Assembly: GCF_900167465.1 (NCBI RefSeq) | Contig: NZ_FUWR01000004.1 | Span: 1-64,000 of the forward strand | Direction of reading: 5' to 3' | Length of the DNA: 64,000 nt | From: Trichlorobacter thiogenes | GTDB taxonomy: Bacteria > Desulfobacterota > Desulfuromonadia > Geobacterales > Pseudopelobacteraceae | Notes under the pieces: model-generated | The model's database searches: none | What the model was told of the DNA's origin: nothing | What the model saw: the letters and a program-made list of their open reading frames with translations, nothing else | In this document: positions 1-64,000 of the stretch, piece by piece | Numbering within the stretch: position 1 is the stretch's first letter | Layout of the letters: each line of letters opens with the position of its first letter | Translations under genes and position numbers: made by a program

Positions 1-145
1 CAGGTTCAATTTCAGACAGCCAGGAGATAAGCGCTTTGCAACCATCAGCATCATTGGTGAAACGTTTTACTTCTTCTGTTGGAATGACACCAACATCAAG
101 AATAGCTTTAGAAACATCAATGCCGATAAACAGATTCTTTCCCAT
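1..145 (-). CDS. IS110-family transposase, N-terminal part (cut by window edge)
   Basis: The minus strand reads ATG at 145 into 48 open codons that run off the left edge. The protein begins MGKNLFIGIDVSKAILDVGV. The GIDVSK segment is the first acidic motif of the RuvC-like DEDD domain of IS110/IS116/IS902 transposases. A good ribosome binding site (GGAGA) lies just upstream of the ATG. The catalytic remainder and the C-terminal serine domain lie outside the window, so it cannot be said whether the copy is intact. These enzymes recombine DNA guided by an RNA from the element's non-coding end. Family call is strong for such a short piece; functionality is unknown. Confidence 0.8.
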   Translation of the reverse strand, partial: MGKNLFIGIDVSKAILDVGVIPTEEVKRFTNDADGCKALISWLSEIEP

Positions 146-310
146 AGTCTTTCTCCTTTCCCGTTCTTGCAGAATGCGGGATCCAGATGGTCCCCAGTCA
201 ACTGTTCGGGCTATTGGGAGGAAGGGAATGACGCCTTACGCTCTGTGACGGGCTTGGTGTCCCAAAACACGATCAAGCTGTCATTCCCTGGCTACTTGAA
301 AGAACATTAG
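146..310 (-). ncRNA. non-coding end of the IS110-type element; candidate bridge-RNA region
   Basis: There is no convincing gene between the transposase start and about 310. On the transposase strand this stretch holds a perfect 10-bp inverted repeat (AGGGAATGAC at 223-232, GTCATTCCCT at 280-289) enclosing 47 bases. In the IS110 group the guide or bridge RNA is encoded in the longer non-coding end upstream of the transposase, which is the position seen here. RNA boundaries, loops and the outer end of the element could not be fixed by eye. The assignment rests on position plus one stem and is tentative. Confidence 0.3.
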
Positions 311-332
311 ATGCTACACGCTGAACATACAA

Positions 333-438
333 GGAACACAGAGAACTACAAAAACAGTTTTTTGTGACTCACCTGAAATGAAGCTGGCCATGGGGGGTAT
401 CTTGTTCTTCCTCTGAGAACTCTGTGACCTCTGTGGCA
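333..438. repeat. intergenic CACAGAG-type inverted repeat
   Basis: The segment at 408-438 read on the minus strand contains CACAGAGGTCACAGAG, and 333-349 on the plus strand contains a shorter CACAGAGAAC copy, giving two inverted arms around about 60 bases. Degenerate repeats of the form CAC(A/G)GAG repeated every 9 bases are common between genes in Geobacter-like genomes. A related element is seen upstream of pilT at 22324-22460. It fills the gap between the IS end and the MFS gene. No gene is supported in it. Confidence 0.4.
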
Positions 439-453
439 GCTTGTTTTTATGGG

Positions 454-1710
454 TTAGAGAAACTCCTCAAAGTAGTCCAGATCCTTGTGGAAGGTTTCCT
501 CCAGACGCCAGAGCGAGAACAGAGCGATGGCCATGGTCAGGCAACCGACGATAATCGCCCCCTGCTGCAGGCCAAAATGGTTGCGAAAGTACAGAAACAG
601 CATGGTGATCGGCACGGTCATTCCCCGCACAAAGTTGGGGACTGAGGTTGCCACCGTGGCCCGCAGGTTGGTGCCGAACTGCTCGGCGGCAATCGTGACA
701 AAGATGGCCCAGTAGCCGATACCGAACCCCAACAGTCCGCAGATCCCGTAAAACGCCTCAGCGCTGACGCCACCGGCCATAAAATAAACCACAACTGCCA
801 CTGCGGTGATGATCAGAAACAACAGCACCACCTTTTTGCGGCTTTTCAGCAGTTGGCTCAGAATACCGCTCAGCAGGTCTCCCGCCACCAAGCCCAGGTA
901 GCAGTACATCACCGCATTACCGGCACTGACGGTTCCCGCCACACCCAGCAGCTTGGCAAATTCAGGGGAAAAGGTGATCAACACCCCCACCACAAACCAG
1001 GAAGGCAGACCGATCAGGATCGAGTGCAGAAAACGACCAAAACGGTCGCGGCTGGTGAAGAGCGACAGGAAGTTCCCTTTGCTGACCTGCTCCTGCACCT
1101 TCATGGTGCTGAACATGCCGGATTCCACCACCCCAAAGCGCAGCGCCAGCAGGCAGAGCCCCAGTATACCGCCGATGATGAAGGCGTTGCGCCAATCAAA
1201 ATGCTTGGCAACAAAATTGGCCAGAATCGCCCCGGAAACCCCCACCGAGGCAACGATCATGGTGCCATAGCCCCGCACGGTCTTGTGCAGCACCTCACTG
1301 ACCAGGGTGATACCGGCCCCCAGCTCGCCCGCCAGGCCGACGCCGGCAATGAAACGCAGGGTGGCATAGGCACCGATTGAATCAACAAAACCGTTGGCAA
1401 AGTTGGCCATTGAATAGAGGAAGATCGAACCGAACATGATCTTAAGCCGACCTTTGCGGTCCCCCAGCACCCCCCAGAGAATACCCCCCAACAGCATACC
1501 CACCATCTGCATGTTCAGCAGGAACACCCCCTGATCCACCAGATCCTTGCCGGACAGCCCCAGCGCCTTCAGGCTGGGAACCCGCACAATGCTGAACAAC
1601 ACCAGATCGTAGATATCCACAAAATAACCCAGCGCAGCAACGATGACCGGCAGGCTGAAGATGGCCTGGATTACACCGGGAGCAGCTTGGGGCGAGGTCT
1701 GTTCGGACAT
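454..1710 (-). CDS. MFS transporter (metabolite:H+ symporter-like)
   Basis: A 418-residue integral membrane protein with about twelve hydrophobic segments. The loop after the second segment carries GDRKGR (residues 83-88), the major facilitator signature A, and DIYDL sits in the first segment (32-36). The RFIAGVGLAGELGAG stretch resembles the fourth helix of sugar and organic-acid porters. Length is normal for the superfamily. It would move a small organic solute across the inner membrane with protons; the substrate cannot be read from the sequence. It is monocistronic, between the IS end and the small-gene operon. Confidence 0.8.
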   Translation of the reverse strand: MSEQTSPQAAPGVIQAIFSLPVIVAALGYFVDIYDLVLFSIVRVPSLKALGLSGKDLVDQGVFLLNMQMVGMLLGGILWGVLGDRKGRLKIMFGSIFLYSMANFANGFVDSIGAYATLRFIAGVGLAGELGAGITLVSEVLHKTVRGYGTMIVASVGVSGAILANFVAKHFDWRNAFIIGGILGLCLLALRFGVVESGMFSTMKVQEQVSKGNFLSLFTSRDRFGRFLHSILIGLPSWFVVGVLITFSPEFAKLLGVAGTVSAGNAVMYCYLGLVAGDLLSGILSQLLKSRKKVVLLFLIITAVAVVVYFMAGGVSAEAFYGICGLLGFGIGYWAIFVTIAAEQFGTNLRATVATSVPNFVRGMTVPITMLFLYFRNHFGLQQGAIIVGCLTMAIALFSLWRLEETFHKDLDYFEEFL

Positions 1711-1865
1711 GGTCGTTTCTCTTTCAGCTGGTGGATTGGGGCTCGGCTGGTTATCAGAAAGGGTGCGGCTTTTATCCGTCCTGAGTTTTTGCTATGGTGC
1801 TGCAGATGCTGAAGAAGCTGATATTTTAGAGTCGGCAATGGATTCCGTTGTGTGGTTTTTGCTGC

Positions 1866-2126
1866 TTAGGCATAAATAGAAAAAAGGCCTCTCAGAGCCT
1901 GCATTTCATCAGGTGTAACAGGTTGAGACGGTTTGCGCTTTGTTGCTTCATCAGTATCTGTTAGTACTGATGAGAGCGTTACTTCGTCTGGAATATTGGC
2001 TGTTCTGCGCTCTTTTGCACCGTTTGGGGTTTGGCTGTTGTTTTGATCAACACTAGACTGTTTTTTCAGCTCTGCATACTGAAGCTCAAGAGGGGAAAGG
2101 TATTTGCTCCGTATTGGAAAGCTCAT
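1866..2126 (-). CDS. small hypothetical protein (86 aa)
   Basis: An 86-residue polar protein beginning MSFPIRSKYLSPLELQYAEL. The middle is rich in Ser, Thr, Asp and Lys and looks disordered; the C-terminus ends TPDEMQALRGLFSIYA, a possible short amphipathic helix. There is no signal peptide, membrane segment or catalytic motif. Its ATG overlaps the stop of the upstream 50-residue gene (ATGA), typical of translationally coupled genes. The function is not recognised. The coupled arrangement supports that it is real. Confidence 0.55.
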   Translation of the reverse strand: MSFPIRSKYLSPLELQYAELKKQSSVDQNNSQTPNGAKERRTANIPDEVTLSSVLTDTDEATKRKPSQPVTPDEMQALRGLFSIYA

Positions 2127-2275
2127 TGCGCGAATCCTTCAGTGACAAATCCGGCAGAGCACGGTTCCACAATAGTCCCAGGCTCATCATCGTCATGAAA
2201 AAGACGGAAAATAGCCAGCCTTTCATCAAAAGAAATACCGTGGTAGCTGAACTCTGTATCTGTTGAAATTTGCAT
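2123..2275 (-). CDS. small hypothetical protein (50 aa), first gene of a two-gene operon
   Basis: Minus-strand ATG at 2275 opens a 50-codon frame ending TGA at 2125-2123. The start follows a good GGGAG ribosome binding site about six bases upstream. The protein begins MQISTDTEFSYHGISFDERL, has a central FRLFHDDDEPG acidic stretch, and lacks a signal peptide or membrane segment. Its stop overlaps the start of the 86-residue gene. The pair faces away from the methyltransferase gene at 2383, leaving a shared divergent promoter region. No family was recognised. Confidence 0.5.
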   Translation of the reverse strand: MQISTDTEFSYHGISFDERLAIFRLFHDDDEPGTIVEPCSAGFVTEGFAQ

Positions 2276-2382
2276 ACAACTCCCGCTTTTAAAAGGTTTC
2301 AGTATTCGTTATCGGCAGTGATTTGGATTTTCTCAAGCTGGAAAAGGTAGGGAGTTGCAGACGAGTTACAAGCGGAGGTCCT

Positions 2383-3372
2383 ATGAATGTGCCGGAATTG
2401 CTGCAACTGTCATCAAGCTACTGGAATACCTGTACACTCCATGCCGGGGTCAAGCTGGATATCTTTAGCCATCTGGCAGACAAGCCAATGACCACGGCCA
2501 ACCTGGCAGAAATTATCGTTGCTGATGAACGTGGCCTTGAAATGCTGCTCCACGGGCTTACTGCCCTGGACCTCTTGCAGAAAGAAGGTGACAGCTTCAA
2601 ATGTACAGAGTTCAGTGCCAGCTATCTTGCAAAAAGCTCTGAGTCCTACATGGGGCATATTATCATGCATCATCACTATCTGGTTGAAGGCTGGAGTCAC
2701 CTTGATGAAGCGGTGCTGCGAGGCGGGCCGGTACGGAAAAGTTCATCCCATGGTACAGGCGAAAAGGAGCGGGAGAGCTTTTTGATGGGGATGTTTAATC
2801 TTGCTTCTCTGATTGCACCCCGTATCGCTGCCCAGATTGATTTAAAAGGACGTCACCGCCTACTTGATCTGGCAGGTGGACCAGGCACCTATGCCATTCA
2901 CTTCTGTAAAGTGAATCCTGATTTGAAAGCTGTTGTCTATGATCTTCCCACAACCCGCCCCTTTGCAGAGCAGACCGTGCAACGTTTTGGGCTTTCTGAG
3001 CGAATAGCATTCAGTGCAGGAGATATCCTGAGTGATGACCTTGGTACCGGCTTTGACGTGGTCTGGATTTCTCATCTTCTGCATAGTGAAAGCCCTGCAA
3101 ACAGCTCGGCAATTGTTGACAAGGCGGTAAAGGCACTAAATCCCGGTGGGCTTTTGCTGATTCAGGAGTTTATCCTGCATGATGACAAGGCAGCACCACT
3201 CTTTCCAACCCTGTTTTCATTGAACATGCTTATTGGTACACAGTCTGGTCAGGCTTACTCTCAGCAGGAGATTACTACTATCATGGCTGGTGCAGGGCTG
3301 GCTGATATCAGAAGACTGCAGCTTGATTTGGCCAATGGTGCCGGCGTCATGGTGGGGACAGCTGCTAATTGA
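2383..3372 (+). CDS. SAM-dependent O-methyltransferase (Methyltransf_2-like)
   Basis: Start chosen at ATG 2383 because AGCGGAGG lies just upstream; an in-frame extension to 2323 has no such site. The 329-residue protein has an N-terminal winged-helix-like part (about 1-90), as in acetylserotonin/hydroxyneurosporene-type O-methyltransferases. A Rossmann methyltransferase domain follows, with the SAM-binding motif LDLAGGPGTY at 161-170 and later LNPGGLLLIQEF. It should transfer a methyl group to a hydroxyl of a small acceptor in the cytoplasm. The acceptor is unknown and the neighbours give no pathway clue. Confidence 0.75.
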   Translation: MNVPELLQLSSSYWNTCTLHAGVKLDIFSHLADKPMTTANLAEIIVADERGLEMLLHGLTALDLLQKEGDSFKCTEFSASYLAKSSESYMGHIIMHHHYLVEGWSHLDEAVLRGGPVRKSSSHGTGEKERESFLMGMFNLASLIAPRIAAQIDLKGRHRLLDLAGGPGTYAIHFCKVNPDLKAVVYDLPTTRPFAEQTVQRFGLSERIAFSAGDILSDDLGTGFDVVWISHLLHSESPANSSAIVDKAVKALNPGGLLLIQEFILHDDKAAPLFPTLFSLNMLIGTQSGQAYSQQEITTIMAGAGLADIRRLQLDLANGAGVMVGTAAN

Positions 3373-3446
3373 ATATGTACCGTAAAAAACACCGTCAAAA
3401 GTTATGGATTTGAGTGTTTCTGTGAGGACTACACGGGATGCGTATA

Positions 3447-3479
3447 AATAAAAAAAAGCCATGATTTCTCAGGGCTTTT
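3447..3479 (-). terminator. intrinsic terminator after tRNA-Ser
   Basis: Read on the minus strand, AAAAGCC and GGCTTTTTTT flank a 12-base loop, giving a stem that ends in a T-run about 30 bases past the tRNA 3' end. It would end the serS/tRNA-Ser transcript. The A-run on the other side may also let it work for the methyltransferase gene. Confidence 0.6.
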
Positions 3480-3480
3480 G

Positions 3481-3500
3481 GGACTAGTCTGGACTAGTCT
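3481..3500. repeat. tandem 10-bp duplication GGACTAGTCT next to the tRNA
   Basis: Two exact copies of GGACTAGTCT lie head to tail between the terminator and the encoded CCA of tRNA-Ser. Each contains the palindrome ACTAGT. No integrase or second attachment site is visible, so its meaning is unknown. Confidence 0.6.
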
Positions 3501-3511
3501 GGATTGTTGAA

Positions 3512-3599
3512 TGGCGGAGGGGGTGAGATTCGAACTCACGGACGGTTGCCCGTCGCCGGTTTTCAAGACCGGTGCCTTAAACCGCTCGGCAACCCCTCC
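3512..3599 (-). tRNA. tRNA-Ser (anticodon UGA)
   Basis: The minus strand gives an 88-nt class II tRNA beginning GGAGGGGTTGCCGAGCGG. It has a seven-base acceptor stem matched by CCCCTCC, an encoded CCA end, a long variable arm and a T-loop GTTCGAATC. The anticodon stem CCGGT/ACCGG encloses loop CTTGAAA with anticodon TGA, reading UCA and related serine codons. It lies 45 bases after serS on the same strand, so the synthetase and its substrate tRNA may share a transcript. Confidence 0.96.
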
Positions 3600-3644
3600 A
3601 GAGGAAAGACTTTCTAGCATACTTTTGGGCAGAAGCTCAAGCCC

Positions 3645-4916
3645 CTATTTGGTGATTTTTTCCATACCTCCCATGTAAGGGCGCAGGGCCGCCGGGATGA
3701 GGATGGAGCCATCGGCCTGTTGGTAGTTCTCAAGAATGGCGACTAGGGTGCGGCCCACCGCCAGGCCAGAGCCGTTCAGGGTATGGATAAACTCTGGCTT
3801 GCTCTTCTCTTCTTCCCTGAAGCGGATACCGGCCCGCCGTGCCTGGAAATCGCCGAAGCTACTGCAGGAGGAGATCTCACGGTACAGATTTTGACCCGGT
3901 AACCAGACTTCAAGGTCATAGGTTTTACAGGCCGAGAAGCCGATGTCACCGGAGCAGAGTGCCAGCAGTCGGTAGGGAAGTTCCAGTAGTTGCAGGACTT
4001 TTTCAGCATGGCTGGTCAGCTTTTCCAGTTCAGCCTGGGACTCATCCGGGTGAACAAATTTGACCAGCTCAACCTTGTTAAACTGGTGTTGACGGATCAG
4101 GCCACGGGTGTCCTTACCGTGGGAACCGGCCTCACGACGGAAGCAGGGGGTGTAGGCGGTATAACTGATCGGCAGATCAGATTTTTTCAGAATCTCGTCA
4201 CGGTGGATGTTGGTAACCGGTACTTCGGCTGTCGGGATCAGGAAAAAATCAGGATCAACCAAACGGAACAGGTCTTCTTCAAATTTGGGCAGTTGTCCGG
4301 TGCTGGTCATACTGGCCCGGTTCACCATGAAGGGGGGTAGCACCTCAGTATAGCCATGGTCCGTGGTGTGCAGATCAAGCATAAAGCTGATCAAAGCCCG
4401 CTCAAGACGTGCGCCAGCCCCTTTGGAGAGACAAAAGCGGGCGCCGGTGATCTTGGCACCCCGTTCAAAATCAAGGATGTCCAGATCTTCACCGAGATCC
4501 CAGTGTGCTTTGGCTTCAAAGTCAAAGGTTGGCGGTGTGCCCCAGCTGCGAACCACCACGTTGTCCTCTTCAGACTTGCCAACCGGTGTCGTGGGATGGG
4601 GCAGGTTGGGGATGGTCATCAGCAGGGTGTTAAGCTCTTCGTCAACGGTCTTCAGTTCATCATCAAAACCTTTGATTTTGGCAGAGACCTCTTTCATCTC
4701 AGCAATCTTGTCTTTGACCGTACTTTTGTCCTTAACCTTGGCAATCTCTTCGGAGACGCTGTTCTTCAGCGCCTTGAGGGTTTCGCTCTCAGTCAGCAGG
4801 CTACGGCGTTTGATGTCCAGCTCTCGAAAGCCTGACAAAGAAATGTTGCCACCACGGGTGGCAAGGGCGGCTTCGGCCTGATCAAGGTTGTCGCGGATAA
4901 ATTTAGTGTCAAGCAT
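3645..4916 (-). CDS. serS: seryl-tRNA synthetase
   Basis: The 423-residue enzyme charges tRNA-Ser with serine in the cytoplasm. The N-terminal 100 residues are charged and helical, matching the coiled-coil arm that contacts the tRNA variable arm. The class II core follows, with motif 2 around [15 protein letters not shown] and motif 3 [13 protein letters not shown] near the C-terminus. The length is typical. The ATG is preceded by AAGGAATTCCC. Its substrate tRNA-Ser(UGA) lies immediately downstream on the same strand, and a CapA-like gene is divergent upstream. Confidence 0.97.
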
Positions 4917-4941
4917 GGGAAATTCCTTTGGTTCTAACAGG

Positions 4942-6018
4942 ATGAAGGTGTACTATCTAGCACTTATGAACCGTTACCGTCAACGCAAAACAGGCTTTCA
5001 ATTCCGACTCAAGGCTCTGCCTTGCTCTCTGCTTTTGCTGCTGCTTACTGCTCTTCCGGTCTATGCCGGAGAGGTGGTGATCCAGGCTGCCGGTGATGTG
5101 ATGCTGGGTGGTCTCTGGGAACAGCAGATGTCCCAGGATGGCTATTATCATCCCTTTACCCGAATTGCGTCGGAGCTGAAAAAAGGGGATATTACGCTGG
5201 TTAACCTTGAGGCCCCCCTGACAGGCCGTGGTAAAGAGTTTACCGACAAAAAATATCGTTTCCGGGTCAAGCCGTCTGCACTAACTGCCTTCAAGAAAGC
5301 CGGTATTACCACGGTTACCCTGGCCAATAATCACAGTATGGATTACGGGGCTGTTGGCCTGCAGGACACCCTGCAGCAGTTGGATAAGGCCGGTATTGGT
5401 CATGTCGGCGCCGGAGAAAATCTGGCTGCTGCCCGTAAAGCAGCTGTCTACGACATACGCGGCACCAAGGTGGCTTTGCTTGGCTATTCCCTGACCCTGC
5501 CGCTTGAGTTCTGGGCTGGCGATAAACGGGCCGGTACTGCACCGCTGATGGAAAAGATGGTCAAGGATGATATTGTTGCTGCCCGCAAGCAGGCATCCAT
5601 TGTGATCGTGACTGCCCACTGGGGCGAAGAGGGTAAGACCCGGCTGCGTGAGTATCAGCCCCGCCTGGCTCGGATGATGATTGATAGCGGAGCCGATGCG
5701 GTGATCGGCCACCATCCCCATATCCTGCAAGGGGTTGAAACGTATAAACGGGGGATCATCTTCTACAGTCTGGGAAATTTTGCCTTTGCCCACAAGAGCC
5801 GGATAGCTGACCGAACCTTGCTGGTACGGCTACGTTTTGATGGTGACAAACGGTCCGCAGAGCTGCTGCCGGTTAACATCCTGCACCGCGAGGTTGGTTT
5901 TCAGGCCACGCCACTTGCTGGCAAGCGTGCTGATGAACTGGTTGCGCGGGTGAAAAAGCTGCCGCCTGCCAAGCTGGCTGTCCGAAAAGAGGGTGAACGC
6001 TGGCTGGTTGATTTTTAG
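4942..6018 (+). CDS. CapA-family (poly-gamma-glutamate capsule-type) metallophosphatase-like protein
   Basis: The protein has an N-terminal signal sequence (hydrophobic run [16 protein letters not shown]) and one CapA domain with [33 protein letters not shown] and [11 protein letters not shown]. These are the conserved metal-site segments of the PGA_cap/metallophosphatase-like fold. It acts outside the cytoplasm. Family members take part in polyglutamate capsule synthesis, but no capBC genes are here, so the substrate is open. The start is uncertain: ATG at 4942 or 4966 are both plausible, and an extension to 4888 would overlap serS. Its 3' end overlaps the convergent NamZ-like gene by four bases. 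Confidence 0.75.
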
Positions 6019-7235
6019 TACAACAGATACGTCTCCCGCAGCTTTCTAAACTGCTCAATTCCCCCCCGCCAGCGTGCCATGACCTGTTCCGGTGACGCGC
6101 CATCACGCAGCATCTTCCAGGCCTGATTATCTCCCAGCATACCGTAGAACCCACCGGCAACATGATACTGTTTGGGGTGTGTCTGCTGGATCGCCCGGAC
6201 AAGGTAGAGTCCGGCCAGCGGCAAATTGGCAACGTTCAGATCGGTGATAGTCACTTCAATTCCGTTGCAGAGTTTGCCTTGGTAGGTGTGGCCGGGGGCA
6301 GTGGGAGTAAAGCTGGTGGCACTGAATTTCAGGCCCGGCAGGTTTGGCAGGTTTTTTAAGACTGCTGTTGGATCAAGCCATGGCGCACCGTATTTGTGGA
6401 ACGGTTTGTCGGTGCCCCGCGCAACGGAAAGATTGGTTGCCTCCAGCGGACCAAAACCGGAATACAGCAGGGCAGCGATCGGATCTTTCATGTTGGGGGA
6501 TGGGTTGATCCAGGCTAAACCGGTCTCCTGCCAGAGCAGCTCCCGTTTCCAGCCCTCCATGGATACCACCTGCAGATTTGCATTAATCTTTGCCTCTGCG
6601 TTGATCAGCCGGGCCAGTTCACCAACGGTCAGGCTGTGGCGGGTGGGGATCGGGTGGGTTACGGTCAGGGAGCGGCAGCCGGTTTTGTCCGCAGCAATTC
6701 TACGGGAGATCTCGCCAGCATCAGGCACAGCCCCTTCAACCGCTATCCCCCCCAGTGGATTGGGGCGGTCCAGTACCACCAGCGGAATCCCCTGCTGTTT
6801 GGCTGCCAGCAGGGCATGGTGCAGGGTGCCGATGTAGGTGTAAAAACGTGCGCCGATATCCTGGATATCAAAGACCAACACCTGAATACCGGTTATCATC
6901 TCCGCTGTGGGGCGGCAGGTTTTGCCGTAGAGCGAGTAGATCGGCAGTCCGGTCCGCTGGTCGGTTGCGGAAGAAAGCTTGACGTCGGAATCACCCCGGA
7001 TGCCATGTTCCGGTGAAAAGAGCGCCACCAGTTTGACACCGGGAGCCTGGGCCAGCAGGTCAATACTGCTGCTGCCGTTTAGAGTACGTCCGGTGTTGTT
7101 GGTGATCAGGCCGACCCGTTTGCCCTGCAGCAGATCAAAGTTGCGGCGGGCCAGGATGTCGATGCCGGGAATGACTCCGGCAAAGGAATCAGCAGCAGAC
7201 AGCAGCAAGCACAGAACAATCAGCAGGCGGGCCAT
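6015..7235 (-). CDS. DUF1343 / NamZ-type exo-beta-N-acetylmuramidase
   Basis: This 406-residue protein has a signal peptide (MARLLIVLCLLLSAADSFAG). It carries the DUF1343 signatures RVGLITNNTGR, LFSPEHGIRGD, DIQDIGARFYTY and VLDRPNPLGG. The characterised member NamZ of Bacillus removes N-acetylmuramic acid from the non-reducing ends of peptidoglycan fragments, so a periplasmic cell-wall turnover role is likely. Its start overlaps the end of the DUF4911 gene, which is itself coupled to the ArnD-like gene, giving a three-gene minus-strand operon. Confidence 0.82.
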   Translation of the reverse strand: MARLLIVLCLLLSAADSFAGVIPGIDILARRNFDLLQGKRVGLITNNTGRTLNGSSSIDLLAQAPGVKLVALFSPEHGIRGDSDVKLSSATDQRTGLPIYSLYGKTCRPTAEMITGIQVLVFDIQDIGARFYTYIGTLHHALLAAKQQGIPLVVLDRPNPLGGIAVEGAVPDAGEISRRIAADKTGCRSLTVTHPIPTRHSLTVGELARLINAEAKINANLQVVSMEGWKRELLWQETGLAWINPSPNMKDPIAALLYSGFGPLEATNLSVARGTDKPFHKYGAPWLDPTAVLKNLPNLPGLKFSATSFTPTAPGHTYQGKLCNGIEVTITDLNVANLPLAGLYLVRAIQQTHPKQYHVAGGFYGMLGDNQAWKMLRDGASPEQVMARWRGGIEQFRKLRETYLLY

Positions 7236-7441
7236 ACCACCTCCTCCATCCCGATCTCTTCCTGCAGGGCACGAATCAATCCCTCCAGCTCCTCTTCCCG
7301 TCCTTCCGGGGCGATGACCCGCACAATGCCATTCTTGTTGTCAACCGTACTGACCGTGCAGAGCCCTTCGTAGGATTCCGTGATAAAGGTCAGGTAGGCG
7401 TGCTGGCTGCGTTCTACCTTGAAAAAACGTGGGGTCGTCAT
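7220..7441 (-). CDS. DUF4911 family small protein
   Basis: A 73-residue cytoplasmic protein (begins MTTPRFFKVERSQHAYLTFI) with the pattern of DUF4911: an ACT-like alternation including VRVIAPEGREEELEGLIRAL. There is no signal peptide or catalytic motif. It overlaps both neighbours (ArnD-like by four bases, NamZ by sixteen), so it is the middle gene of a tightly coupled operon. Function is unknown for the family. Confidence 0.7.
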   Translation of the reverse strand: MTTPRFFKVERSQHAYLTFITESYEGLCTVSTVDNKNGIVRVIAPEGREEELEGLIRALQEEIGMEEVVWPAC

Positions 7442-8355
7442 GCTGTCACCTCGTCACCCTGCAGGGCCACCGGCAAGGAACGTCCTTCAATCATCCCCAT
7501 GGCGAGCTGACAGGCCGGAGCATCGACAATCTGTGCCCTGGCCTCGGCCAGACTGATGCAGGGGATGTTGTTTTGGGCGAGCAGTTCCAGCAACCGGCTG
7601 AAGGAGTTGCGGATCACACCCCCTTCCAGCTCGGTGTGAACCGTCAGCACGTTCAGGCCCGGCTTCAGCTGTTTGAGATAGTAGTCCGGCAGGTCGTCCG
7701 GGGTCAGGCCATCGCGGCCAAGCAGTTCGTCGGCCGTGGGCAAGGTGGTGGGGATCTGCAGGGTGTTGAAGCGTTGGCCGTTTATCACCGGATAGAAGGG
7801 CAAGGTTCCACGACAGTCACTGCAGTAGGACAGCTCCATCTGGTCCTGCAGGGCCAGGGAGTCTGGCGAAACGGTCCAGCCCGGCGCTGCGGTGGTGGTG
7901 GTCAGCCGATCAAAGACCTGCTTGAACCCTTTGGCAGCCTGGCCCAGTTCTGATTTAACAAAGCTAAGATCACTCTTGAGCAGAAAATCATGCCAGTTAG
8001 CATGGTCCCAGGCATGAATCCCCACCTCATGCCCCTGCTGTTCCGTCTGTCGCATAATATTGCCACATTTTTGGTAGATCACCGGTCCTGGTAGCAGTAC
8101 GCCGTACAGCATGGTCTTGATGCCATAGGCCGAAGGTGCGCCGGAACGCAGCGCCTTTTGCAGAAACCCTTTGTGGGTAAAGATACGGCGCAGGGCTCGG
8201 CCGGTGTGATCTGGCCCCAGGCAGAAATAAAAGGTGCCTTTTGCGTTGTAACGGGCCAGTAGGTCAAGCAGCACCGGTACGCCGTCCCGGGTGCCAACGT
8301 AGGTATCAACATCAATCTTCAGGGCAACAACCGGCTGTGGCATCTGAAACTCCAT
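7438..8355 (-). CDS. arnD: polysaccharide deacetylase, ArnD-like
   Basis: A 305-residue NodB-fold deacetylase. The start KIDVDTYVGTRDGVP and the TFYFCLGPDHTGR segment match ArnD, which removes the formyl group from 4-deoxy-4-formamido-L-arabinose-undecaprenyl phosphate at the inner membrane. KIDVDT supplies the metal-binding aspartates and HAWDHANWH the histidine motif. No other arn genes are in the window, so the substrate could be another undecaprenyl-linked or envelope sugar. A second in-frame ATG lies four codons downstream. It is first in the operon with DUF4911 and NamZ. Confidence 0.75.
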   Translation of the reverse strand: MEFQMPQPVVALKIDVDTYVGTRDGVPVLLDLLARYNAKGTFYFCLGPDHTGRALRRIFTHKGFLQKALRSGAPSAYGIKTMLYGVLLPGPVIYQKCGNIMRQTEQQGHEVGIHAWDHANWHDFLLKSDLSFVKSELGQAAKGFKQVFDRLTTTTAAPGWTVSPDSLALQDQMELSYCSDCRGTLPFYPVINGQRFNTLQIPTTLPTADELLGRDGLTPDDLPDYYLKQLKPGLNVLTVHTELEGGVIRNSFSRLLELLAQNNIPCISLAEARAQIVDAPACQLAMGMIEGRSLPVALQGDEVTA

Positions 8356-8405
8356 TCGTGGAAATGGGGGGCATGGTAGCAGGTTTGCTCAAAGAGTAAA
8401 ATAAT

Positions 8406-8476
8406 CTTGATGGCTTCTTGACAGCCTTGCTTCAGGTTTTGACACCAATTTGATTGCCCGGTTGCTACGCTTTGAT
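8406..8476 (+). promoter_or_regulatory. direct-repeat operator and promoter of the kdp operon
   Basis: CTTGAT (8406), CTTGAC (8417), a weaker CTTGCT (about 8426), TTTGAC (8438) and TTTGAT (8449) recur at about one helical turn, with another TTTGAT at 8471. The TTGATT ending at 8455 is followed after 10 bases by TACGCT (8466-8471), a plausible -10. There is no good -35, as in PhoB-type activated promoters where the activator box replaces it. The same layout precedes the KimA-like gene at 16763-16828. KdpE, an OmpR/PhoB-class regulator encoded in this operon, is the likely binder; that is inference. Confidence 0.6.
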
Positions 8477-8512
8477 CATGCAGGATCAGCGCGCACCAGG
8501 AGGTCAACCAAC

Positions 8513-8725
8513 ATGAAGGCATACCAGTTTAACGAGGCCACCGGGCTGTACGAAGGTGAAATTTTTGAAGACAGTGCTACACTTCCCTATGTGGGCGGCG
8601 TTACCACGGTTGCCCCGCCGGAGTATGGCGCCGGTCAGGTGCCGGTTTTTGATGCTGCAGCTCAACAGTGGGAGTTACTGCCAGTAGCCATTGTCCGTCA
8701 ACTGATATTGGGGAGAAACCAATGA
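8513..8725 (+). CDS. small hypothetical protein, first gene of the kdp operon
   Basis: ATG at 8513 follows a strong AGGAGG site, and the 70-codon frame ends in a TGA that overlaps the kdpA ATG (ATGA at 8722-8725). The protein is soluble and begins [20 protein letters not shown], then has [17 protein letters not shown] and a WELLP segment. Its YxFNxxTGxY opening loosely recalls short phage tail-fibre-assembly-type domains. It sits where many bacteria encode the membrane peptide KdpF but has no membrane segment, so it is not KdpF. Position, ribosome site and overlap argue it is translated with kdpA. Confidence 0.7.
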
Positions 8726-10503
8726 GTCAGACTCTGCTTGAACTGGTGCAGGTGCTGTTCCTGCTGGTGGTCCTGTTGGCACTGGTTAAACCGCTGGGCG
8801 GTTTTATGGCCAGGGTCTATCAGGGGGAGCGTACCTTTCTGACGCCGTTGCTGGCCCCGGTTGAAGGTCTGCTCTACCGGATCAGCGGGGTGCAACCGGA
8901 TGATGAAATGGGCTGGAAACGTTATGCCTGGTCCATGCTGCTGTTTAATCTGGTGCTGTTTTCAGGGCTGTTTGCCCTGCTGTTAACCCAGCATCTGCTG
9001 CCGCTGAACCCGCAAAAACTACCACCCTTTTCCTGGCAACTGGCCCTGAATACCGCCATCAGTTTCACCACCAATACCAATTGGCAAAATTATTCCGGCG
9101 AACAGGCCGCCAGCTATCTGACCCAGATGGCAGGCTTTGGTCTGCATAACTTTGCCTCTGCCGCCACCGGCATGGCGATTGTGATTGCGCTGATCCGTGG
9201 ATTCAGCCGCCGCAAGAGCTCTGCCATCGGTAATTTCTGGGTGGATCTGACCCGTGGCACGCTCTACATCCTGTTGCCGATCTCGATCATCGCTGCCCTG
9301 TTGCTGGTCTCCCTGGGGGTGATCCAGAACTTCTCCCCCTATAAAACCGTACCTTTGGTACAGTCGGTCAGCTATGACAAGCCCAAGCTGGACGACAAGG
9401 GGGCTCAGCTCAAGGATGCCAAGGGCAATCCGGTTACGGAGAACGTAATTGCCAAAGAGGCTACCATTCCGATGGGGCCTGTTGCTTCACAGGAGGCGAT
9501 CAAAGAGCTGGGCACCAATGGTGGCGGTTTCTTTAACGCCAATTCAGCCCATCCCTTTGAGAACCCCACCCCACTGACCAACTTCGTGGAGATCCTGCTG
9601 ATCCTATTGATACCTGCCTCGTTGACCTACACCTTTGGTCTGATGGTGGGCAATACCCGTCAGGGCTGGATGCTGCTGGGGGTAATGATCTTACTATGGT
9701 TGCTCTGCTTTGGTGTGCTGCAGGGGGTTGAGCAGGCGGGCAACCCGTTGGTGGCCAAGCTGGGGGTAAGTGGCGGCAACCTTGAAGGGAAGGAAACCCG
9801 CTTTGGTATGGTTGCCAGCAACCTGTTTACCGTGACCACCACCGCTACCTCATGCGGCGCAGTCAATAGTATGCACGATTCCCTGACCCCGATCGGTGGC
9901 ATGATCCCGCTCTCACTGATCCTGCTGGGGGAGATCGTCTTCGGCGGGGTCGGTTCCGGGCTCTACACCATGCTGGCCTTTGCCATAATCGCCGTCTTTG
10001 TCTCCGGCCTGATGATCGGACGTACCCCGGAGTATCTGGGCAAGAAGATTGAGGTGCAGGAGATGTGGATGTCGATCATCACCATCCTGACCGCCGGTGT
10101 GGTGGTGCTGATCCTGTCCGGTCTGGCCATGATAACCCCTTCTGCGGTGGCCTCCATGAGCAATCCCGGCACCCACGGCTTGTCAGAGGTGCTGTATGCC
10201 GTGGCCTCCATGGCCAACAACAACGGCAGCGCCTTTGCTGGTCTGAATGGCAACGTACCGTTCTATAACCTGCTGGGCGGGTTGGCCATGACCATTGGTC
10301 GCTATATCCCGGCAGTGGCTGTGTTGGCCATGGCTGGTTCCCTGGCAGAGAAGAAGTACATTCCCCCCAGCCTGGGTACCCTGCCCACTGACAAGCTGCC
10401 GTTTGCGGTTTGGCTGACCCTGGTGATCCTGATCGTCGGTGCTTTAACCTTTTTCCCGGCACTGGCGCTGGGGCCGATAGTGGAACATCTGACCATGCGG
10501 TAA
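8722..10503 (+). CDS. kdpA: K+-transporting ATPase subunit KdpA
   Basis: The 593-residue, roughly ten-helix subunit forms the K+ selectivity filter of the high-affinity KdpFABC pump in the inner membrane. Family landmarks include [54 protein letters not shown] and [15 protein letters not shown] 8722 was chosen because GGGGAGA precedes it and it overlaps the stop of the preceding small gene; an extension to 8668 would overlap that gene in another frame. kdpB follows after 47 bases. Confidence 0.97.
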
Positions 10504-10550
10504 GCCTGATAGGTACTGGGCCTAACTAAGCCCCTTCTGGAGAGACAACA

Positions 10551-12617
10551 ATGTCCAAACATACCCAACAGCCGCAATCGGCCTTTGATACAGCACTACT
10601 GCAGGGGGCACTGCTGGAGTCCCTGAAAAAACTTGATCCCCGCCAGCTCTGGCGCAACCCGGTTATGCTTTGCGTTGAGATTGCCAGTCTGATAACCCTG
10701 GTTACCTTTGTCCTGTCACTTTCTGGGGCTAACAAGGAACCGGCCTGGTTTACCGGCGCAGTCTCAGCCTGGCTCTGGCTGACCGTGATCTTCTCCACCT
10801 TTGCCGAGGCACTGGCCGAAGGGCGGGGCAAGGCACGGGCCGCCTCCCTGCGTTCATCCCGGACCAACGTAACTGCCAAGCTGCTTGCCAAACCAGATTT
10901 TAACAGCGCCTTTACCACGGTTGGCGCCAGTCAGCTTCGCAAGGGGGATTGCATCCTGGTGGCTGCTGGCGAGATGATCGCCGGTGACGGTGATGTGCTT
11001 GCAGGCGCAGCCCTGGTCAATGAATCGGCCGTAACCGGTGAATCAGCCCCGGTGATCCGTGAGTCTGGCGGCGACCGCAGCGCGGTGACCGGCGGTACCA
11101 GCGTGATCGCCAACAGCATTATCGTGCGGATTACAGCCAATCCCGGCGAGACCTTTCTGGACCGGATGATCGGCCTGATTGAAGGGGCCAAGCGTCGTAA
11201 GACCCCCAACGAAGTGGCCCTGGAGGTGTTGCTGATCGCCCTGACCGTGGTCTTTCTGCTGGTCTGCGCCAATATTGCGCCGCTCTCCAGCTACAGTGTT
11301 AAGGCAGCCGGGCAGGGTACGCCGGTCTCTTTGACCATCCTGACCGCCCTGTTTGTCTGTCTGGCCCCCACCACCATCGCCGCCCTGCTGCCTGCCATCG
11401 GCATTGCCGGTATGGACCGCCTGTTCCAAAAAAACGTGATCGCCCTGTCGGGTCGGGCCATTGAGGCGGCCGGTGATGTCAATGTGCTGTTGCTGGACAA
11501 GACCGGCACCATCACCCACGGCAACCGTGAGGCAACCGCCTTTGTCCCGGTGGGTGGCCACAGTGAGCAGGAACTGGCCGAGGCTGCCCTGATGGCATCC
11601 CTGGCTGATGAGACCCCGGAGGGACGCAGCGTGGTTCTGTTGGCAAAGCAGAACAACGGACTGGTCAGGGAGACCCCCAAGGATGCCGAAGTGGTTGAGT
11701 TCAGCGCAGATACCCGTCTCTCCGGCATTAATCTGGCTGGACATCAGTACCGTAAAGGGGCATCCGACTCCACCATCGCCTTTGTCAAAGGGCTGGGTGC
11801 AACCAGCATCCCCCCTGAATTGGCTGATCTGGTGGACAGGATTGCCCGGGCCGGAGCCACGCCGCTGGTGGTAAGCCGTGACAACGAGATCATGGGGGTG
11901 ATCAACCTGAAGGATATTGTCAAGGCCGGTATCCAGGAGCGTTTCCTGCAACTGCGCTCCATGGGGATCAAGACCGTGATGATTACCGGTGATAACCCGC
12001 TGACTGCAGCGGCCATTGCCGCCGAGGCCCAGGTGGATGATTTTCTGGCCCAGGCCAAGCCGGAGGAAAAGCTGCGTCTGATCAAGGAGTACCAGGAACA
12101 GGGGTATATGGTGGCCATGACCGGCGATGGCACCAACGATGCCCCGGCACTGGCCCAGGCTGATGTTGCGGTGGCCATGAACACCGGCACCCAACCGGCC
12201 CGAGAGGCTGCCAATATCATTGATCTGGACTCCAACCCCACCAAGCTGCTGGATATCGTGGAGGTGGGCAAGCAGATCCTGATGACCCGTGGCAACCTGA
12301 CCACCTTCAGCATCTCCAACGACATTGCCAAGTATTTTGCCATCATCCCGGCCGCTCTGCTCTCAATCTATCCCCAACTTGGGGTGCTGAATCTGATGGG
12401 GCTGGCCAGCCCCTACAGTGCCATCCTTTCAGCGGTAATCTTCAATGCCATCATCATCCCGATGCTGGTGCCGCTGGCCCTGAAGGGGACGAAATTCCGT
12501 GCCATGCCTGCTGAAAAGCTGCTGATCCATAACCTGCTGATTTATGGGTTGGGCGGCATCATCGCGCCGTTTGCGGGGATCAAGGCGATTGATATGCTGA
12601 TCGCGGTCTTTGTTTAG
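10551..12617 (+). CDS. kdpB: K+-transporting ATPase ATP-binding subunit KdpB
   Basis: The 688-residue P-type ATPase subunit energises K+ uptake by KdpFABC. It has the actuator-loop TGES (VTGESAPV), the phosphorylation motif DKTGTITHG with the acceptor Asp at about residue 316, and the hinge motif [21 protein letters not shown]. The hydrophobic segments match the family. It ends 167 bases before kdpC, an unusually long gap for a kdp operon; that gap is filled by an inverted repeat (12631-12760). Confidence 0.97.
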
Positions 12618-12630
12618 AAGTAAAGGCGAT

Positions 12631-12760
12631 AGCACGCGGATAACGCTGATTGGGCGGATATCCGCAGATAAAGTCAACTGATTCAAGTCTTAAAACAAAA
12701 TCAAAGTTTTTAAAGCTTTAAATCCGTGCTAATCCGCTCAATCCGTGTCATCAGCGTGCC
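12631..12760. repeat. inverted-repeat element inserted between kdpB and kdpC
   Basis: The left arm (12631-12672, starting AGCACGCGGATAACGCTGAT) and the right arm (12718-12760) are imperfect inverted copies about 42 bases long around an AT-rich centre. They share GCACGC, GATTG and GCGGAT blocks. The short GGAT/ATCCG-rich units resemble scattered intergenic repeats of many proteobacteria. The element has no coding capacity. It could fold into a long hairpin in the kdp mRNA and weaken expression of the downstream genes, which is inference. Confidence 0.7.
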
Positions 12761-12784
12761 ATTAAAGGTTTTAGGAGCCAAACC

Positions 12785-13354
12785 ATGAAGGATATAAAAC
12801 CAGCCATCCTGCTGTTCATCGTATTCACCGTCATCTGCGGCGGCATCTATCCGGCCCTGGTGACCAGCATAGCCCACGCCCTGTTCCCCGACCAGTCCAA
12901 GGGCAGCTTCATCCATGATAAATACGGCAAAGAGATCGGCTCCTCCCTGATCGGTCAGCCGTTCTCTGATCTCAAATACCTCTGGCCCCGTCCCTCTGCC
13001 ACGGCAGAGTTTGGCTATAATTCTTCTGCATCCGGTGGTTCCAATAGCGGTCCCACCAACCCGGATTATCTGAAGACCGTGGCAGAACGGGTCAAGGCGC
13101 TGCGGGACAGCGGCATCACCGGCCCGATCCCGGCTGAACTGGTACAGGCCTCGGCAAGTGGACTTGATCCTCACCTTTCACCACAGGTAGCCAGGCTGCA
13201 AGTGCCACGGATCGCCAAGGCCCGTGGCATACCGGAGACCATGGTGCAGAAGCAGATAGATGCCGCTACAGAACAACCGCAACTGGGGATATTAGGCGCA
13301 GCGCGGGTAAACGTGCTTGCGGTGAATCTGAAATTAGATACACTAACTCCATGA
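12785..13354 (+). CDS. kdpC: K+-transporting ATPase subunit KdpC
   Basis: A 189-residue protein with one N-terminal membrane helix (ILLFIVFTVICGGIYPALVT) and a periplasmic domain carrying GSSLIGQPF, WPRPSAT and the late LDPHLSPQVARLQVPRIAKARG typical of KdpC. It assembles with KdpA and KdpB and increases ATP affinity. The ATG follows AGGAGCC. Its TGA overlaps the kdpD ATG by four bases, so pump and sensor genes are translationally coupled. Confidence 0.95.
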   Translation: MKDIKPAILLFIVFTVICGGIYPALVTSIAHALFPDQSKGSFIHDKYGKEIGSSLIGQPFSDLKYLWPRPSATAEFGYNSSASGGSNSGPTNPDYLKTVAERVKALRDSGITGPIPAELVQASASGLDPHLSPQVARLQVPRIAKARGIPETMVQKQIDAATEQPQLGILGAARVNVLAVNLKLDTLTP

Positions 13355-16044
13355 CCAACCAGGACACCAACATACGCCCCACGCCAGAGGCGATGCTGAA
13401 GCTGGCCCAAGCGGAAGAGGTCCAATCCGAACAGGGCCGGCTGAAGGTGTTTCTGGGCTATGCCGCTGGCGTTGGCAAGACCTACGCCATGCTGGAGGCG
13501 GCACGCAAGCGCAAGGCAGATGGCCGTGATCTGGTGGTGGGCTATGTGGAATCCCATGGTCGCAGTGAGACCGATGCCTTGCTGGATGGGTTGGAGCTGA
13601 TCCCCCGCCGTCAGCTTTCCTATGCCGGCGTCACGCTGCCGGAGATGGATCTGGATGCCATTCTGGCCCGCAAGCCGCAGATTGTGCTGGTGGATGAGCT
13701 GGCCCACAGCAATGTGCCCGGCTCGCGCCACGAAAAGCGCTGGCAGGATGTTGAGGAACTGCTGGCGGCCGGGATAGATGTCTATACCACCGTCAATATT
13801 CAGCATTTTGAAAGCTTAAATGATGTGGTGGCTCAGATCACCGGCATCACGGTGCGGGAGACCCTGCCGGATCGGCTGCTGGATATCGCCTTTGAGATCA
13901 AGCTGATCGACCTTCCGCCGGAAGACCTGCTGCAGCGGTTGCAGGAAGGCAAGATCTATATCCCTGATCAGGCAGCCAAGGCGATTGAGAAGTTCTTTCG
14001 CCCCGGTAACCTGATGGCGCTCAGGGAGCTGTCGCTACGCCGTACCGCAGCTAGGGTGGATGACCAGATGCGGGCCTATATGGAGACCCAGTCCATTGCC
14101 GGTCCCTGGCCCACTGCAGAACGGTTGCTGGTCTGCGTCAGCGGCAGTCCCTACAGTGAGCAGTTGATCCGGGCTACCCGCAGGCTGGCCGAGGAGCTGA
14201 AGGCGCCCTGGCATACGGTCTATATTGAGACGCCGGGCAGTGATCGCCACACTCGCCAGAACCGTGAACGGGTCTGGCAGGACCTGCGTTTTGCTGAAAG
14301 CCTGGGGGCCCAGGTGGCCACCGTCACCGCCACCTCTGTGCCGGATGCGGTGGCTGAGTATGCGGCCCGCCATAACGTGACCCGCATCGTGGTGGGTAAG
14401 CCTACCCATAGCCGTTGGTATGAACTGCTGCACCCGTCGATTGTGGATCAGATCATCCGTCGCAGCAGTAGCAGTGATGTCTTTGTGGTTCGTATCAATA
14501 CTGAGGGGATAACGCCACCACTGCAAAAGGGTAGCCCTCGCGGCCATCATCTCCATCCTTGGGGATATCCTCTGGCTGCGGCTCTGGTGGCCGTTGCAAC
14601 CATTTTCTGCTGGCTGGTCAGCCGCTTCCTGGAGCCGACCAATCTGGTGATGATCTATCTGCTGGCGGTGGTGGTGGCTGCGGTCCGGCTGGGACGCAGA
14701 CCGGCCATGCTGACCGCCTTTCTGGGGGTGCTGGCCTTTGACTTTTTCTTTATCCCGCCCCACCTGACTTTTGCCGTGGCAGATACCCAGTACCTGATCA
14801 CCTTTGCCGGACTGTTTACGGTGGGGATCGTGATCAGCAACCTGGTGGCCCGTTCACGGGAACGGGCTGATGTAATCCGGGTGCGGGAGATCCAGACCGC
14901 CTCGCTCTACTACCTTAGTCGTGACCTGGCTGCGGCTGCTGATATCACCAAGGTGTTAACGTCAGTGATCAGAAATGTAGAGGAGGCGCTAAACGCCAAG
15001 GCAGTCATTTTTTTGCCGGAGGGAGAGCGGCTGGAGATGCTGACGGCCAGCGATGGGCTGATTCTGGATAGCAAGGAACAGGCGGTGGCGGACTGGGCCT
15101 TCCGTAACCGGCATCCGGCCGGACGTGGCACTGATACCCTGATCTCGGCAGAGTTGATTTATCTGCCGCTGCAGACACCGGCCAGCCAGCTGGGGGTGCT
15201 GGGGGTACGGATGGAAGATGAATATGACTACCGTTCGCAGGAGAGCCGCCGTCTGCTGGATGCCTTTGCCACCCAGGCGGCCATGGCCATCGAGCGGGTT
15301 CAGTTTTCCCATCAGGCTGAACAGGCCCAGATCCTCCAGGCCCGTGAGAATCTGGAGCGCGCCCTGTTGAACTCCATCTCCCATGACCTGCGTACTCCGC
15401 TGGTCTCCGTAACCGGCGTACTTTCCAGTCTGCGTGATGAGGGGATGCATCTGAGCGATCAGGCCCGTCGTGAACTACTGGATACCGCCTGCGGCGAGGC
15501 AGAACGGTTGAATCGCTTTGTGGGCAACCTGCTGGATATGACCCGGATTGAGGCCGGAGCCATCAGACTGAATCTGGAGCTGTGCGATATTCAGGATCTG
15601 GTGGGCTGTGCCATGGCGGCCATCAAGCCTCGTGTCGGGAGTTATCTGATAACGATCAGCCTTCCCGATGACCTGCCCATGGTTTTTATGGATCAGGTGT
15701 TGATGACCCAGGTGCTGGTGAATCTGCTTGATAATTCGCTGAAGTATTCCTTGCCGGAGCGTGCTATTGAAATCAGCTCCCATCAGGAACATGGCTGGCT
15801 GGTGCTGGAGGTCGCCGACCATGGTCCCGGTGTGCCGGAGCAGGATCTGAAACGGGTCTTTGACAAGTTTTACCGGATTCCGGTTCCTGAAGGGGTTAGT
15901 GGCACCGGTCTGGGGCTTTCCATCTGCAAAGGGATTGTTGAGGCCCACGGTGGGACTATAAGGGCTGAAAACCGTGCCGACGGGGGGCTGGTGATAAAGA
16001 TCCGCCTGTCGCTGGCCAAAACAGGACAACAGGAAAAGGAATAG
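13351..16044 (+). CDS. kdpD: K+ sensor histidine kinase KdpD
   Basis: The 897-residue kinase has the KdpD order. An N-terminal KdpD domain carries a Walker-A-like GYAAGVGKTYAML. A UspA-like domain lies around residues 255-375, four membrane helices around 395-500, then a GAF-like part. The HisKA motif SISHDLRTPL has His about 678, and the ATPase includes DKFYRIP and GTGLGLSICKGI. The Usp domain has SGS (264-266), exactly 20 residues, then WHTVY, close to the SxS-X20-FTAxY c-di-AMP-binding motif described for Staphylococcus aureus KdpD. It senses low K+ and phosphorylates KdpE, encoded four bases downstream. Confidence 0.95.
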   Translation: MTNQDTNIRPTPEAMLKLAQAEEVQSEQGRLKVFLGYAAGVGKTYAMLEAARKRKADGRDLVVGYVESHGRSETDALLDGLELIPRRQLSYAGVTLPEMDLDAILARKPQIVLVDELAHSNVPGSRHEKRWQDVEELLAAGIDVYTTVNIQHFESLNDVVAQITGITVRETLPDRLLDIAFEIKLIDLPPEDLLQRLQEGKIYIPDQAAKAIEKFFRPGNLMALRELSLRRTAARVDDQMRAYMETQSIAGPWPTAERLLVCVSGSPYSEQLIRATRRLAEELKAPWHTVYIETPGSDRHTRQNRERVWQDLRFAESLGAQVATVTATSVPDAVAEYAARHNVTRIVVGKPTHSRWYELLHPSIVDQIIRRSSSSDVFVVRINTEGITPPLQKGSPRGHHLHPWGYPLAAALVAVATIFCWLVSRFLEPTNLVMIYLLAVVVAAVRLGRRPAMLTAFLGVLAFDFFFIPPHLTFAVADTQYLITFAGLFTVGIVISNLVARSRERADVIRVREIQTASLYYLSRDLAAAADITKVLTSVIRNVEEALNAKAVIFLPEGERLEMLTASDGLILDSKEQAVADWAFRNRHPAGRGTDTLISAELIYLPLQTPASQLGVLGVRMEDEYDYRSQESRRLLDAFATQAAMAIERVQFSHQAEQAQILQARENLERALLNSISHDLRTPLVSVTGVLSSLRDEGMHLSDQARRELLDTACGEAERLNRFVGNLLDMTRIEAGAIRLNLELCDIQDLVGCAMAAIKPRVGSYLITISLPDDLPMVFMDQVLMTQVLVNLLDNSLKYSLPERAIEISSHQEHGWLVLEVADHGPGVPEQDLKRVFDKFYRIPVPEGVSGTGLGLSICKGIVEAHGGTIRAENRADGGLVIKIRLSLAKTGQQEKE

Positions 16045-16048
16045 AGGC

Positions 16049-16747
16049 ATGATCGCTGAGAGTACGTCGGGTAACCTCCCAAGGGTTCTGATCATTGATG
16101 ATGAAGTGGCCATCCGCAAGTTTCTGCGTACGGTTCTATCCAGTGAGGAATTTTTGTTGTACGAGGCGGAGAATGCCCATACCGGCCTGTCGCTTACGGC
16201 TGCAGTCCGCCCGGATGTGATTCTGCTTGATCTCGGTTTGCCCGATCTGGATGGCTTGGAGGTGATCAAAAGGATCCGTGACTGGTCGCAGGTGCCGATC
16301 ATCGTGCTTTCGGTACGGGAGCGGGAAGAAGACAAGATTGCTGCACTGGATGCCGGGGCTGATGATTACCTGACCAAGCCGTTTGGGGTGGGAGAACTGT
16401 TGGCCCGTATCAGGGCTGCCATGCGTCGTTTGCAGCAGGAACTGCCAGAACCGGTTTTTATCAGTGATGATCTGGAGGTAAACCTGGAGCTGCGGCGGGT
16501 AATGGTTAAGGGAAAGGATGTCCAGCTTACCCCAACGGAATATGATTTGTTGAAATTGCTGGTCAGCCAGGCTGGCAAGGTGCTGACCCATCGCCATATC
16601 CTGAACAAGATCTGGGGGCCATCCCACCTGGAACAGCCCCATGTGCTGCGGGTCAATATCAGCAATCTGCGCCGTAAAATAGAACTAGATCCTGCGCAAC
16701 CTCTTCATATTACAACAGAACTTGGTGTAGGTTATCGTCTTGTCTGA
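16049..16747 (+). CDS. kdpE: response regulator KdpE
   Basis: A 232-residue OmpR/PhoB-class regulator. The receiver domain has acidic IIDDE near the start, phosphoacceptor Asp about 61 in VILLDLGLPD, and the conserved Lys in DDYLTKPFG. The C-terminal winged helix includes LTPTEYDLLKLL and HVLRVNISNLRRKIE. It is the cytoplasmic partner of KdpD and should activate the kdp operon. The CTTGAT arrays before kdp and right after this gene are the natural candidate targets. Confidence 0.95.
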   Translation: MIAESTSGNLPRVLIIDDEVAIRKFLRTVLSSEEFLLYEAENAHTGLSLTAAVRPDVILLDLGLPDLDGLEVIKRIRDWSQVPIIVLSVREREEDKIAALDAGADDYLTKPFGVGELLARIRAAMRRLQQELPEPVFISDDLEVNLELRRVMVKGKDVQLTPTEYDLLKLLVSQAGKVLTHRHILNKIWGPSHLEQPHVLRVNISNLRRKIELDPAQPLHITTELGVGYRLV

Positions 16748-16762
16748 GTCCCGGTAATCTGC

Positions 16763-16828
16763 CTTGATGCCTTCTTGATACCTCTTGATCTGATCTTGAT
16801 GCCCTCTTGATGCACAGCCTGATACGCT
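16763..16828 (+). promoter_or_regulatory. five-copy CTTGAT direct-repeat operator before the KimA-like gene
   Basis: Exact CTTGAT hexamers start at 16763, 16774, 16784, 16795 and 16806, spaced 11, 10, 11 and 11 bases, putting all on one DNA face. Ten bases after the last TTGATG comes TACGCT (16823-16828), with the same hexamer and 10-base spacing as in front of the kdp operon. This fits an activator of the OmpR/PhoB class binding tandem half-sites in place of a -35. KdpE, encoded immediately upstream, is the inferred regulator. Confidence 0.72.
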
Positions 16829-16859
16829 GGCAGTATCTCATTGCGAGGGCGCGTTATTC

Positions 16860-18842
16860 ATGGAACCAGCGGAACAACAATCAGGACAGGGATTCTTTGC
16901 CAAATGTATCCGTGCCATCTTTGGCGCTCCCAAGCATCTGAAGGATACCAACCTCTTTCACAAGATGGCGTTGATCCCGATTTTGGCCTGGGTCGGTCTG
17001 GGTGCTGACGGCCTGTCATCCTCGGCCTACGGTCCGGAAGAGGCGTTCCGCGCCCTGGGAAACCATACCTACCTGGCGGTTCTGCTGGGGCTTGCCACTG
17101 CCCTGACGGTTTTCATTATCTCCTACGCCTATTCCCGCATCATCGAGCATTTCCCCCATGGCGGCGGTGGCTACATTGTGGCTACCCATATGCTGGGTGA
17201 GAAGGCCGGGGTGGTCTCCGGCAGCGCCCTGCTGGTGGATTACGTGATGACCATCACCATCTCGATCGCCTCTTGCTGTGACGCACTGTTCAGCTATGTC
17301 CCCCAGCACTATCACCACTATAAGGTACCGGTTGCCTGTGTCCTGACCCTGCTGCTGATCATCCTTAATGTACGCGGGGTGAAGGAATCCATTACGGTTC
17401 TGGCCCCCATCTTCGCCATCTTTGTGATCAGCCACCTGATCATGCTGCTGTACGGTGTCTTTACCCACACCGAGCGGTTTGCGCCGCTGGCTGGTGATTT
17501 TTCCACCGGCATCAAGCATGACCTTTCAAGCATTGGTCTGTTTGGCATCATGCTGCTGTTTCTGCGGGCCTATTCCCTGGGTGGTGGTACCTACACCGGT
17601 ATTGAGGCGGTTTCAAACGGTCTGCAGATCATGCGTGAACCGCGGGTGCAAACCGGCAAGCGTACCATGCTCTACATGGCCACCTCACTGGCCTTCACTG
17701 CCGGGGTACTGTTCCTCTGCTATGCCCTGGTCGGCATCAAGCCGGTGGAGGGTAAGACCCTCAACGCGGTGCTGGCTGACGGACTCTTTGCAGGCTGGCC
17801 CATGGGCAGCACCATCGCCTTCATCACCATCTTCTCTGAAGGTGCGCTGCTGCTGGTGGCTGCCCAGGCCGGTTTTGTAGACGGTCCACGGGTTATGGCC
17901 AACATGGCGATTGACTCCTGGTTTCCCCACCGTTTTGCGGCGCTCTCGGTTCGGCTGACCATGCGCAACGGCATCCTGCTGATGGGGGTCGCGGCCATTG
18001 CCCTGCTGTTCTATACCGGTGGCTCAGTCTCGGCCCTGGTGGTGATGTACTCCATCAACGTCTTTGTCACCTTCTCGCTGTCACAACTGGGGATGTCAAA
18101 GTTTTTCATTCAGCGCAGAAAAGAAGACCCGCAATGGATGCGGCATCTTTCCGTCCACCTGGTGGGGCTGGTGCTGTGTGTGACCATCCTGGCGGTCACC
18201 GTCTTTGAAAAATTCACCGAAGGGGGCTGGATGACGCTTCTGATTACCTCGGTGGTAATCGTGCTTTGCTATCTGATCAAGGGGCACTACAAACGGGTAC
18301 GGCTCGGTATGGCCGATCTGGACCAGAGCCTGCTGGATGTGCCGGTCAGCGCTCATGGTGAACCGCCTGCCATCGATCACAATGCCGCTACTGCCATTCA
18401 GCTGGTTTCCGGTTACAGCGGATTTGGTGTGCATACGCTCTTTTCCATCCTTTCCACCTTTCCCAAGACCTATAAAAACGTGATCTTCGTTTCAGTGGCC
18501 ATGATCGATTCCGGCAGCTTTAAAGGCGCCGAAGAGATTGAGGCGCTGGAGCAATCAGTCCGGTTCGGACTGGAACAGTATGTAAACCTTGCCCGCAAAC
18601 TGGGCTTTGCCGCCGACTACCGTATGGCCGTGGGAACCGACGTGGTGGAGGGAGCTACGACGCTCTGTCAACAGATTGCCGGAGAGTTTCCCCGCTCAAC
18701 GGTCTTTACCGGACAGCTCACCTTCCGTTTGGAGAAGTTCTACCATCGCCTGCTGCACAACGAGACGGCCTTCGCCATCCAGCGCCGCCTGCAGTGGGAC
18801 GGCCTGACCACCGTTATTTTGCCGATCAGGGTGCGTACCTAG
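16860..18842 (+). CDS. KimA-like potassium transporter (APC/KUP superfamily)
   Basis: A 660-residue membrane protein with about twelve helices and a C-terminal cytoplasmic domain (from about 500). It reads like an amino-acid permease but carries the KimA (YdaO) K+ site: GADGLSSSAYGPE with Asp50 and Tyr57 seven apart (KimA Asp36/Tyr43), LLVDYVMT with Asp127-Tyr128 (KimA Asp117 region) and GGGTYTGIEA. KimA is a proton-coupled K+ importer inhibited by c-di-AMP in Bacillus subtilis. The location between kdpE and kup and the shared operator support a K+ role. A substrate other than K+ cannot be excluded. Confidence 0.75.
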   Translation: MEPAEQQSGQGFFAKCIRAIFGAPKHLKDTNLFHKMALIPILAWVGLGADGLSSSAYGPEEAFRALGNHTYLAVLLGLATALTVFIISYAYSRIIEHFPHGGGGYIVATHMLGEKAGVVSGSALLVDYVMTITISIASCCDALFSYVPQHYHHYKVPVACVLTLLLIILNVRGVKESITVLAPIFAIFVISHLIMLLYGVFTHTERFAPLAGDFSTGIKHDLSSIGLFGIMLLFLRAYSLGGGTYTGIEAVSNGLQIMREPRVQTGKRTMLYMATSLAFTAGVLFLCYALVGIKPVEGKTLNAVLADGLFAGWPMGSTIAFITIFSEGALLLVAAQAGFVDGPRVMANMAIDSWFPHRFAALSVRLTMRNGILLMGVAAIALLFYTGGSVSALVVMYSINVFVTFSLSQLGMSKFFIQRRKEDPQWMRHLSVHLVGLVLCVTILAVTVFEKFTEGGWMTLLITSVVIVLCYLIKGHYKRVRLGMADLDQSLLDVPVSAHGEPPAIDHNAATAIQLVSGYSGFGVHTLFSILSTFPKTYKNVIFVSVAMIDSGSFKGAEEIEALEQSVRFGLEQYVNLARKLGFAADYRMAVGTDVVEGATTLCQQIAGEFPRSTVFTGQLTFRLEKFYHRLLHNETAFAIQRRLQWDGLTTVILPIRVRT

Positions 18843-18953
18843 ATTCACGCCACCAAAATCTCAAACAGACCTCGCCGTTTGGATTCCTCTCCAACTACTG
18901 TTTGTATCAAAACAAGTATTGCTGACAGGCGTCTTGCGCATGCCCAGGAATAC

Positions 18954-18981
18954 TTGACAGCTTTGAGAAAAAGAGTATCTT
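18954..18981 (+). promoter_or_regulatory. sigma70-type promoter for the kup leader
   Basis: TTGACA at 18954-18959 and TATCTT at 18976-18981 are separated by 16 bases, close to the consensus. Transcription would begin near 18988, just ahead of the riboswitch. No CTTGAT array is present, unlike the promoters of kdp and the KimA-like gene, so kup seems to be controlled after initiation. Confidence 0.6.
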
Positions 18982-18984
18982 CCG

Positions 18985-19140
18985 CCACAGAAGACAGCAG
19001 CCGAGATTCATCGCGATAAAGGCCGATGGATGCGGGGGACCCGATCAGTTGGGGCGTATTCCAGCGCAAGCTGGTTAGAGGACTTTCAACCTCAAGCCCG
19101 TCAGCTAACCTCGTAGGCATTTGAAGGGGCATCGGACAGG
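18985..19140 (+). ncRNA. c-di-AMP riboswitch (ydaO/yuaA type)
   Basis: The kup leader contains the conserved blocks of the ydaO motif: GGGGGACCCGAT then GTTGGGGCG (19034-19056), and TCAGCTAACCTCGTAGGC followed by GAAGGGGC (19101-19130). CCGATG (19023-19028) and CATCGG (19130-19135) can form a closing stem. ydaO riboswitches bind c-di-AMP and usually switch off K+ transporter genes. A hairpin with a T-run follows at 19146-19175, giving a transcription-termination OFF mechanism. The exact 5' boundary is estimated. Confidence 0.85.
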
Positions 19141-19145
19141 ACAGA

Positions 19146-19175
19146 CGTCTTGCGGCCATTGCCGGGGGCGTTTTT
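19146..19175 (+). terminator. regulatory terminator in the kup leader
   Basis: A GC-rich stem formed by CGTCTTGCGGC and GCCGGGGGCG around a short loop is followed directly by seven T. It lies between the riboswitch core and the kup ribosome binding site. Aptamer folding would leave it free to form and stop transcription when c-di-AMP is high. Confidence 0.65.
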
Positions 19176-19213
19176 TTCTTCCAAGCCCGGTGTGTTGAGG
19201 GAAAGGGGCAGTT

Positions 19214-21034
19214 ATGCAACAACATGACGCTGAAAGCTTCTGGGGTGGTGTCATAAAGTCCATGGGATTGGTGTTTGGCGATATCGGCACCAGCCCGATC
19301 TATACCCTGACGGTTATCTTTGCCATTACTAAACCGACCCCGGACAACATCTTCGGAATCGTCTCCCTGATTTTCTGGACCCTGGTAATTTTGGTGCACC
19401 TGGAATACTCGATCCTTGCCATGTCCCTCTCCCGTAAAGGTGAGGGGGGGACTATCGTGCTGAAGGAGATCCTGACCCGGATGCTGCAGCCGGGTAAAGG
19501 TTTGGCTCTGATCGGCATTCTTTCCTTTCTGGGTGTGGCGCTTTTGCTGGGTGACGGGGTGATTACGCCTGCCATCTCGATCCTCTCAGCCGTGGAGGGG
19601 ATGGTGCTGATCCCCGGCCTGGAGGCAACCAAACAGGGGGTGCTGATCCTGATCGCCGCCATCATTGCGGTGGGGTTATTCATCTTTCAGGACAAGGGCA
19701 CTGACAAGGTGGCCAAGGCCTTTGGGCCGATCATGATCCTTTGGTTTGGGGCGTTGACGGTCTCCGGTCTGATCGCCATTGCTTCCCATCCTGGTATTCT
19801 CAAGGCCTTAAGCCCTCACTATGCCATCAATTTTTTAATGCATCACGGTCTTGCCGGATTTTTTGTACTATCCGAGGTGATTCTGTGCGCCACCGGTGGT
19901 GAGGCACTGTATGCCGACATGGGGCATTTAGGACGCAAGCCGATCCGCCATGCCTGGTACTTTGTGTTTGTCGCTCTGGTGATCAATTATCTGGGGCAGG
20001 GCGCATATCTTCTGAATAATCCTGAGGCCAAGAACATCCTGTTCAGTATGGTCAAGTGGCAGGCTCCCCTGCTGTATATCCCGTTTTTGATCCTGACCAT
20101 TACTGCTACGGTGATCGCCTCCCAAGCCTTGATCAGTGGCGTTTTTTCCATTGTCTATCAGGGGATCACCACCCGTATCCTGCCGCTTCTGAAGGTTGAT
20201 TACACCTCAACCCACCTCAAGTCCCAGATCTATATCGGTTCGGTCAACTGGCTGCTGCTGGGGCTGGTGATCATGATCATGCTGGTGTTCCAGAAATCTG
20301 AACATCTGGCTGCGGCTTACGGCCTGGCGGTGACCGGTACCATGACCATCACCGGCATTATGATGGTAACCATCTTCAGCAGGACCCAAAAAAAGTGGAA
20401 GGTGCCGCTGGCCCTGTTTGTGACGTTGATGGATCTGGTTTTTCTGGTCTCCAACCTCTACAAACTGCCCCACGGCGGCTACTGGTCCCTGATCCTGGCC
20501 TCAGTGCCGCTGATTACCATTCTGGTCTGGACCAAGGGACAGCGGGCGCTCTATCTGGCTCTGCGTCCCTTGGAACTGGACACCTTTCAGCTGGCCTATG
20601 AGCAGATCTATAGCAAGGGCAGGAATATCCCTGGTACCGGTCTGTTCTTTGTCAAGGAATACAACGTGGTGCCCCCCTACGTGGTGCATTGCATTATCCG
20701 CAGCAACATCATCTATGAGCGTAACGTCTTTATCTCCATCGTGCGGACCGATGAACCCTACGGCCTGCAAAGCGAGCTGAAGACCGGCATTGCCCAAGGT
20801 CTGGATGCCTTTGAGATTCATGCTGGGTATATGGAGCATATTGCCATTGAGGAGCTGTTGCACCAGAACGGGGTGCAGGAAAAGGTTATCTTCTACGGTA
20901 TTGAGGATATTGCCACTAATAACCTGATCTGGAGGTTCTTCTCGGTGATCAAGCGGCTGACCCCCAACTTTGTGCAGTTTAACAAACTGCCGGCGGCGAA
21001 ATTACAGGGGGTCGTAACAAGGGTGGAGATGTAG
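19214..21034 (+). CDS. kup: low-affinity K+ uptake protein Kup
   Basis: A 606-residue protein with about twelve membrane helices and a hydrophilic C-terminal domain. It shows Kup signatures: MGLVFGDIGTSPIYTL at the first helix, GEGGTIVLKEI, LLGDGVITPAISILSA, and GGEALYADMGHLGRKPIR. It imports K+ with protons across the inner membrane. The ATG follows AAAGGGGC. It is preceded by a c-di-AMP riboswitch and followed by a strong terminator, so it is a single-gene transcript next to the KdpE-linked genes. Confidence 0.96.
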   Translation: MQQHDAESFWGGVIKSMGLVFGDIGTSPIYTLTVIFAITKPTPDNIFGIVSLIFWTLVILVHLEYSILAMSLSRKGEGGTIVLKEILTRMLQPGKGLALIGILSFLGVALLLGDGVITPAISILSAVEGMVLIPGLEATKQGVLILIAAIIAVGLFIFQDKGTDKVAKAFGPIMILWFGALTVSGLIAIASHPGILKALSPHYAINFLMHHGLAGFFVLSEVILCATGGEALYADMGHLGRKPIRHAWYFVFVALVINYLGQGAYLLNNPEAKNILFSMVKWQAPLLYIPFLILTITATVIASQALISGVFSIVYQGITTRILPLLKVDYTSTHLKSQIYIGSVNWLLLGLVIMIMLVFQKSEHLAAAYGLAVTGTMTITGIMMVTIFSRTQKKWKVPLALFVTLMDLVFLVSNLYKLPHGGYWSLILASVPLITILVWTKGQRALYLALRPLELDTFQLAYEQIYSKGRNIPGTGLFFVKEYNVVPPYVVHCIIRSNIIYERNVFISIVRTDEPYGLQSELKTGIAQGLDAFEIHAGYMEHIAIEELLHQNGVQEKVIFYGIEDIATNNLIWRFFSVIKRLTPNFVQFNKLPAAKLQGVVTRVEM

Positions 21035-21055
21035 CCGGAGAAGCGGTCCTTTTCC

Positions 21056-21130
21056 GCCTTGGCTGCGTCAATCGTCACAATGACTTGTGCGGCGTACGGT
21101 TTTGTACGCCTCCGCGTCATTGCTCAATTG
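21056..21130. repeat. palindromic GCGTAC/GTACGC intergenic repeat
   Basis: GGCGTAC (21091-21097) and GTACGCC (21104-21110) form a hairpin nested inside AATGAC (21079-21084) and GTCATT (21116-21121). The central hairpin and following CTCCGCGTC are also seen in the element after the PP-loop gene (25319-25343). It sits just past the kup stop. Such elements are known as scattered intergenic repeats in Geobacter-like genomes. Confidence 0.55.
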
Positions 21131-21180
21131 CCTCACCCAAAACGAAAAAATCCTCGCTTCTTGAGGTAGCTTTGTCTGTT

Positions 21181-21210
21181 GCCCCGCCGGAGTTTTCGGC
21201 GGGGCGTTTT
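21181..21210 (+). terminator. intrinsic terminator of kup
   Basis: A perfect nine-base stem, GCCCCGCCG (21181-21189) and CGGCGGGGC (21197-21205), with a seven-base loop is followed by GTTTT. It closes the kup transcript about 150 bases after the stop codon and separates it from the convergent pilT gene. Confidence 0.85.
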
Positions 21211-21226
21211 CATGTCTGAATGCTGA

Positions 21227-22297
21227 TTATGCTTGGGGTGTCTGCGGCAGGTATTGTTCAAACTGCTTCTTGTCTATGGCGCATTTATGGGCCTCTTCCG
21301 GCGTGACCTGTTTGGTCTTGAGCAGATCCAGCAGATGCTGATCCATCAGCTGCATGCCGTCCTTCTTGGCGGTCTGGATGATGGAGGGGATCTGGAAGGT
21401 TTTGCCTTCACGGATCAGGTTGGCAATGGCCGGGGTGCCCAGCATTATCTCCAGGGCAGCCACCCGTCCGTGGCCGTCGGCGGTCTTGAGCAGCTGCTGG
21501 CAGACTACCCCTTTTAGGGATTCTGACAGCATGGTGCGGACCTGATCCTGGGATTCCTTGGGGAAGACATCAATGATCCGGTCAATGGTCTTGGCAGCCG
21601 TATTGGTGTGCAGGGTGCCGAAGACCAGGTGGCCGGTTTCGGCAGCGCTCATGGCCAGCTGAATTGTTTCCAGATCCCGCATCTCTCCCACCAGGATGAT
21701 GTCCGGGTCTTCCCGCAGGGCAGCCCGCAGGGCCGAGGCAAAGGAGTTGGTATGTGCCCCGATCTGGCGTTGGTTCAGCAGCGACTGCTTGTTCTCATGG
21801 ATGAACTCCAGCGGATCTTCCAGGGTCAGGATATGCTCCGGGCGGGTGGCGTTGATCAGATCGATCAAAGCGGCCAGGGTGGTTGATTTACCTGAGCCGG
21901 TCGGGCCGGTGACCAGTACCAGCCCTTTTTTGAAGTTGGTCATCCGCCTGACCCCTTCCGGCAGATTGAGCTGATCTGCGGAGAGGATCTTGGCCGGGAT
22001 GATCCTGAAGACCGCTGCCACGCCACGGTGGGTCATCATAATATTGCCCCGAAAACGGGCCAGATCCGGTACGGCGTAGGCAAAGTCAAGGTCGTTGGTG
22101 GTCTCGAACTGTGCCCGTTGCTCATCATTCAGGATCTCATACAGGATAGGGATAAGTTCTTCATGGGACATAGCCTTGAACTGCAGCCGGACCATCTCGC
22201 CATGCTGACGGAAGATGGGAGGATTGCCGGATGAGAGGTGCAGATCTGAAGCCCCTTGCTCCTTCATCATTTTGAACAGTGCATCTATTTTAGCCAT
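21227..22297 (-). CDS. pilT: type IV pilus retraction ATPase PilT
   Basis: The 356-residue hexameric ATPase drives pilus retraction at the cytoplasmic face of the inner membrane. It has an N-terminal SDLHL domain, Walker A GPTGSGKST at 131-139, Asp box TLEDPLEF, Walker B DPDIILVGEMRD, His box GHLVFGTLHTNTA, and the PilT-specific AIANLIREGK near the C-terminus (AIRNLIRE type). There is no zinc tetracysteine, as expected for PilT. The ATG follows GAGGTTAC. It lies on the same strand as, and downstream of, the degenerate GspE-like gene. Confidence 0.93.
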   Translation of the reverse strand: MAKIDALFKMMKEQGASDLHLSSGNPPIFRQHGEMVRLQFKAMSHEELIPILYEILNDEQRAQFETTNDLDFAYAVPDLARFRGNIMMTHRGVAAVFRIIPAKILSADQLNLPEGVRRMTNFKKGLVLVTGPTGSGKSTTLAALIDLINATRPEHILTLEDPLEFIHENKQSLLNQRQIGAHTNSFASALRAALREDPDIILVGEMRDLETIQLAMSAAETGHLVFGTLHTNTAAKTIDRIIDVFPKESQDQVRTMLSESLKGVVCQQLLKTADGHGRVAALEIMLGTPAIANLIREGKTFQIPSIIQTAKKDGMQLMDQHLLDLLKTKQVTPEEAHKCAIDKKQFEQYLPQTPQA

Positions 22298-22323
22298 TAT
22301 AGTAACCTCATAAAGACAGTTTA

Positions 22324-22460
22324 TTCACGCGGAGCCGCGGAGTTCGCGGAGAACGAATTATAGTAGACATGGTTTTGAACTGTTTTGCCTGTCTTTCTTC
22401 ACAGGTAGATCGGATACTCTGTCGTTTTCCCCTTCGCGCCTCAGTGTCTCCGCGTGAGTC
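22324..22460. repeat. intergenic GCGGAG-type inverted repeat upstream of pilT
   Basis: The left arm begins TTCACGCGGAGCCGCGGAG at 22324; the right arm (22421-22460) read in reverse begins CACGCGGAGACACTGAGG. The arms flank about 65 bases of AT-richer sequence. The degenerate CACGGAG-like units repeat every 9 bases as in the element at 333-438. It separates pilT from the upstream gene, so pilT probably has its own promoter nearby. Confidence 0.6.
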
Positions 22461-22489
22461 GGTTTTGGGGAAATAGTGCTGATGGATAG

Positions 22490-24142
22490 TTATTGTATTA
22501 CTGCTGCAATAAACTCTTCCGGGGATACCGCTCCCGCCTTCAACAACGCTTCTCCCTCTGCCTTGATTCCGCGATACCCATCGGCATTCAGTCCGGCAAT
22601 GAAGCTGCTTCCGTCAGAAGCGGCATCAAAACGGGCGTGCAATTCACGGTCAAAGCAGATGCAGTTGGTCAGGAAAATCCGATCACTGACACCGGTAAAA
22701 TTGCAGTGAGGGCAGCCTGTTGCATGATACAGCTCTGCAGGTGGTGGCTGCAGCTGAAGACCGAGCAGTTCCTGTTGCGGCAGGGTGGCGGTCTGCCTGC
22801 AGGAGGGGCAGAGCAGCTGGATACCTTTGAATGATACAATGCCGGAAAGAAACGGGGTCAAAAAGGCGTTGCGCTGACGGTAGCGGATCAGGTGATCGCA
22901 CAGGTTGCGGGTGCCGCGGATATCCATGCCCACCAGCACCAGTTTGCCCCGCATGGCAGCCCGTGCTGCAGCGGTAAATGGCTCCAGAGCGGTGCCGTCT
23001 TCAATCACCATGATATCCGGGCCATGCTCAAGGCTGTCCATAATCAGCCGACCACGGCTCGCCTCTGATTCTGGTAGCGGGATACGGGGGAACTGTTTGA
23101 GCATTCTCCCTGGTTCATTGCCAAGAATCAGCACAGACCTGTTGGTGGTGTCCAGCTCCTCCAGTAGCAGATCCATAAAACGACAACGTTCCTGCAACGA
23201 GCGGGATGCAAATAGAATCAGGCCGTGGCGTACGGTTGTGAGGCGGGTAAATTGCTCTCTCTGGAATGACGACAGTTGTAATCGGGACAGGGTGTGAGGA
23301 ATGTTGGCCGTTATATGCCGACGGATGGTGATGTAGTCTCCCTGTCTGCCAGGCATCAACAGGACCTGAAAACAGAGTTCCCGTTCATGATGGCGAAAGC
23401 TGATGCAACCGCTAAGTGAGGGTTCACTGGAGAACGGTAGTGTAGCCGCTTTGCGGATCAGGCTGCAGACCGTTGTATAGTGATCAGCTGCAAGCATCCC
23501 CAGCTCATGGTTGCTTGCGCCACTACGGGCGGTGATGGCAATTGCCGTATCCAAAGGCATAAAGGAACAGGAGCTTAGCTGGTGCTGAATGCTGTAGGCA
23601 AGCAGGTTGTTCAGCAGCTGTTGTCCGCTGAGATCTGAGTTGATGGAGGAAAGCTGTTCGGCAGTAAACTGACCTGAGCTAAAACCAAGTTGTTCTTCTT
23701 TACTCAGGCCGTAGCACTGGTCAAGCATTTCGTTTATTTCACGGGCCAGGGCAACCGAGAGGTTTATCCGGCAACCTGACGCCTCGGCAGCAGCGGCAAC
23801 AGCTTCTTTGCTGAGTGGGTCGGCAATGGCAATAGATAGCTCATCCCCTGCTTTTATCAGTGGTATCAGTTGATGTGTTCTGCAGATGTTTGCAGGAATC
23901 AGCATCAGGGCATCCGGGTCAATCATCTCGCGTTTAAGCCGGATGTAAGGAATATCCAACTGATTGGAGAGTGCCCAGTCAATATCCTCCTGGGTGACGA
24001 TACCCAGAATAACCAGTGCTTCACCAAAGCGGCATCCGCTACGTTGCTGTTCTTCAAGTGCGGCGGTGATGTCGGCATCACTGATGATACGTGAGTTATA
24101 GAGGATGGCACCCAGCGTGCCTTCCCTGACATTGATCGGCAT
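22490..24142 (-). CDS. degenerate GspE/PilB-family protein with MshEN-like N-terminus (probable pseudo-ATPase)
   Basis: The 550-residue protein has the layout of a PilB/GspE assembly ATPase but damaged catalytic motifs. The N-terminal 70 residues match the MshEN/GspE-II pattern (GTLGAILYNSRIISDADI, then FGEALVILGIVTQEDIDWAL), a fold that binds c-di-GMP in MshE. Where Walker A is expected (about 308-325) there is LILFASRSLQERC without GxxGxGKS. The Asp and His boxes are also lost, while GPDIMVIEDG remains at Walker B. The C-terminal zinc motif is kept (CPSC, CPHC). It is full length with a good ribosome site, so it is not a decayed gene. A structural or signalling role beside PilT is inferred. 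Confidence 0.7.
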   Translation of the reverse strand: MPINVREGTLGAILYNSRIISDADITAALEEQQRSGCRFGEALVILGIVTQEDIDWALSNQLDIPYIRLKREMIDPDALMLIPANICRTHQLIPLIKAGDELSIAIADPLSKEAVAAAAEASGCRINLSVALAREINEMLDQCYGLSKEEQLGFSSGQFTAEQLSSINSDLSGQQLLNNLLAYSIQHQLSSCSFMPLDTAIAITARSGASNHELGMLAADHYTTVCSLIRKAATLPFSSEPSLSGCISFRHHERELCFQVLLMPGRQGDYITIRRHITANIPHTLSRLQLSSFQREQFTRLTTVRHGLILFASRSLQERCRFMDLLLEELDTTNRSVLILGNEPGRMLKQFPRIPLPESEASRGRLIMDSLEHGPDIMVIEDGTALEPFTAAARAAMRGKLVLVGMDIRGTRNLCDHLIRYRQRNAFLTPFLSGIVSFKGIQLLCPSCRQTATLPQQELLGLQLQPPPAELYHATGCPHCNFTGVSDRIFLTNCICFDRELHARFDAASDGSSFIAGLNADGYRGIKAEGEALLKAGAVSPEEFIAAVIQ

Positions 24143-24264
24143 AGGGCTCCCTTCTGCTGCTGAGGAATAGATGCTATTGTAACGTGATATGCTGTTGAGT
24201 CAACCATTGCAGATGTGGTACAGATGCTGCCCTTTTAAAAAGTTGCCAAAGGAGTTTGCGATAG

Positions 24265-25266
24265 ATGCAACGTCGAGCATTAGCGTTATTTTCAGGTGGC
24301 CTGGATTCAATCCTGGCGGTGAAGGTGATCCAGCAGCAGGGGGTTGATGTGCTGGCCATCAACTTTACGTCACCTTTTTTTGGTTGTTCACCGATCCTTG
24401 ACGGTGAGCCAGTGGCAGCCCAATATGCCCGGCGTTATGCTATTCCGTTTCGTTCCATTCCGTTGGGGGCTGAGTTTATTGAGATGCTGCGGCATCCCCG
24501 CCATGGCTATGGCAGTGCCCTCAATCCTTGCATTGACTGCAAGACCTTTATGCTGCGCTGTGCCGGTGCCCTGCTGCAGGAGTTGCAGGCTGACTTTGTA
24601 ATCACCGGTGAGGTGGTGGGGCAGCGTCCCATGAGCCAGCGCCAGGATACCCTGCGTCTGATTGAGCGGGATTGCGGCATTGCCGGCCTGTTGCTGCGTC
24701 CGCTTTCAGCAAAGTATATGAAGGTGACCATCCCGGAGGCTGAGGGCTGGGTGAATCGGGAGCAACTGCCTGCCATCAAGGGGCGGGGACGTAAGGATCA
24801 GATGCGGTTGGCAGCCGAGCTTGGGGTTGATGAGTATCCGGCGCCGGGCGGTGGCTGCCTGCTGACCGAGGAGAGCTACATTCCCAAGGTCAAGGATTTG
24901 CTGGATCACCAGACCGTGCCGGTGATCAGGGATTTTGATCTGCTGCGGACCGGCAGGCACTTTCGGCTGTCTGAGACCTGCAAGGCAGTTGTTGGGCGGG
25001 ACAGCAGCGATAATGAGAAGATTCTGGCCTCAATCGGGGCAGGAGAAACCACCCTGCGCTGGATGGATGGTGCCAGCCCGCTGGTGCTGCTGGTGGGGGA
25101 ACCGTTGGAAACGGATCTTCGACAGGCTGGGCGGATTCTGATGCGCTACACCAAGGCACCTAAAGGTGAGCCTGCACGTTTAAGTCTACAGGTCGATGGA
25201 AAACAAACAGAGATCAGTGTGCTGAATGATTTGCAGGAGGATGAGCTGGAGCAGTTCAGAATTTAA
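24265..25266 (+). CDS. PP-loop ATPase, MnmA/ThiI-like predicted tRNA thiolase
   Basis: A 333-residue protein beginning with a pyrophosphatase loop ALFSGGLDSILA (residues about 7-18). It then has NPCIDCK (a CxxC like MnmA NPCVRCN), TGEVVGQRPMSQ and a later PGGGCLLTE cysteine. This fits enzymes that adenylate a tRNA base and insert sulphur using cysteine persulphide. It lacks the THUMP domain of classical ThiI and the MnmA C-terminal barrel. A true mnmA is present at 35328, so this is a distinct thiolase or related sulphur enzyme. The ATG follows AAAGGAG; the gene is divergent from the GspE-like gene. Confidence 0.65.
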   Translation: MQRRALALFSGGLDSILAVKVIQQQGVDVLAINFTSPFFGCSPILDGEPVAAQYARRYAIPFRSIPLGAEFIEMLRHPRHGYGSALNPCIDCKTFMLRCAGALLQELQADFVITGEVVGQRPMSQRQDTLRLIERDCGIAGLLLRPLSAKYMKVTIPEAEGWVNREQLPAIKGRGRKDQMRLAAELGVDEYPAPGGGCLLTEESYIPKVKDLLDHQTVPVIRDFDLLRTGRHFRLSETCKAVVGRDSSDNEKILASIGAGETTLRWMDGASPLVLLVGEPLETDLRQAGRILMRYTKAPKGEPARLSLQVDGKQTEISVLNDLQEDELEQFRI

Positions 25267-25391
25267 TCCCCATTCCAACTCAAGGCGATATCTTCGTTGG
25301 CTCGTCTTCAACTCCTCAGCGTACTGGTATGTACGCCTGCGTCGCTGAATTCCTCGCCGCCTTGATCTCATCCTTGATTTGAAATGGGGAT
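25266..25391. repeat. MITE-like element with 13-bp terminal inverted repeats
   Basis: ATCCCCATTCCAA (25266-25278) and TTGAAATGGGGAT (25379-25391) are terminal inverted repeats with one mismatch, enclosing 126 bp in all. Inside is the GCGTAC (25319-25324)/GTACGC (25331-25336) hairpin shared with the element after kup. The left end overlaps the last base of the preceding stop codon. It has no coding capacity and no obvious target duplication. It looks like a small mobilisable palindromic repeat. Confidence 0.65.
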
Positions 25392-25410
25392 AGTTCCTGA
25401 TAGCGGGTGA

Positions 25411-26190
25411 CTATTGGGGTAAATCCAGCACCTGCTGCAGGGCAGCGTCAATGGCGTTTACGTCAACAATGGTGTTGTAACAGGGGCCATGGGGACGCAG
25501 GTTAAGCACGCCGATCACCGGTAGCGGATAGCAATCCTTGATACCGGAGGTCAGGTCTCGCTCGCAGGCCACGGCCAGTACCAGTTTGGGGCGTTTTTCA
25601 ACAATCACCTTGCGGGCCAGGGTGCCGCCGGTGGCCACCGAGATATCAATCCCGTACTTTCTGCCGATTTCCACCAATCCCTTGATGTCGCACCGTCCAC
25701 AGAGCACACATTTGGAAATGTCACCGGTTACTTTGATCTCACAATCAAAAAGCTGAATACAATGGGGCAAAAGGATCAGAATCCGGTCCGGTTTTACCTT
25801 GTACTTCTGTGAGATCACCAGTGAGTTGTTCATGGCGATAAAGGACTGACGGATCCGGTCCTTATCCAGCCCCAACACCCTGCCCACAAATTCAATCATC
25901 GGTAGCAGAAACTTGATTACCACCAGACGCATGAAGCGGGTAAAGAAGATATCCTTACCCAACGCTGTGGTCAGCACCAGCAGGCCGGTACCCAGGATAG
26001 CGACGCCGGACAGGGCCAGTACCACCAGCCCGACAATCCGGGGCAGATCAGGGTGGATGTTCGCCAGGCCACGGCTGGGAACCCACCAGGCCAGAAAAAT
26101 CAGTACCACCAGAACTATGCAGGTCAGCCCCATCAGGGCGATAAAGAGTCGTTTGCGGGGGGCTGCGGTCTGTTCCTGAACATCACTCAT
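25411..26190 (-). CDS. DUF116 domain membrane protein
   Basis: A 259-residue protein with two N-terminal membrane helices (about 17-37 and 50-75) and a cytoplasmic DUF116 domain. Conserved points include LLPHCIQ, the cysteine cluster CVLCGRC that may bind metal, VACERDLTSG and NLRPHGPC. The biochemical role of DUF116 is unknown. It is the last gene of an overlapping def-fmt-DUF116 operon, an arrangement I recall from Geobacter-like and clostridial genomes, suggesting a link to translation start or co-regulation only. Confidence 0.8.
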   Translation of the reverse strand: MSDVQEQTAAPRKRLFIALMGLTCIVLVVLIFLAWWVPSRGLANIHPDLPRIVGLVVLALSGVAILGTGLLVLTTALGKDIFFTRFMRLVVIKFLLPMIEFVGRVLGLDKDRIRQSFIAMNNSLVISQKYKVKPDRILILLPHCIQLFDCEIKVTGDISKCVLCGRCDIKGLVEIGRKYGIDISVATGGTLARKVIVEKRPKLVLAVACERDLTSGIKDCYPLPVIGVLNLRPHGPCYNTIVDVNAIDAALQQVLDLPQ

Positions 26191-27137
26191 GCAGATACCT
26201 CATGTGGCGTTAGCAATGTGCCAAGCGCCAGGGGATGGCCAGCCAGAAAGCTGGCAGCATCCATTTTCTTACTGCCAGCGGCCTGTAGCTCTTGAATAGC
26301 CAGAGAACCTTGACCACAGGCGACTTCAATACCGTTTTTCCCGGTGGCGATGATGGTTCCGGGCAGACCGGAGCCATGGCAGAGGGTGGTGCGGTACAGC
26401 TTTAGCGGGGCACCTTCAAGGAAGGTGACAGCCCCTGGCCAGATTGAGAGGCCGCGGATCTGGTTGTGCAGCTCGGTTGCAGGACGCTGCCAGTTGATCA
26501 GGCCATGTTCTTTTTTTAGCAGCGGGGCATAACAGCTCAGGCTGTCATCCTGGGGTTGGGCGGTGATTGTTCCCGCCTTCAAACCATCCAGGGTCTCTCC
26601 TAGCAGCTCTGCTCCCAGTTGCGACATCCGGTCATGCAGTGCCTGAATCCCTTCATCCTGCCCGATTGGCGTTGCCTTCTTCAGCAGCATCGGGCCGGTG
26701 TCCAGTCCCACATCCATCAGCATAGTGGTGACGCCGGTCTCGGTCTCGCCATTGACAATGCACCAGTTGAGCGGTGCAGCACCACGGTAACGGGGCAGCA
26801 GCGAGGCGTGGACATTGACGCAACCCTGTGGCGGGATCTCCAGCAGCGCCTTGGGCAGGATCTGACCAAAGGCTACCACCACGATCAGGTCGGGCTGCAG
26901 CTCACGAATCTGTTCGATCACCTCTGGTGCCCGCACCTTGGGTGGTTGATAGACCGGGATGGCGTGCTTCAGTGCCAGCTCTTTCACCGGTGGTGGTTGC
27001 AGTTTCTGGCCGCGGCCCTTGGGACGATCAGGCTGGGTAAAGACGGCTACCACGTTTTCATTACGATCAAGCAGGGTCTGCAGGGTGGGGCAGGCAAACT
27101 CCGGCGTACCCATAAAGATGATCCGCCAGCCGGTCAT
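26187..27137 (-). CDS. fmt: methionyl-tRNA formyltransferase
   Basis: The 316-residue enzyme formylates initiator Met-tRNA in the cytoplasm. It has the N-terminal FMGTPEFACPTLQ, VVAFGQILPKALLEIP, the catalytic NVHASLLPRYRGAAPLNW with its Asn-His-Ser cluster, and MDVGLDTGPML, all Fmt hallmarks. The C-terminal OB-like domain includes NQIRGLSIWPGA. It overlaps both def upstream and DUF116 downstream by four bases. Confidence 0.97.
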   Translation of the reverse strand: MTGWRIIFMGTPEFACPTLQTLLDRNENVVAVFTQPDRPKGRGQKLQPPPVKELALKHAIPVYQPPKVRAPEVIEQIRELQPDLIVVVAFGQILPKALLEIPPQGCVNVHASLLPRYRGAAPLNWCIVNGETETGVTTMLMDVGLDTGPMLLKKATPIGQDEGIQALHDRMSQLGAELLGETLDGLKAGTITAQPQDDSLSCYAPLLKKEHGLINWQRPATELHNQIRGLSIWPGAVTFLEGAPLKLYRTTLCHGSGLPGTIIATGKNGIEVACGQGSLAIQELQAAGSKKMDAASFLAGHPLALGTLLTPHEVSA

Positions 27138-27634
27138 GGGGCGCTCCGTTTTTTGCTCTTTTTGACAAACAGGTCGCGCTTTAGCGGCGAGAGCCGATCC
27201 ACAAACAGGATCCCATCCAGATGGTCGATCTCATGCTGAAAGGCAACGGCCAGCAGGTCATTGGCATGCCAGATCCGCTCATGTCCCTCAAGGGTAAGCC
27301 CTTTTACCACCACCTGCTCATGGCGTTTGACGTTGGCGGAAAAGTCTGGAACCGAGAGGCAGCCTTCTTCTTCGAAGGTCTCCCCTTCGCCATGGATAAC
27401 CACCGGGTTAATCACGGTGATCAGTTGCGGCGCATCATGTTTGGCAGCAACATCAATGACGATTACCCGTTGCAGGACCCCGATCTGCGGAGCTGCAAGG
27501 CCGACGCCAGGGGCATCATACATGGTTTCAGCCATGTCTTTGGCAAGCTGGATGATCTCATCGGTTATAATGGTGACCGGTGCTGATTTTTGCTTGAGAA
27601 GCGGGTCAGGAAAAGTGAGAATGGGACGAATCAT
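27134..27634 (-). CDS. def: peptide deformylase
   Basis: The 166-residue metalloenzyme removes the N-formyl group from new proteins. The three signature motifs are GVGLAAPQIGV, EEGCLSVPD with the metal cysteine, and HEIDHLDGILF with the two histidines and catalytic Glu. It has normal bacterial length with a basic Lys/Arg tail. It opens the def-fmt-DUF116 operon; its ribosome site is weak. Confidence 0.97.
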   Translation of the reverse strand: MIRPILTFPDPLLKQKSAPVTIITDEIIQLAKDMAETMYDAPGVGLAAPQIGVLQRVIVIDVAAKHDAPQLITVINPVVIHGEGETFEEEGCLSVPDFSANVKRHEQVVVKGLTLEGHERIWHANDLLAVAFQHEIDHLDGILFVDRLSPLKRDLFVKKSKKRSAP

Positions 27635-27726
27635 GGTCTGCGTACTCGTAGTCTGGTAAGATGTTTAACGATACTTTATATCAATTTCTGAGCAACAAAA
27701 TCAACTATGTTGCGCGGGGTGAATAA

Positions 27727-27942
27727 ATGACAGAGCCGATACAGGGAGTTGTAAAGACAGATGGGGTTGAACGTCGACGCAGTGCAACGCAGGAGCGTTT
27801 GCGGCGACTTTACGGCGATATGGCCCATAATCGCGATGAAGCTGAAGAGGACGATAGCGTGGATATCTCTGATGAGGCACGTAAGCGAGCAGACGGGACC
27901 TACCGCAAGTCGATTTTGGAGCATATTGAAGATGATGAGTAG
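27727..27942 (+). CDS. small charged hypothetical protein (71 aa)
   Basis: The 71-residue protein is highly charged: a basic VERRRSATQERLRRLYGDM stretch, then acidic DEAEEDDSVDISDEARKRAD. It is likely helical, with no signal peptide or membrane segment. The VDISDEAR phrase resembles short sequences in FlgM-like and flagellar proteins but is not enough for a call. GGGGTG precedes the ATG. It is divergent from def and converges with the HDOD gene nine bases away. The function is not recognised. Confidence 0.55.
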   Translation: MTEPIQGVVKTDGVERRRSATQERLRRLYGDMAHNRDEAEEDDSVDISDEARKRADGTYRKSILEHIEDDE

Positions 27943-27951
27943 TATCCGCCG

Positions 27952-28800
27952 CTAGCTGAAGAATGATTGGTCCTTGGTGTAGGCCTCGATAAACCGCTCC
28001 AGCAGGGCTGTTGTCCGTTCTTCACTTAAACCAAGCTGTGTTGCCGGCAGGCTTGCTGCGACATCCAGCTCTTCCTCTGCGGCCAGGGTGCCAACCCCGT
28101 AGCGGTGGCAGAACAGGTTTGAAAGGCTGACCACATTGGTAAGATTGGAAAGGTAGGGGTCCGCATCCTCACCCAGATCCAGGCTGTGATGGGCCTGGAC
28201 CGCCTTGATCAGGTGTTCGGGGAAATTCCACTTTTTAATAACCAGTGCTCCGGCATCTTCATGGGTGTAGTGGAACAGCATCTGCTCTGCCTGAGCAAAC
28301 GACATCCCTTCATTATAACAAAGCTGCATTACTTCCTGAAATTTGTCTTTGTCCAGAAAGTTCATGATCTGTTTGCCGATATCGTGGAACAGTCCCCCCA
28401 GAAATGCTTCGTCCGGATTGATCTGGCGTAGTTCCAGTGCAATCAGGCGGGCTGCCAGGCCGGCGCCAAACGAGTGTTCCCAAAGCAGTTTTTCAGTGAG
28501 ACCATAGGGATGATAGACCTGTTTGACCGATGCGGCTACGACCACACTTTTCAGGGTAACAAAGCCAAGCATCATAATGGCATGGGGCAGGGTCTGGATC
28601 TGGCGTTGGGCACCGTAAAATGAGGAGTTGGAGATTTTCAGCACCCTGGCGGCAACTGCCGGGTCAGAGGCAACTACTCGGGCCAGGTCATCAGCAGTGG
28701 AGTTCTCATCATCCATCAGTTGCATTACTTTGGTGGCAACCACCGGAATGGTCGGCAGGTCGCCAGCCGTCATGATGATCTGCTCCAGGTCTTTACTCAT
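27952..28800 (-). CDS. HDOD domain signalling protein
   Basis: Start taken at ATG 28800, which follows AGGGGAAAC; an upstream in-frame ATG at 28851 lacks one. The 282-residue protein is a single HDOD domain: LPTIPVVATKVMQLM, VASDPAVAARVLKISNSSFYG, LPHAIMMLGF and GGLFHDIGKQIMN. HDOD proteins are divergent relatives of HD-GYP domains, usually without phosphodiesterase activity, that act in signalling. No receiver or GGDEF domain is attached. Its partner is unknown. Confidence 0.88.
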   Translation of the reverse strand: MSKDLEQIIMTAGDLPTIPVVATKVMQLMDDENSTADDLARVVASDPAVAARVLKISNSSFYGAQRQIQTLPHAIMMLGFVTLKSVVVAASVKQVYHPYGLTEKLLWEHSFGAGLAARLIALELRQINPDEAFLGGLFHDIGKQIMNFLDKDKFQEVMQLCYNEGMSFAQAEQMLFHYTHEDAGALVIKKWNFPEHLIKAVQAHHSLDLGEDADPYLSNLTNVVSLSNLFCHRYGVGTLAAEEELDVAASLPATQLGLSEERTTALLERFIEAYTKDQSFFS

Positions 28801-28965
28801 GCTGTTTCCCCTGTAGTTCTGTGTACAACGGTTGCATATCAAGTGCGTCATACTATTCCATAAAACTGTAAAGAATCAAGCAGTTCGGCAGAATTATTTG
28901 AAGTTTTACGGTTTTGTCTGTATACTCCCCCTCAATCTTGCTGCCAAACAAAAGGAAAATTAACT

Positions 28966-30867
28966 ATGTATAGAAAAAGGACGACAGTTTTGCCGCTCCT
29001 TGCCGGAGCTTTTTTTCTGTTGACCGGCTTTAGCTGGAATTTTGGGGGAGACAAGTGCAGGGATGCCCTTGAGCTGGCTAACAAGCTCCCTGCCATCAGT
29101 GATGATGCCACCAGAACCAGGGAGGAAGCCCAGATTCTGGCGAACTGCCCTGATGGCGCTGCTGCCCAGTTTGTGCAGGGACTTCAGGCGGAGCGGGTCG
29201 GAAACATTGATGGTGCCATTGCCGCCTATCGGCGTGGATTGCAAAAGGAACCGGGGTTTGCCGCAGCCTCTGGTAACCTGGGGATACTCTACCTGCAAAA
29301 GGGGCTGCAGGATGACGCGGCCGTTGCCTTGACCAAGGGGCTGTCCGGTCAACCAGTGCCGGCCTATCATAAGGCCCTGGCCAAGATTATGACGGATAAG
29401 AAATTTTATGCACTTGCCCTGTATCACTATGGCGAGGCAGGAAGCAAACAACCGTCCGATGCTGGTGTGCTGGCTGGCCAGGCTGAGGTCTACGCTGCCC
29501 AGGGACAGACCGATCGGGCTATCGATGAGTTTCGGCGTGCGCTATTGCTGGATCCTTCCCACGAACAGGCAACGCTCTCTCTGGCTGGTATTTACCTGCA
29601 GCAGAATCAGCAGGATACCGCACTGGATCTGCTGAAAAAGGCTTCAACCGCAAATCCTCGCAGCAGCCGCCTGCACCTGATGCTTGCTGATATTTATGAC
29701 AAGAAGGGTGATGCCAAACAGGCCGATTACGAGCGGCTGTTGGGGGGCAAAAAGGGGACGGCCGTGGTTGAGGAGCAACCCGCAAAGCCGGAAGGTTTTG
29801 CGTTAGGTGATCAGTTGGCTGCCAAAGGGGAGGTTGATAAGGCTGCCGATGCCTATCGAGCTGTGCTTCAGCAGCAGCCTGATGCAATTGAGCCCCATGA
29901 AAAACTGGGCAACCTGTATTTCCGTGCAGGTCGTGAAGCTGATGCAATCATTGCCTACCGCGAGGCGGTTCATCTCGGTTCTTCCAATGCTGAAGTGTAT
30001 TATAATCTTGGCCAGCTCTATGAAAAACGTAACCAGTTGGATGAAGCGGTGGTTTCCTACAAGCGGGCCATTGAAAAGAAGCCGACTTTCGCCGAGGCGC
30101 GCCTGAAGCTGGCTGATATTCGTCTGGGACGTGGCAACACCCAGGAAGCGGTTGAGCAGTATGTTGAGTTTTTGAAGCTGAAGCCTGAAAGTGCTGATAT
30201 CCACCTGAAACTTGCCAGGATATTTGTAAAAAACAAGAACCTGAGTCTTGCCGAGGAATCTTACAAGGCGGTATTGAAGCTTGCTCCTGATAATGTCGAG
30301 GCGAACCGGGAACTTGCTGCTGTCTATCGTGCCAAAGGTGCTACCGACAAAGCGGTAGAACATTACACTGCGGCGCTTGAGCTGCAGGAAGATGACAGTG
30401 AGAGCCGTAATGCTCTGGTGGCCATCTATGTCAAAGATAAAAAGTATGATGAGCTGGTCGAACTGCTGCAGGAGGCGGTGGAGCTGGCTCCTGACGATGC
30501 CAATAATCATTACAAGCTTGGCCTGATTTACGATTTCAAGAAAGAATATGATAACGCCATTGCCAGTTATAAGAAGGCGGCTGAGTTAAAGCCGGACCAT
30601 GCCCGTGCCCTGCATGCCCTTGGTCGGGTCTATATGAAAACCGGTCGCCTTTCAGAGGCTCGTGAGGCACTTGAAGCGGCTAAAAAAGCGGATCCGAACA
30701 TGGAAGAGACCTCGGTTCTGCTGAATAATATTCGGGACGAATTCAACCCGGCCCCCCGCAAGGCTGGCAAGTCGAAAAAGGGGACGAAAAGTAAAAGCAA
30801 GAAAAGCAAGAAAAGTAGTGCAAAGTCCAGCAAGGCAAAGACACCAGCCAAGAAAAAGTCTCACTAA
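28966..30867 (+). CDS. exported TPR-repeat protein with lysine-rich tail
   Basis: A 633-residue protein with an N-terminal signal sequence (LLAGAFFLLTGFSW). At least ten tetratricopeptide-like repeats follow between about residues 70 and 590, for example AEVYYNLGQLYEKRNQLDEA and ALHALGRVYMKTGRLSEARE. The last 35 residues are almost only Lys, Ser and Ala (KSKKSSAKSSKAK). TPR arrays are protein-binding scaffolds, and a periplasmic or envelope assembly role is likely. The basic tail could bind nucleic acid or acidic polymer. A strong terminator follows at once, so it is monocistronic. Confidence 0.8.
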   Translation: MYRKRTTVLPLLAGAFFLLTGFSWNFGGDKCRDALELANKLPAISDDATRTREEAQILANCPDGAAAQFVQGLQAERVGNIDGAIAAYRRGLQKEPGFAAASGNLGILYLQKGLQDDAAVALTKGLSGQPVPAYHKALAKIMTDKKFYALALYHYGEAGSKQPSDAGVLAGQAEVYAAQGQTDRAIDEFRRALLLDPSHEQATLSLAGIYLQQNQQDTALDLLKKASTANPRSSRLHLMLADIYDKKGDAKQADYERLLGGKKGTAVVEEQPAKPEGFALGDQLAAKGEVDKAADAYRAVLQQQPDAIEPHEKLGNLYFRAGREADAIIAYREAVHLGSSNAEVYYNLGQLYEKRNQLDEAVVSYKRAIEKKPTFAEARLKLADIRLGRGNTQEAVEQYVEFLKLKPESADIHLKLARIFVKNKNLSLAEESYKAVLKLAPDNVEANRELAAVYRAKGATDKAVEHYTAALELQEDDSESRNALVAIYVKDKKYDELVELLQEAVELAPDDANNHYKLGLIYDFKKEYDNAIASYKKAAELKPDHARALHALGRVYMKTGRLSEAREALEAAKKADPNMEETSVLLNNIRDEFNPAPRKAGKSKKGTKSKSKKSKKSSAKSSKAKTPAKKKSH

Positions 30868-30876
30868 CAGACCGTC

Positions 30877-30906
30877 GGCGGCCAGTACCTTCTGGCCGCC
30901 TTTTTT
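30877..30906 (+). terminator. intrinsic terminator of the TPR gene
   Basis: A perfect nine-base stem, GGCGGCCAG (30877-30885) and CTGGCCGCC (30892-30900), with loop TACCTT is followed by six T. It lies ten bases after the stop codon. It separates the TPR gene from the amylase-like gene. Confidence 0.92.
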
Positions 30907-30948
30907 AGCAGCTGGCAGTACCTACCCATACAGACTCGAGCCGTGACC

Positions 30949-33900
30949 ATGCCTTCATTATCACTGCCGGAATATTTCCCCTTTACGATTCAACTGACTG
31001 TCCATGCCCAGGAACAGTTTGGTGCCGAGGCTTTGCTTTCCCACCATGGTGCCGGCTACCCTCCTATTCTGTTCTACCGCCGTCTGGCTGCAGGTATGGC
31101 CCGGGCAGGTGGTGTGCCTGACGTAACAACCGCTGCACAACTCAATCTGTATGCCTCGCTTTTGCGTATCTACCGCCATCTGGTGGATGAGGTGGGCAAG
31201 GGGGAACAGCGGAGTCTGCTGGCTGATGCTTTACAGCAGGCTGGGCTGGACCCTGCAGGCACGCAGGTCAGACAGACCTGTGCTGCTTTTGTGGATCTGT
31301 TTCCGGCCGGTTGTGATCTGGCCTCACTGGGAGGGGACCAGCGCGAGTATCTGCTGCTGCGTGAGCTGCTGCTGCTTAATCTGGCTGCCCATAACCGGGC
31401 AGTTGATCCGTTCCGTGTGCTTTTGGATGACCGGCAACTGGCAGACGCTGCACCATACCGTCAGGTGGTGGCCGGGATTGAACGGGTGCTTGCCAAAGGT
31501 CCTGTACTGCCTGGTCTCGGGATGACGCTGGTTGAGGCGTTACATGCGCCGCTTGCCGCTGCTCCGGATTCCCTGGCAGGGCAGTTAGGTTATATTCGGG
31601 AGCAGTGGGCTGAGGCTTTGCCGCCGGAGTTGCTGGAGGAGGTGTTGACCGCTTTTGATATCCTGGATGAGGAACAGCGACAATGGTCTGATGGCGGTAG
31701 CGGTCCTGCTGAAGTACTCCATTTTGGCCTGCCGGGTATTGCTGGTGCAGATGTCGCTTCCGGTGGTGTTTCTGGAAGTATCTACCATGGCGCCGGTCAC
31801 CATGCCGGTTATGATCAGCCGGAGTACGAGGCCTTTTCTGCCGATGCCGACTGGATGTCCAACGTGGTGATGATGGCCAAGATGACCCATGTCTGGCTGG
31901 ATCAGCTCTCCAGGACCTACGCCCGTCCCGTTACCCGCCTGGATCAGGTGCCGGATGCCGAACTTGACCGTCTGGCGGCCTGGGGCTTTACCGGTCTCTG
32001 GCTGATCGGCCTCTGGGAGCGCTCGTCCGCCTCACAACGGATCAAGCAGTTATGCGGCAATCCAGAGGCCCATGCTTCGGCCTACTCGCTGTATGATTAT
32101 ACCATCGCAGCTGACCTGGGCGGTGAGCCTGCCTTTCTGAATCTGAAACAGCGGGCCTGGCAGCGTGGTATTCGCCTTGCCAGCGACATGGTCCCCAATC
32201 ATACCGGCCTCTTTTCCCGCTGGGTGCTGGAACATCCTGACTGGTTTGTTCAGACTGACTATGCCCCGTTTCCCACCTACCAGTTTAACGGCGAAGATCT
32301 TTCCCCCGACCCGTCTGTCACACTTCAGGTGGAGGATGGTTACTGGAACAAACAGGATGCGGCGGTTGTCTTCAGGATGATTGATCGCCGGGATGGTCGT
32401 ACCCGCTACATCTACCATGGTAATGACGGCACCAGTATCCCCTGGAACGACACGGCCCAGCTGAACTACCTGATCCCACAGGTGCGTGAGACGGTGATTC
32501 AGACTATCCTGCATGTGGCCCGGCTGACCCCGATCATCCGTTTTGATGCGGCCATGACCCTGGCCAAGAAGCATTACCAGCGGCTCTGGTACCCGCAACG
32601 GGGGTTGGGGGGCGGTATCCCTTCCCGCGCTGAACATGCCATGGGGCGGGATGAGTTTGATGCGGTCTTTCCGGTGGAGTTCTGGCGTGAAGTGGTGGAC
32701 CGGATGGCGCAGGAGGCGCCGGATACCTTGCTGCTGGCCGAGGCGTTCTGGATGATGGAAGGCTACTTTGTTCGTACCCTGGGGATGCACCGGGTCTACA
32801 ATTCTGCCTTCATGAACATGCTCAAGCAGGAAGAGAACGCCAAGTACCGTCAGACGGTCAAGAACGTGCTGGAATTCAATCCAGAGATCCTGAAGCGGTT
32901 TGTCAACTTCATGAACAACCCGGATGAGAAAACGGCGGTGGAGCAGTTTGGTGCCCAGGGCAAATATTTTGGGGCCTGCGTGCTGCTTTCCACCATGCCG
33001 GGTCTGCCGATGTTTGGACACGGCCAAATTGAGGGATTCCATGAAAAGTACGGCATGGAGTACCGTAAGGCCTATTGGAATGAGTCGGTTGACCAGGGCT
33101 TGGTACGGGGGCATGAACTCTGGATCTTCCCGCTTCTGAAGCGGCGCAAGCTCTTTTCCGGTTCAGAAAACTTTGCCCTGTATGATTTTTACTGCCATGA
33201 CGGTAGTGTGGATGAAAACGTCTTTGCCTACAGTAACCGCTTGGGTGAACAGCGTGCGTTGGTGCTGTACAACAACCGCTATGGTGCAACCTCTGGCTGG
33301 ATCAGGATGGCCACGCCGGTTGCGGTAAAGGGGAGCGGCGATACAACGGAATTCTACACCGGCTCCCTGGGGCAGGCCTTGGCAGTGCCTGATGATTCCC
33401 GCTGTTTTCTGGCGTTCCGTGAAATTTCCACCCAGCATGAATATCTGCGCAACGCTGCTGAGATCTGCCAGCGTGGGATGTACGCAGAACTTTCAGAGTA
33501 TGAGTTTCATGTCTTCCTTGATTTCAGGATACTTGAAGATACGCCGGACGGTGAGTGGGCTGCGCTGTGTGGGCATCTGGCAGGCAGGGGCGTTGCATCC
33601 CTTGAGGATGAGCGGATTCAGTTGCTCAACCAGCCGTTGATTGGTGCCTTTGGCGAGTGTCTGCAGACACTGCAGCAGCCCCGCCTGCTGGAGACGGCGT
33701 TACAGAACTACTGTGCAGAGCTGCCACCGGTTGCCGCCTCTGAAATAGACCGGCAGGCTCTGCTGGTCAGTCTGGTCGCGGCGCACCAGCCGGATGTTAC
33801 TGCCAAGACCTTACGACGGTTGCGTAAGAGCGGCGTTTCCAGAAAGATGTTGTCCCTTGATCAGAAGAACCGTCGCCAGGCACTGGCCATCCTGCTGACC

Positions 33901-34341
33901 CGCCTACTGGCGCTGCCGTTATGTGATGATGCCTTGCAGTGCTATGGCCTGTGTCGCCCTCTGGCTGGCTTTGTTTCTGGCGAAGGGGGACAGGATCATC
34001 AGTCCGAGCTCTGGATCAGCCAACTGACCAGTGCGGTTGGGCTGGGTTGCGGGATCTGGTTAACAGAGGCTGCTACAGACCGGCTGGCTCAGTTGTTTGA
34101 CAACCAACAGATCAGCTCGTTCCTGCTGGTCCATGATGATGGTGGTACGCTCTGGTTTAACAAGGAACGGTTTGATGAACTGCTTGTCTGGTTGGCGCTG
34201 CAGGTCTCTTTTGAATCTGCACAGGATGAACAGGTACACCTGGTGCCGGTGATGGAGCTTACCGCACTGGCTGCAGCTGCAGGGTATCGTGTCAGGACGT
34301 TCTTGAAGCTGGCAGCGGGGCTGCAGGAAGGGGAGGTGTGA
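30949..34341 (+). CDS. large GH13 alpha-amylase-family protein
   Basis: About 1130 residues. A helical region of about 330 residues precedes a GH13 barrel with YTIAADLGG, SDMVPNHTG, nucleophile Asp about 533 in IIRFDAAMTLAKK, acid Glu about 598 in LLLAEAFWMMEG and a late PGLPMFGHGQIEGF. About 280 C-terminal residues match nothing I know. No signal peptide is seen, so it probably acts on a glycogen-like alpha-glucan in the cytoplasm. GTG 30943 or ATG 30949 may be the start; neither has a clear ribosome site. The length is about twice a normal amylase. It overlaps the downstream membrane-protein gene by one base. Confidence 0.8.
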   Translation: MPSLSLPEYFPFTIQLTVHAQEQFGAEALLSHHGAGYPPILFYRRLAAGMARAGGVPDVTTAAQLNLYASLLRIYRHLVDEVGKGEQRSLLADALQQAGLDPAGTQVRQTCAAFVDLFPAGCDLASLGGDQREYLLLRELLLLNLAAHNRAVDPFRVLLDDRQLADAAPYRQVVAGIERVLAKGPVLPGLGMTLVEALHAPLAAAPDSLAGQLGYIREQWAEALPPELLEEVLTAFDILDEEQRQWSDGGSGPAEVLHFGLPGIAGADVASGGVSGSIYHGAGHHAGYDQPEYEAFSADADWMSNVVMMAKMTHVWLDQLSRTYARPVTRLDQVPDAELDRLAAWGFTGLWLIGLWERSSASQRIKQLCGNPEAHASAYSLYDYTIAADLGGEPAFLNLKQRAWQRGIRLASDMVPNHTGLFSRWVLEHPDWFVQTDYAPFPTYQFNGEDLSPDPSVTLQVEDGYWNKQDAAVVFRMIDRRDGRTRYIYHGNDGTSIPWNDTAQLNYLIPQVRETVIQTILHVARLTPIIRFDAAMTLAKKHYQRLWYPQRGLGGGIPSRAEHAMGRDEFDAVFPVEFWREVVDRMAQEAPDTLLLAEAFWMMEGYFVRTLGMHRVYNSAFMNMLKQEENAKYRQTVKNVLEFNPEILKRFVNFMNNPDEKTAVEQFGAQGKYFGACVLLSTMPGLPMFGHGQIEGFHEKYGMEYRKAYWNESVDQGLVRGHELWIFPLLKRRKLFSGSENFALYDFYCHDGSVDENVFAYSNRLGEQRALVLYNNRYGATSGWIRMATPVAVKGSGDTTEFYTGSLGQALAVPDDSRCFLAFREISTQHEYLRNAAEICQRGMYAELSEYEFHVFLDFRILEDTPDGEWAALCGHLAGRGVASLEDERIQLLNQPLIGAFGECLQTLQQPRLLETALQNYCAELPPVAASEIDRQALLVSLVAAHQPDVTAKTLRRLRKSGVSRKMLSLDQKNRRQALAILLTRLLALPLCDDALQCYGLCRPLAGFVSGEGGQDHQSELWISQLTSAVGLGCGIWLTEAATDRLAQLFDNQQISSFLLVHDDGGTLWFNKERFDELLVWLALQVSFESAQDEQVHLVPVMELTALAAAAGYRVRTFLKLAAGLQEGEV

Positions 34342-35324
34342 TGCGACAACGGTTCTTGCTGCTGTTTTGTGTTGTGCTGCTGGCTTGTGGTGGTATGCCC
34401 GCCTATGCCGATGAGCCTGCCAAATCCCTGCAGACACCGGCCTCTGAGCGGACTCTCAAGGAGTACCTCTTTGGGAGTAAAGAACTTGGTTGGGCTGATC
34501 TTGACTGGGAAACGGACCTTTACTACTCAAACGTTTCACTTAACATCCCGCTGGATGGTTCGCCTATCCCCACGGCGACAGATCAGGGTGAGTTTGAGAT
34601 TTACAGTAGATTATGGCTTAATTCCCTTGTCCCCCGCTTTATGCTGGTTGAAGCATCGGTCATGCCACTGCCACTGGCAGGAGTCGCCCTGAAGGAGTAT
34701 GCCAAGGATTTCTACGGCATTGCCGACATCGGTCGTAACCAGAATGTGATCCAGTGGTTGACTGCCGGCTTTGAGGAACCCTATGCGTTCTCTGTTTTTT
34801 TCGGAGACATGGTTAAATTCAACAAGCCGGGTGAAGAGCGGCTTTCATCCAACAAGGGCTATATGGGCTACCTTTTCAGTTACTCAAATCAGCATATACA
34901 GAATAATGTGCTGATTCCTGATCACTCCCTTGAGGCGGAGTGGAAGATGAAGGGGGAGCGCAGCTTTAAGGATGAGAAACTTTCCTGGAGTTTTCGGCTG
35001 GGGGCCAAGGTGCATGAAAATCCTAATATCGCCAATACCCTCTATGTCGGATTCCGGCGGAGTAACCTGGATTTCAGGGTGAATCCGTTTGAGTTTCTGC
35101 GTAACAGCAGTTTTGATGTCCGTTGGGATATCGGGGCCAAGCATGGCGATTTACTGCGTCAGGAGTATGTCCTGGGTAAGAAGTTTCCGATCAAATCCTG
35201 GGGGGTTGCCCTCAAACTTGATGTCGGTGTGATATGGGAAGACCCCTCCCGTTACAGCGGCAGCCTGCGTGATACCAGTGCCTCCAACTTTACGCTGGTG
35301 CTGCGTCCCAATATCCAGTTTTAA
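34341..35324 (+). CDS. predicted outer-membrane or periplasmic protein, unknown
   Basis: ATG 34341 is chosen because GGGAGG precedes it; it overlaps the amylase-like stop (TGATG). The 327-residue protein has a signal peptide (LLLFCVVLLACGGMPAYA) and then alternating beta-type segments with many aromatic residues, ending NFTLVLRPNIQF. A terminal Phe is typical of beta-barrel outer-membrane proteins. I do not recognise the family. Coupling to the amylase-like gene suggests co-expression, not necessarily a shared pathway. mnmA begins three bases after its stop. Confidence 0.6.
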   Translation: MRQRFLLLFCVVLLACGGMPAYADEPAKSLQTPASERTLKEYLFGSKELGWADLDWETDLYYSNVSLNIPLDGSPIPTATDQGEFEIYSRLWLNSLVPRFMLVEASVMPLPLAGVALKEYAKDFYGIADIGRNQNVIQWLTAGFEEPYAFSVFFGDMVKFNKPGEERLSSNKGYMGYLFSYSNQHIQNNVLIPDHSLEAEWKMKGERSFKDEKLSWSFRLGAKVHENPNIANTLYVGFRRSNLDFRVNPFEFLRNSSFDVRWDIGAKHGDLLRQEYVLGKKFPIKSWGVALKLDVGVIWEDPSRYSGSLRDTSASNFTLVLRPNIQF

Positions 35325-35327
35325 CCA

Positions 35328-36392
35328 ATGAACCAGCCTGATTCATCATCATTAATTGCGGTTGCCCTTTCCGGCGGAGTGGACTCTGCGGTTGCAGCGG
35401 CCCTGCTGCAGCAGCAGGGGCATCAGCTGGTGGGGATTACCATGGATCTGCTGCCTTGTGCTGCAGTAAACAATGCAGCCGAGCAGGTGGCTGCACATCT
35501 GGGTATTCCCCTGCATCGTATTGACCTGACTGCCGCCTTTGAACAACAGGTGATTACCCCCTTTGTAACCAGCTACCTTAACGGTGAAACCCCCAATCCC
35601 TGTGTACGTTGTAATCGTCTGGTCAAGTTTGGGCTGCTGTTGGAGCAGGCCCACCAGCTGGGGGCAGGCAGGCTGGCGACCGGCCACTATGCACAGGTGG
35701 TGCGGGATGTCGATGGCAGGGCACACCTGCATGCTGCCGTTGATCGTCGCAAAGACCAATCCTACTTTCTGGCAGCCATCGGTCAGGAGGCGCTGCAACA
35801 GACCCTGTTCCCCTTGGGCGAGATGTCAGGCAAGGAGCAGGTACGTCAGCTGGCCCGTGATTTCGGCCTGCCGGTGGCAGCAGCAAAGGACAGTCAGGAT
35901 GTCTGTTTTCTGCCGGACAGCGGATATGGTGACTTTTTAGAAGGGCGCATGACTAACCCGGTGGCACAGGGGCTGATTGTGCATCGTTCAGGCAAGCTGC
36001 TGGGGCGCCATAACGGTTTCTGGCGTTATACGGTAGGTCAGCGTAAAGGGTTGGGGATCGCCTGGAGCGAGCCGTTATATGTGCTTGAGATCAGTGCAGC
36101 CCGTAACCGGGTTGTAGTTGGTGAACAGCAGTACCTCTATGCGCCGGGTCTGTTGGCAGACCAGACGGTTTGGTTTGGGCAGGAACCCGCTGCGCCGTTT
36201 GAGGCGCACTGCAAGATCCGTTATCGCCATGCTCCGGTTCCCTGTCGGGTTGAGCCACAGGATGGGGCCGGGATGCGGGTGTTGTTTCATGAGCAACAGC
36301 GGGCAGTCACGCCGGGACAGACCGTGGTGATTTATCAGGGGGATGAGGTGCTTGGGGCAGGCAGGATAACCGGGGCAGAGCAGCCATGCTGA
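35328..36392 (+). CDS. mnmA: tRNA 2-thiouridine(34) synthase MnmA
   Basis: The 354-residue enzyme thiolates wobble uridine of Lys, Glu and Gln tRNAs. It has the PP-loop ALSGGVDSAVAAALL at the start, the first catalytic cysteine in NPCVRCNRLVKFG, KDQSYFLAAI, the second in SQDVCFLPD, and the GQRKGLGIAWSEPLYVL segment of the C-terminal domains. It overlaps the ThiF/MoeB-like gene by seven bases. Both sit behind the amylase-like cluster, so the operon mixes functions. Confidence 0.95.
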   Translation: MNQPDSSSLIAVALSGGVDSAVAAALLQQQGHQLVGITMDLLPCAAVNNAAEQVAAHLGIPLHRIDLTAAFEQQVITPFVTSYLNGETPNPCVRCNRLVKFGLLLEQAHQLGAGRLATGHYAQVVRDVDGRAHLHAAVDRRKDQSYFLAAIGQEALQQTLFPLGEMSGKEQVRQLARDFGLPVAAAKDSQDVCFLPDSGYGDFLEGRMTNPVAQGLIVHRSGKLLGRHNGFWRYTVGQRKGLGIAWSEPLYVLEISAARNRVVVGEQQYLYAPGLLADQTVWFGQEPAAPFEAHCKIRYRHAPVPCRVEPQDGAGMRVLFHEQQRAVTPGQTVVIYQGDEVLGAGRITGAEQPC

Positions 36393-37135
36393 CTGCTGAG
36401 GAACAGGAACGTTACAGCAGACACCTGATGTTACCGGAAGTTGGGCCGGAGGGTCAGGAGCGGCTACGGGACAGTCGGGTGCTGATCATCGGTGCCGGAG
36501 GTCTGGGGTCACCTGCAGCCCTGTATCTGGTCGCGGCCGGAGTTGGCACGATCGGTATTGCCGATGGTGACCGGGTGGAGCTGTCAAACCTGCAGCGTCA
36601 GGTTGTTCACGATAGTACTACGCTGGGGCAGCTGAAGGTGGCTTCAGCTGCCAAGCGGCTTCAGGCGCTCAATCCGGCCTGCCGTTTGGAGCAGATTCCG
36701 GTTATGCTTGATCAGAATAATCTGCCCAGCTTGGTGCAGCGGTATGATTTTGTGCTGGATGCCACCGATACCCTGGCTGCAAAGTTCATGATTAACGACA
36801 TCTGTGTCAGCCAGGGGATTCCCTTTTCCCATGGGGGGATTTTGCGTTTTAGTGGCCAGACCATGACCGTGTTGCCTGGGGTGTCACCCTGCTATCGTTG
36901 CCTGTTTGCTGAACTGCCTCCAGAAGAAGATCGTGAGGCCTGTGAACGGGATGGCGTTTTGGGTATTTTGCCGGGGGTGATTGGGACGCTGCAGGCCGCA
37001 GAGGCGGTGAAGTTTATCGTGGGGATAGGAACGCTTCTGACGAGCCGTCTGTTGACGTTTGACCTGTTGGGAATGCGCTTCAGAGAGGTGCCGGTTGCGG
37101 TAAATCCCGGTTGCAGCAGTTGCGGAAATCGTTAA
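36386..37135 (+). CDS. ThiF/MoeB-family adenylyltransferase (E1-like)
   Basis: A 249-residue protein with ERYSRHLMLPEVG, the nucleotide loop VLIIGAGGLGSPAALYL, the catalytic-site DATDTLAAKFMINDIC and zinc-binding pairs CYRC and CSSC. MoeB/ThiF enzymes adenylate the C-terminal glycine of small sulphur carriers for molybdopterin or thiamine synthesis. Without a carrier gene nearby the pathway cannot be assigned; overlap with mnmA hints at sulphur transfer. It abuts the convergent diguanylate cyclase gene with no gap. Confidence 0.85.
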   Translation: MLTAEEQERYSRHLMLPEVGPEGQERLRDSRVLIIGAGGLGSPAALYLVAAGVGTIGIADGDRVELSNLQRQVVHDSTTLGQLKVASAAKRLQALNPACRLEQIPVMLDQNNLPSLVQRYDFVLDATDTLAAKFMINDICVSQGIPFSHGGILRFSGQTMTVLPGVSPCYRCLFAELPPEEDREACERDGVLGILPGVIGTLQAAEAVKFIVGIGTLLTSRLLTFDLLGMRFREVPVAVNPGCSSCGNR

Positions 37136-38413
37136 TCAATCAGGTGTGCTCTTTTGTATATGCTGGCGTTTGCGCTCGGCCTTGTCTTTGTACATCAATC
37201 GATCAGCCGTTTTCATGGTGTCCAGCAGATCATCCGGGTGCTCAGCGGTAGCTGCTCCCAGTGACAGCGAACGGGCAAAGGTTCCTAGCAGCCGGTCTGA
37301 CTCACAGCCTTTAACCCGCTGAATCGCCGCCATAACCGCATCATGGTCGGTGCGGGAAAGAAGGACCGCAAACTCGTCGCCACCGATCCTGGCAACCACA
37401 TCACCGGAACGGAAGGCTGACAGCAACACCTCAGCAGCTCCTTTAATCAGGCGATCCCCCTCATCATGTCCAAAAGAGTCGTTGACCCCCTTCAGGCCAT
37501 CAATATCGGCCATGACGATACTGACCGGGTATTCCCGACTGGATTCAATCCGCTGCAACTCTGTATCAAAATAGGCACGGTTAAACAGGCCGGTTAAAGG
37601 ATCATGGGTACCCAGATACTGCAGACTTTCTTCGTACTGCTTCCGATCAGTGATATCCTGAGAAACCTTCAAAAAGCCGGTAACGGTGTTGTCAACATCA
37701 CGTAAAGGGCAGATTTTGACCATCTCCCAGTATATAGAACCGTTTTTCCGCTTATTGGCCAGTTCCCCTTTCCACTCCTTGCCGCTTGAAATGGTATCCC
37801 AAAGATCACGGTAAACCTCAACAGAGTTCAGGTCAGATTTGAGTAGGCGGGGGTTGCGGCCAAGCACTTCTGTCGCCTGATAACCGGTCAGGCGGGTGAA
37901 CATGGCATTGACATATTCTATGGAGCCGTTTAGCGAGGTGATCATCACCGGAGCCGGTGCCTGTTCCACTGCCTGAGACAGCATCTGGATTTTGCTCTCT
38001 TGCTGCAGCAGTTTGCGCTTCAACAGGACATAGTTGCTGCAGGTCTCAATGGCGGTTGCCAGCTGAGAAAAATCTACCGGTTTTTGCACATATTGATTGA
38101 TGCTCAAGCTGATGCATTCCAGTAAGTATTCAGTATCGCTATAGGCGGTCAGCATGATGATCTGGCTGTCGCGGTCCAGTGCCCGGATCTCCCGGGCCAT
38201 TTCAAGGCCGTTCATAACCGGCATCATGATGTCAGTCATAATGATATCAGGACGTTTCTCCCGGTAGATCTCAAGGCCTTCCTGCCCATTTTCAGCAACG
38301 TACAGTTCTGTGACGATGCGCTGGAGGATCCGTGAGATCTGCTCGCGGGTGACCCGCTCATCCTCAACGTAGAGCAGGGAAATGTCGTAATGTTCCATGG
38401 TGTCTGATTTCAT
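37136..38413 (-). CDS. REC-PAS-GGDEF diguanylate cyclase response regulator
   Basis: A 425-residue protein. The receiver domain (about 10-125) has phosphoacceptor Asp61 in IIMTDIMMPVMNG and Lys in VQKPVDF. A PAS domain (about 145-260) carries NAMFTRLTGYQATEVLG. The GGDEF domain (about 280-415) has an intact active site RIGGDEF (344-348) and an RSGD inhibitory site (335-338). It should make c-di-GMP when phosphorylated and be feedback inhibited. No histidine kinase is adjacent. It lies about 1.1 kb from the pel operon, whose PelD needs c-di-GMP, so a link is plausible but unproven. An alternative start is at 38398. Confidence 0.92.
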   Translation of the reverse strand: MKSDTMEHYDISLLYVEDERVTREQISRILQRIVTELYVAENGQEGLEIYREKRPDIIMTDIMMPVMNGLEMAREIRALDRDSQIIMLTAYSDTEYLLECISLSINQYVQKPVDFSQLATAIETCSNYVLLKRKLLQQESKIQMLSQAVEQAPAPVMITSLNGSIEYVNAMFTRLTGYQATEVLGRNPRLLKSDLNSVEVYRDLWDTISSGKEWKGELANKRKNGSIYWEMVKICPLRDVDNTVTGFLKVSQDITDRKQYEESLQYLGTHDPLTGLFNRAYFDTELQRIESSREYPVSIVMADIDGLKGVNDSFGHDEGDRLIKGAAEVLLSAFRSGDVVARIGGDEFAVLLSRTDHDAVMAAIQRVKGCESDRLLGTFARSLSLGAATAEHPDDLLDTMKTADRLMYKDKAERKRQHIQKSTPD

Positions 38414-38573
38414 GGGGACCCCGTGCCCGAAGCAAAGTGCCTGTGAACCGCTGCTGGTAGTGTAACTGAACTGGAATAAAACGCAAGAGGGCTGTTGTAG
38501 ATTTGGTGAGCCTACACAAATGCGTTAGCGATGATGACGGTCGTTTCGGGAAGACGGATTGTGGGTCATGTCA

Positions 38574-38607
38574 TTAAAAAGCACCCTGAAAGTTGATTCA
38601 GGGCGCT
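38574..38607 (-). terminator. intrinsic terminator downstream of the dksA-type gene
   Basis: On the minus strand AGCGCCCTGAA and TTCAGGGTGCT pair around a six-base loop and run into TTTTTTAA. It lies about 90 bases past the stop of the DksA-type gene. The same stem may slow transcripts from the other side. Confidence 0.72.
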
Positions 38608-38691
38608 CTGATTTTTGTTAATGGTGCCGGAATGTGAACTTGCAGCACAACGGGGTCTGTTCTGACTCTGTTGCAACAACCCTGCTACGGT

Positions 38692-39363
38692 TTAACCCTC
38701 ATCCTCATCACCAACCGGAATCTCCCGATACGCACGGTCTTCTTCAATTCGGCGGGTCTGGGCCTGGAACTTTTCCAGGTCAGATTTGCACTTGACGCAG
38801 TGTCGGGTAAAGGGAAGCACCTTCAAACGGCCCATCGGGATATCTTCATCGCACTCTTCACAAATGCCATACTCACCCTCGGCGATCCGCAGCAGCGCTT
38901 CGTCAATGCTGTGCAGCTTTTCACGCTCACGATCATTCAAAAGCAGTCCCAACTCCCGGTCACGCTCGGATGATGCCTGGTCGTAGATATCGCCAGTCGG
39001 CTCTTCACCCACCGAGGTCTCGGAACCCTTCTTGATGGAACGTTTGATTTCAAGCAGGGTCTGCTCTTTCATATCCAGCAGAATCTGTTGAACCTCTTTC
39101 CATTTGCCAACGGGAGGCGCTGCTGAAACCGCTGCAGTGGCAGCTGGTGCGGCATTGTCAATGCTGGCAGGTGTTGCTTTTGGCTTTGGTTCAATCACTT
39201 TTTTTGTAGCTGGTTGTGGAGCCGCAGCCTTGGCAGGCGTCTTGGTGGGCGCTGTCGTTTCTTTCTTGGAAGCGGCTGTTTTAACTGCAGTAGCTGTTTT
39301 TGGTGGAGAAGCGGGCGCAGTGTTTTCCTGCACGGTTTTCTTTGCTGTTTTGGTCGTTGCCAT
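38692..39363 (-). CDS. dksA: DksA/TraR-type zinc-finger protein with long basic N-terminal tail
   Basis: The C-terminal 130 residues form a DksA-like protein: a coiled-coil region with LLNDREREKLHSIDEALLRI and a four-cysteine zinc finger (CEEC...CVKC), as in factors that bind the RNA polymerase secondary channel with ppGpp. The first 85 or so residues are a low-complexity Lys/Ala/Pro/Thr tail (KKTVQENTAPASPPKTAT...), absent from E. coli DksA (151 aa). Such tails resemble histone H1-like DNA-binding regions. Whether the protein acts as true DksA is not settled by sequence. Confidence 0.8.
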   Translation of the reverse strand: MATTKTAKKTVQENTAPASPPKTATAVKTAASKKETTAPTKTPAKAAAPQPATKKVIEPKPKATPASIDNAAPAATAAVSAAPPVGKWKEVQQILLDMKEQTLLEIKRSIKKGSETSVGEEPTGDIYDQASSERDRELGLLLNDREREKLHSIDEALLRIAEGEYGICEECDEDIPMGRLKVLPFTRHCVKCKSDLEKFQAQTRRIEEDRAYREIPVGDEDEG

Positions 39364-39552
39364 ACGTAACGTACTCCATCAAAAGAGAGTTTTAAGAGTA
39401 TAGGCTGCTGCGAAAGGCGGCAATCACTAACAGAAACTGTATCTGCTGTCAAGGATAAAGCTTGTCAGGATTAATAGGATCATGAAAGTTGCGTTTTGTT
39501 AATAGTGTGGTAAATAATTGTAATATGACAGTTAAGTGGTTTGAGGTGGCGT

Positions 39553-42303
39553 ATGCGGTGTATTTTTATTCTGTTTTTAATGGCCGTGGTATTGATAACA
39601 CAAGCGATAGCTGCTTCAGCAGCGCCGTTTAGTGTCGCTTTTTATTATGCGGAGAAACCACCGCTTGATGAGCTGTATGCCTTTGATATTGTCGTTGTTG
39701 ATCCTGATAATGTCGGCATTCAGCCTGAACAGTATAAAAGTAGGCATAGCGAACTGTTTGCCTATGTCAGCGTTGGTGAGGCTGATCCGCAGCGTCGATC
39801 TTATAAACAGATCAAGCCGGAATGGTTACTTGGCGATAACCCGGCCTGGAAAAGCAAGTTGGTTGACCTTGCTAATCCTGCCTGGAGAGCTTTTTTTCTG
39901 GATCAGGTGGTGGAACCGCTCTGGGCTGCCGGTTACCGAGGGTTTTTCCTGGATACGTTGGACTCATTTCTACTGGTTAAGGATGTGAAAAAGCATCCGG
40001 CACTTGAGGCTGGACTCGTGGAGATTATTCATAGCATCAAACAGCGCCATCCGGAGGCCCGTTTGATTCTGAATCGCGGTTTTGAAGTGTTTGATCGGGT
40101 AAAAGGTGCTGCTTTTGCCGTGGCGGCCGAGTCACTTTTCCAAAAGTTTGATCCCATTACCGGAGCCTATGGCGAGGTAAAAGAGCATGATCGCCAGTGG
40201 CTGCTTGGCAAGTTTGCTGAAGTGCAGAAAGCTGGTCTGCCGGTGATTGCCATTGATTATGTTGCCCCGAAGGAGCGTGAACGTGCCCGCAAGACCGCCG
40301 ACAAGATCAAGAGCCTGGGTATCATTCCCTGGGTGACTGACAAAGACATCTCCTCGTTGGGTGTCGGAGCCGTTGAGGTACTGCCACGTAAGGTGCTGGG
40401 GTTGTATGATGGACAGAGTGTTAATGACCCGGCCAACTCTGACCTGCATCATCATATTGCGACTCCGCTCAATTATCTCGGCTACCAGTTGGAGATGCAG
40501 GATCTGCGTAAAATGTTGCCGTCCGGGATATTGGCCGGACGGTATGCCGGGGTGGTGGTCTGGCCCCACAACGAAAACGTTGACGGCAAGAACAGCCTTG
40601 CCCTATGGGTGCGTCGACAGATTGATGATGGTGTCAAATTGCTGTTTGTTGATGGATTCGGCATGCCGCCTGAGCAGGTGTCAAATGTGCTGGGGCTTGA
40701 ATATCGTCGGCTGGCACGACGTGGACTTCCGTCGCTCAAGATTATCCGCCGTACGCAGGATATCGGTTTTGAGGCAGAACCGCCCCTGCAGACAACTGCT
40801 TTCGCCCGGTTAAAAATCAAGGAAGGGGAACCGCTGCTGACCCTTACAGCTCAGGGGGGGGAGGTGTATGATGCAGTGGGGATTACTCCCTGGGGCGGCT
40901 ACGTACAGTATCCCTACGGTGTTATGCAAGTTATGCAGGATCAGGCCCGTTGGGTCGTCAATCCATTCAGTCTGCTCTCCAAAGCACTCGGGCTTGAGCA
41001 ACCGGTTGCGCCGGACCCCACCACAGAGAACGGTGTGCGCCTGCTGTTGGCCCATATTGATGCAGATGGTTTTGAGAGCTATGCAGAGTGGCCCGGTGGT
41101 CGCTATGCCGGTGTCGAGATGCGGGAGAAGATCCTTAAGCGGTACAAAATTCCCACGGCGGTTTCGGTCATCACCGGGATAGTGGATGAGAAGGGGCTGT
41201 ACCCGGCCCAGGCTGCAGAACTGCAGAAAGAGTTCCGGGAGACCCTGGCCCTGCCCTGGATTGAGGCTGCAACCCATACCTATTCCCACCCGTACTATTG
41301 GCAGGACAGTGCAGAGGGCCGCAAGATGTATTCAGAGCGGTACCTTAACATACCCGGTTATGCACTTAATTATGAGACAGAAGTGATCGGATCGGTCAAT
41401 TTTATCAATAGCCGCCTTCTGCCTCCTGGCAAAAAGGTGACTCTGATGCAATGGTCAGGTGATTGTACACCGCCTGCTGAGGCGATCAGGTTGACCTATG
41501 CTGCTGGCATTAGAAACATCAACAGCGGCGATACCGTTATGACGGTATCAAATCCGAGCCTAACCTCTGTTGCGTCGTTAGGAGTGGCAAAGGAAGGATG
41601 GTTTCAGGTCTTTGCCCCCAATCAGAACGAAAATGTCTATACCAATGACTGGAAAGGGCCTTTTTATGGTTTCCGGCGTGTGATTGAGACCTTCAAAATG
41701 ACCGACGCCCCCCGCAGACTCAAGCCGGTCAATATCTATTACCATTTTTATTCTGCCAGTAAGCTGGCCTCGCTACAGGCACTGCTGGATGTTTACAACT
41801 GGGCGATGCAGCAGGAGCTGTTTCCTGTCTATACTTCTGCCTATGTTGATAAAGTGCTTGATTTTAACCGAACAACCATTGCCCGAAACGGTAACGGCTG
41901 GCAAGTCCGCAACAAGGGTGACCTGAGGCAGTTACGGCTGCCAATTAGTGCGGGATATCCTGATCTGGTCGCCAGTCGCGGTGTGATCGGATTTGTGGAT
42001 CATAATGATCAACGCTATATCCACTTGGCTCCAGGAGGCGAGGCATTCCTTGTCATGACTCCCCTTCCCCCTAAGCGGGCATGGCTGTCTGCCGCAGCGG
42101 CTGAAGTAGAGAGCTTCTCCTGGACGCCGAAAGGCATGAAACTGAAGGTGACAGCCGATGCCAATGGCTTCATACGTTTCGGTGGTGCCTCCGGCTGCAA
42201 GTTGGTGCCAGACGGTCGTTCGCTTGCGGTAAAGCAGGATTCTGGCCTGTTGACGGCACCTTTGTCGGTTGGGCAATACGGGTTTGAACTTGTCTGCAGA
42301 TAA
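39553..42303 (+). CDS. pelA: Pel polysaccharide hydrolase/deacetylase PelA
   Basis: ATG 39553 follows GAGGTG and gives a clean signal peptide; a TTG at 39541 would add four residues. The 916-residue periplasmic protein has an N-terminal GH114 alpha-1,4-polygalactosaminidase domain (YYAEKPPLDEL; Glu193 in VAAESLF). The carbohydrate deacetylase domain has metal aspartates in HIDADGF (503, 505) and the histidine motif THTYSHPYYW (575, 579). It partly deacetylates Pel for export. It is first in an operon whose genes overlap or lie a few bases apart through pelG. Confidence 0.93.
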   Translation: MRCIFILFLMAVVLITQAIAASAAPFSVAFYYAEKPPLDELYAFDIVVVDPDNVGIQPEQYKSRHSELFAYVSVGEADPQRRSYKQIKPEWLLGDNPAWKSKLVDLANPAWRAFFLDQVVEPLWAAGYRGFFLDTLDSFLLVKDVKKHPALEAGLVEIIHSIKQRHPEARLILNRGFEVFDRVKGAAFAVAAESLFQKFDPITGAYGEVKEHDRQWLLGKFAEVQKAGLPVIAIDYVAPKERERARKTADKIKSLGIIPWVTDKDISSLGVGAVEVLPRKVLGLYDGQSVNDPANSDLHHHIATPLNYLGYQLEMQDLRKMLPSGILAGRYAGVVVWPHNENVDGKNSLALWVRRQIDDGVKLLFVDGFGMPPEQVSNVLGLEYRRLARRGLPSLKIIRRTQDIGFEAEPPLQTTAFARLKIKEGEPLLTLTAQGGEVYDAVGITPWGGYVQYPYGVMQVMQDQARWVVNPFSLLSKALGLEQPVAPDPTTENGVRLLLAHIDADGFESYAEWPGGRYAGVEMREKILKRYKIPTAVSVITGIVDEKGLYPAQAAELQKEFRETLALPWIEAATHTYSHPYYWQDSAEGRKMYSERYLNIPGYALNYETEVIGSVNFINSRLLPPGKKVTLMQWSGDCTPPAEAIRLTYAAGIRNINSGDTVMTVSNPSLTSVASLGVAKEGWFQVFAPNQNENVYTNDWKGPFYGFRRVIETFKMTDAPRRLKPVNIYYHFYSASKLASLQALLDVYNWAMQQELFPVYTSAYVDKVLDFNRTTIARNGNGWQVRNKGDLRQLRLPISAGYPDLVASRGVIGFVDHNDQRYIHLAPGGEAFLVMTPLPPKRAWLSAAAAEVESFSWTPKGMKLKVTADANGFIRFGGASGCKLVPDGRSLAVKQDSGLLTAPLSVGQYGFELVCR

Positions 42304-43168
42304 TGCTCATAAATCGCGTGAGCGTTTCGCCGGGCCATTGGCCATTGGCGGGTTGGTAGGGGCTGGCCTGCTTCTTCTACTGGTGCTGTACCCTGAAAAA
42401 AGTCTCTTAAAGCTACTTGAAAATCCTGAAGTAAGTAGTCCGGCGCAACAGCGTTACCTTGAGGCCCTGCTGCACCTGCGTACTGGTGATACAGAGCTGG
42501 TAATCCCGCTGGTGCGTAGTTACTTGGCAGCGGGGTGTACGGAAAAGGCTGCTGCTGCATTAAGTCACCAAAGAGGGCGACTTTCTGTTGAACAGTTAAA
42601 AACAGTTATGGCGTTACAGTATGAATTGAGGCGTCAGGAACTTGAATGGATGAGTCTTAATGAACCAGGCTGGGAGATAGCTCGAAAGAACTATGCTGCC
42701 CAGATAGAGCAGATGCGTAAGGCCGGCGCAACGTCACAGGACTTAGCCCGCTATCTGGCAGATGCACGCAGGCTGGGAGATGGAATTACCGTGCAGAGGC
42801 TTGAGAGGGTGCTGGGTCGTGATGCAGATCCGTTATCGGCAGAGGTTGCGGCTGCTATCGCTCTGGGCAAAGGCGATTATCGGGGGGCAGCAGCACACTA
42901 CTTTAAAGGAATGCAGACGAGTTCTTCAGATCAAAAGCGGAGCCTGTTCCTTGCCGGTGTACGAGCCTTGCAATCAGGTAATCTGGTGCAGGAGGCGTTG
43001 CTCGCAGCCGAGGTACATTTGACAAGTGACTTGGCCAAGGATCGTAGCATTTTGAAATATCTGGTTACGTTGTCGCTGGCAGCAAACCGTCCCGATAAAG
43101 CTCAGTTGTACGTAAGGAGGGCTCTGGGGTATTCCTCGGATGTTGATAAAACGAGGGTTAAACCGTGA
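42269..43168 (+). CDS. membrane-anchored TPR protein, N-terminal half of a split PelB
   Basis: Up to 299 residues: a short N-terminus, one membrane helix (GGLVGAGLLLLLVLYP) and a helical-repeat region to the end. No ATG is available in frame. Start codons may be TTG at 42269, 42284 or 42290, all inside the pelA 3' end. It lies between pelA and the barrel-containing pelB gene. Together the two products (about 299 + 942) approach the length of Pseudomonas PelB (1193), so it probably supplies the inner-membrane end of the TPR scaffold. That assignment is inferred from position and length. Confidence 0.65.
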   Translation: MGNTGLNLSADNAHKSRERFAGPLAIGGLVGAGLLLLLVLYPEKSLLKLLENPEVSSPAQQRYLEALLHLRTGDTELVIPLVRSYLAAGCTEKAAAALSHQRGRLSVEQLKTVMALQYELRRQELEWMSLNEPGWEIARKNYAAQIEQMRKAGATSQDLARYLADARRLGDGITVQRLERVLGRDADPLSAEVAAAIALGKGDYRGAAAHYFKGMQTSSSDQKRSLFLAGVRALQSGNLVQEALLAAEVHLTSDLAKDRSILKYLVTLSLAANRPDKAQLYVRRALGYSSDVDKTRVKP

Positions 43169-45993
43169 AAATAACCTTACAACATATTGCGCTTGTTGCA
43201 GCGGTTGCTGCTCTGTCTGGACAAGGGCAGGCGCTGGCTGAACCACCTGTGCAGCCTGTGTCAGAAATAAGGGTGGATTTTGAACAGGATCTTTTTGAAC
43301 TGGCTCATACGGTTTTTCTGGCAAATGGTAATGTCAAGGAGGCTTTGTCAGTAGCTGAACGTGCGGTGAAGGCACGCCCTGCAGATAAGGTTTGGCGTAA
43401 AAAGGCAGCCCAGACATCGGAATGGGCAGGACGCCCTGATTTGGCCCTTGAACATTGGTTCTACCTTGCCGAACATGGTGATAGCGAGGGCGAACAATCT
43501 GTCCTGCGTCTGTCCAGGGCACTGCAGGAATTTCCACTACGGATGAAACTGCTGGAACAGATGGTGGTTCAGCAGGATGCGCCGGTTGAGCTATTGAAGG
43601 AGTATCTGTATGTAGCAGAGGGGATGGGGATGCCGCAGCGGGCCTATGATCTGTTCGCATCAGACACGATTCGCGGTGCTGATCCGGTCTGGCTACTGAG
43701 CGAGCAGGCAAGGCTTGCCGAGATGCTTGGACGGCCTGCAGATGCAATCAGAGCATGGCAACGACGGGCCAGATTGAAGCCGCTTGAGACCAATGAATCT
43801 CTTAGGTTGGCATCGCTCTGGTATGGGCAGGGTGACACACTGCAGGCATGGCAGGCATTGTTGATGGCGGAGCATGCCGCTCCGGCAACAGCCACTGACT
43901 TCTGGCGAACCTATGCCGACCTGGCCTGGACACTCCAGAAGAACGACGCATCCATCAAAGCGGCTGAGATGTTGATTGAACATGGAAGCGCCACTGAAGC
44001 AGATTATCAGCGACTGCAGGAGCTGTATGGAGAGTCAGACCCGCAAAAGGCTTACGGCTATGCTTTACAGGGGTGGAAACAGTTGCAGCGGCCAGTCTTT
44101 CTGTATGCCATGGTCGATACCGGCCTGCGTAGCGGCAAGGGGCGAGAGCTGGCGCTGTTTTTTAATAACATGCGGCCAGATGAACGCACTATTATCGCTC
44201 AAGACGCACGTGCCTGGATGGCCATGGCTCAGGTCTATCGTGCAACCGGCAATCAGCCTGCCAGCCTCGTTGCTGCCAGAGTCGCTGCCCGGTTAGCCCC
44301 TTCCGATGCGGATCTGCTCAGTGCCTATCTCTGGTTGTTGGTGGATATGAAGCAGGTCGCTGAACTGCGCCCCCTGGTTCGGGATTGGGAAGGACGGATT
44401 GGGGCACTGCCTGAACTGCAGGAACCATTGGCCGCAGCCATGGTGTTGATGGGGGATACGCAGCGGGCATTACGTCATTATCGCGCACTGGCCCCGAAGC
44501 GCCAGACAGATCCGGCCTGGCTGGCCTCCTTTGGTGATACGTTAGAGCAGGCTGGCGATGCAGAGAGTGCCTGGAAAGCGCGGCGTCGAGCGCAGCAGCT
44601 GGTGCACCGGCAGGCCTCAAAAGATCTGTCAGATGATGAGGTGAGAAACGGGCTGCTGACTCAGGCGCAACTGTTGCTGCATCTTGCCCCCGGCGATGCA
44701 CTCTCAAAACGTATCAGACTGGTGGCTTCAGACAAGCGGGATGATTTTGGCAAAGAGTTGGTGCTGGGTTGGGCCATGACCACGGGACAGACCGACCTGG
44801 CCCGACTCTGGTACTGGAGACATTTTGCCCGGACGATTCAGCGGCCTGAATGGGCCCGCCTTGGTCTCGCTCTGGAGGAGAACGATCGCAGTACCATGGC
44901 TGATCTGCTGGATAGCAAACTGGAGCAGTTGCCCTATCGTGATGCGGTTGAGGCTGCTCAACGGACAGGCTCCATTCCGTTGGCTCAGGAGCATGCCTGG
45001 CAGCGTTTGCAGCTGAACCGTGAGGACTATCTGCTGGACACGCAGGTGCGTCAACTGTTTGGTGAGCGTGCAGGGTATGCTGCTGCTGATCTGAAGCTGC
45101 AGGACCAAGCCGGTGTTGGTATGGTTGAATCACGACTGGCGTTTTCCCAGCCGCTTACCAGCCGTTACAGTCTGCTGGCTGAGCTGACAGAACGACAGTT
45201 CAGTCAGTTGAAAAGTGATGTCATAAGGAATCTGCCGGACCATGATATCGGCGGAAGCCTGACCCTGACCCGCCGGCATGAGCGGGGCCACTTGGCCTTG
45301 TCACTGGGAATGAGGAACGGTGGTCTGGACAGCTTTGCAACAGGCTCTCTTGAAGGCGAATGGCAGCCCTGGCGGGATCTGCAGCTGGGGGCCAGGCTTG
45401 AACTGAATGCCGGGGCAGATGAAACCGCTGCACTCTCGGTGGGTGGGGTGCGGGATCGATTGAGAGTGACGGGCACCGCTACTCTGACGCCTAAAGATAC
45501 AGTCTCCCTTGAACTGGCTGCAGCCCGTTATTATGATCAGGGCCGGGGCTATCTCGGTCAGGGACAGTCGGTGGGAATAGACCTGCGGCATCAATTCACC
45601 CGGGCATGGCCTGATTATGGCATCCGGCTCTACGGCGGCTACAGTGGGTACCAGGCTGATGGTGTCGTGGGCACTAACATCGCCGGGCTGGTGCCTGCTG
45701 AGACTGATCCCACCGCATCCTTTTTTGTACCACAGAGCTTTGGACATCTGGGGGTAGGGCTATTTTGGGGCCAGACCTGGAAGACAAGCTATACCCGTGA
45801 CTGGAAACCGTTTGCCGAGGCTGATATTGACTGGAACAGTAATTCTGATTTTGGTTTCAGCTATGGTCTGGGGCTGGTTGGTCCGGTCTTTGGAGTTGAT
45901 CAGCTGATGTTTGAATTAACGCAAAGTAGTGGCCAGTTCGGCATCAGTGACCTGACTACCACTATCGGCATCAGTTACCGCTATTTTTATTAA
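43165..45993 (+). CDS. pelB: outer-membrane Pel export porin PelB (TPR plus beta-barrel)
   Basis: GTG at 43165 overlaps the previous stop (GTGA) and follows GAGGG. The 942-residue protein has its own signal peptide (IALVAAVAALSGQGQALA). A long TPR-type helical region runs to about 620, then a beta-rich C-terminal region ends TTIGISYRYFY, with the terminal aromatic of outer-membrane barrels. The TPR part would guide Pel and bind PelA; the barrel exports the polymer. A separate signal peptide shows the PelB functions are two proteins here. pelC follows 26 bases later. Confidence 0.88.
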   Translation: MKITLQHIALVAAVAALSGQGQALAEPPVQPVSEIRVDFEQDLFELAHTVFLANGNVKEALSVAERAVKARPADKVWRKKAAQTSEWAGRPDLALEHWFYLAEHGDSEGEQSVLRLSRALQEFPLRMKLLEQMVVQQDAPVELLKEYLYVAEGMGMPQRAYDLFASDTIRGADPVWLLSEQARLAEMLGRPADAIRAWQRRARLKPLETNESLRLASLWYGQGDTLQAWQALLMAEHAAPATATDFWRTYADLAWTLQKNDASIKAAEMLIEHGSATEADYQRLQELYGESDPQKAYGYALQGWKQLQRPVFLYAMVDTGLRSGKGRELALFFNNMRPDERTIIAQDARAWMAMAQVYRATGNQPASLVAARVAARLAPSDADLLSAYLWLLVDMKQVAELRPLVRDWEGRIGALPELQEPLAAAMVLMGDTQRALRHYRALAPKRQTDPAWLASFGDTLEQAGDAESAWKARRRAQQLVHRQASKDLSDDEVRNGLLTQAQLLLHLAPGDALSKRIRLVASDKRDDFGKELVLGWAMTTGQTDLARLWYWRHFARTIQRPEWARLGLALEENDRSTMADLLDSKLEQLPYRDAVEAAQRTGSIPLAQEHAWQRLQLNREDYLLDTQVRQLFGERAGYAAADLKLQDQAGVGMVESRLAFSQPLTSRYSLLAELTERQFSQLKSDVIRNLPDHDIGGSLTLTRRHERGHLALSLGMRNGGLDSFATGSLEGEWQPWRDLQLGARLELNAGADETAALSVGGVRDRLRVTGTATLTPKDTVSLELAAARYYDQGRGYLGQGQSVGIDLRHQFTRAWPDYGIRLYGGYSGYQADGVVGTNIAGLVPAETDPTASFFVPQSFGHLGVGLFWGQTWKTSYTRDWKPFAEADIDWNSNSDFGFSYGLGLVGPVFGVDQLMFELTQSSGQFGISDLTTTIGISYRYFY

Positions 45994-46019
45994 CAACTGG
46001 AAGCAAGAAGGAGGAATGC

Positions 46020-46541
46020 ATGAAACGAATACTGCTGCTGATTGTCGGGCTGTTTGTCCTGTCTGGTTGTTCTACCCTGCATCAGGGGAGCCGAGAGGCT
46101 GCGCCGCTGGCTGAGACCTGGGCAGTGATTCCATTTGTGAACAATACCGAAACCCCCTTTGCTGCCGAGCGGGCAGAGGCGATCACCACGGCACTGCTCT
46201 ATGCCCGTGGTGTACAACGGGTAATTACCATGCCTCTTGACCCGGCAGCAGATAACGAGGCATTGCCTGATCGTGGCTTGAAGCGCCGGGAGGCCGGACT
46301 GGAGTGGGCAAAGAAACAGAATGTCCGCTATGCCGTTGCCGGTACCGTTACGGAGTGGCGCTACAAAGTCGGATTGGATGGGGAACCGGTGGCCGGCATG
46401 ACCCTGCAGCTGATTGATCTGAATGATGGCAAGGTACTCTGGTCCGGTAGTGCCGGTAAAAGCGGTTGGAGCCGTGAGGCGGTCAGTGCTGTGGCCCAGC
46501 AGGTTCTTGAGCAGTTGATCAGCACCATCGCGTTACGTTAA
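46020..46541 (+). CDS. pelC: outer-membrane lipoprotein PelC
   Basis: A 173-residue lipoprotein with signal MKRILLLIVGLFVLSGC, the lipobox Cys at 17. The mature part has WAVIPFVNNTETPFAAERAE and VAGTVTEWRYKVG, like PelC. In Pseudomonas, PelC forms a periplasmic ring at the outer membrane beneath the PelB barrel and funnels the cationic polymer. Length matches the family (about 172). It lies two bases before pelD. Confidence 0.88.
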   Translation: MKRILLLIVGLFVLSGCSTLHQGSREAAPLAETWAVIPFVNNTETPFAAERAEAITTALLYARGVQRVITMPLDPAADNEALPDRGLKRREAGLEWAKKQNVRYAVAGTVTEWRYKVGLDGEPVAGMTLQLIDLNDGKVLWSGSAGKSGWSREAVSAVAQQVLEQLISTIALR

Positions 46542-46542
46542 C

Positions 46543-47856
46543 ATGTCTGGGCTAGCCGGTATATTCACCCGTTTCCCAAGGCTGATTGCCTGGCTTGAAA
46601 CGTTGGGATTAACCCTGTTGATTCCACTTGCAGGTGTCGTACTGAATCAGGATGACCCGTTTTTTGTGAAGGCGGAGTTTCCCTGGCTCTGGCTTGGGCC
46701 GCTTCTGGTGGCGTTACGTTACGGGATTGCTCCTGCTTTAAGCTCGGTGTCACTGGTAATGCTGCTTTGGTTTGGCGCCGTTATCGTAGGGCTGGTCAGT
46801 GGCGCCTTTCCTTTGCACTTTATGTTGGGGGGAGTCTTGCTGGCATTGCTGGCCGGGCAGTTCAGCACATCATGGTCAACCCGGCTGAGACGTTCAGATC
46901 AACTCTCCCGTCATGCTTCAGAGCGGTTTCAGCAGCTTTCCCGTGCCTATTTTATGGTGCGCCATTCCCATGATCGGCTTGAACAAAACCTGGTTAGCAG
47001 ACCGGTTACCCTGCGACAGGCCATGATGGAGTTACGTCGTCTGCTGGTTGAAAAGGGTGGTGTGGTCAGCCCGGAACTGGCAGGCGAACTGATGGTTATT
47101 CTCGCCCACTATTGCTCCCTTTCCAGTGCTGCAATCTATGCAGTACGCCACGGCGTGCCTGATCTGGTGCCTTTGGCGCAGTGTGGTCAGGGGGCTCCCT
47201 GTCTGCCTGACGATCTGTTGGTGCGTTCAGCACTTGAGTCTGGCACCACCGCCTATCAGGCCGCCAACCGTCTTGGTGGTAGTCAGCATAGCAGCTATCT
47301 GGTGGCAGCCCCGCTTTGCAGTAGTAGTGGTCATTTATTGGGGGTGGTGCTGGTAAGTGATATGCCGTTCATGGCATTGCACCGTGAAACCTTGCAGATT
47401 CTAGGGGTTCTGCTGGCCTATGCAGCTGATCATGTTGAGGCTGCAGCGACAGCAAAAAATGTGACTACTATTTATCCGGACTGTCCGACTGTCTTTGGCG
47501 CAGAGCTGATCAAGATGATACGTCTGAAACGGGATCTGGATATTGTGAGTACCCTGGTGGTGATTAACCTGCCTCCTGGCCCACGACTTGATGAACTTTG
47601 CCAGGTGGTGGAGCGCCAGCAACGGGGGTTGGACCATGGCTGGCGCCGGGATTTAGGCTGGGGAGTGCAGTTTGTAACGTTAATGCCTTTTTCCGGTCCG
47701 ACTGCAATGGAGGGGTATCAGGCGCGTCTGAACGAAGTGCTGAAAGGCCAGTTTAAGATAACGTTGCAGGGCGCGGGGATATCGCTCAAGTATGTGGTGG
47801 TCTCTGCTGACGAACCGGAACTGCAGCTGGCAAACCTGCTGACGGAGGAAGCATGA
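46543..47856 (+). CDS. pelD: c-di-GMP receptor PelD
   Basis: The 437-residue inner-membrane protein has four N-terminal helices (about 18-110), a GAF domain (about 160-300) and a degenerate GGDEF domain. Instead of GGDEF it reads GWGVQF, so it cannot make c-di-GMP. An RGLD motif at 361-364 and Arg395 match in spacing the c-di-GMP site Arg367/Asp370/Arg402 of Pseudomonas PelD. Binding would switch on Pel synthesis post-translationally. It overlaps pelE by four bases. Confidence 0.9.
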   Translation: MSGLAGIFTRFPRLIAWLETLGLTLLIPLAGVVLNQDDPFFVKAEFPWLWLGPLLVALRYGIAPALSSVSLVMLLWFGAVIVGLVSGAFPLHFMLGGVLLALLAGQFSTSWSTRLRRSDQLSRHASERFQQLSRAYFMVRHSHDRLEQNLVSRPVTLRQAMMELRRLLVEKGGVVSPELAGELMVILAHYCSLSSAAIYAVRHGVPDLVPLAQCGQGAPCLPDDLLVRSALESGTTAYQAANRLGGSQHSSYLVAAPLCSSSGHLLGVVLVSDMPFMALHRETLQILGVLLAYAADHVEAAATAKNVTTIYPDCPTVFGAELIKMIRLKRDLDIVSTLVVINLPPGPRLDELCQVVERQQRGLDHGWRRDLGWGVQFVTLMPFSGPTAMEGYQARLNEVLKGQFKITLQGAGISLKYVVVSADEPELQLANLLTEEA

Positions 47857-48848
47857 GTAGCCTGAAGCTGCTCATCTATGCTTTGCTGAGTGAGCAATCA
47901 GCCTTGTTGTCCATCTTTGGCACACAACCGGTCTGGCAGCGGGTACTTTTTTTTGGAGCTGCGCATCTGCTTGCCTCAGTACTCTTTTCCCTGCTGCTAA
48001 CGGCCAGCTTTCCCAAGCGTTTTATCTCTTCCCGAAAAGGGCTGTTGGGGCTGTTCTTCAGTTTTAATTTTTTTGTGCCTGTGTTTGGCGCACTGGGGAC
48101 GTTACTATTGCTTTTGTATTTCAAATGGTTTCTGAAAGAAGCAGAGCGTACTGAATTTTCCAATGTGCCGCTGCCACCCTTTCTAGCAGAGTCAGCTGAT
48201 CTCGGGTCAGGTATGGGGGAGGGGGGGGCTTGGTCCCGCTTGCGGACCCTGGATCTACCCCGTGAGCTGCGGCTAAAGGCGTTATTGTCAGTAGGAACCA
48301 GCAGCGGGCATAACTCCAGTCGTTTGTTGCAGCATGCAACCGGAGACAGTGATGATGAAATCCGGTTGTTGGCCTTTAACCTCCATGAACGTCAGGAACA
48401 GAAGATACAGCAGACCATTTCTGCAGAGCTTCATGAGCTGAAAACCGCTGAAACTCCTGAGCTTAAGGCCTCGGTCTGCCGTAACCTGGCCTTCTCCTAC
48501 TGGGAGATGGTCTACAGTGCCCTGGCCCAGGATGATCTGCGTGATTTTTTTGTGGAACAGGCGGCTAAATATGCTGAACAGGCATTACAGCTGGATGCCA
48601 AAAATCCTGCTCTGCTTGTTTTGGTAGCACGGATATACCTGCAAAAACGTGATTACAAGTTGGCTTCAGAGACCATTCAGAAGGCGTTATCAGAAGGTGC
48701 TGATCCGCTTAAGGTGCTGCCCTATCAGGCTGAGCTAGCCTTTTATGAGCGAGATTTCAAGACTGTCCGCAGACTATTAAAACAGGATGCAACGATTCGC
48801 TTCAGGCCTGGTATCGGGCCGGTGGCCCAGTTTTGGGGGACATGCTGA
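47853..48848 (+). CDS. pelE: Pel biosynthesis membrane protein PelE
   Basis: A 331-residue protein with two N-terminal membrane helices (about 27-50 and 63-90), a linker and C-terminal TPR-like repeats (AKYAEQALQLDAKNPALLVL). This matches PelE, part of the inner-membrane PelDEFG complex that recruits the glycosyltransferase PelF. It overlaps pelD by four bases at the start and pelF by one base at the end. Confidence 0.87.
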   Translation: MSSLKLLIYALLSEQSALLSIFGTQPVWQRVLFFGAAHLLASVLFSLLLTASFPKRFISSRKGLLGLFFSFNFFVPVFGALGTLLLLLYFKWFLKEAERTEFSNVPLPPFLAESADLGSGMGEGGAWSRLRTLDLPRELRLKALLSVGTSSGHNSSRLLQHATGDSDDEIRLLAFNLHERQEQKIQQTISAELHELKTAETPELKASVCRNLAFSYWEMVYSALAQDDLRDFFVEQAAKYAEQALQLDAKNPALLVLVARIYLQKRDYKLASETIQKALSEGADPLKVLPYQAELAFYERDFKTVRRLLKQDATIRFRPGIGPVAQFWGTC

Positions 48849-50362
48849 TGGAAGATATCTTTCCCAGGGCCAAACAGGTTGATGTGATGCTGCTACTGGA
48901 GGGAACCTTTCCCTATGTCAGTGGTGGCGTGTCCAGCTGGGTTAACCAGATTATCAAGGGGTTTCCCGAGATTGATTTCGGGGCGGTATTCATCGGCAGC
49001 AAGGCTGATGAGTATGATGGCTTCAAGTACTCCTTACCCCCTAATCTGAAGCACCTGCAGGTGCATTATCTGCATGATGAGCATATTACCCCGCCGGTAG
49101 CACCCTGTGCAGGAGATCCCCAGGGGTTTGAAATTCTGCAGCGTCTGCATGGCTGGTTTGCCAACCCGCATCCTGATGGGTTACCTGCGGAGCTGAAGCA
49201 GGCCTCCTTTTATCTGAAGGCCAAAGGAGGCGTTGATTATTCCCAGTTTTTGTACGCTGATCGATCTTGGGAGTATATCTGTTCCTTATATCGTGAACGC
49301 TGTACCGATCCTTCATTTGTTGATTATTTTTGGACCGTCCGCAATATGCATGCCCCGATCTGGCAACTGGCTGCCATCGCCGGCAGCTTAATCCCGGCCC
49401 GGGCATATCATACCGTTTCCACCGGCTATGCCGGATTTTTAGGGGGACTTTTACATCACCATACCGGGCGCCCTCTGATGCTTTCAGAACACGGCATCTA
49501 TACCAAGGAACGCCGGATTGATATCTTTAATAATGAATGGATTCAGGATAACCGCAACGCCCTGCAGCGGGACCCAACCGAGATCAGCTACTTCCGTGAT
49601 CTCTGGATCAGGTTTTTTGAAACGCTGGGACGTTTCTGCTATGACGCAGCAGGGCAGATCGTTTCGTTGTATGAGGGGGTGCGCCAACGCCAGATTAGTG
49701 ACGGAGCCCTGCCGGAAAAGATCAGTGTCGTACCCAACGGGATTGATGTGGCTCGTTTTGCATCACTGCGTACTGCACGACCGTCCCGTCCCCCTGTGGT
49801 GCTGGCACTGTTGGGGCGGGTGGTGCCGATTAAGGATGTTAAAACCTACATCCGTGCGATCCGTATTCTGGTGAACCAGATCCCGGATCTGGAAGGCTGG
49901 GTAGTGGGGCCGGATGGTGAAGATCCTGAGTATGCGGCAGAGTGCCGTGCCCTGGTCCTGAGTCTGGATCTTGCAGATCGTGTCCGCTTTACCGGCTTCA
50001 TGAATCCGGTGGATCTGTTTCCACAGATCGGGCTGCTGGTGCTTTCCTCCATCAGCGAAGGCCTGCCGCTGGTGGCTCTTGAAGGGTTTGCTGCCGGAGT
50101 GCCATTGGTTTCCACCGATGTCGGTGCCTGTCGTCAGTTGATAGAAGGGGTTGGTGAGTCGGACCAGGCACTGGGAGTGGCCGGCGCTGTCGTGTCGATC
50201 AATAGCCCCCAGGCCCTTGCCGGGGCCTGTCGTAACTTGCTGGAAGATCAACAGGCCTGGGATCAGGCCAGTCAGACGGCCATCACCCGGGTTGAAACCT
50301 TCTATACCCAACAGCAGATGTTTGCCCGCTACCATGCGTTGTATCAGGAGGCGCTGAGCTAA
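48848..50362 (+). CDS. pelF: Pel glycosyltransferase PelF (GT4)
   Basis: ATG 48848 is chosen over 48842 because GGGGGA lies seven bases upstream and it gives a TGATG overlap with pelE. The 504-residue cytoplasmic GT4 enzyme begins with PelF-type LLLEGTFPYVSGGVSSWVN and includes SEHGIYTKERRID, VVPNGIDVARF, LLGRVVPIKD and the E-x7-E element SEGLPLVALEGFAAG. It polymerises the Pel sugars from UDP-activated precursors. Confidence 0.95.
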   Translation: MEDIFPRAKQVDVMLLLEGTFPYVSGGVSSWVNQIIKGFPEIDFGAVFIGSKADEYDGFKYSLPPNLKHLQVHYLHDEHITPPVAPCAGDPQGFEILQRLHGWFANPHPDGLPAELKQASFYLKAKGGVDYSQFLYADRSWEYICSLYRERCTDPSFVDYFWTVRNMHAPIWQLAAIAGSLIPARAYHTVSTGYAGFLGGLLHHHTGRPLMLSEHGIYTKERRIDIFNNEWIQDNRNALQRDPTEISYFRDLWIRFFETLGRFCYDAAGQIVSLYEGVRQRQISDGALPEKISVVPNGIDVARFASLRTARPSRPPVVLALLGRVVPIKDVKTYIRAIRILVNQIPDLEGWVVGPDGEDPEYAAECRALVLSLDLADRVRFTGFMNPVDLFPQIGLLVLSSISEGLPLVALEGFAAGVPLVSTDVGACRQLIEGVGESDQALGVAGAVVSINSPQALAGACRNLLEDQQAWDQASQTAITRVETFYTQQQMFARYHALYQEALS

Positions 50363-51733
50363 ATGGCCGGTATCGGATTTGAATTGCGTAAATTGATGAA
50401 GGGCGACAGCTACAGCTCGTTGCTGATGGCCTATGCCTATGCCGGTATTATCAGTTCAGGCCCCTGGATACTCTCTATTATCGCCGTATTGTTGATCGGC
50501 GTGATCTCGCTGCCGGTGGTCATACCGGCAATGCTGGTCTCCAAGTTTCAGACCGTGGTTACTTATCTGATCGCCTTCAGTCTCATACTGACCGGGCTGG
50601 TGCAGCTCTCCTTTACCCGCTACTCTGCAGACCGGATCTTTGAAAAGGAACATTACCGGTTACTGCCCAATCTGAACGGTCTGTTGCTGGTTGTCATTGC
50701 GGTCAGCGGCCTCTTTTCCTATCCGATCGGACTTCTGGCCTTTCCCCAACAAAGCCTGTTTTTCAGGCTGCTGTTTGCTGCAACCTTTGTGGTGCTCTGC
50801 TGCGTATGGGTTACCGCTATTCTGCTGTCGGGGTTGAAGGCCTACAAGGCGATACTGGTTAACTTTGCCTTTGGCTATGGTTCCGCCCTGCTGCTTGCCT
50901 TTTTGCTGCGACATGGCAACTTGGAAGGACTGCTGCTGGCCTTCCTGGCCGGCCAATTCATCCTGCTGTTGGGGATGTTCTGGGTTGTCTTCCGTGGCTA
51001 TCCCTCCCGGATATTCATAGAGTTTGATTTTATGGGATCAGGCAGGATGTACCGTTCCCTGATGCTGACCGGCCTGTTCTATAACCTGGGGATCTGGATG
51101 GACAAGTTCATCTTCTGGATTCATCCGGTTACTGGATCAAACGTCATCGGTCCTCTCAGGGCTTCGTTGGTATATGATCTGCCGGTCTTTCTGGCCTACC
51201 TGGCAATTATACCGGGTATGGCTGTTTTTCTGGTGCGGATAGAGACCGACTTTGTTGAATACTACGATCGCTTCTATGATGCGGTGCGTGAAGGGGGTTC
51301 GCTTTCCTACATTCAGGAGATGAAGGACGAGATGGTGCGGGTGGCCCGGGAAGGTCTGTATGATATTATCAAGATCCAGGCCATTGCCACCATTGTGGTA
51401 ATTGTGGCCGGCCGTCATCTGTTGCGTTGGGCCGGTATATCTGAAATCCATCTGCCGCTGCTTTCGATTCAGGTGGTGGCAACCGGTTTTCAGGTGGTGC
51501 TGCTGGGGCTGCTGAACATCTTTTTCTACCTGGACAAGCGGAATCGGGTACTGTTGTTGACCGCCCTGTTTACGGTGCTGAACCTGGGGCTTACCCTGCT
51601 CTCGATCTGGATGGGGCCGTACTATTATGGCTACGGTTTTGCCCTGGCCTTGATAGTGACCATTGCAGTGGGTATGGCCCTGCTTGACTACGACCTTGGG
51701 AAACTGGAGTATGAGACCTTCATGCTGCAGTAA
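50363..51733 (+). CDS. pelG: Pel polymer inner-membrane exporter PelG
   Basis: A 456-residue protein with about twelve membrane helices, related to polysaccharide transport (Wzx/MATE-like) flippases. It starts MAGIGFELRKLMKGDSYSSL, the PelG opening, and contains YNLGIWMDKFIFWI. It moves growing Pel across the inner membrane together with PelD, PelE and PelF. It starts immediately after the pelF stop and ends the seven-function pel operon. No terminator is visible before the next gene. Confidence 0.93.
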   Translation: MAGIGFELRKLMKGDSYSSLLMAYAYAGIISSGPWILSIIAVLLIGVISLPVVIPAMLVSKFQTVVTYLIAFSLILTGLVQLSFTRYSADRIFEKEHYRLLPNLNGLLLVVIAVSGLFSYPIGLLAFPQQSLFFRLLFAATFVVLCCVWVTAILLSGLKAYKAILVNFAFGYGSALLLAFLLRHGNLEGLLLAFLAGQFILLLGMFWVVFRGYPSRIFIEFDFMGSGRMYRSLMLTGLFYNLGIWMDKFIFWIHPVTGSNVIGPLRASLVYDLPVFLAYLAIIPGMAVFLVRIETDFVEYYDRFYDAVREGGSLSYIQEMKDEMVRVAREGLYDIIKIQAIATIVVIVAGRHLLRWAGISEIHLPLLSIQVVATGFQVVLLGLLNIFFYLDKRNRVLLLTALFTVLNLGLTLLSIWMGPYYYGYGFALALIVTIAVGMALLDYDLGKLEYETFMLQ

Positions 51734-51838
51734 TAAATTGTCCTGCTGAAGTATTTTGTGGCATTTCGTCAGATTTAGTCGCTTGTCCTAGTGCTGCCGT
51801 TGCTTGATAGTACTAATAAAAATCAGGAAGTTATCTCT

Positions 51839-52747
51839 ATGCGCGAACATCTCGTAGCAACCCTGCAGCATATCCCTTCGGCAGCCATTCTGGTTGGTGC
51901 TAACGCACAGATACTACAGGCAAATCATGCTGCTGAACTGCTTTTCGGCTATGCCGCGGGCAGCTTGGATGGACAACCGCTTGCTCTGTTAATTCCCAAG
52001 GACAGGCGGGAACTGCATGATGAGCTGCTGTATGATTATTGCAAGAATCCGTCAACCTGTCCCAAAGGGACCGGGCTGCCACGGCATGGCCTGCGCCAGG
52101 ACGGTACCCTTTTCCCCGTTGATGTTGCGCTTGCTCCGATCACGTTTGGTGACGAAGTGCTGTTTTTTGCCACTGTTTTTGACCTTTCCGCCTTTAAGCA
52201 GGCAGAGCTTGAATTGCGCCAGGTCAATCGCTCTTTGCGTTTTTTGAGTAAGGTGAATCAGATTGTTGCCCATGCGGATGATGAACAGAATCTTCTTCAG
52301 GAGGTTTGTCAGGCCGCTGTGGAGGCAGGCAACTATCGTATGGCCTGGGTCGGTTTTGCAGAGCAGGATACGGCCAAAAACATCCGTCCGGTGGCATTTC
52401 ATGGCTTCAATAACGGTTTTATTGAAAAGCTGAATATTACCTGGGGAGAAAACGGGAACAATATGACTGCCGTGGGAGAAGCCATCCGATCCGGTCAACC
52501 GGTTGTCCGGAACAATATTTTGAGTGACCCCCAGATGTCCCCCTGCAGAGCCGATGCAAAGCAGCGGGGGTATCAGTCGGTCATCGCCCTTCCATTAAAG
52601 GTGGATGATGCCGTCTGGGGTGCGTTGGCCCTGTTCGCTCCTGAGAATGCGGCATTTACACCGCAGGAGTGCAAAGTGCTGACAGAATTAAGCGATGATT
52701 TGTGCTTTGGTATACGGAGCTGTTCTCAGACCAACCTTCAGGGATAG
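51839..52747 (+). CDS. PAS-GAF sensory protein without output domain
   Basis: ATG 51839 follows AGGAAG; an upstream GTG frame to 51791 is less likely. The 302-residue soluble protein has a PAS domain (HIPSAAILVGANAQILQANHA, about 10-120) joined by a helix to a GAF domain (about 140-295, with EAGNYRMAWVGFAEQD). There is no kinase, GGDEF, EAL or DNA-binding part, and no signal peptide. It may act by binding another protein; the pel operon lies 100 bases upstream and the FecR/CHASE2 module just downstream. Confidence 0.8.
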   Translation: MREHLVATLQHIPSAAILVGANAQILQANHAAELLFGYAAGSLDGQPLALLIPKDRRELHDELLYDYCKNPSTCPKGTGLPRHGLRQDGTLFPVDVALAPITFGDEVLFFATVFDLSAFKQAELELRQVNRSLRFLSKVNQIVAHADDEQNLLQEVCQAAVEAGNYRMAWVGFAEQDTAKNIRPVAFHGFNNGFIEKLNITWGENGNNMTAVGEAIRSGQPVVRNNILSDPQMSPCRADAKQRGYQSVIALPLKVDDAVWGALALFAPENAAFTPQECKVLTELSDDLCFGIRSCSQTNLQG

Positions 52748-52796
52748 GCTGGCCTGTTTGTTTATACGATACAGGGCTGTCTGTTGAGGTAGAACA

Positions 52797-54458
52797 ATGA
52801 ATAAAATAATCTGCTGGTTGGTGCTGTTATTAAGCGTGATGTCGCTTCCTCTGTCTGCTGCCGGCCAGGATGCTGAGAGGACCGTTGAAATCCGTGTTTC
52901 CAGCCGGGATACCCTGATCGGTCTATGTCAAAAATATCTTACCCACCCGGAAAAATGGCCGCAGGTTTCAAAACTCAATCGGCTTCCCGATTCCAACTAC
53001 ATAGCTCCAGGGCAGAAAATTATCGTACCGGTTGCCTTACTGAAAGGACTACCGATGGATGGCGTCGTCTCCTTTCTGCAAGGAGAGGCGTACCTGCAAT
53101 CGTCAGGCAACTCTGCATGGCGTCAGTTGCAACTGCGGGATAGTGTCAAGGAAGGCAGCTCACTTAAGACGGCAGCCAATAGTGCCCTTGAGATCAGCTT
53201 TGAAGATGGTACCAGCTTCTTACTGCGGGAACAGTCGCTGGTATCGGTTAAGGCCGCAAAGAAGGGGCCATTGCATCTTCTGCGGGTACTGCGGCTTGAA
53301 GGTGGCAAGATCATTTCCAGGGTAAAGTCCGCCACCGGTAAAGATTCACGCTTTGAGATCGAAACCCCTTCGGCCCTTGCTGCTGCGCGGGGGACCCATT
53401 ACCGGGTTGCGGTTGATGAACAGGGAACTACCCGGGCTGAAATGTTGGAAAGCCGGATTGATCTCTCGGCAATGGGAACGACGGTTTCCCTTAAGGAGGG
53501 TGAAGGATCGCTTGCCCGTCGCAATGAAGCCCCTTCTGCACCGATCAGGTTGCTTGGTCCGCCAGAGCCACAAGCTCTTGCAGCGATATATGGTAATGCA
53601 TCCAGTGAAATCAGATTTTCCCCTGTGCAGAACGCGGCACAGTACCGGGTGCTGCTGGCGCGGGATCAGGAAGGTAAAAACGCTGTCAAAACTGCGGTTA
53701 TAAAGCCCGATGATCCCTTTGTGTTTGAGGGACTTGAAGATGGGGGCTACTATCTGCTGGCCTCCAGTATCGGCCAGGAAGGGCTGGAAGGTCCCCTGTC
53801 AAAGCCGTATGAGGTGAAAGTCAGACGGAAACCGCTGCCACCGGATATCGTTTTGCCCGTGGATAAGGCTACCCTGCCTGAAATGCCTCTGAAGTCTCAA
53901 TGGCATAATGTGATTGGCGTCTCTGGCTATCAGCTTCAGATCGCCACCACTCCTGATTTTTCAGGCGCCTTGATTGAATCCGGTGACCTTAAAAAGACCG
54001 TCTACAGCTCAAAGGAACTGCAGGGAGGTACCTACTATCTGCGGGTGAGGTCGCTGGCTGAAGATGGCTATGCCGGGGATTGGTCCGCTACCCGTGCATT
54101 CAGCGTTGTTAAACTTCTGCCCCCCTCACTGCATAAGCCGGACGGTAATGACAATAAACTCTACCTGGAGTGGGAGCCGATCAAAGGTGCCACCGGCTAT
54201 CATCTGCAGATTGCCCGGGATGAGGCCTTTGGCACCATTATCATTGATCAAAAACCGGGTGAATCAAAACTGGTGCTGGAAAATCCGCCGGAGCCGGGAA
54301 AATACTACATGCGTGTTGCTGCACGGAATGCCGATCAGGAGACCAGCGCGTTTTCAAAGTCTGGCAGTTTTGAGATCGAGCAATCAAAGTCTTATTTTTA
54401 TGAGGCGCTTGGGTTTGTTGGCGGGGTAGGTCTGGCTCTGCTGCTGGTACTGTTGTAA
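52797..54458 (+). CDS. LysM-FecR-FN3-like envelope protein with C-terminal anchor
   Basis: A 553-residue exported protein: signal peptide (1-22), a LysM peptidoglycan-binding domain (about 30-82, WPQVSKLNRLPDSNYIAPGQ) and a FecR domain (about 110-210, FETPSALAAARGTHYRVAV type). Two or three fibronectin-like repeats follow (about 270-520, including GYQLQIATTPDFS and GYHLQIARDEAFG), then a final hydrophobic helix. Such FecR proteins often neighbour CHASE2 sensors, and the next gene is a CHASE2 kinase 16 bases away. A role as periplasmic signal partner is inferred. Confidence 0.85.
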   Translation: MNKIICWLVLLLSVMSLPLSAAGQDAERTVEIRVSSRDTLIGLCQKYLTHPEKWPQVSKLNRLPDSNYIAPGQKIIVPVALLKGLPMDGVVSFLQGEAYLQSSGNSAWRQLQLRDSVKEGSSLKTAANSALEISFEDGTSFLLREQSLVSVKAAKKGPLHLLRVLRLEGGKIISRVKSATGKDSRFEIETPSALAAARGTHYRVAVDEQGTTRAEMLESRIDLSAMGTTVSLKEGEGSLARRNEAPSAPIRLLGPPEPQALAAIYGNASSEIRFSPVQNAAQYRVLLARDQEGKNAVKTAVIKPDDPFVFEGLEDGGYYLLASSIGQEGLEGPLSKPYEVKVRRKPLPPDIVLPVDKATLPEMPLKSQWHNVIGVSGYQLQIATTPDFSGALIESGDLKKTVYSSKELQGGTYYLRVRSLAEDGYAGDWSATRAFSVVKLLPPSLHKPDGNDNKLYLEWEPIKGATGYHLQIARDEAFGTIIIDQKPGESKLVLENPPEPGKYYMRVAARNADQETSAFSKSGSFEIEQSKSYFYEALGFVGGVGLALLLVLL

Positions 54459-54474
54459 GGATAGCCGATAGCCC

Positions 54475-56457
54475 ATGCCTACTCATCCGGTTACGCGTAA
54501 TCTGCGCTTCCTGCTCCTGCTGGCAGCAACGCTTGTGATTCTTCTGTCTGTTGATTATCTGGGAGCATTTGCCGGAGTTGACACCTATTTCTATGACACG
54601 TTTTTGCGCCTGAGGGGAACCAGGCCGACTTCCAACAGGATTGTCATTGTCGCGGTGGATGCAAAGACGCTGGACCGGTTTGGACAATGGCCGATCAGGC
54701 GACGCCATTATGCAGAGCTGCTTGGCCGGCTTGATCAGGCCGCTGTTGTAGGTTTTGATCTGCTGCTGCGGGAGCAGACCGCTGATGACGGCCTGTTGGA
54801 GGCAGCAATCAAGCGGCATGGCAAGGTGGTATTGCCGGTCTATGTCGGTGCCGCTGCCCAGCCGATCGGGCCGCTTGATCGTTTTGCATCTGCAGCAACC
54901 GGGCATATCCATATTGAACTGGGGGTTGATAATACCGCCAGAGAGCTGTTCCATAGTGTTTACGCGAACAAGCTGTTGCCGTCACTGTCCTCCAAAATGT
55001 ATGAGGCCGTCTCTGAACAGCCTCTGCTTCGTCTGCCCCCCCCTGTTTCGACCACAGGCAGGTTGATTCAGCAGGATCACCACACAATCAACTATTACGG
55101 TACGCCAGGTGCCTTTACGCGGATTTCATTGGCAGACCTGCTTGATGGGACTGTCCAGCCAGCCTATTTCAAAGACAAGCTGGTACTGGTAGGGCTGACC
55201 GTGCCGGGTATTCTTGATGAAGTATCAACTCCCCTCAGTCAAACCAGAAACCGGATGCCCGGTGTTGAGGTGCATGCAAATGCCCTGAACAACCTGCTTG
55301 ACAAGAGCAGCATACATGAACTGCCCGGATTTCTGCGGGCTTTTGCTGCGCTGCTGACTGCGTTTCTACTGGCGGTTGTGCTGGCCAGATCTGATGAGAA
55401 ACAGGCGGTTCTGATCTGGATTCTGAGTCTTTTTGTGACGTTGCTGGCTGCCTTTGCTCTGCTTGCTGCTGCTCACTGGTGGGTTTCTCCCTCCCTCTTT
55501 TTGGTCGCCTTCAGCGTCATATTCGCTGCGGTCTATCTGTACCGTCTGGATAGTGCGGCCCGAAAACTTGACCATGAATATGAGATCATGACTGCCCTGC
55601 TGGGGCGTGATGCCAATGAAGCCCCGGAACAGGTGGCAGGTAGCGGACTGTTCGGCTTTTTGTCTGAAGGTGGCATCAACGCCAAGATTGGTCGTCAGGT
55701 TGGCATGACCACCAAACTGCTGGGGCTGCATAAACAGCTGGAAAGCGCCTTGAAGACCGAGCGGGAGGCGCTTGATAGCCAGATCCGGTTTGTTGAGATG
55801 CTTTCCCACGAGTACCGTACCCCCTTGGCGATTATTCGTGCCAACCTGGATATCCTTGAGATGAAGGACGAAGATCTGGGTGGACAGCTATCCGGGAACT
55901 TCTCCAAGATGAAGCGTGCGGTTTCCCGCTTGGTTGAGGTGATGGAGACCTCGCTGGGACGGCAACGGCTTGAAGAGGCCCGGACAGCACAGCCGACGAG
56001 CGAAGATATTGATTTCTCATCTTTTCTTGATTCGCTGCTTGCGGAATCAGGTGAACTTTGGGCGGAGCGTCGTTTTGAACGGTACGGTGGCGGCTGTTCA
56101 GGATGTTTTGTCCACGGCGACCGCTTAATGTTGAAGACCGCCGTGCTGAACCTGATTGATAATGCGGTAAAATACTCTGCAGTACAGGAACCGGTACGGG
56201 TTTTTCTTGAAAAACGGGACGGTCAGGCGGTTGTCTCGGTGGTCAACCAGGGAACAACAGTAGCGCCGGAAGAGCTTGAGCGGGTATTTGACAAGTTTTA
56301 CCGGGGCGGCAGCAGCGTCAACACCCGAGGGGCCGGACTTGGTCTCTATCTTGTACGTAAAATCATTGAGCAACTTGGTGGCAGCGTGACATTGACAAGT
56401 GATGACAGTCACTACACCACAGCAACCATCAGCCTGCCACTCTGCCAGCACCAGTAA
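54475..56457 (+). CDS. CHASE2-domain sensor histidine kinase
   Basis: A 660-residue inner-membrane kinase: an N-terminal helix (about 10-28), a periplasmic CHASE2 domain (about 30-280) with FDLLLREQTADD and FKDKLVLVGLT, three membrane helices (about 285-370), a linker, then HisKA with His445 in MLSHEYRTPLAII. The ATPase has NLIDNAVKYS, DKFYRGG and GAGLGLYLVRKII. It senses an unknown periplasmic signal. The likely partner regulator is the OmpR-type gene at 57282, two small genes downstream. Confidence 0.92.
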   Translation: MPTHPVTRNLRFLLLLAATLVILLSVDYLGAFAGVDTYFYDTFLRLRGTRPTSNRIVIVAVDAKTLDRFGQWPIRRRHYAELLGRLDQAAVVGFDLLLREQTADDGLLEAAIKRHGKVVLPVYVGAAAQPIGPLDRFASAATGHIHIELGVDNTARELFHSVYANKLLPSLSSKMYEAVSEQPLLRLPPPVSTTGRLIQQDHHTINYYGTPGAFTRISLADLLDGTVQPAYFKDKLVLVGLTVPGILDEVSTPLSQTRNRMPGVEVHANALNNLLDKSSIHELPGFLRAFAALLTAFLLAVVLARSDEKQAVLIWILSLFVTLLAAFALLAAAHWWVSPSLFLVAFSVIFAAVYLYRLDSAARKLDHEYEIMTALLGRDANEAPEQVAGSGLFGFLSEGGINAKIGRQVGMTTKLLGLHKQLESALKTEREALDSQIRFVEMLSHEYRTPLAIIRANLDILEMKDEDLGGQLSGNFSKMKRAVSRLVEVMETSLGRQRLEEARTAQPTSEDIDFSSFLDSLLAESGELWAERRFERYGGGCSGCFVHGDRLMLKTAVLNLIDNAVKYSAVQEPVRVFLEKRDGQAVVSVVNQGTTVAPEELERVFDKFYRGGSSVNTRGAGLGLYLVRKIIEQLGGSVTLTSDDSHYTTATISLPLCQHQ

Positions 56458-56608
56458 GCCTCCTCCTTTTCTCCTCGTCAGATTCTGTCACAATTGATTG
56501 TTTCTCATTGGTTGAAGCTTGGCCAGTTTGCTTGCTATCGTGCAGTAAACCGTACTGGCGGTTCGTGAATTCAGGTTTTCTATAATAGTTCCAGTGGGCA
56601 GGTATGGC

Positions 56609-56839
56609 ATGACAACACAGTCTTACGACACAGATGCAACCAAGAAAAGACCTTGCCCCGAGATGCTTAAAGGGCTGTCATTGTCAGCGTTGGTGGAACT
56701 GTTTGACGTGCCTCTGAAGTATCTGTCGGTTGCCGGTTTTGAAGTGGTCATGTTTGACTGCAGTGGTCAGTATCTGGTCTGCACCTGCTCAGGCGGGTCG
56801 TGTGTGCAGGCTCGCTACTCGGATACATGTTCAATTTAG
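56609..56839 (+). CDS. small cysteine-rich hypothetical protein (76 aa)
   Basis: ATG 56609 follows GGCAGG; a TATAAT at 56581-56586 may be its -10. The 76-residue protein has six cysteines, five in its last 30 residues (DCSGQYLVCTCSGGSC), suggesting a metal site or disulphides. It has no signal peptide. It lies between the CHASE2 kinase and its presumed regulator and is followed 18 bases later by another small gene. The function is unknown. Confidence 0.55.
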   Translation: MTTQSYDTDATKKRPCPEMLKGLSLSALVELFDVPLKYLSVAGFEVVMFDCSGQYLVCTCSGGSCVQARYSDTCSI

Positions 56840-56857
56840 CAACAGGAGAATAGAGTC

Positions 56858-57067
56858 ATGACACTCATGGAACAACAACGATTTCTTGAAGGTATTACCC
56901 ATATTTGTGACGTAGATTTTCTGAGCTGGCATGGTTGGGAGCAGCTGATGGCCTGGGTACGACGTCAAGCCTGGCGGGTTGATTTTTTCGGAGGAGAAAA
57001 AATTCCGTCCCGGTTGCTCTATCCCAAATCATTGACCAGTGAGCTGATTGCATTCATGGCTGGTTAA
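56858..57067 (+). CDS. small hypothetical protein (69 aa)
   Basis: ATG 56858 follows ACAGGAGAA. The protein begins MTLMEQQRFLEGITHICDVD and has WHGWEQLMAWVRRQAWRVDF, a Trp/Arg-rich amphipathic stretch, ending LLYPKSLTSELIAFMAG. No signal peptide or catalytic motif is visible. It is probably transcribed with the cysteine-rich gene before it. No family was recognised and nothing marks it as a toxin or antitoxin. Confidence 0.5.
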   Translation: MTLMEQQRFLEGITHICDVDFLSWHGWEQLMAWVRRQAWRVDFFGGEKIPSRLLYPKSLTSELIAFMAG

Positions 57068-57149
57068 CGCTTGTTGTTTATGCTCTATTTCAATTGCAAT
57101 CTATGGATGTTATCAAGATGGTGAGGATTGGGGCAACGGACTCCAATAA

Positions 57150-57222
57150 GGGTTTTCCCTATCTTGTATAAGGGGTTTCCCGAATAGACTTTTTTGTGAC
57201 ATTTATGTTAAGGACATAATTA
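57150..57222 (+). promoter_or_regulatory. putative operator and promoter of the OmpR-type regulator gene
   Basis: Two related decamers, GGGTTTTCCC (57150-57159) and GGGGTTTCCC (57172-57181), each preceded by ATAAG or TATAAG-like bases, are 22 bases apart (two helical turns). They are followed by TTGTGA (57194-57199) and TAATTA (57217-57222) with 17 bases between. The layout suggests a dimeric regulator site just upstream of a promoter for the gene at 57282, possibly autoregulation. This is inference from pattern only. Confidence 0.4.
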
Positions 57223-57281
57223 TCTGATATTGCTTGAAATAGATGTTGGTGTGGTTGCAAAAAACAGGAGGCCGAAAAGGC

Positions 57282-58001
57282 ATGGGTACAGGGTTCAAGG
57301 TTCTCATTGTTGAAGATGATCAGGATTTGCGTGAGAGCGTTGTTGAATATCTTGCCATGGCCGGTTTTGAGGTCAGTGGTGTCAGGAACGCTGCCGAGTT
57401 CTATCAGGCTATAGCCCTGGGGGGCTGGAGCGTTGTGGTAATTGATATCGGTCTGCCTGATCAATCCGGTTTTGTGCTGGTTGAGTATGTACGTGCCAAT
57501 ACTGACATGAAGGTGATTATCCTTACTGCCCGTGATGCGCTGGATGATCGTGTCAAAGGGTATGATGCCGGTGCAGACCTGTACCTGATCAAGCCGATTG
57601 ATTGTCGCGAGCTGTCAGCAGCCATTACCAGCCAAGCGCAGCGCTATTGTAGCCGTGTAGCCCAGCAGGCCCCGGCCCAGAATCTGACACCTTCAAGTGA
57701 TCTCTGGGGGCTTGCCCAAAGTTCGTGGGCACTGGTGTCGCCGGATGGAACCCAGATTCAGCTGACCGGCAAGGAGCTGCAGTTTATTGAGCTGTTGGCC
57801 GCGCACCCTGGCAAGGCTGCTGCCAGAGAAGAATTGTTGCTTAAGCTGTATCAGCGTCATGATGAGTACACCAGCAGGTCCCTTGATTCTCTAGTGCGTC
57901 GGGTGCGGGTTAAAATTATGTCTGTTACGGATGTACCGGTGCCGATCAAGACGGTCCACGCGGTTGGTTACTGTTTTTCTGCAACACTACGGTATATCTG
58001 A
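57282..58001 (+). CDS. OmpR-family response regulator
   Basis: ATG 57282 follows AGGAGGCC; the frame could extend to 57243 without a good ribosome site. The 239-residue protein has a receiver domain with VEDDQD at the start, phosphoacceptor Asp55 in VVVIDIGLPDQSG and Lys in YLIKPIDC. A winged-helix DNA-binding domain follows (LTGKELQFIELLAAHPGK; RSLDSLVRRVRVKI). It is probably the partner of the CHASE2 kinase, and the ompA and giant surface-protein genes that follow are plausible targets. Confidence 0.9.
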   Translation: MGTGFKVLIVEDDQDLRESVVEYLAMAGFEVSGVRNAAEFYQAIALGGWSVVVIDIGLPDQSGFVLVEYVRANTDMKVIILTARDALDDRVKGYDAGADLYLIKPIDCRELSAAITSQAQRYCSRVAQQAPAQNLTPSSDLWGLAQSSWALVSPDGTQIQLTGKELQFIELLAAHPGKAAAREELLLKLYQRHDEYTSRSLDSLVRRVRVKIMSVTDVPVPIKTVHAVGYCFSATLRYI

Positions 58002-58234
58002 ATCTGCCTGCTGTAGCGTCTTCTGTCCCGTCTTCTTTTCTGCTGTCTTTTCCCCTTCGCTTGTCGCTTCCCTCTGCAACATCAGAATTGGTCAGAACTG
58101 CTTCGATTTGATCGGTTGTTTTAGCCCTTGCTATGCCTGATAGTGCCCAGCAATCCGGTTTCCCGTAAAAATGAGGTGAACCGGTGGTTACGCAGGGTAA
58201 TCACACTCTAAATCAAACTAAAGAGGAGTAGGGC

Positions 58235-59491
58235 ATGAAAAAACAACTGAAACGTATCTTGCCGGTAGGTTTGCTGCTGGTGGCATCCACCGCATTTGCC
58301 GGAGTTCAGCAAGGACAGTTCTCCCTGTCACCGGTGGTTGGCGGTTACACCTACGAAGGGCAACAGCATCTGGGCACCAATCTGGTATTTGGCGGCAGGG
58401 CTGGCTACAACATCACCAAACAGCTGGGGATTGAAGGGCTGTTTGATTATGTTAATCCTGAACTGACCGGCGGCAAGAAAGATATCACCATGTACCGCTA
58501 CGGCGGTGAGCTGCTGTATCACTTTATGCCGGACAACAATTTTGTGCCCTATATTGCTGCCGGGTTTGCCGGATTGAAGTTTGATGGCGCCAATGCCTCA
58601 TCAAAAAATACCTATGGTGCAGCTGATTATGGTGTTGGTGCCAAGTACTTTCTGCATGAAAACTTTGCCCTGCGGGCCGATGTACGGCACATCATGTATA
58701 ACCTGAGCGAGACAGTGACTCATAACGTTGAGTACACCGTAGGCGCTCATATTCCATTTGGCGGAGCTGCCCCGGCTGTCAAGCCGATTGAGGTGGCTCC
58801 TGCTCCGGAGCCGGCCAAAGTTGTGGCACCTGCGCCAGTTGCTCCAAAGGCCTTCCTGCATGCGACCCCGCAAAACATCACCAGCGGTGAACAGTCCACC
58901 CTGCAGTGGAGCTCAAGCGATGCAAAAAAATGCTCCATTCAACCTGCCATCGGTGCAGTTGCACTTAGTGGTTTCACCATGGTTGCCCCAACAGCAGATA
59001 CGGAATACACCCTGACCTGCAAGGGTGAAGGCGGTGAGGCAACCAGCAAGACAGCTGTTGCGGTCAAGGCAGCTCCGGTCGTGCAACCTGTACCGCCTGC
59101 TCCGGTGGTGGAACAGTCTGCAGCCAAGGCCTCTGCTGCACAGCTCTGCAGCCCCACCGTGCTGAATATCAAGTTTGACACCAACAAGACTGCTATCAAG
59201 CCTGCCTATCAGGATGAACTGGCAAAACTGGGCACCTTCCTGAAAGACAACCCAAGCGCCAAAGGCAGCATTGAAGGACATACCGACAGCGTTGGCAACA
59301 AGAAGGCCAACATGAAGCTCTCCCAGCGCCGCGCTGAAAGCGTCCGCAGCTACATCATCAAGCATTCAGCTGTTGATGCCAGCCGGATCACCGCCAAAGG
59401 TTTTGGTCCCACCAAGCCGATTGCCGATAACAAAACCGCTGCAGGAAAAGCAAAGAACAGACGTATCGAAGCTAACTTTAGCTGTGAATAA
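58235..59491 (+). CDS. OmpA-family outer-membrane protein with Ig-like insert
   Basis: A 418-residue protein: signal peptide (MKKQLKRILPVGLLLVASTAFAG), an eight-strand OmpA-type barrel (about 24-180), a Pro/Ala linker, an Ig-like domain (about 205-280, GEQSTLQWSSSDAKKCSI), a second Pro/Ala/Val linker, and the OmpA C-terminal peptidoglycan-binding domain. That domain has NIKFDTNKTAIKP, EGHTDSVG and LSQRRAESVR. It links the outer membrane to the cell wall. The Ig-like insert is not in classical OmpA. The ATG follows AGGAG. Confidence 0.9.
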   Translation: MKKQLKRILPVGLLLVASTAFAGVQQGQFSLSPVVGGYTYEGQQHLGTNLVFGGRAGYNITKQLGIEGLFDYVNPELTGGKKDITMYRYGGELLYHFMPDNNFVPYIAAGFAGLKFDGANASSKNTYGAADYGVGAKYFLHENFALRADVRHIMYNLSETVTHNVEYTVGAHIPFGGAAPAVKPIEVAPAPEPAKVVAPAPVAPKAFLHATPQNITSGEQSTLQWSSSDAKKCSIQPAIGAVALSGFTMVAPTADTEYTLTCKGEGGEATSKTAVAVKAAPVVQPVPPAPVVEQSAAKASAAQLCSPTVLNIKFDTNKTAIKPAYQDELAKLGTFLKDNPSAKGSIEGHTDSVGNKKANMKLSQRRAESVRSYIIKHSAVDASRITAKGFGPTKPIADNKTAAGKAKNRRIEANFSCE

Positions 59492-59509
59492 CAAGTGATG
59501 ATGTTGTGC

Positions 59510-59545
59510 ATGCGTCTCCCCGGCAAATACCGGTTGGAGGCGCAT
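59510..59545 (+). terminator. hairpin after the ompA gene, possible terminator
   Basis: ATGCGTCTCC (59510-59519) and GGAGGCGCAT (59536-59545) form a ten-base stem with one wobble pair and a further short GG/CC pairing in the loop. There is no immediate T-run, so it may be an imperfect terminator or an mRNA-stabilising hairpin. It lies 20 bases past the stop codon. Confidence 0.5.
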
Positions 59546-59753
59546 CTGCTATCTGCTTCTAATCTATCTGACGAATTCTGATGTTTTGTTAAAAACGGTA
59601 AATTTGGCTGTATTTGTCCAGTTTGTTTGTGTATATTCCAACGCTTCAAAATTGTTAATTATATTATTATTAGAATAAATATATGTTTGCTCTGGCTTGA
59701 CTACTGAGATTTGTTAAATCTGATCAGTGGCGGTGTTGGAAGTGGAGGGTGTA

Positions 59754-62700
59754 ATGAGAAAAAGTGTAATCGGTAAGGTCGGGCGTCTGGTTGTAACGGT
59801 ACTGGTTCTGCTGGTTGTTGCGGGGGCTGCGTGGGCAGCTGATGTTGATCTCAGTGTTTCTGCCTATACCTGGTCACCTAATCCTGTTATTCATAACGGA
59901 AACTCGACGTTTTCTGTTACGGTTACCAATAATGATGCCGGTGTGGCTGCTGCTACGCCGGTATTAACAATTCTACTTCCATCCAACGTTGATTTTAGTG
60001 CCGGAACTGCTTCCAGTGAGTGTGTCTTTAACCTGGCTGCTTCTCCCAAACAACTTGTGTGTACCAAGCCCTCTTCACTTGTTGCACAAGGTACCTGGGA
60101 TATCAGCTACAGTGGCAAAGGCTTCAGTGCCGGGGCGCAGGATACAACGGCTACCGTTACAGATAGCTCAATTACGGACCCCAATGGTGGTAATAATCTT
60201 CTGACAAAAACGGTTACCGTCATCAACGGAGCTGACCTCGGTATCACCAAAACCGGTCCGGCTACTGCCGCAGCCGGCTCGTTTATCAGCTTTACCCTTA
60301 CAGCCCACAATTACGGCCCTGATGCAGCAACGACCTTTCGGATAACTGATGACCTGCCAGCTGCGGTTGACTTTACCTATCAAAACGCCACGGGCAGTGG
60401 TTGGAGTTGTGGCGTTTCCGGTACAACCGTCACCTGTGATTATAGTGGGGCAGCCGTACCTGCAGGCAGTGATGCACCGGCGATAACTCTGACAGGTAAG
60501 CTTATTACCTCATCAGGTACCATTACCAACGGAGCATCAATAGTCTCCACCGACGGTAACACCGGTGACCCGGTTTCCGGGAACAACGGTCCTTCCCAGG
60601 TGGTGGTAACGGTAACCGCTGGGACAAACCTGCAGGCTGGCAAGACCATGGTTTCTTCAGTAACTGGTCTGACTACCTTTACGGCTGATGAGTCCGTCAC
60701 CATGACCTTGTCGGCAACCAATAGCGGCACCCAGGTGGCCAGCGGAATAACCATTACCGATACCGTGCCGGTAGATTTTGCCATCGGCCCCCTGCCTTCC
60801 GAGTGTGCCAAAGTAGGTCAGGTTATTACCTGTACCATTGCAACCTTGAACAGTAGCGCCACCAGTAGTTTCAGCATTCCCTTGACCGTGGTTGCCAGCC
60901 CGACACTGGGGGCCGGTTCAAACAGTGCGTCCATCAGCAGGACCTTGCCAACCGGCGGGACAGACAGTCCGGCAACCGCAAACTACACCATTGTTACATC
61001 CTTTGCCCATTTAACCCTGACCAAGTCCAAGGGGCCCACCCCGGTTGCTGCAGATGGTATGATCACTAACACCATTGTCGTAACCAACTCATTAAGTTCA
61101 ACAGCCGCTGCCGCCGGTACGATTCGGGTTACTGACGTGCTGGACGTCCATGAAACCTACCAGTCATTCAGTGGCAGTGGTTGGAGCTGTTCAGGTGTTG
61201 CCGTTGATGCTACCGGGACAGTTACCTGCGATTATGCCGGTGCCAACCTGGCGCGGGGGGCCTCGCTGCCGGCGTTGGTCATAATTACCAAGGCAGAAAC
61301 CGGTTATCTGGGAACTATCAGCAACACCGCCTGCACCGGCCTGTCTGCGGTCTCTCCCCATACACCGGCAGACAACTCCAGCACCGGTAACTGCCAGAGC
61401 GCCACCGTGACCGGCACCAACCGGAATGTAGACCTGGGTATCACCAAGACCGCCAGTATCCCTTCGCCAACACATATCCTGACCACTGATGCAAGCGTCA
61501 GCTACACCCTGACCGTTTCCAATGCAGGGACGGACATAGCTCCAACCGCCACCGTCAGCGACCCGTTGAGCAGTATCTGGTACAGCGGCAGCGCCGGTAC
61601 AACTGGCGGCAGTGCTGTTATTATCGGGCAAGGCGCGGGAGAGTCCTGCAGCTTTGGTTCCACCGTAAGCTGTACCCTGAAGAATGTGGCCAACGGCGCA
61701 CCCCGTACCATTACGGTTACCCTGAACAGACCTTTTAAGGATGGTACTCTGGGCAACACAGCAACGGTATCAACCCCTGATGCCATTGACACGAACGGCA
61801 CAAATAACTCAGCCAGTGCAACGGTAATTGTTGACCCACTTGCTGATGTGGCAGTGACCGGCATTGCCGCAGGGCCGGACCCGGTCAAAGTAGGGGTTGA
61901 GCTGAGCTACACCTCTTCCATCAAAAATTTTGGTCCCAGTGCCGCTGCCGGTGTGGTTTTGAGGCAGACTATAGACCCCTTAAAAGTTAGTTATGTGAGC
62001 GGATCCATAGCCTTTACCGGGCCTGGTAGCTGCAGTTATGTTACTTCATTCAGCAGCGGTCCCTATGCCGGACAGGCCGGTATTGAGTGCAGTGGCTTCA
62101 GTCTGGGGGATGATACCTCATACCAACTTGGTTTTAAGGTGATTCCGATCTACCCGTATCCAGGGGGTGTGCCGAACACCTACATAAGTACCGCCACCAT
62201 AACAACCACCACGGTTGAGAGCGATGCTCCCGGTTATGCCAATAACAGTGCCAGCCATACCGCACACATCACCATGCAGGCACTGGATTTAACGGTTACT
62301 GATAACGATCCCGGCTATGATCCGACTGCCTTTGGCGATCCAATCGTCTACGAAATCAAGGTCCAGAATAACGGGCCATCCCAGGCCACCGGTTTCAAGC
62401 TGGCGGTAACCCCCAAGCCGCCAGGGGTTTATACTATGCCGTTTGATTTGGCTGGCAGCGTATTGCCTAGTGGGGCGACCTGTTCGCAGCCTGGCGGGGC
62501 GGATGGTACTAATGTTATCTGTTATCTGGGAGTAGATCAGGCCCACAGTATCATGGCTGCCAACACCAGCCAGACCTTTAATCTTAAATTCGGTACGTCA
62601 GGGCCTACACCTGCAGGGTCACTAACCTATGGTACAACAGCAACCGTCAGCTCATACGAGACCACAAACATTCCCACCTATGACAGCCTGCCCGGCAATA

Positions 62701-64000
62701 ACAGCGTGACGGAAACCACCACCGTACTACCCAAGACCGACCTGATTCTGGTGAGTAAAACTGTCTCAAAAGGCACGGTGGATATTAATGAGCCGTTTAC
62801 CTACACGGTGAAGGTTGGCAACAAAGGGCCGTCAGATGTTTCGGGGCTAAAGATGACCGACATTCTGCCGGCTGGTTTTGTCATGACCGGGGCGGTAACG
62901 GTAACACCGGGCAGTGGTGTCACGCTTGCTACCAACAGTTGTACGGCTCCGCCTGTCGGCAGCAATGGTACGGTGACCTGTAACCTCGGTCCGGTTCCGG
63001 TTGATGCTACTGGAATTGATGCTACAAAACAGGTGACCGTTACCATCCCGGTGCGTGCTGCCTATCCGTTCAGCGGTCCCTTTAATACCGATATTCCCAA
63101 TACTGCTTCGGTAGCTGTGCTGCCCGGCATATCACTTGATCCTGTTGTTACCAATAATACGCAGACGGTTAATGTTCAGGTGCGGAAAAACACGGTTACC
63201 GGGTATATCTTCCATGATACGGCGGCAAATAATCCGCCGGTACTGACAGCAAACCGGATCAGTGGCGTTCAGGTCACACTGGTTGGTACAGATGCGTATC
63301 TGGGGCAGGTAGTGTCCATTACGGCCCCAAATACCGACGCCAGCGGTGTATTCACCATCGATAATGTGCCACCTGGCACCTACACCGTCTCTGAAACGCA
63401 AGACACGGCACTTGACGGCTACTCAGACGGGCTGGAGAAGGTTGGTACCTTCTCTGCTACGCCAGGGGGTGAGTCAGCCGGTACTGCGCCGTCTACAAAC
63501 TGTGATGGTACCAATAACTGTTCAGCAGCCGTTGCCCATAACCAGATCACCGGCATTATCTTCCCGAAAGATAATAGTCTGACATTGTCGAATATCCTGT
63601 TTCAGGAACTGCAAAATGCCACCGTGAGCGGGTATGTCTACCATGATGCCAATAATGATGGTAATCGGTCAGGTGCTCTCGAAATCGGTACACACGGCAT
63701 CAACGGGGTAACTATCCGGCTGAGGGGAACCGATTATCGTGGTATTGCCTATGCTCCGGCGGATGCCTTGACCGCTGGCACTAACCCGAACGGTGCCTAT
63801 ACTTTTAGTAATGTGCCGCCTGGAACCGGCTATCAGGTTACAGAAATGGCACAACCTGGGGGGTATTTTGACGGTCTGGACCAGAACGGAACCGGGCTTC
63901 CCAATATGATTGTCGGTAGCAAAACAACCGATGTCATCAGTATCGGAAATATCGCCACCGGCACGACATACAGTGACCGTAACTTCGGTGAACTGCTTCC
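59754..64000 (+). CDS. giant DUF11/SdrD-like repeat surface protein (3' end beyond window)
   Basis: ATG 59754 follows GGAGGGTGTA and opens a frame that stays open to the right edge (at least 1415 codons). It starts with a signal peptide (VVTVLVLLVVAGAAWA). Many DUF11-type beta-sandwich repeats follow, recognisable by LGITKTGPA, LTVSNAGTD and TVKVGNKGPSDV-like openings and paired cysteines. From about residue 1145 Cna-B/SdrD-like domains appear (VTGYIFHDTAANNPP; VSGYVYHDANNDGNRSG). Such proteins are adhesins or surface fibres. Anchor and end are outside the window. An AT-rich upstream region (59650-59690) may hold its promoter. Confidence 0.85.
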   Translation, partial: MRKSVIGKVGRLVVTVLVLLVVAGAAWAADVDLSVSAYTWSPNPVIHNGNSTFSVTVTNNDAGVAAATPVLTILLPSNVDFSAGTASSECVFNLAASPKQLVCTKPSSLVAQGTWDISYSGKGFSAGAQDTTATVTDSSITDPNGGNNLLTKTVTVINGADLGITKTGPATAAAGSFISFTLTAHNYGPDAATTFRITDDLPAAVDFTYQNATGSGWSCGVSGTTVTCDYSGAAVPAGSDAPAITLTGKLITSSGTITNGASIVSTDGNTGDPVSGNNGPSQVVVTVTAGTNLQAGKTMVSSVTGLTTFTADESVTMTLSATNSGTQVASGITITDTVPVDFAIGPLPSECAKVGQVITCTIATLNSSATSSFSIPLTVVASPTLGAGSNSASISRTLPTGGTDSPATANYTIVTSFAHLTLTKSKGPTPVAADGMITNTIVVTNSLSSTAAAAGTIRVTDVLDVHETYQSFSGSGWSCSGVAVDATGTVTCDYAGANLARGASLPALVIITKAETGYLGTISNTACTGLSAVSPHTPADNSSTGNCQSATVTGTNRNVDLGITKTASIPSPTHILTTDASVSYTLTVSNAGTDIAPTATVSDPLSSIWYSGSAGTTGGSAVIIGQGAGESCSFGSTVSCTLKNVANGAPRTITVTLNRPFKDGTLGNTATVSTPDAIDTNGTNNSASATVIVDPLADVAVTGIAAGPDPVKVGVELSYTSSIKNFGPSAAAGVVLRQTIDPLKVSYVSGSIAFTGPGSCSYVTSFSSGPYAGQAGIECSGFSLGDDTSYQLGFKVIPIYPYPGGVPNTYISTATITTTTVESDAPGYANNSASHTAHITMQALDLTVTDNDPGYDPTAFGDPIVYEIKVQNNGPSQATGFKLAVTPKPPGVYTMPFDLAGSVLPSGATCSQPGGADGTNVICYLGVDQAHSIMAANTSQTFNLKFGTSGPTPAGSLTYGTTATVSSYETTNIPTYDSLPGNNSVTETTTVLPKTDLILVSKTVSKGTVDINEPFTYTVKVGNKGPSDVSGLKMTDILPAGFVMTGAVTVTPGSGVTLATNSCTAPPVGSNGTVTCNLGPVPVDATGIDATKQVTVTIPVRAAYPFSGPFNTDIPNTASVAVLPGISLDPVVTNNTQTVNVQVRKNTVTGYIFHDTAANNPPVLTANRISGVQVTLVGTDAYLGQVVSITAPNTDASGVFTIDNVPPGTYTVSETQDTALDGYSDGLEKVGTFSATPGGESAGTAPSTNCDGTNNCSAAVAHNQITGIIFPKDNSLTLSNILFQELQNATVSGYVYHDANNDGNRSGALEIGTHGINGVTIRLRGTDYRGIAYAPADALTAGTNPNGAYTFSNVPPGTGYQVTEMAQPGGYFDGLDQNGTGLPNMIVGSKTTDVISIGNIATGTTYSDRNFGELL

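Follow-up and report, generated by a model that had tools for sequence, protein, structure and literature searches.

What is the role of two matching arrays of a CTTGAT direct repeat in Trichlorobacter thiogenes, one ahead of the kdp operon and the other ahead of a gene for a KimA-like protein, with kdpE encoded between them? Here we analysed the 64,000-nucleotide stretch that carries both (the window; positions 1 to 64,000 of contig NZ_FUWR01000004.1). Computation establishes the sequence, geometry, conservation and gene context of the arrays and their match to two published KdpE sites; very probably, to judge from these features, they are a conserved docking site for KdpE, the regulator that responds to potassium starvation. 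The KdpDE two-component system is widespread, yet a 2017 paper lists KdpE sites for no more than four species and describes its own as unlike the others (PMC5401905).

Two potassium promoters share one repeat geometry

The five exact copies of CTTGAT ahead of the kimA-like gene are spaced at steps of 11, 10, 11 and 11 bases, and the kdp operon is preceded by a degenerate version, with one more copy (TTTGAT) at 8471 in addition to those in Table 1. All of these copies were reported in the initial annotation, as was the gap of exactly 10 bases between the last TTGAT(G/T) and TACGCT in both promoters, and our coordinates agree. Its account of how the arrays are built, however, stands only in part. 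The repeats are real, but the elements common to both promoters, and conserved, are four YTTKAY hexamers (CTTGAY or TTTGAY) at offsets 0/11/32/43 with TACGCT at +60; the copies at 16784, 8426 and 8471 are absent from the family consensus. Five-copy periodicity was rejected as an essential feature because the middle copy is missing from that consensus.

Table 1. Array elements, predicted promoter elements and genes of the kdp–kimA–kup region
Feature	Position	Strand	Basis or remark
kdp half-site 1, CTTGAT, distal dimer	8406..8411	+	sequence, geometry
kdp half-site 2, CTTGAC, distal dimer	8417..8422	+	sequence, geometry
degenerate extra kdp copy, CTTGCT	8426..8431	+	outside family consensus
kdp half-site 3, TTTGAC, proximal dimer	8438..8443	+	sequence, geometry
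kdp half-site 4, TTTGAT, proximal dimer	8449..8454	+	sequence, geometry
predicted kdp −10, TACGCT, +60 from half-site 1	8466..8471	+	TAnnnT at +60, family kdpA promoters
orf70, 70-aa small ORF, first gene of kdp operon	8513..8725	+	conserved after arrays
kdpA	8722..10503	+	Pfam PF03814
kdpB, P-type ATPase	10551..12617	+	Pfam E1-E2_ATPase; between kdpA and kdpC
kdpC	12785..13354	+	Pfam PF02669
kdpD, sensor kinase with Usp domain	13351..16044	+	Pfam PF02702 and others
kdpE, response regulator, likely array-binding protein	16049..16747	+	E. coli KdpE structures
kimA half-site 1, CTTGAT	16763..16768	+	sequence, geometry
kimA half-site 2, CTTGAT	16774..16779	+	sequence, geometry
extra middle kimA copy, CTTGAT	16784..16789	+	recurs in one sister genome (G070)
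kimA half-site 3, CTTGAT	16795..16800	+	sequence, geometry
kimA half-site 4, CTTGAT	16806..16811	+	sequence, geometry
predicted kimA −10, TACGCT, +60 from half-site 1	16823..16828	+	TAnnnT at +60, family kimA promoters
KimA-like putative potassium importer	16860..18842	+	PDB 6s3k KimA; AA_permease_2
c-di-AMP riboswitch RF00379, 5' of kup	18989..19134	+	RF00379 match
kup, potassium importer	19214..21034	+	Pfam PF02705

As in a KdpE operator, the hexamers of the YTTKAY class are paired across a 5-bp spacer and an array sits 5' of the kdp operon. A lone dimer site far 5' of the promoter core, as described for E. coli, was not found in the window, where each array comprises two dimer sites. The proximal dimer ends 11 bp before the predicted −10; with the last repeat some 10–11 bp 5' of that element and a −35 at the usual spacing absent, both promoters appear to be of the PhoB type. 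A search of the 3.57 Mb genome (up to two mismatches) returned one match to the three-copy pattern and two to the four-site pattern, the latter being both window loci with zero mismatches; the control returned none in either case. Arrays of this kind far exceed what chance would produce, and the initial observation is confirmed.

The window KdpE matches the E. coli KdpE structures 4kny and 4kfc with E values of 1.2e-72 and 8.1e-72, respectively, and R193, R200 and T215, DNA-contact residues of E. coli KdpE (PMC3264566), are identical in the aligned window protein, the numbering offset being inferred. The KimA-like protein resembles the solved KimA of the KUP family (6s3k/8b70/8b71; E 6.2e-62, residues 37–484) and is a putative potassium importer. 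A fold search with orf70 gave nothing useful (best E 0.35). An equivalent array before the window kup was considered and rejected: none was scored in its upstream region, where a c-di-AMP riboswitch is present instead.

The layout is conserved among family relatives

The initial annotation had made its reading depend on finding arrays in orthologous promoters, and they are present there. The 0/11/32/43 layout lies ahead of 40 of 44 kdpA genes, 28 of 30 kimA genes and 6 of 14 kup genes, the kup sample being those upstreams that chanced to fall inside retrieved loci. Upstreams shorter than 100 bases were excluded, and the score cut-off of 36 was chosen post hoc, once the shuffles had been seen to peak at 33.2 or lower. 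In the aligned array-bearing promoters TAnnnT occurs exactly at +60 in 40/40 kdpA, 24/28 kimA and 4/6 kup cases. Two of the four kdpA upstreams without an array are cut by contig ends (L076 and L079, the latter with its proximal pair still visible) and the remaining two come from different copies or genomes (L122, L126). Of the two kimA exceptions, one has a c-di-AMP riboswitch instead (L099) and one has a spacing of 11/20/11 (L112).

Allowing two mismatches, the four-site pattern occurs at 108 places in 54 of 76 genomes, the reversed pattern at one. At 26 of the 30 places retrieved out of these 108, a gene related to one of the window potassium genes starts within 700 bp downstream, and arrays in relatives also precede kup or trkH-trkA. 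The pattern co-occurs with kdpE: 50 genomes have both, six kdpE only, four the array only and 16 neither (Fisher p 2.2e-8). Three of the four genomes with an array and no kdpE match are 66, 88 and 78% complete (G008, G009 and G018), and in the fourth (G020) the two-mismatch site has no potassium gene nearby. The six with kdpE only include the one with the 11/20/11 spacing, and weaker arrays are present in two of them (L101, L120).

The half-sites match mapped KdpE sites

Narayanan et al. (2012; PMC3264566) gave TTTATA and TTTACA as the half-sites of the E. coli kdpFABC operator. The footprinted site reads TTTTAT-N5-TTTTAC (shuffle frequency 0.0027) and, like the window arrays, consists of 6-base direct repeats with a 5-bp spacer, an 11-bp period and a TTTA/TTGA core; the regulators are of one family and share the three contact residues. 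The two differ at half-site position 4, which is T in E. coli and G in the window. The earlier claim that the window site is unlike that of E. coli was therefore rejected: hexamer class and period are the same. We also found that the E. coli kdp promoter carries TTTTGC-N5-CTTTGC at offsets 32/43 and TACCCT at +60, and that this proximal pair is conserved in Klebsiella and Enterobacter. Nevertheless, the distal pair alone has been described as the E. coli KdpE site, in contrast to the two dimer sites of the window arrays, and in the footprint as reported KdpE protected only that pair, between −72 and −50 (PMC3264566). The E. coli KdpE regulon has been described as comprising kdpFABC alone; one study has added adeP, uxaA and uxaC (PMC7657598).

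The 22-bp minimal KdpE site of M. smegmatis kdpFABC reads, as its reverse complement, CTTGAT-N5-CTTTAC (shuffle frequency 5e-5), that is, one dimer site of a window-type array on the other strand. Its authors noted a SigF-like promoter and no noticeable similarity of the site to others (PMC5401905). One dimer site is described there, whereas the window arrays have two, and since the published site is printed opposite to the repeat strand, orientation to the promoter can differ (PMC5401905). Because the window sites match those of both E. coli and M. smegmatis, we regard them as likely KdpE operators.

At PhoB-dependent pho box promoters, tandem dimers of this OmpR-family protein bind direct repeats with an 11-bp period, the last of which stops some 10 bp short of the −10, and take the place of a −35. 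The window arrays share the period and the position abutting the −10, and would likewise take tandem dimers and substitute for the −35. PhoB promoters nonetheless differ in regulator, in serving phosphate genes and in their half-site repeat, CTGTCAT (PMC3333781). Given this likeness, another OmpR/PhoB-family regulator, for example PhoB itself, could bind the arrays, the proximity of kdpE being coincidental, and the genome is indeed rich in response regulators (119 matches to a KdpE query). We consider this improbable: the genome-wide pattern (up to two mismatches) is confined to the two potassium loci, it tracks kdpE among relatives and potassium genes across phyla, and its half-site class and period recur in two KdpE sites that were mapped by experiment. 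The annotated class of operator, a direct repeat of OmpR/PhoB type abutting the −10 of a potassium regulon with KdpE as likely regulator, is supported by the sequence comparisons.

A second alternative, that TTGAC in half-site 3 is a plain −35 hexamer and the remaining copies are secondary, draws on the family kdpA consensus at this half-site, TTTGACACC, which contains TTGACA. It is very improbable. At 21 bp, the spacer between half-site 3 and the −10 exceeds what an ordinary sigma-70 promoter allows; half-site 4 would fall within that spacer; and conservation extends to all four copies and to each of the 11-bp steps. That the repeats are a functionless tandem expansion or a chance cluster is scarcely credible: the five identical kimA copies resemble a short tandem array and 6 of 83 blind-scan sites (80 listed loci) lie, by eye, in simple-repeat DNA (L186, L206 twice, L223 twice, L234), but between the kdp array and those of relatives spacers have diverged while half-sites and distance to the −10 are fixed, and the pattern outnumbers its reversal 108 to 1.

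The c-di-AMP (ydaO) riboswitch likewise serves kimA and kup importers and, as described above, stands before the window kup and one array-less kimA; unlike the arrays, it acts at the RNA level and has no direct repeats.

Arrays occur beyond the family

A blind scan of genome contigs for the exact pattern found at least 120 sites in at least 117 stretches, spanning at least 10 phyla according to record titles. Among the 120 matches listed, 86 face a same-strand potassium gene (81 by tblastn, five by Pfam) and 34 face no recognised potassium gene. These final counts cover all 117 stretches; a first count covered only the 80 listed loci, whose 83 sites were split by hand into family and non-family from titles and identities. 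In a phylum sample of 26 loci, five lacked a complete kdpA frame and, among the remaining 21, two were family members; 6 of the 19 kdpA upstreams outside the family clearly exceed their shuffles, leaving out L307, which is narrowly above 20 shuffles (31.7 vs 29.4) with a spacing of 12/21/11. Among plasmids, 7 of 16 kdpA upstreams are clearly above shuffles, and in all seven the third hexamer departs from YTTKAY; these 16 matches and the six E. coli-comparison records were hand-picked from 60 listed of 464 records.

A clear array was not found in the S. fredii NGR234 kdpA upstream. S. fredii KdpE is reported, in the text available, to bind the kdpFABC promoter but not those of trkA or kup, so an enlarged regulon is not general (PMC9239096). 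KdpE is absent from the main text of a P. aeruginosa SELEX atlas (PMC8041468).

A model for KdpE action and its reach

We consider it highly likely that the arrays are KdpE operators, each of two tandem dimer sites, that activate kdp and kimA promoters lacking a well-placed −35. A dimer site would be a YTTKAY direct repeat (here mostly CTTGAY) with a period of 11 bp, and, with 32 bp from the start of one dimer site to the start of the next, all four half-sites would share one helix face. Under potassium shortage KdpD would yield phosphorylated KdpE, which would occupy the sites head to tail and touch RNA polymerase where the −35 is not well placed, turning on the kdp operon and kimA and, in relatives, kup or trkH-trkA. 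KdpE binding at these arrays, activation and −35 substitution are what we infer.

Four things seem to be new: the arrangement of two dimer sites directly against the −10, how widely this arrangement occurs, the choice of importers found downstream of it (Kdp, KimA, Kup, Trk) and the degenerate proximal pair in E. coli. A broader proposal is that potassium-starvation promoters in different phyla, the textbook E. coli kdpFABC promoter among them, are built on one ancestral bacterial module with KdpE dimer sites at 0/11 and 32/43 and a −10 at +60. The module would be portable, standing before the importer that each lineage employs (Kdp, KimA, Kup or Trk), and the E. coli proximal pair would be functional, overlooked and KdpE's route to RNA polymerase. 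We hold this only tentatively, at a little under an even chance, having lowered it slightly from even because of the departing third hexamer in the seven positive plasmid promoters.

A single rule that accommodates both published sites, from E. coli and from M. smegmatis, and locates sites before potassium genes in at least 10 phyla by record title would make the potassium regulon readable from sequence. It places importers of the KimA, Kup and Trk types under predicted control by KdpE. It also offers a testable account of KdpE activation, through a second dimer site adjoining the −10, and the arrays may flag potassium importers that have so far gone unrecognised.

Arrays precede potassium genes in many genomes of the probable family

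Besides kdpA, kdpB, kdpC, kdpD, kdpE and kup, the window encodes a permease (all by Pfam) that matches the solved KimA structure with an E value of 6.2e-62. The hexamer arrays read before kdp and kimA follow one layout, with half-sites at offsets 0/11 (distal pair) and 32/43 (proximal pair). Using the pattern CTTGAY-N5-CTTGAY-N16-TTGAY-N6-TTKAY and allowing up to two mismatches, a search of the organism's own whole genome returned only the two window loci (control, 0). The same search of 76 genomes taken as Geobacteraceae, Oryzomonas japonica probably among them, found the pattern at 108 places in 54 genomes and the reversed pattern at one. At 26 of 30 fetched places the next 700 bp contain the start of a same-strand gene related to one of the window's potassium genes; the other four comprise two that reach the contig end (L158, L167), an apparent chance match (L157) and one with an ABC transporter downstream (L168).

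Features and their coordinates (window positions, or positions within fetched loci, L numbers)
Feature	Position	Strand	Remarks
kdp array	CTTGAT 8406, CTTGAC 8417, CTTGCT 8426, TTTGAC 8438, TTTGAT 8449	+	sequence reading
kimA array, five CTTGAT	16763, 16774, 16784, 16795, 16806	+	sequence reading
TACGCT (predicted −10)	starts 8466 (kdp), 16823 (kimA)	+	exactly 60 bases from first copy in both
orf70, unannotated 70-aa ORF	8513-8725	+	between array and kdpA, first in kdp operon
c-di-AMP riboswitch	18989-19134	+	before kup
Array with trkH-trkA, family genome G069	L139:473-3431		
Inverted arrays	L264:6959-7007, L288:4906-4954, L243:2006-2054		upstream of kdpA
Permease-like proteins	L203:6527-7999, L210:3150-5072, L244:2919-4835		behind exact arrays; L203, L210 from Obscuribacter-type genomes
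Peptidase-C39 ABC transporter	L168:1501-3049, L174:3115-5443		behind arrays, divergent from kdpD relative
Array, then small ORF	L344:2629-2677	-	
Array, then small ORF	L345:121-169	+	

When upstream stretches in the fetched family loci were scored for four half-sites at 0/11/32/43, the layout was present before kdpA (40 of 44), kimA (28 of 30) and kup (6 of 14), bearing out the initial annotation's expectation of arrays before orthologous K+ transporter genes. Among these array-bearing upstreams TAnnnT lies exactly at +60 in 40/40, 24/28 and 4/6, respectively, and at any other single position within offsets 50-69 in at most 4/40, 1/28 and 1/6. The family kdpA promoter consensus is CTTGAT-N5-cTTGAC-N15-TTTGAC-ACC..-aTTTAT-N11-TAcCcT. 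Across the 76 genomes kdpE and array co-occur (50 with both, 6 with kdpE only, 4 with array only, 16 with neither; Fisher p 2.2e-8).

Trk importers may be further regulon members: in G069 an array directly 3' of kdpE sits before trkH-trkA, and a planctomycete array (L196) is likewise upstream of a TrkH gene (Pfam). A c-di-AMP riboswitch precedes the window's kup, and one fetched kimA (L099) has such a riboswitch in place of the array; it looks as if either control layer can stand in for the other.

A blind scan across phyla

An exact-pattern scan of genome contigs, made without regard to neighbouring genes, yielded at least 117 stretches with at least 120 exact sites. Among the matches listed, 81 of 120 sites are followed, in the same orientation and within 700 bp, by the start of a potassium-gene or orf70 relative (kdpA 34, kimA 34, kup 8, kdpD 3, kdpB 1, orf70 1). 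Pfam adds five (AA_permease_2, TrkA_N, KdpA and KdpD-like kinase at L179, L215, L218 and L233; TrkH at L196), bringing the total facing a potassium gene to 86 of the 120 listed. Three further sites face related permease-like proteins with no Pfam match (L203, L210, L244), which are candidate potassium importers, and one (L239) faces orf70 with no transporter recognised. The remaining 30 listed sites comprise six less than 300 bp from a stretch end (L175, L184, L185, L224, L230, L238), six in simple repeats (by eye), three inverted and 190-410 bp upstream of kdpA, and 15 with another or no recognised gene downstream, only part of these having been scanned. The arrays at L168 (from the family search) and L174 have a peptidase-C39 ABC transporter behind them.

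By record title, the potassium-linked loci belong to Desulfobacterota, Planctomycetota, Myxococcota, Chloroflexota, Actinomycetota, Bacillota, Armatimonadota, Pseudomonadota, Omnitrophota and UBP9; among the matches listed, Omnitrophota and UBP9 contribute a single linked locus each. The predicted −10 was checked at 83 sites in 80 of the listed loci, TAnnnT not being part of the search pattern. Outside the family it occurs at +60 in 12 of the 33 listed sites that are linked to potassium and in 6 of the 23 that are not; at any other offset within 50-69 the count was 0 or 1.

Samples chosen without the pattern

A KdpA sample drawn across the phylum included 19 non-family upstreams, of which 6 scored clearly above all 20 shuffles (L293, L295, L297, L298, L308, L310, including two same-genus pairs); L308 and L310 have spacing 11/20/11, and L293 and L295 share the position-4 T of E. 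coli. Plasmid-borne kdpA upstreams exceeded all 30 shuffles in 7 of 16 cases: Mycetohabitans, Ideonella, Caballeronia, Rhizobium leguminosarum and Azospirillum, plus Sinorhizobium meliloti and Acinetobacter by a narrow margin. Pair-to-pair spacing in these seven is 21 (four), 22 (two) or 20 (one), and none has a third hexamer that fits YTTKAY: three miss it by a single base (CTTGTC twice, CTTTTC), the other four by more. No array exceeded shuffles in the other nine, two of which (Deinococcus, Sphingobium) have kdpB before kdpA, so that their promoter may be at another place. Another six plasmid records yielded positives in K. pneumoniae, Duffyella and K. aerogenes, a marginal score in Roseateles (P 0.02, 50 shuffles) and negatives against shuffles in Niallia and Enterococcus. 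Taken together, these samples indicate that the full four-site layout is common, not universal.

A proposed mechanism

Under low potassium, KdpD would phosphorylate KdpE, whose dimers would fill both tandem sites along a single face of the helix. The proximal one would stand in place of the −35 and end 11 bp before the −10. In the PhoB layout, an activator dimer lies close to the −10 in the −35 position; by this analogy KdpE probably substitutes for the −35 at array promoters. We infer KdpE binding, activation and polymerase contact at the arrays. The TTGACA that the kdpA consensus shows at half-site 3 could be taken for a −35, but its 21 bp to the −10 exceed the normal −35 spacing.

Relation to published KdpE sites

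In E. coli the site bound by KdpE consists of half-sites TTTATA and TTTACA, 5 bp apart, whose four TTTA bases are critical (PMC3264566); in the K-12 genome it reads TTTTAT-N5-TTTTAC, starting 100 bp before kdpF. The minimal M. smegmatis site, CCGTAAAGAAACCATCAAGGCC, was reported not to resemble noticeably the KdpE sites known from elsewhere (PMC5401905). Its opposite strand reads CTTGAT-N5-CTTTAC; 22-mer shuffles gave YTTKAY-N5-YTTKAY on either strand at a frequency of 5e-5. The printed strand agrees with the inverted arrays of L264 and L288, the two actinobacterial ones of the three (Auraticoccus, Marmoricola). In alignment, the E. coli KdpE contacts R193, R200 and T215 are identical in window KdpE. 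The fit to both sites and the identical contact residues argue for an operator of KdpE kind, and the initial annotation's view that the site is unlike the E. coli one fails.

Counted from the known E. coli site, TTTTGC lies at offset 32, CTTTGC at 43 and TACCCT at 60. TTTTGCGAAATCTTTGC is retained at the same offsets in K. aerogenes, K. pneumoniae (L340) and E. hormaechei, with differing flanks of 15 and 11 bases; the proximal-pair positions read ATTTAC-N5-TTTTAC in K. pneumoniae plasmid L334 and CTTTAC-N5-ATATAT in Duffyella. Since the E. coli four-site score is marginal (P 0.04, 50 shuffles) and the footprint spans −72 to −50 (PMC3264566), we offer a functional proximal site there only as a proposal; the conservation could also reflect promoter elements.

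The titles and abstract openings listed in literature searches on KdpE describe neither the four-site layout, nor a cross-phylum KdpE rule, nor KimA under KdpE. One E. coli study calls kdpFABC the sole target of KdpE and adds adeP, uxaA and uxaC (PMC7657598); a different paper reports S. fredii KdpE not binding trkA or kup promoters (PMC9239096).

A small ORF behind the arrays

The fetched loci yielded 59 distinct orf70 sequences (the window's own included, a few incomplete), behind the same kind of arrays and before kdpA, kimA or kdpD, sometimes with none of these nearby. orf70 has no Pfam or NCBIfam match and a weak PHROG match to tail fibre assembly (4.1e-5); its structure model is small and fairly confident (mean pLDDT 84), and a fold search gave no significant match. 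Possibly it is a soluble accessory in kdpF's place. At L344 and L345 an array is followed by this small ORF, and the 2.7-2.8 kb covered contain no relative of the window's potassium genes, which suggests that the small protein itself belongs to the regulon.
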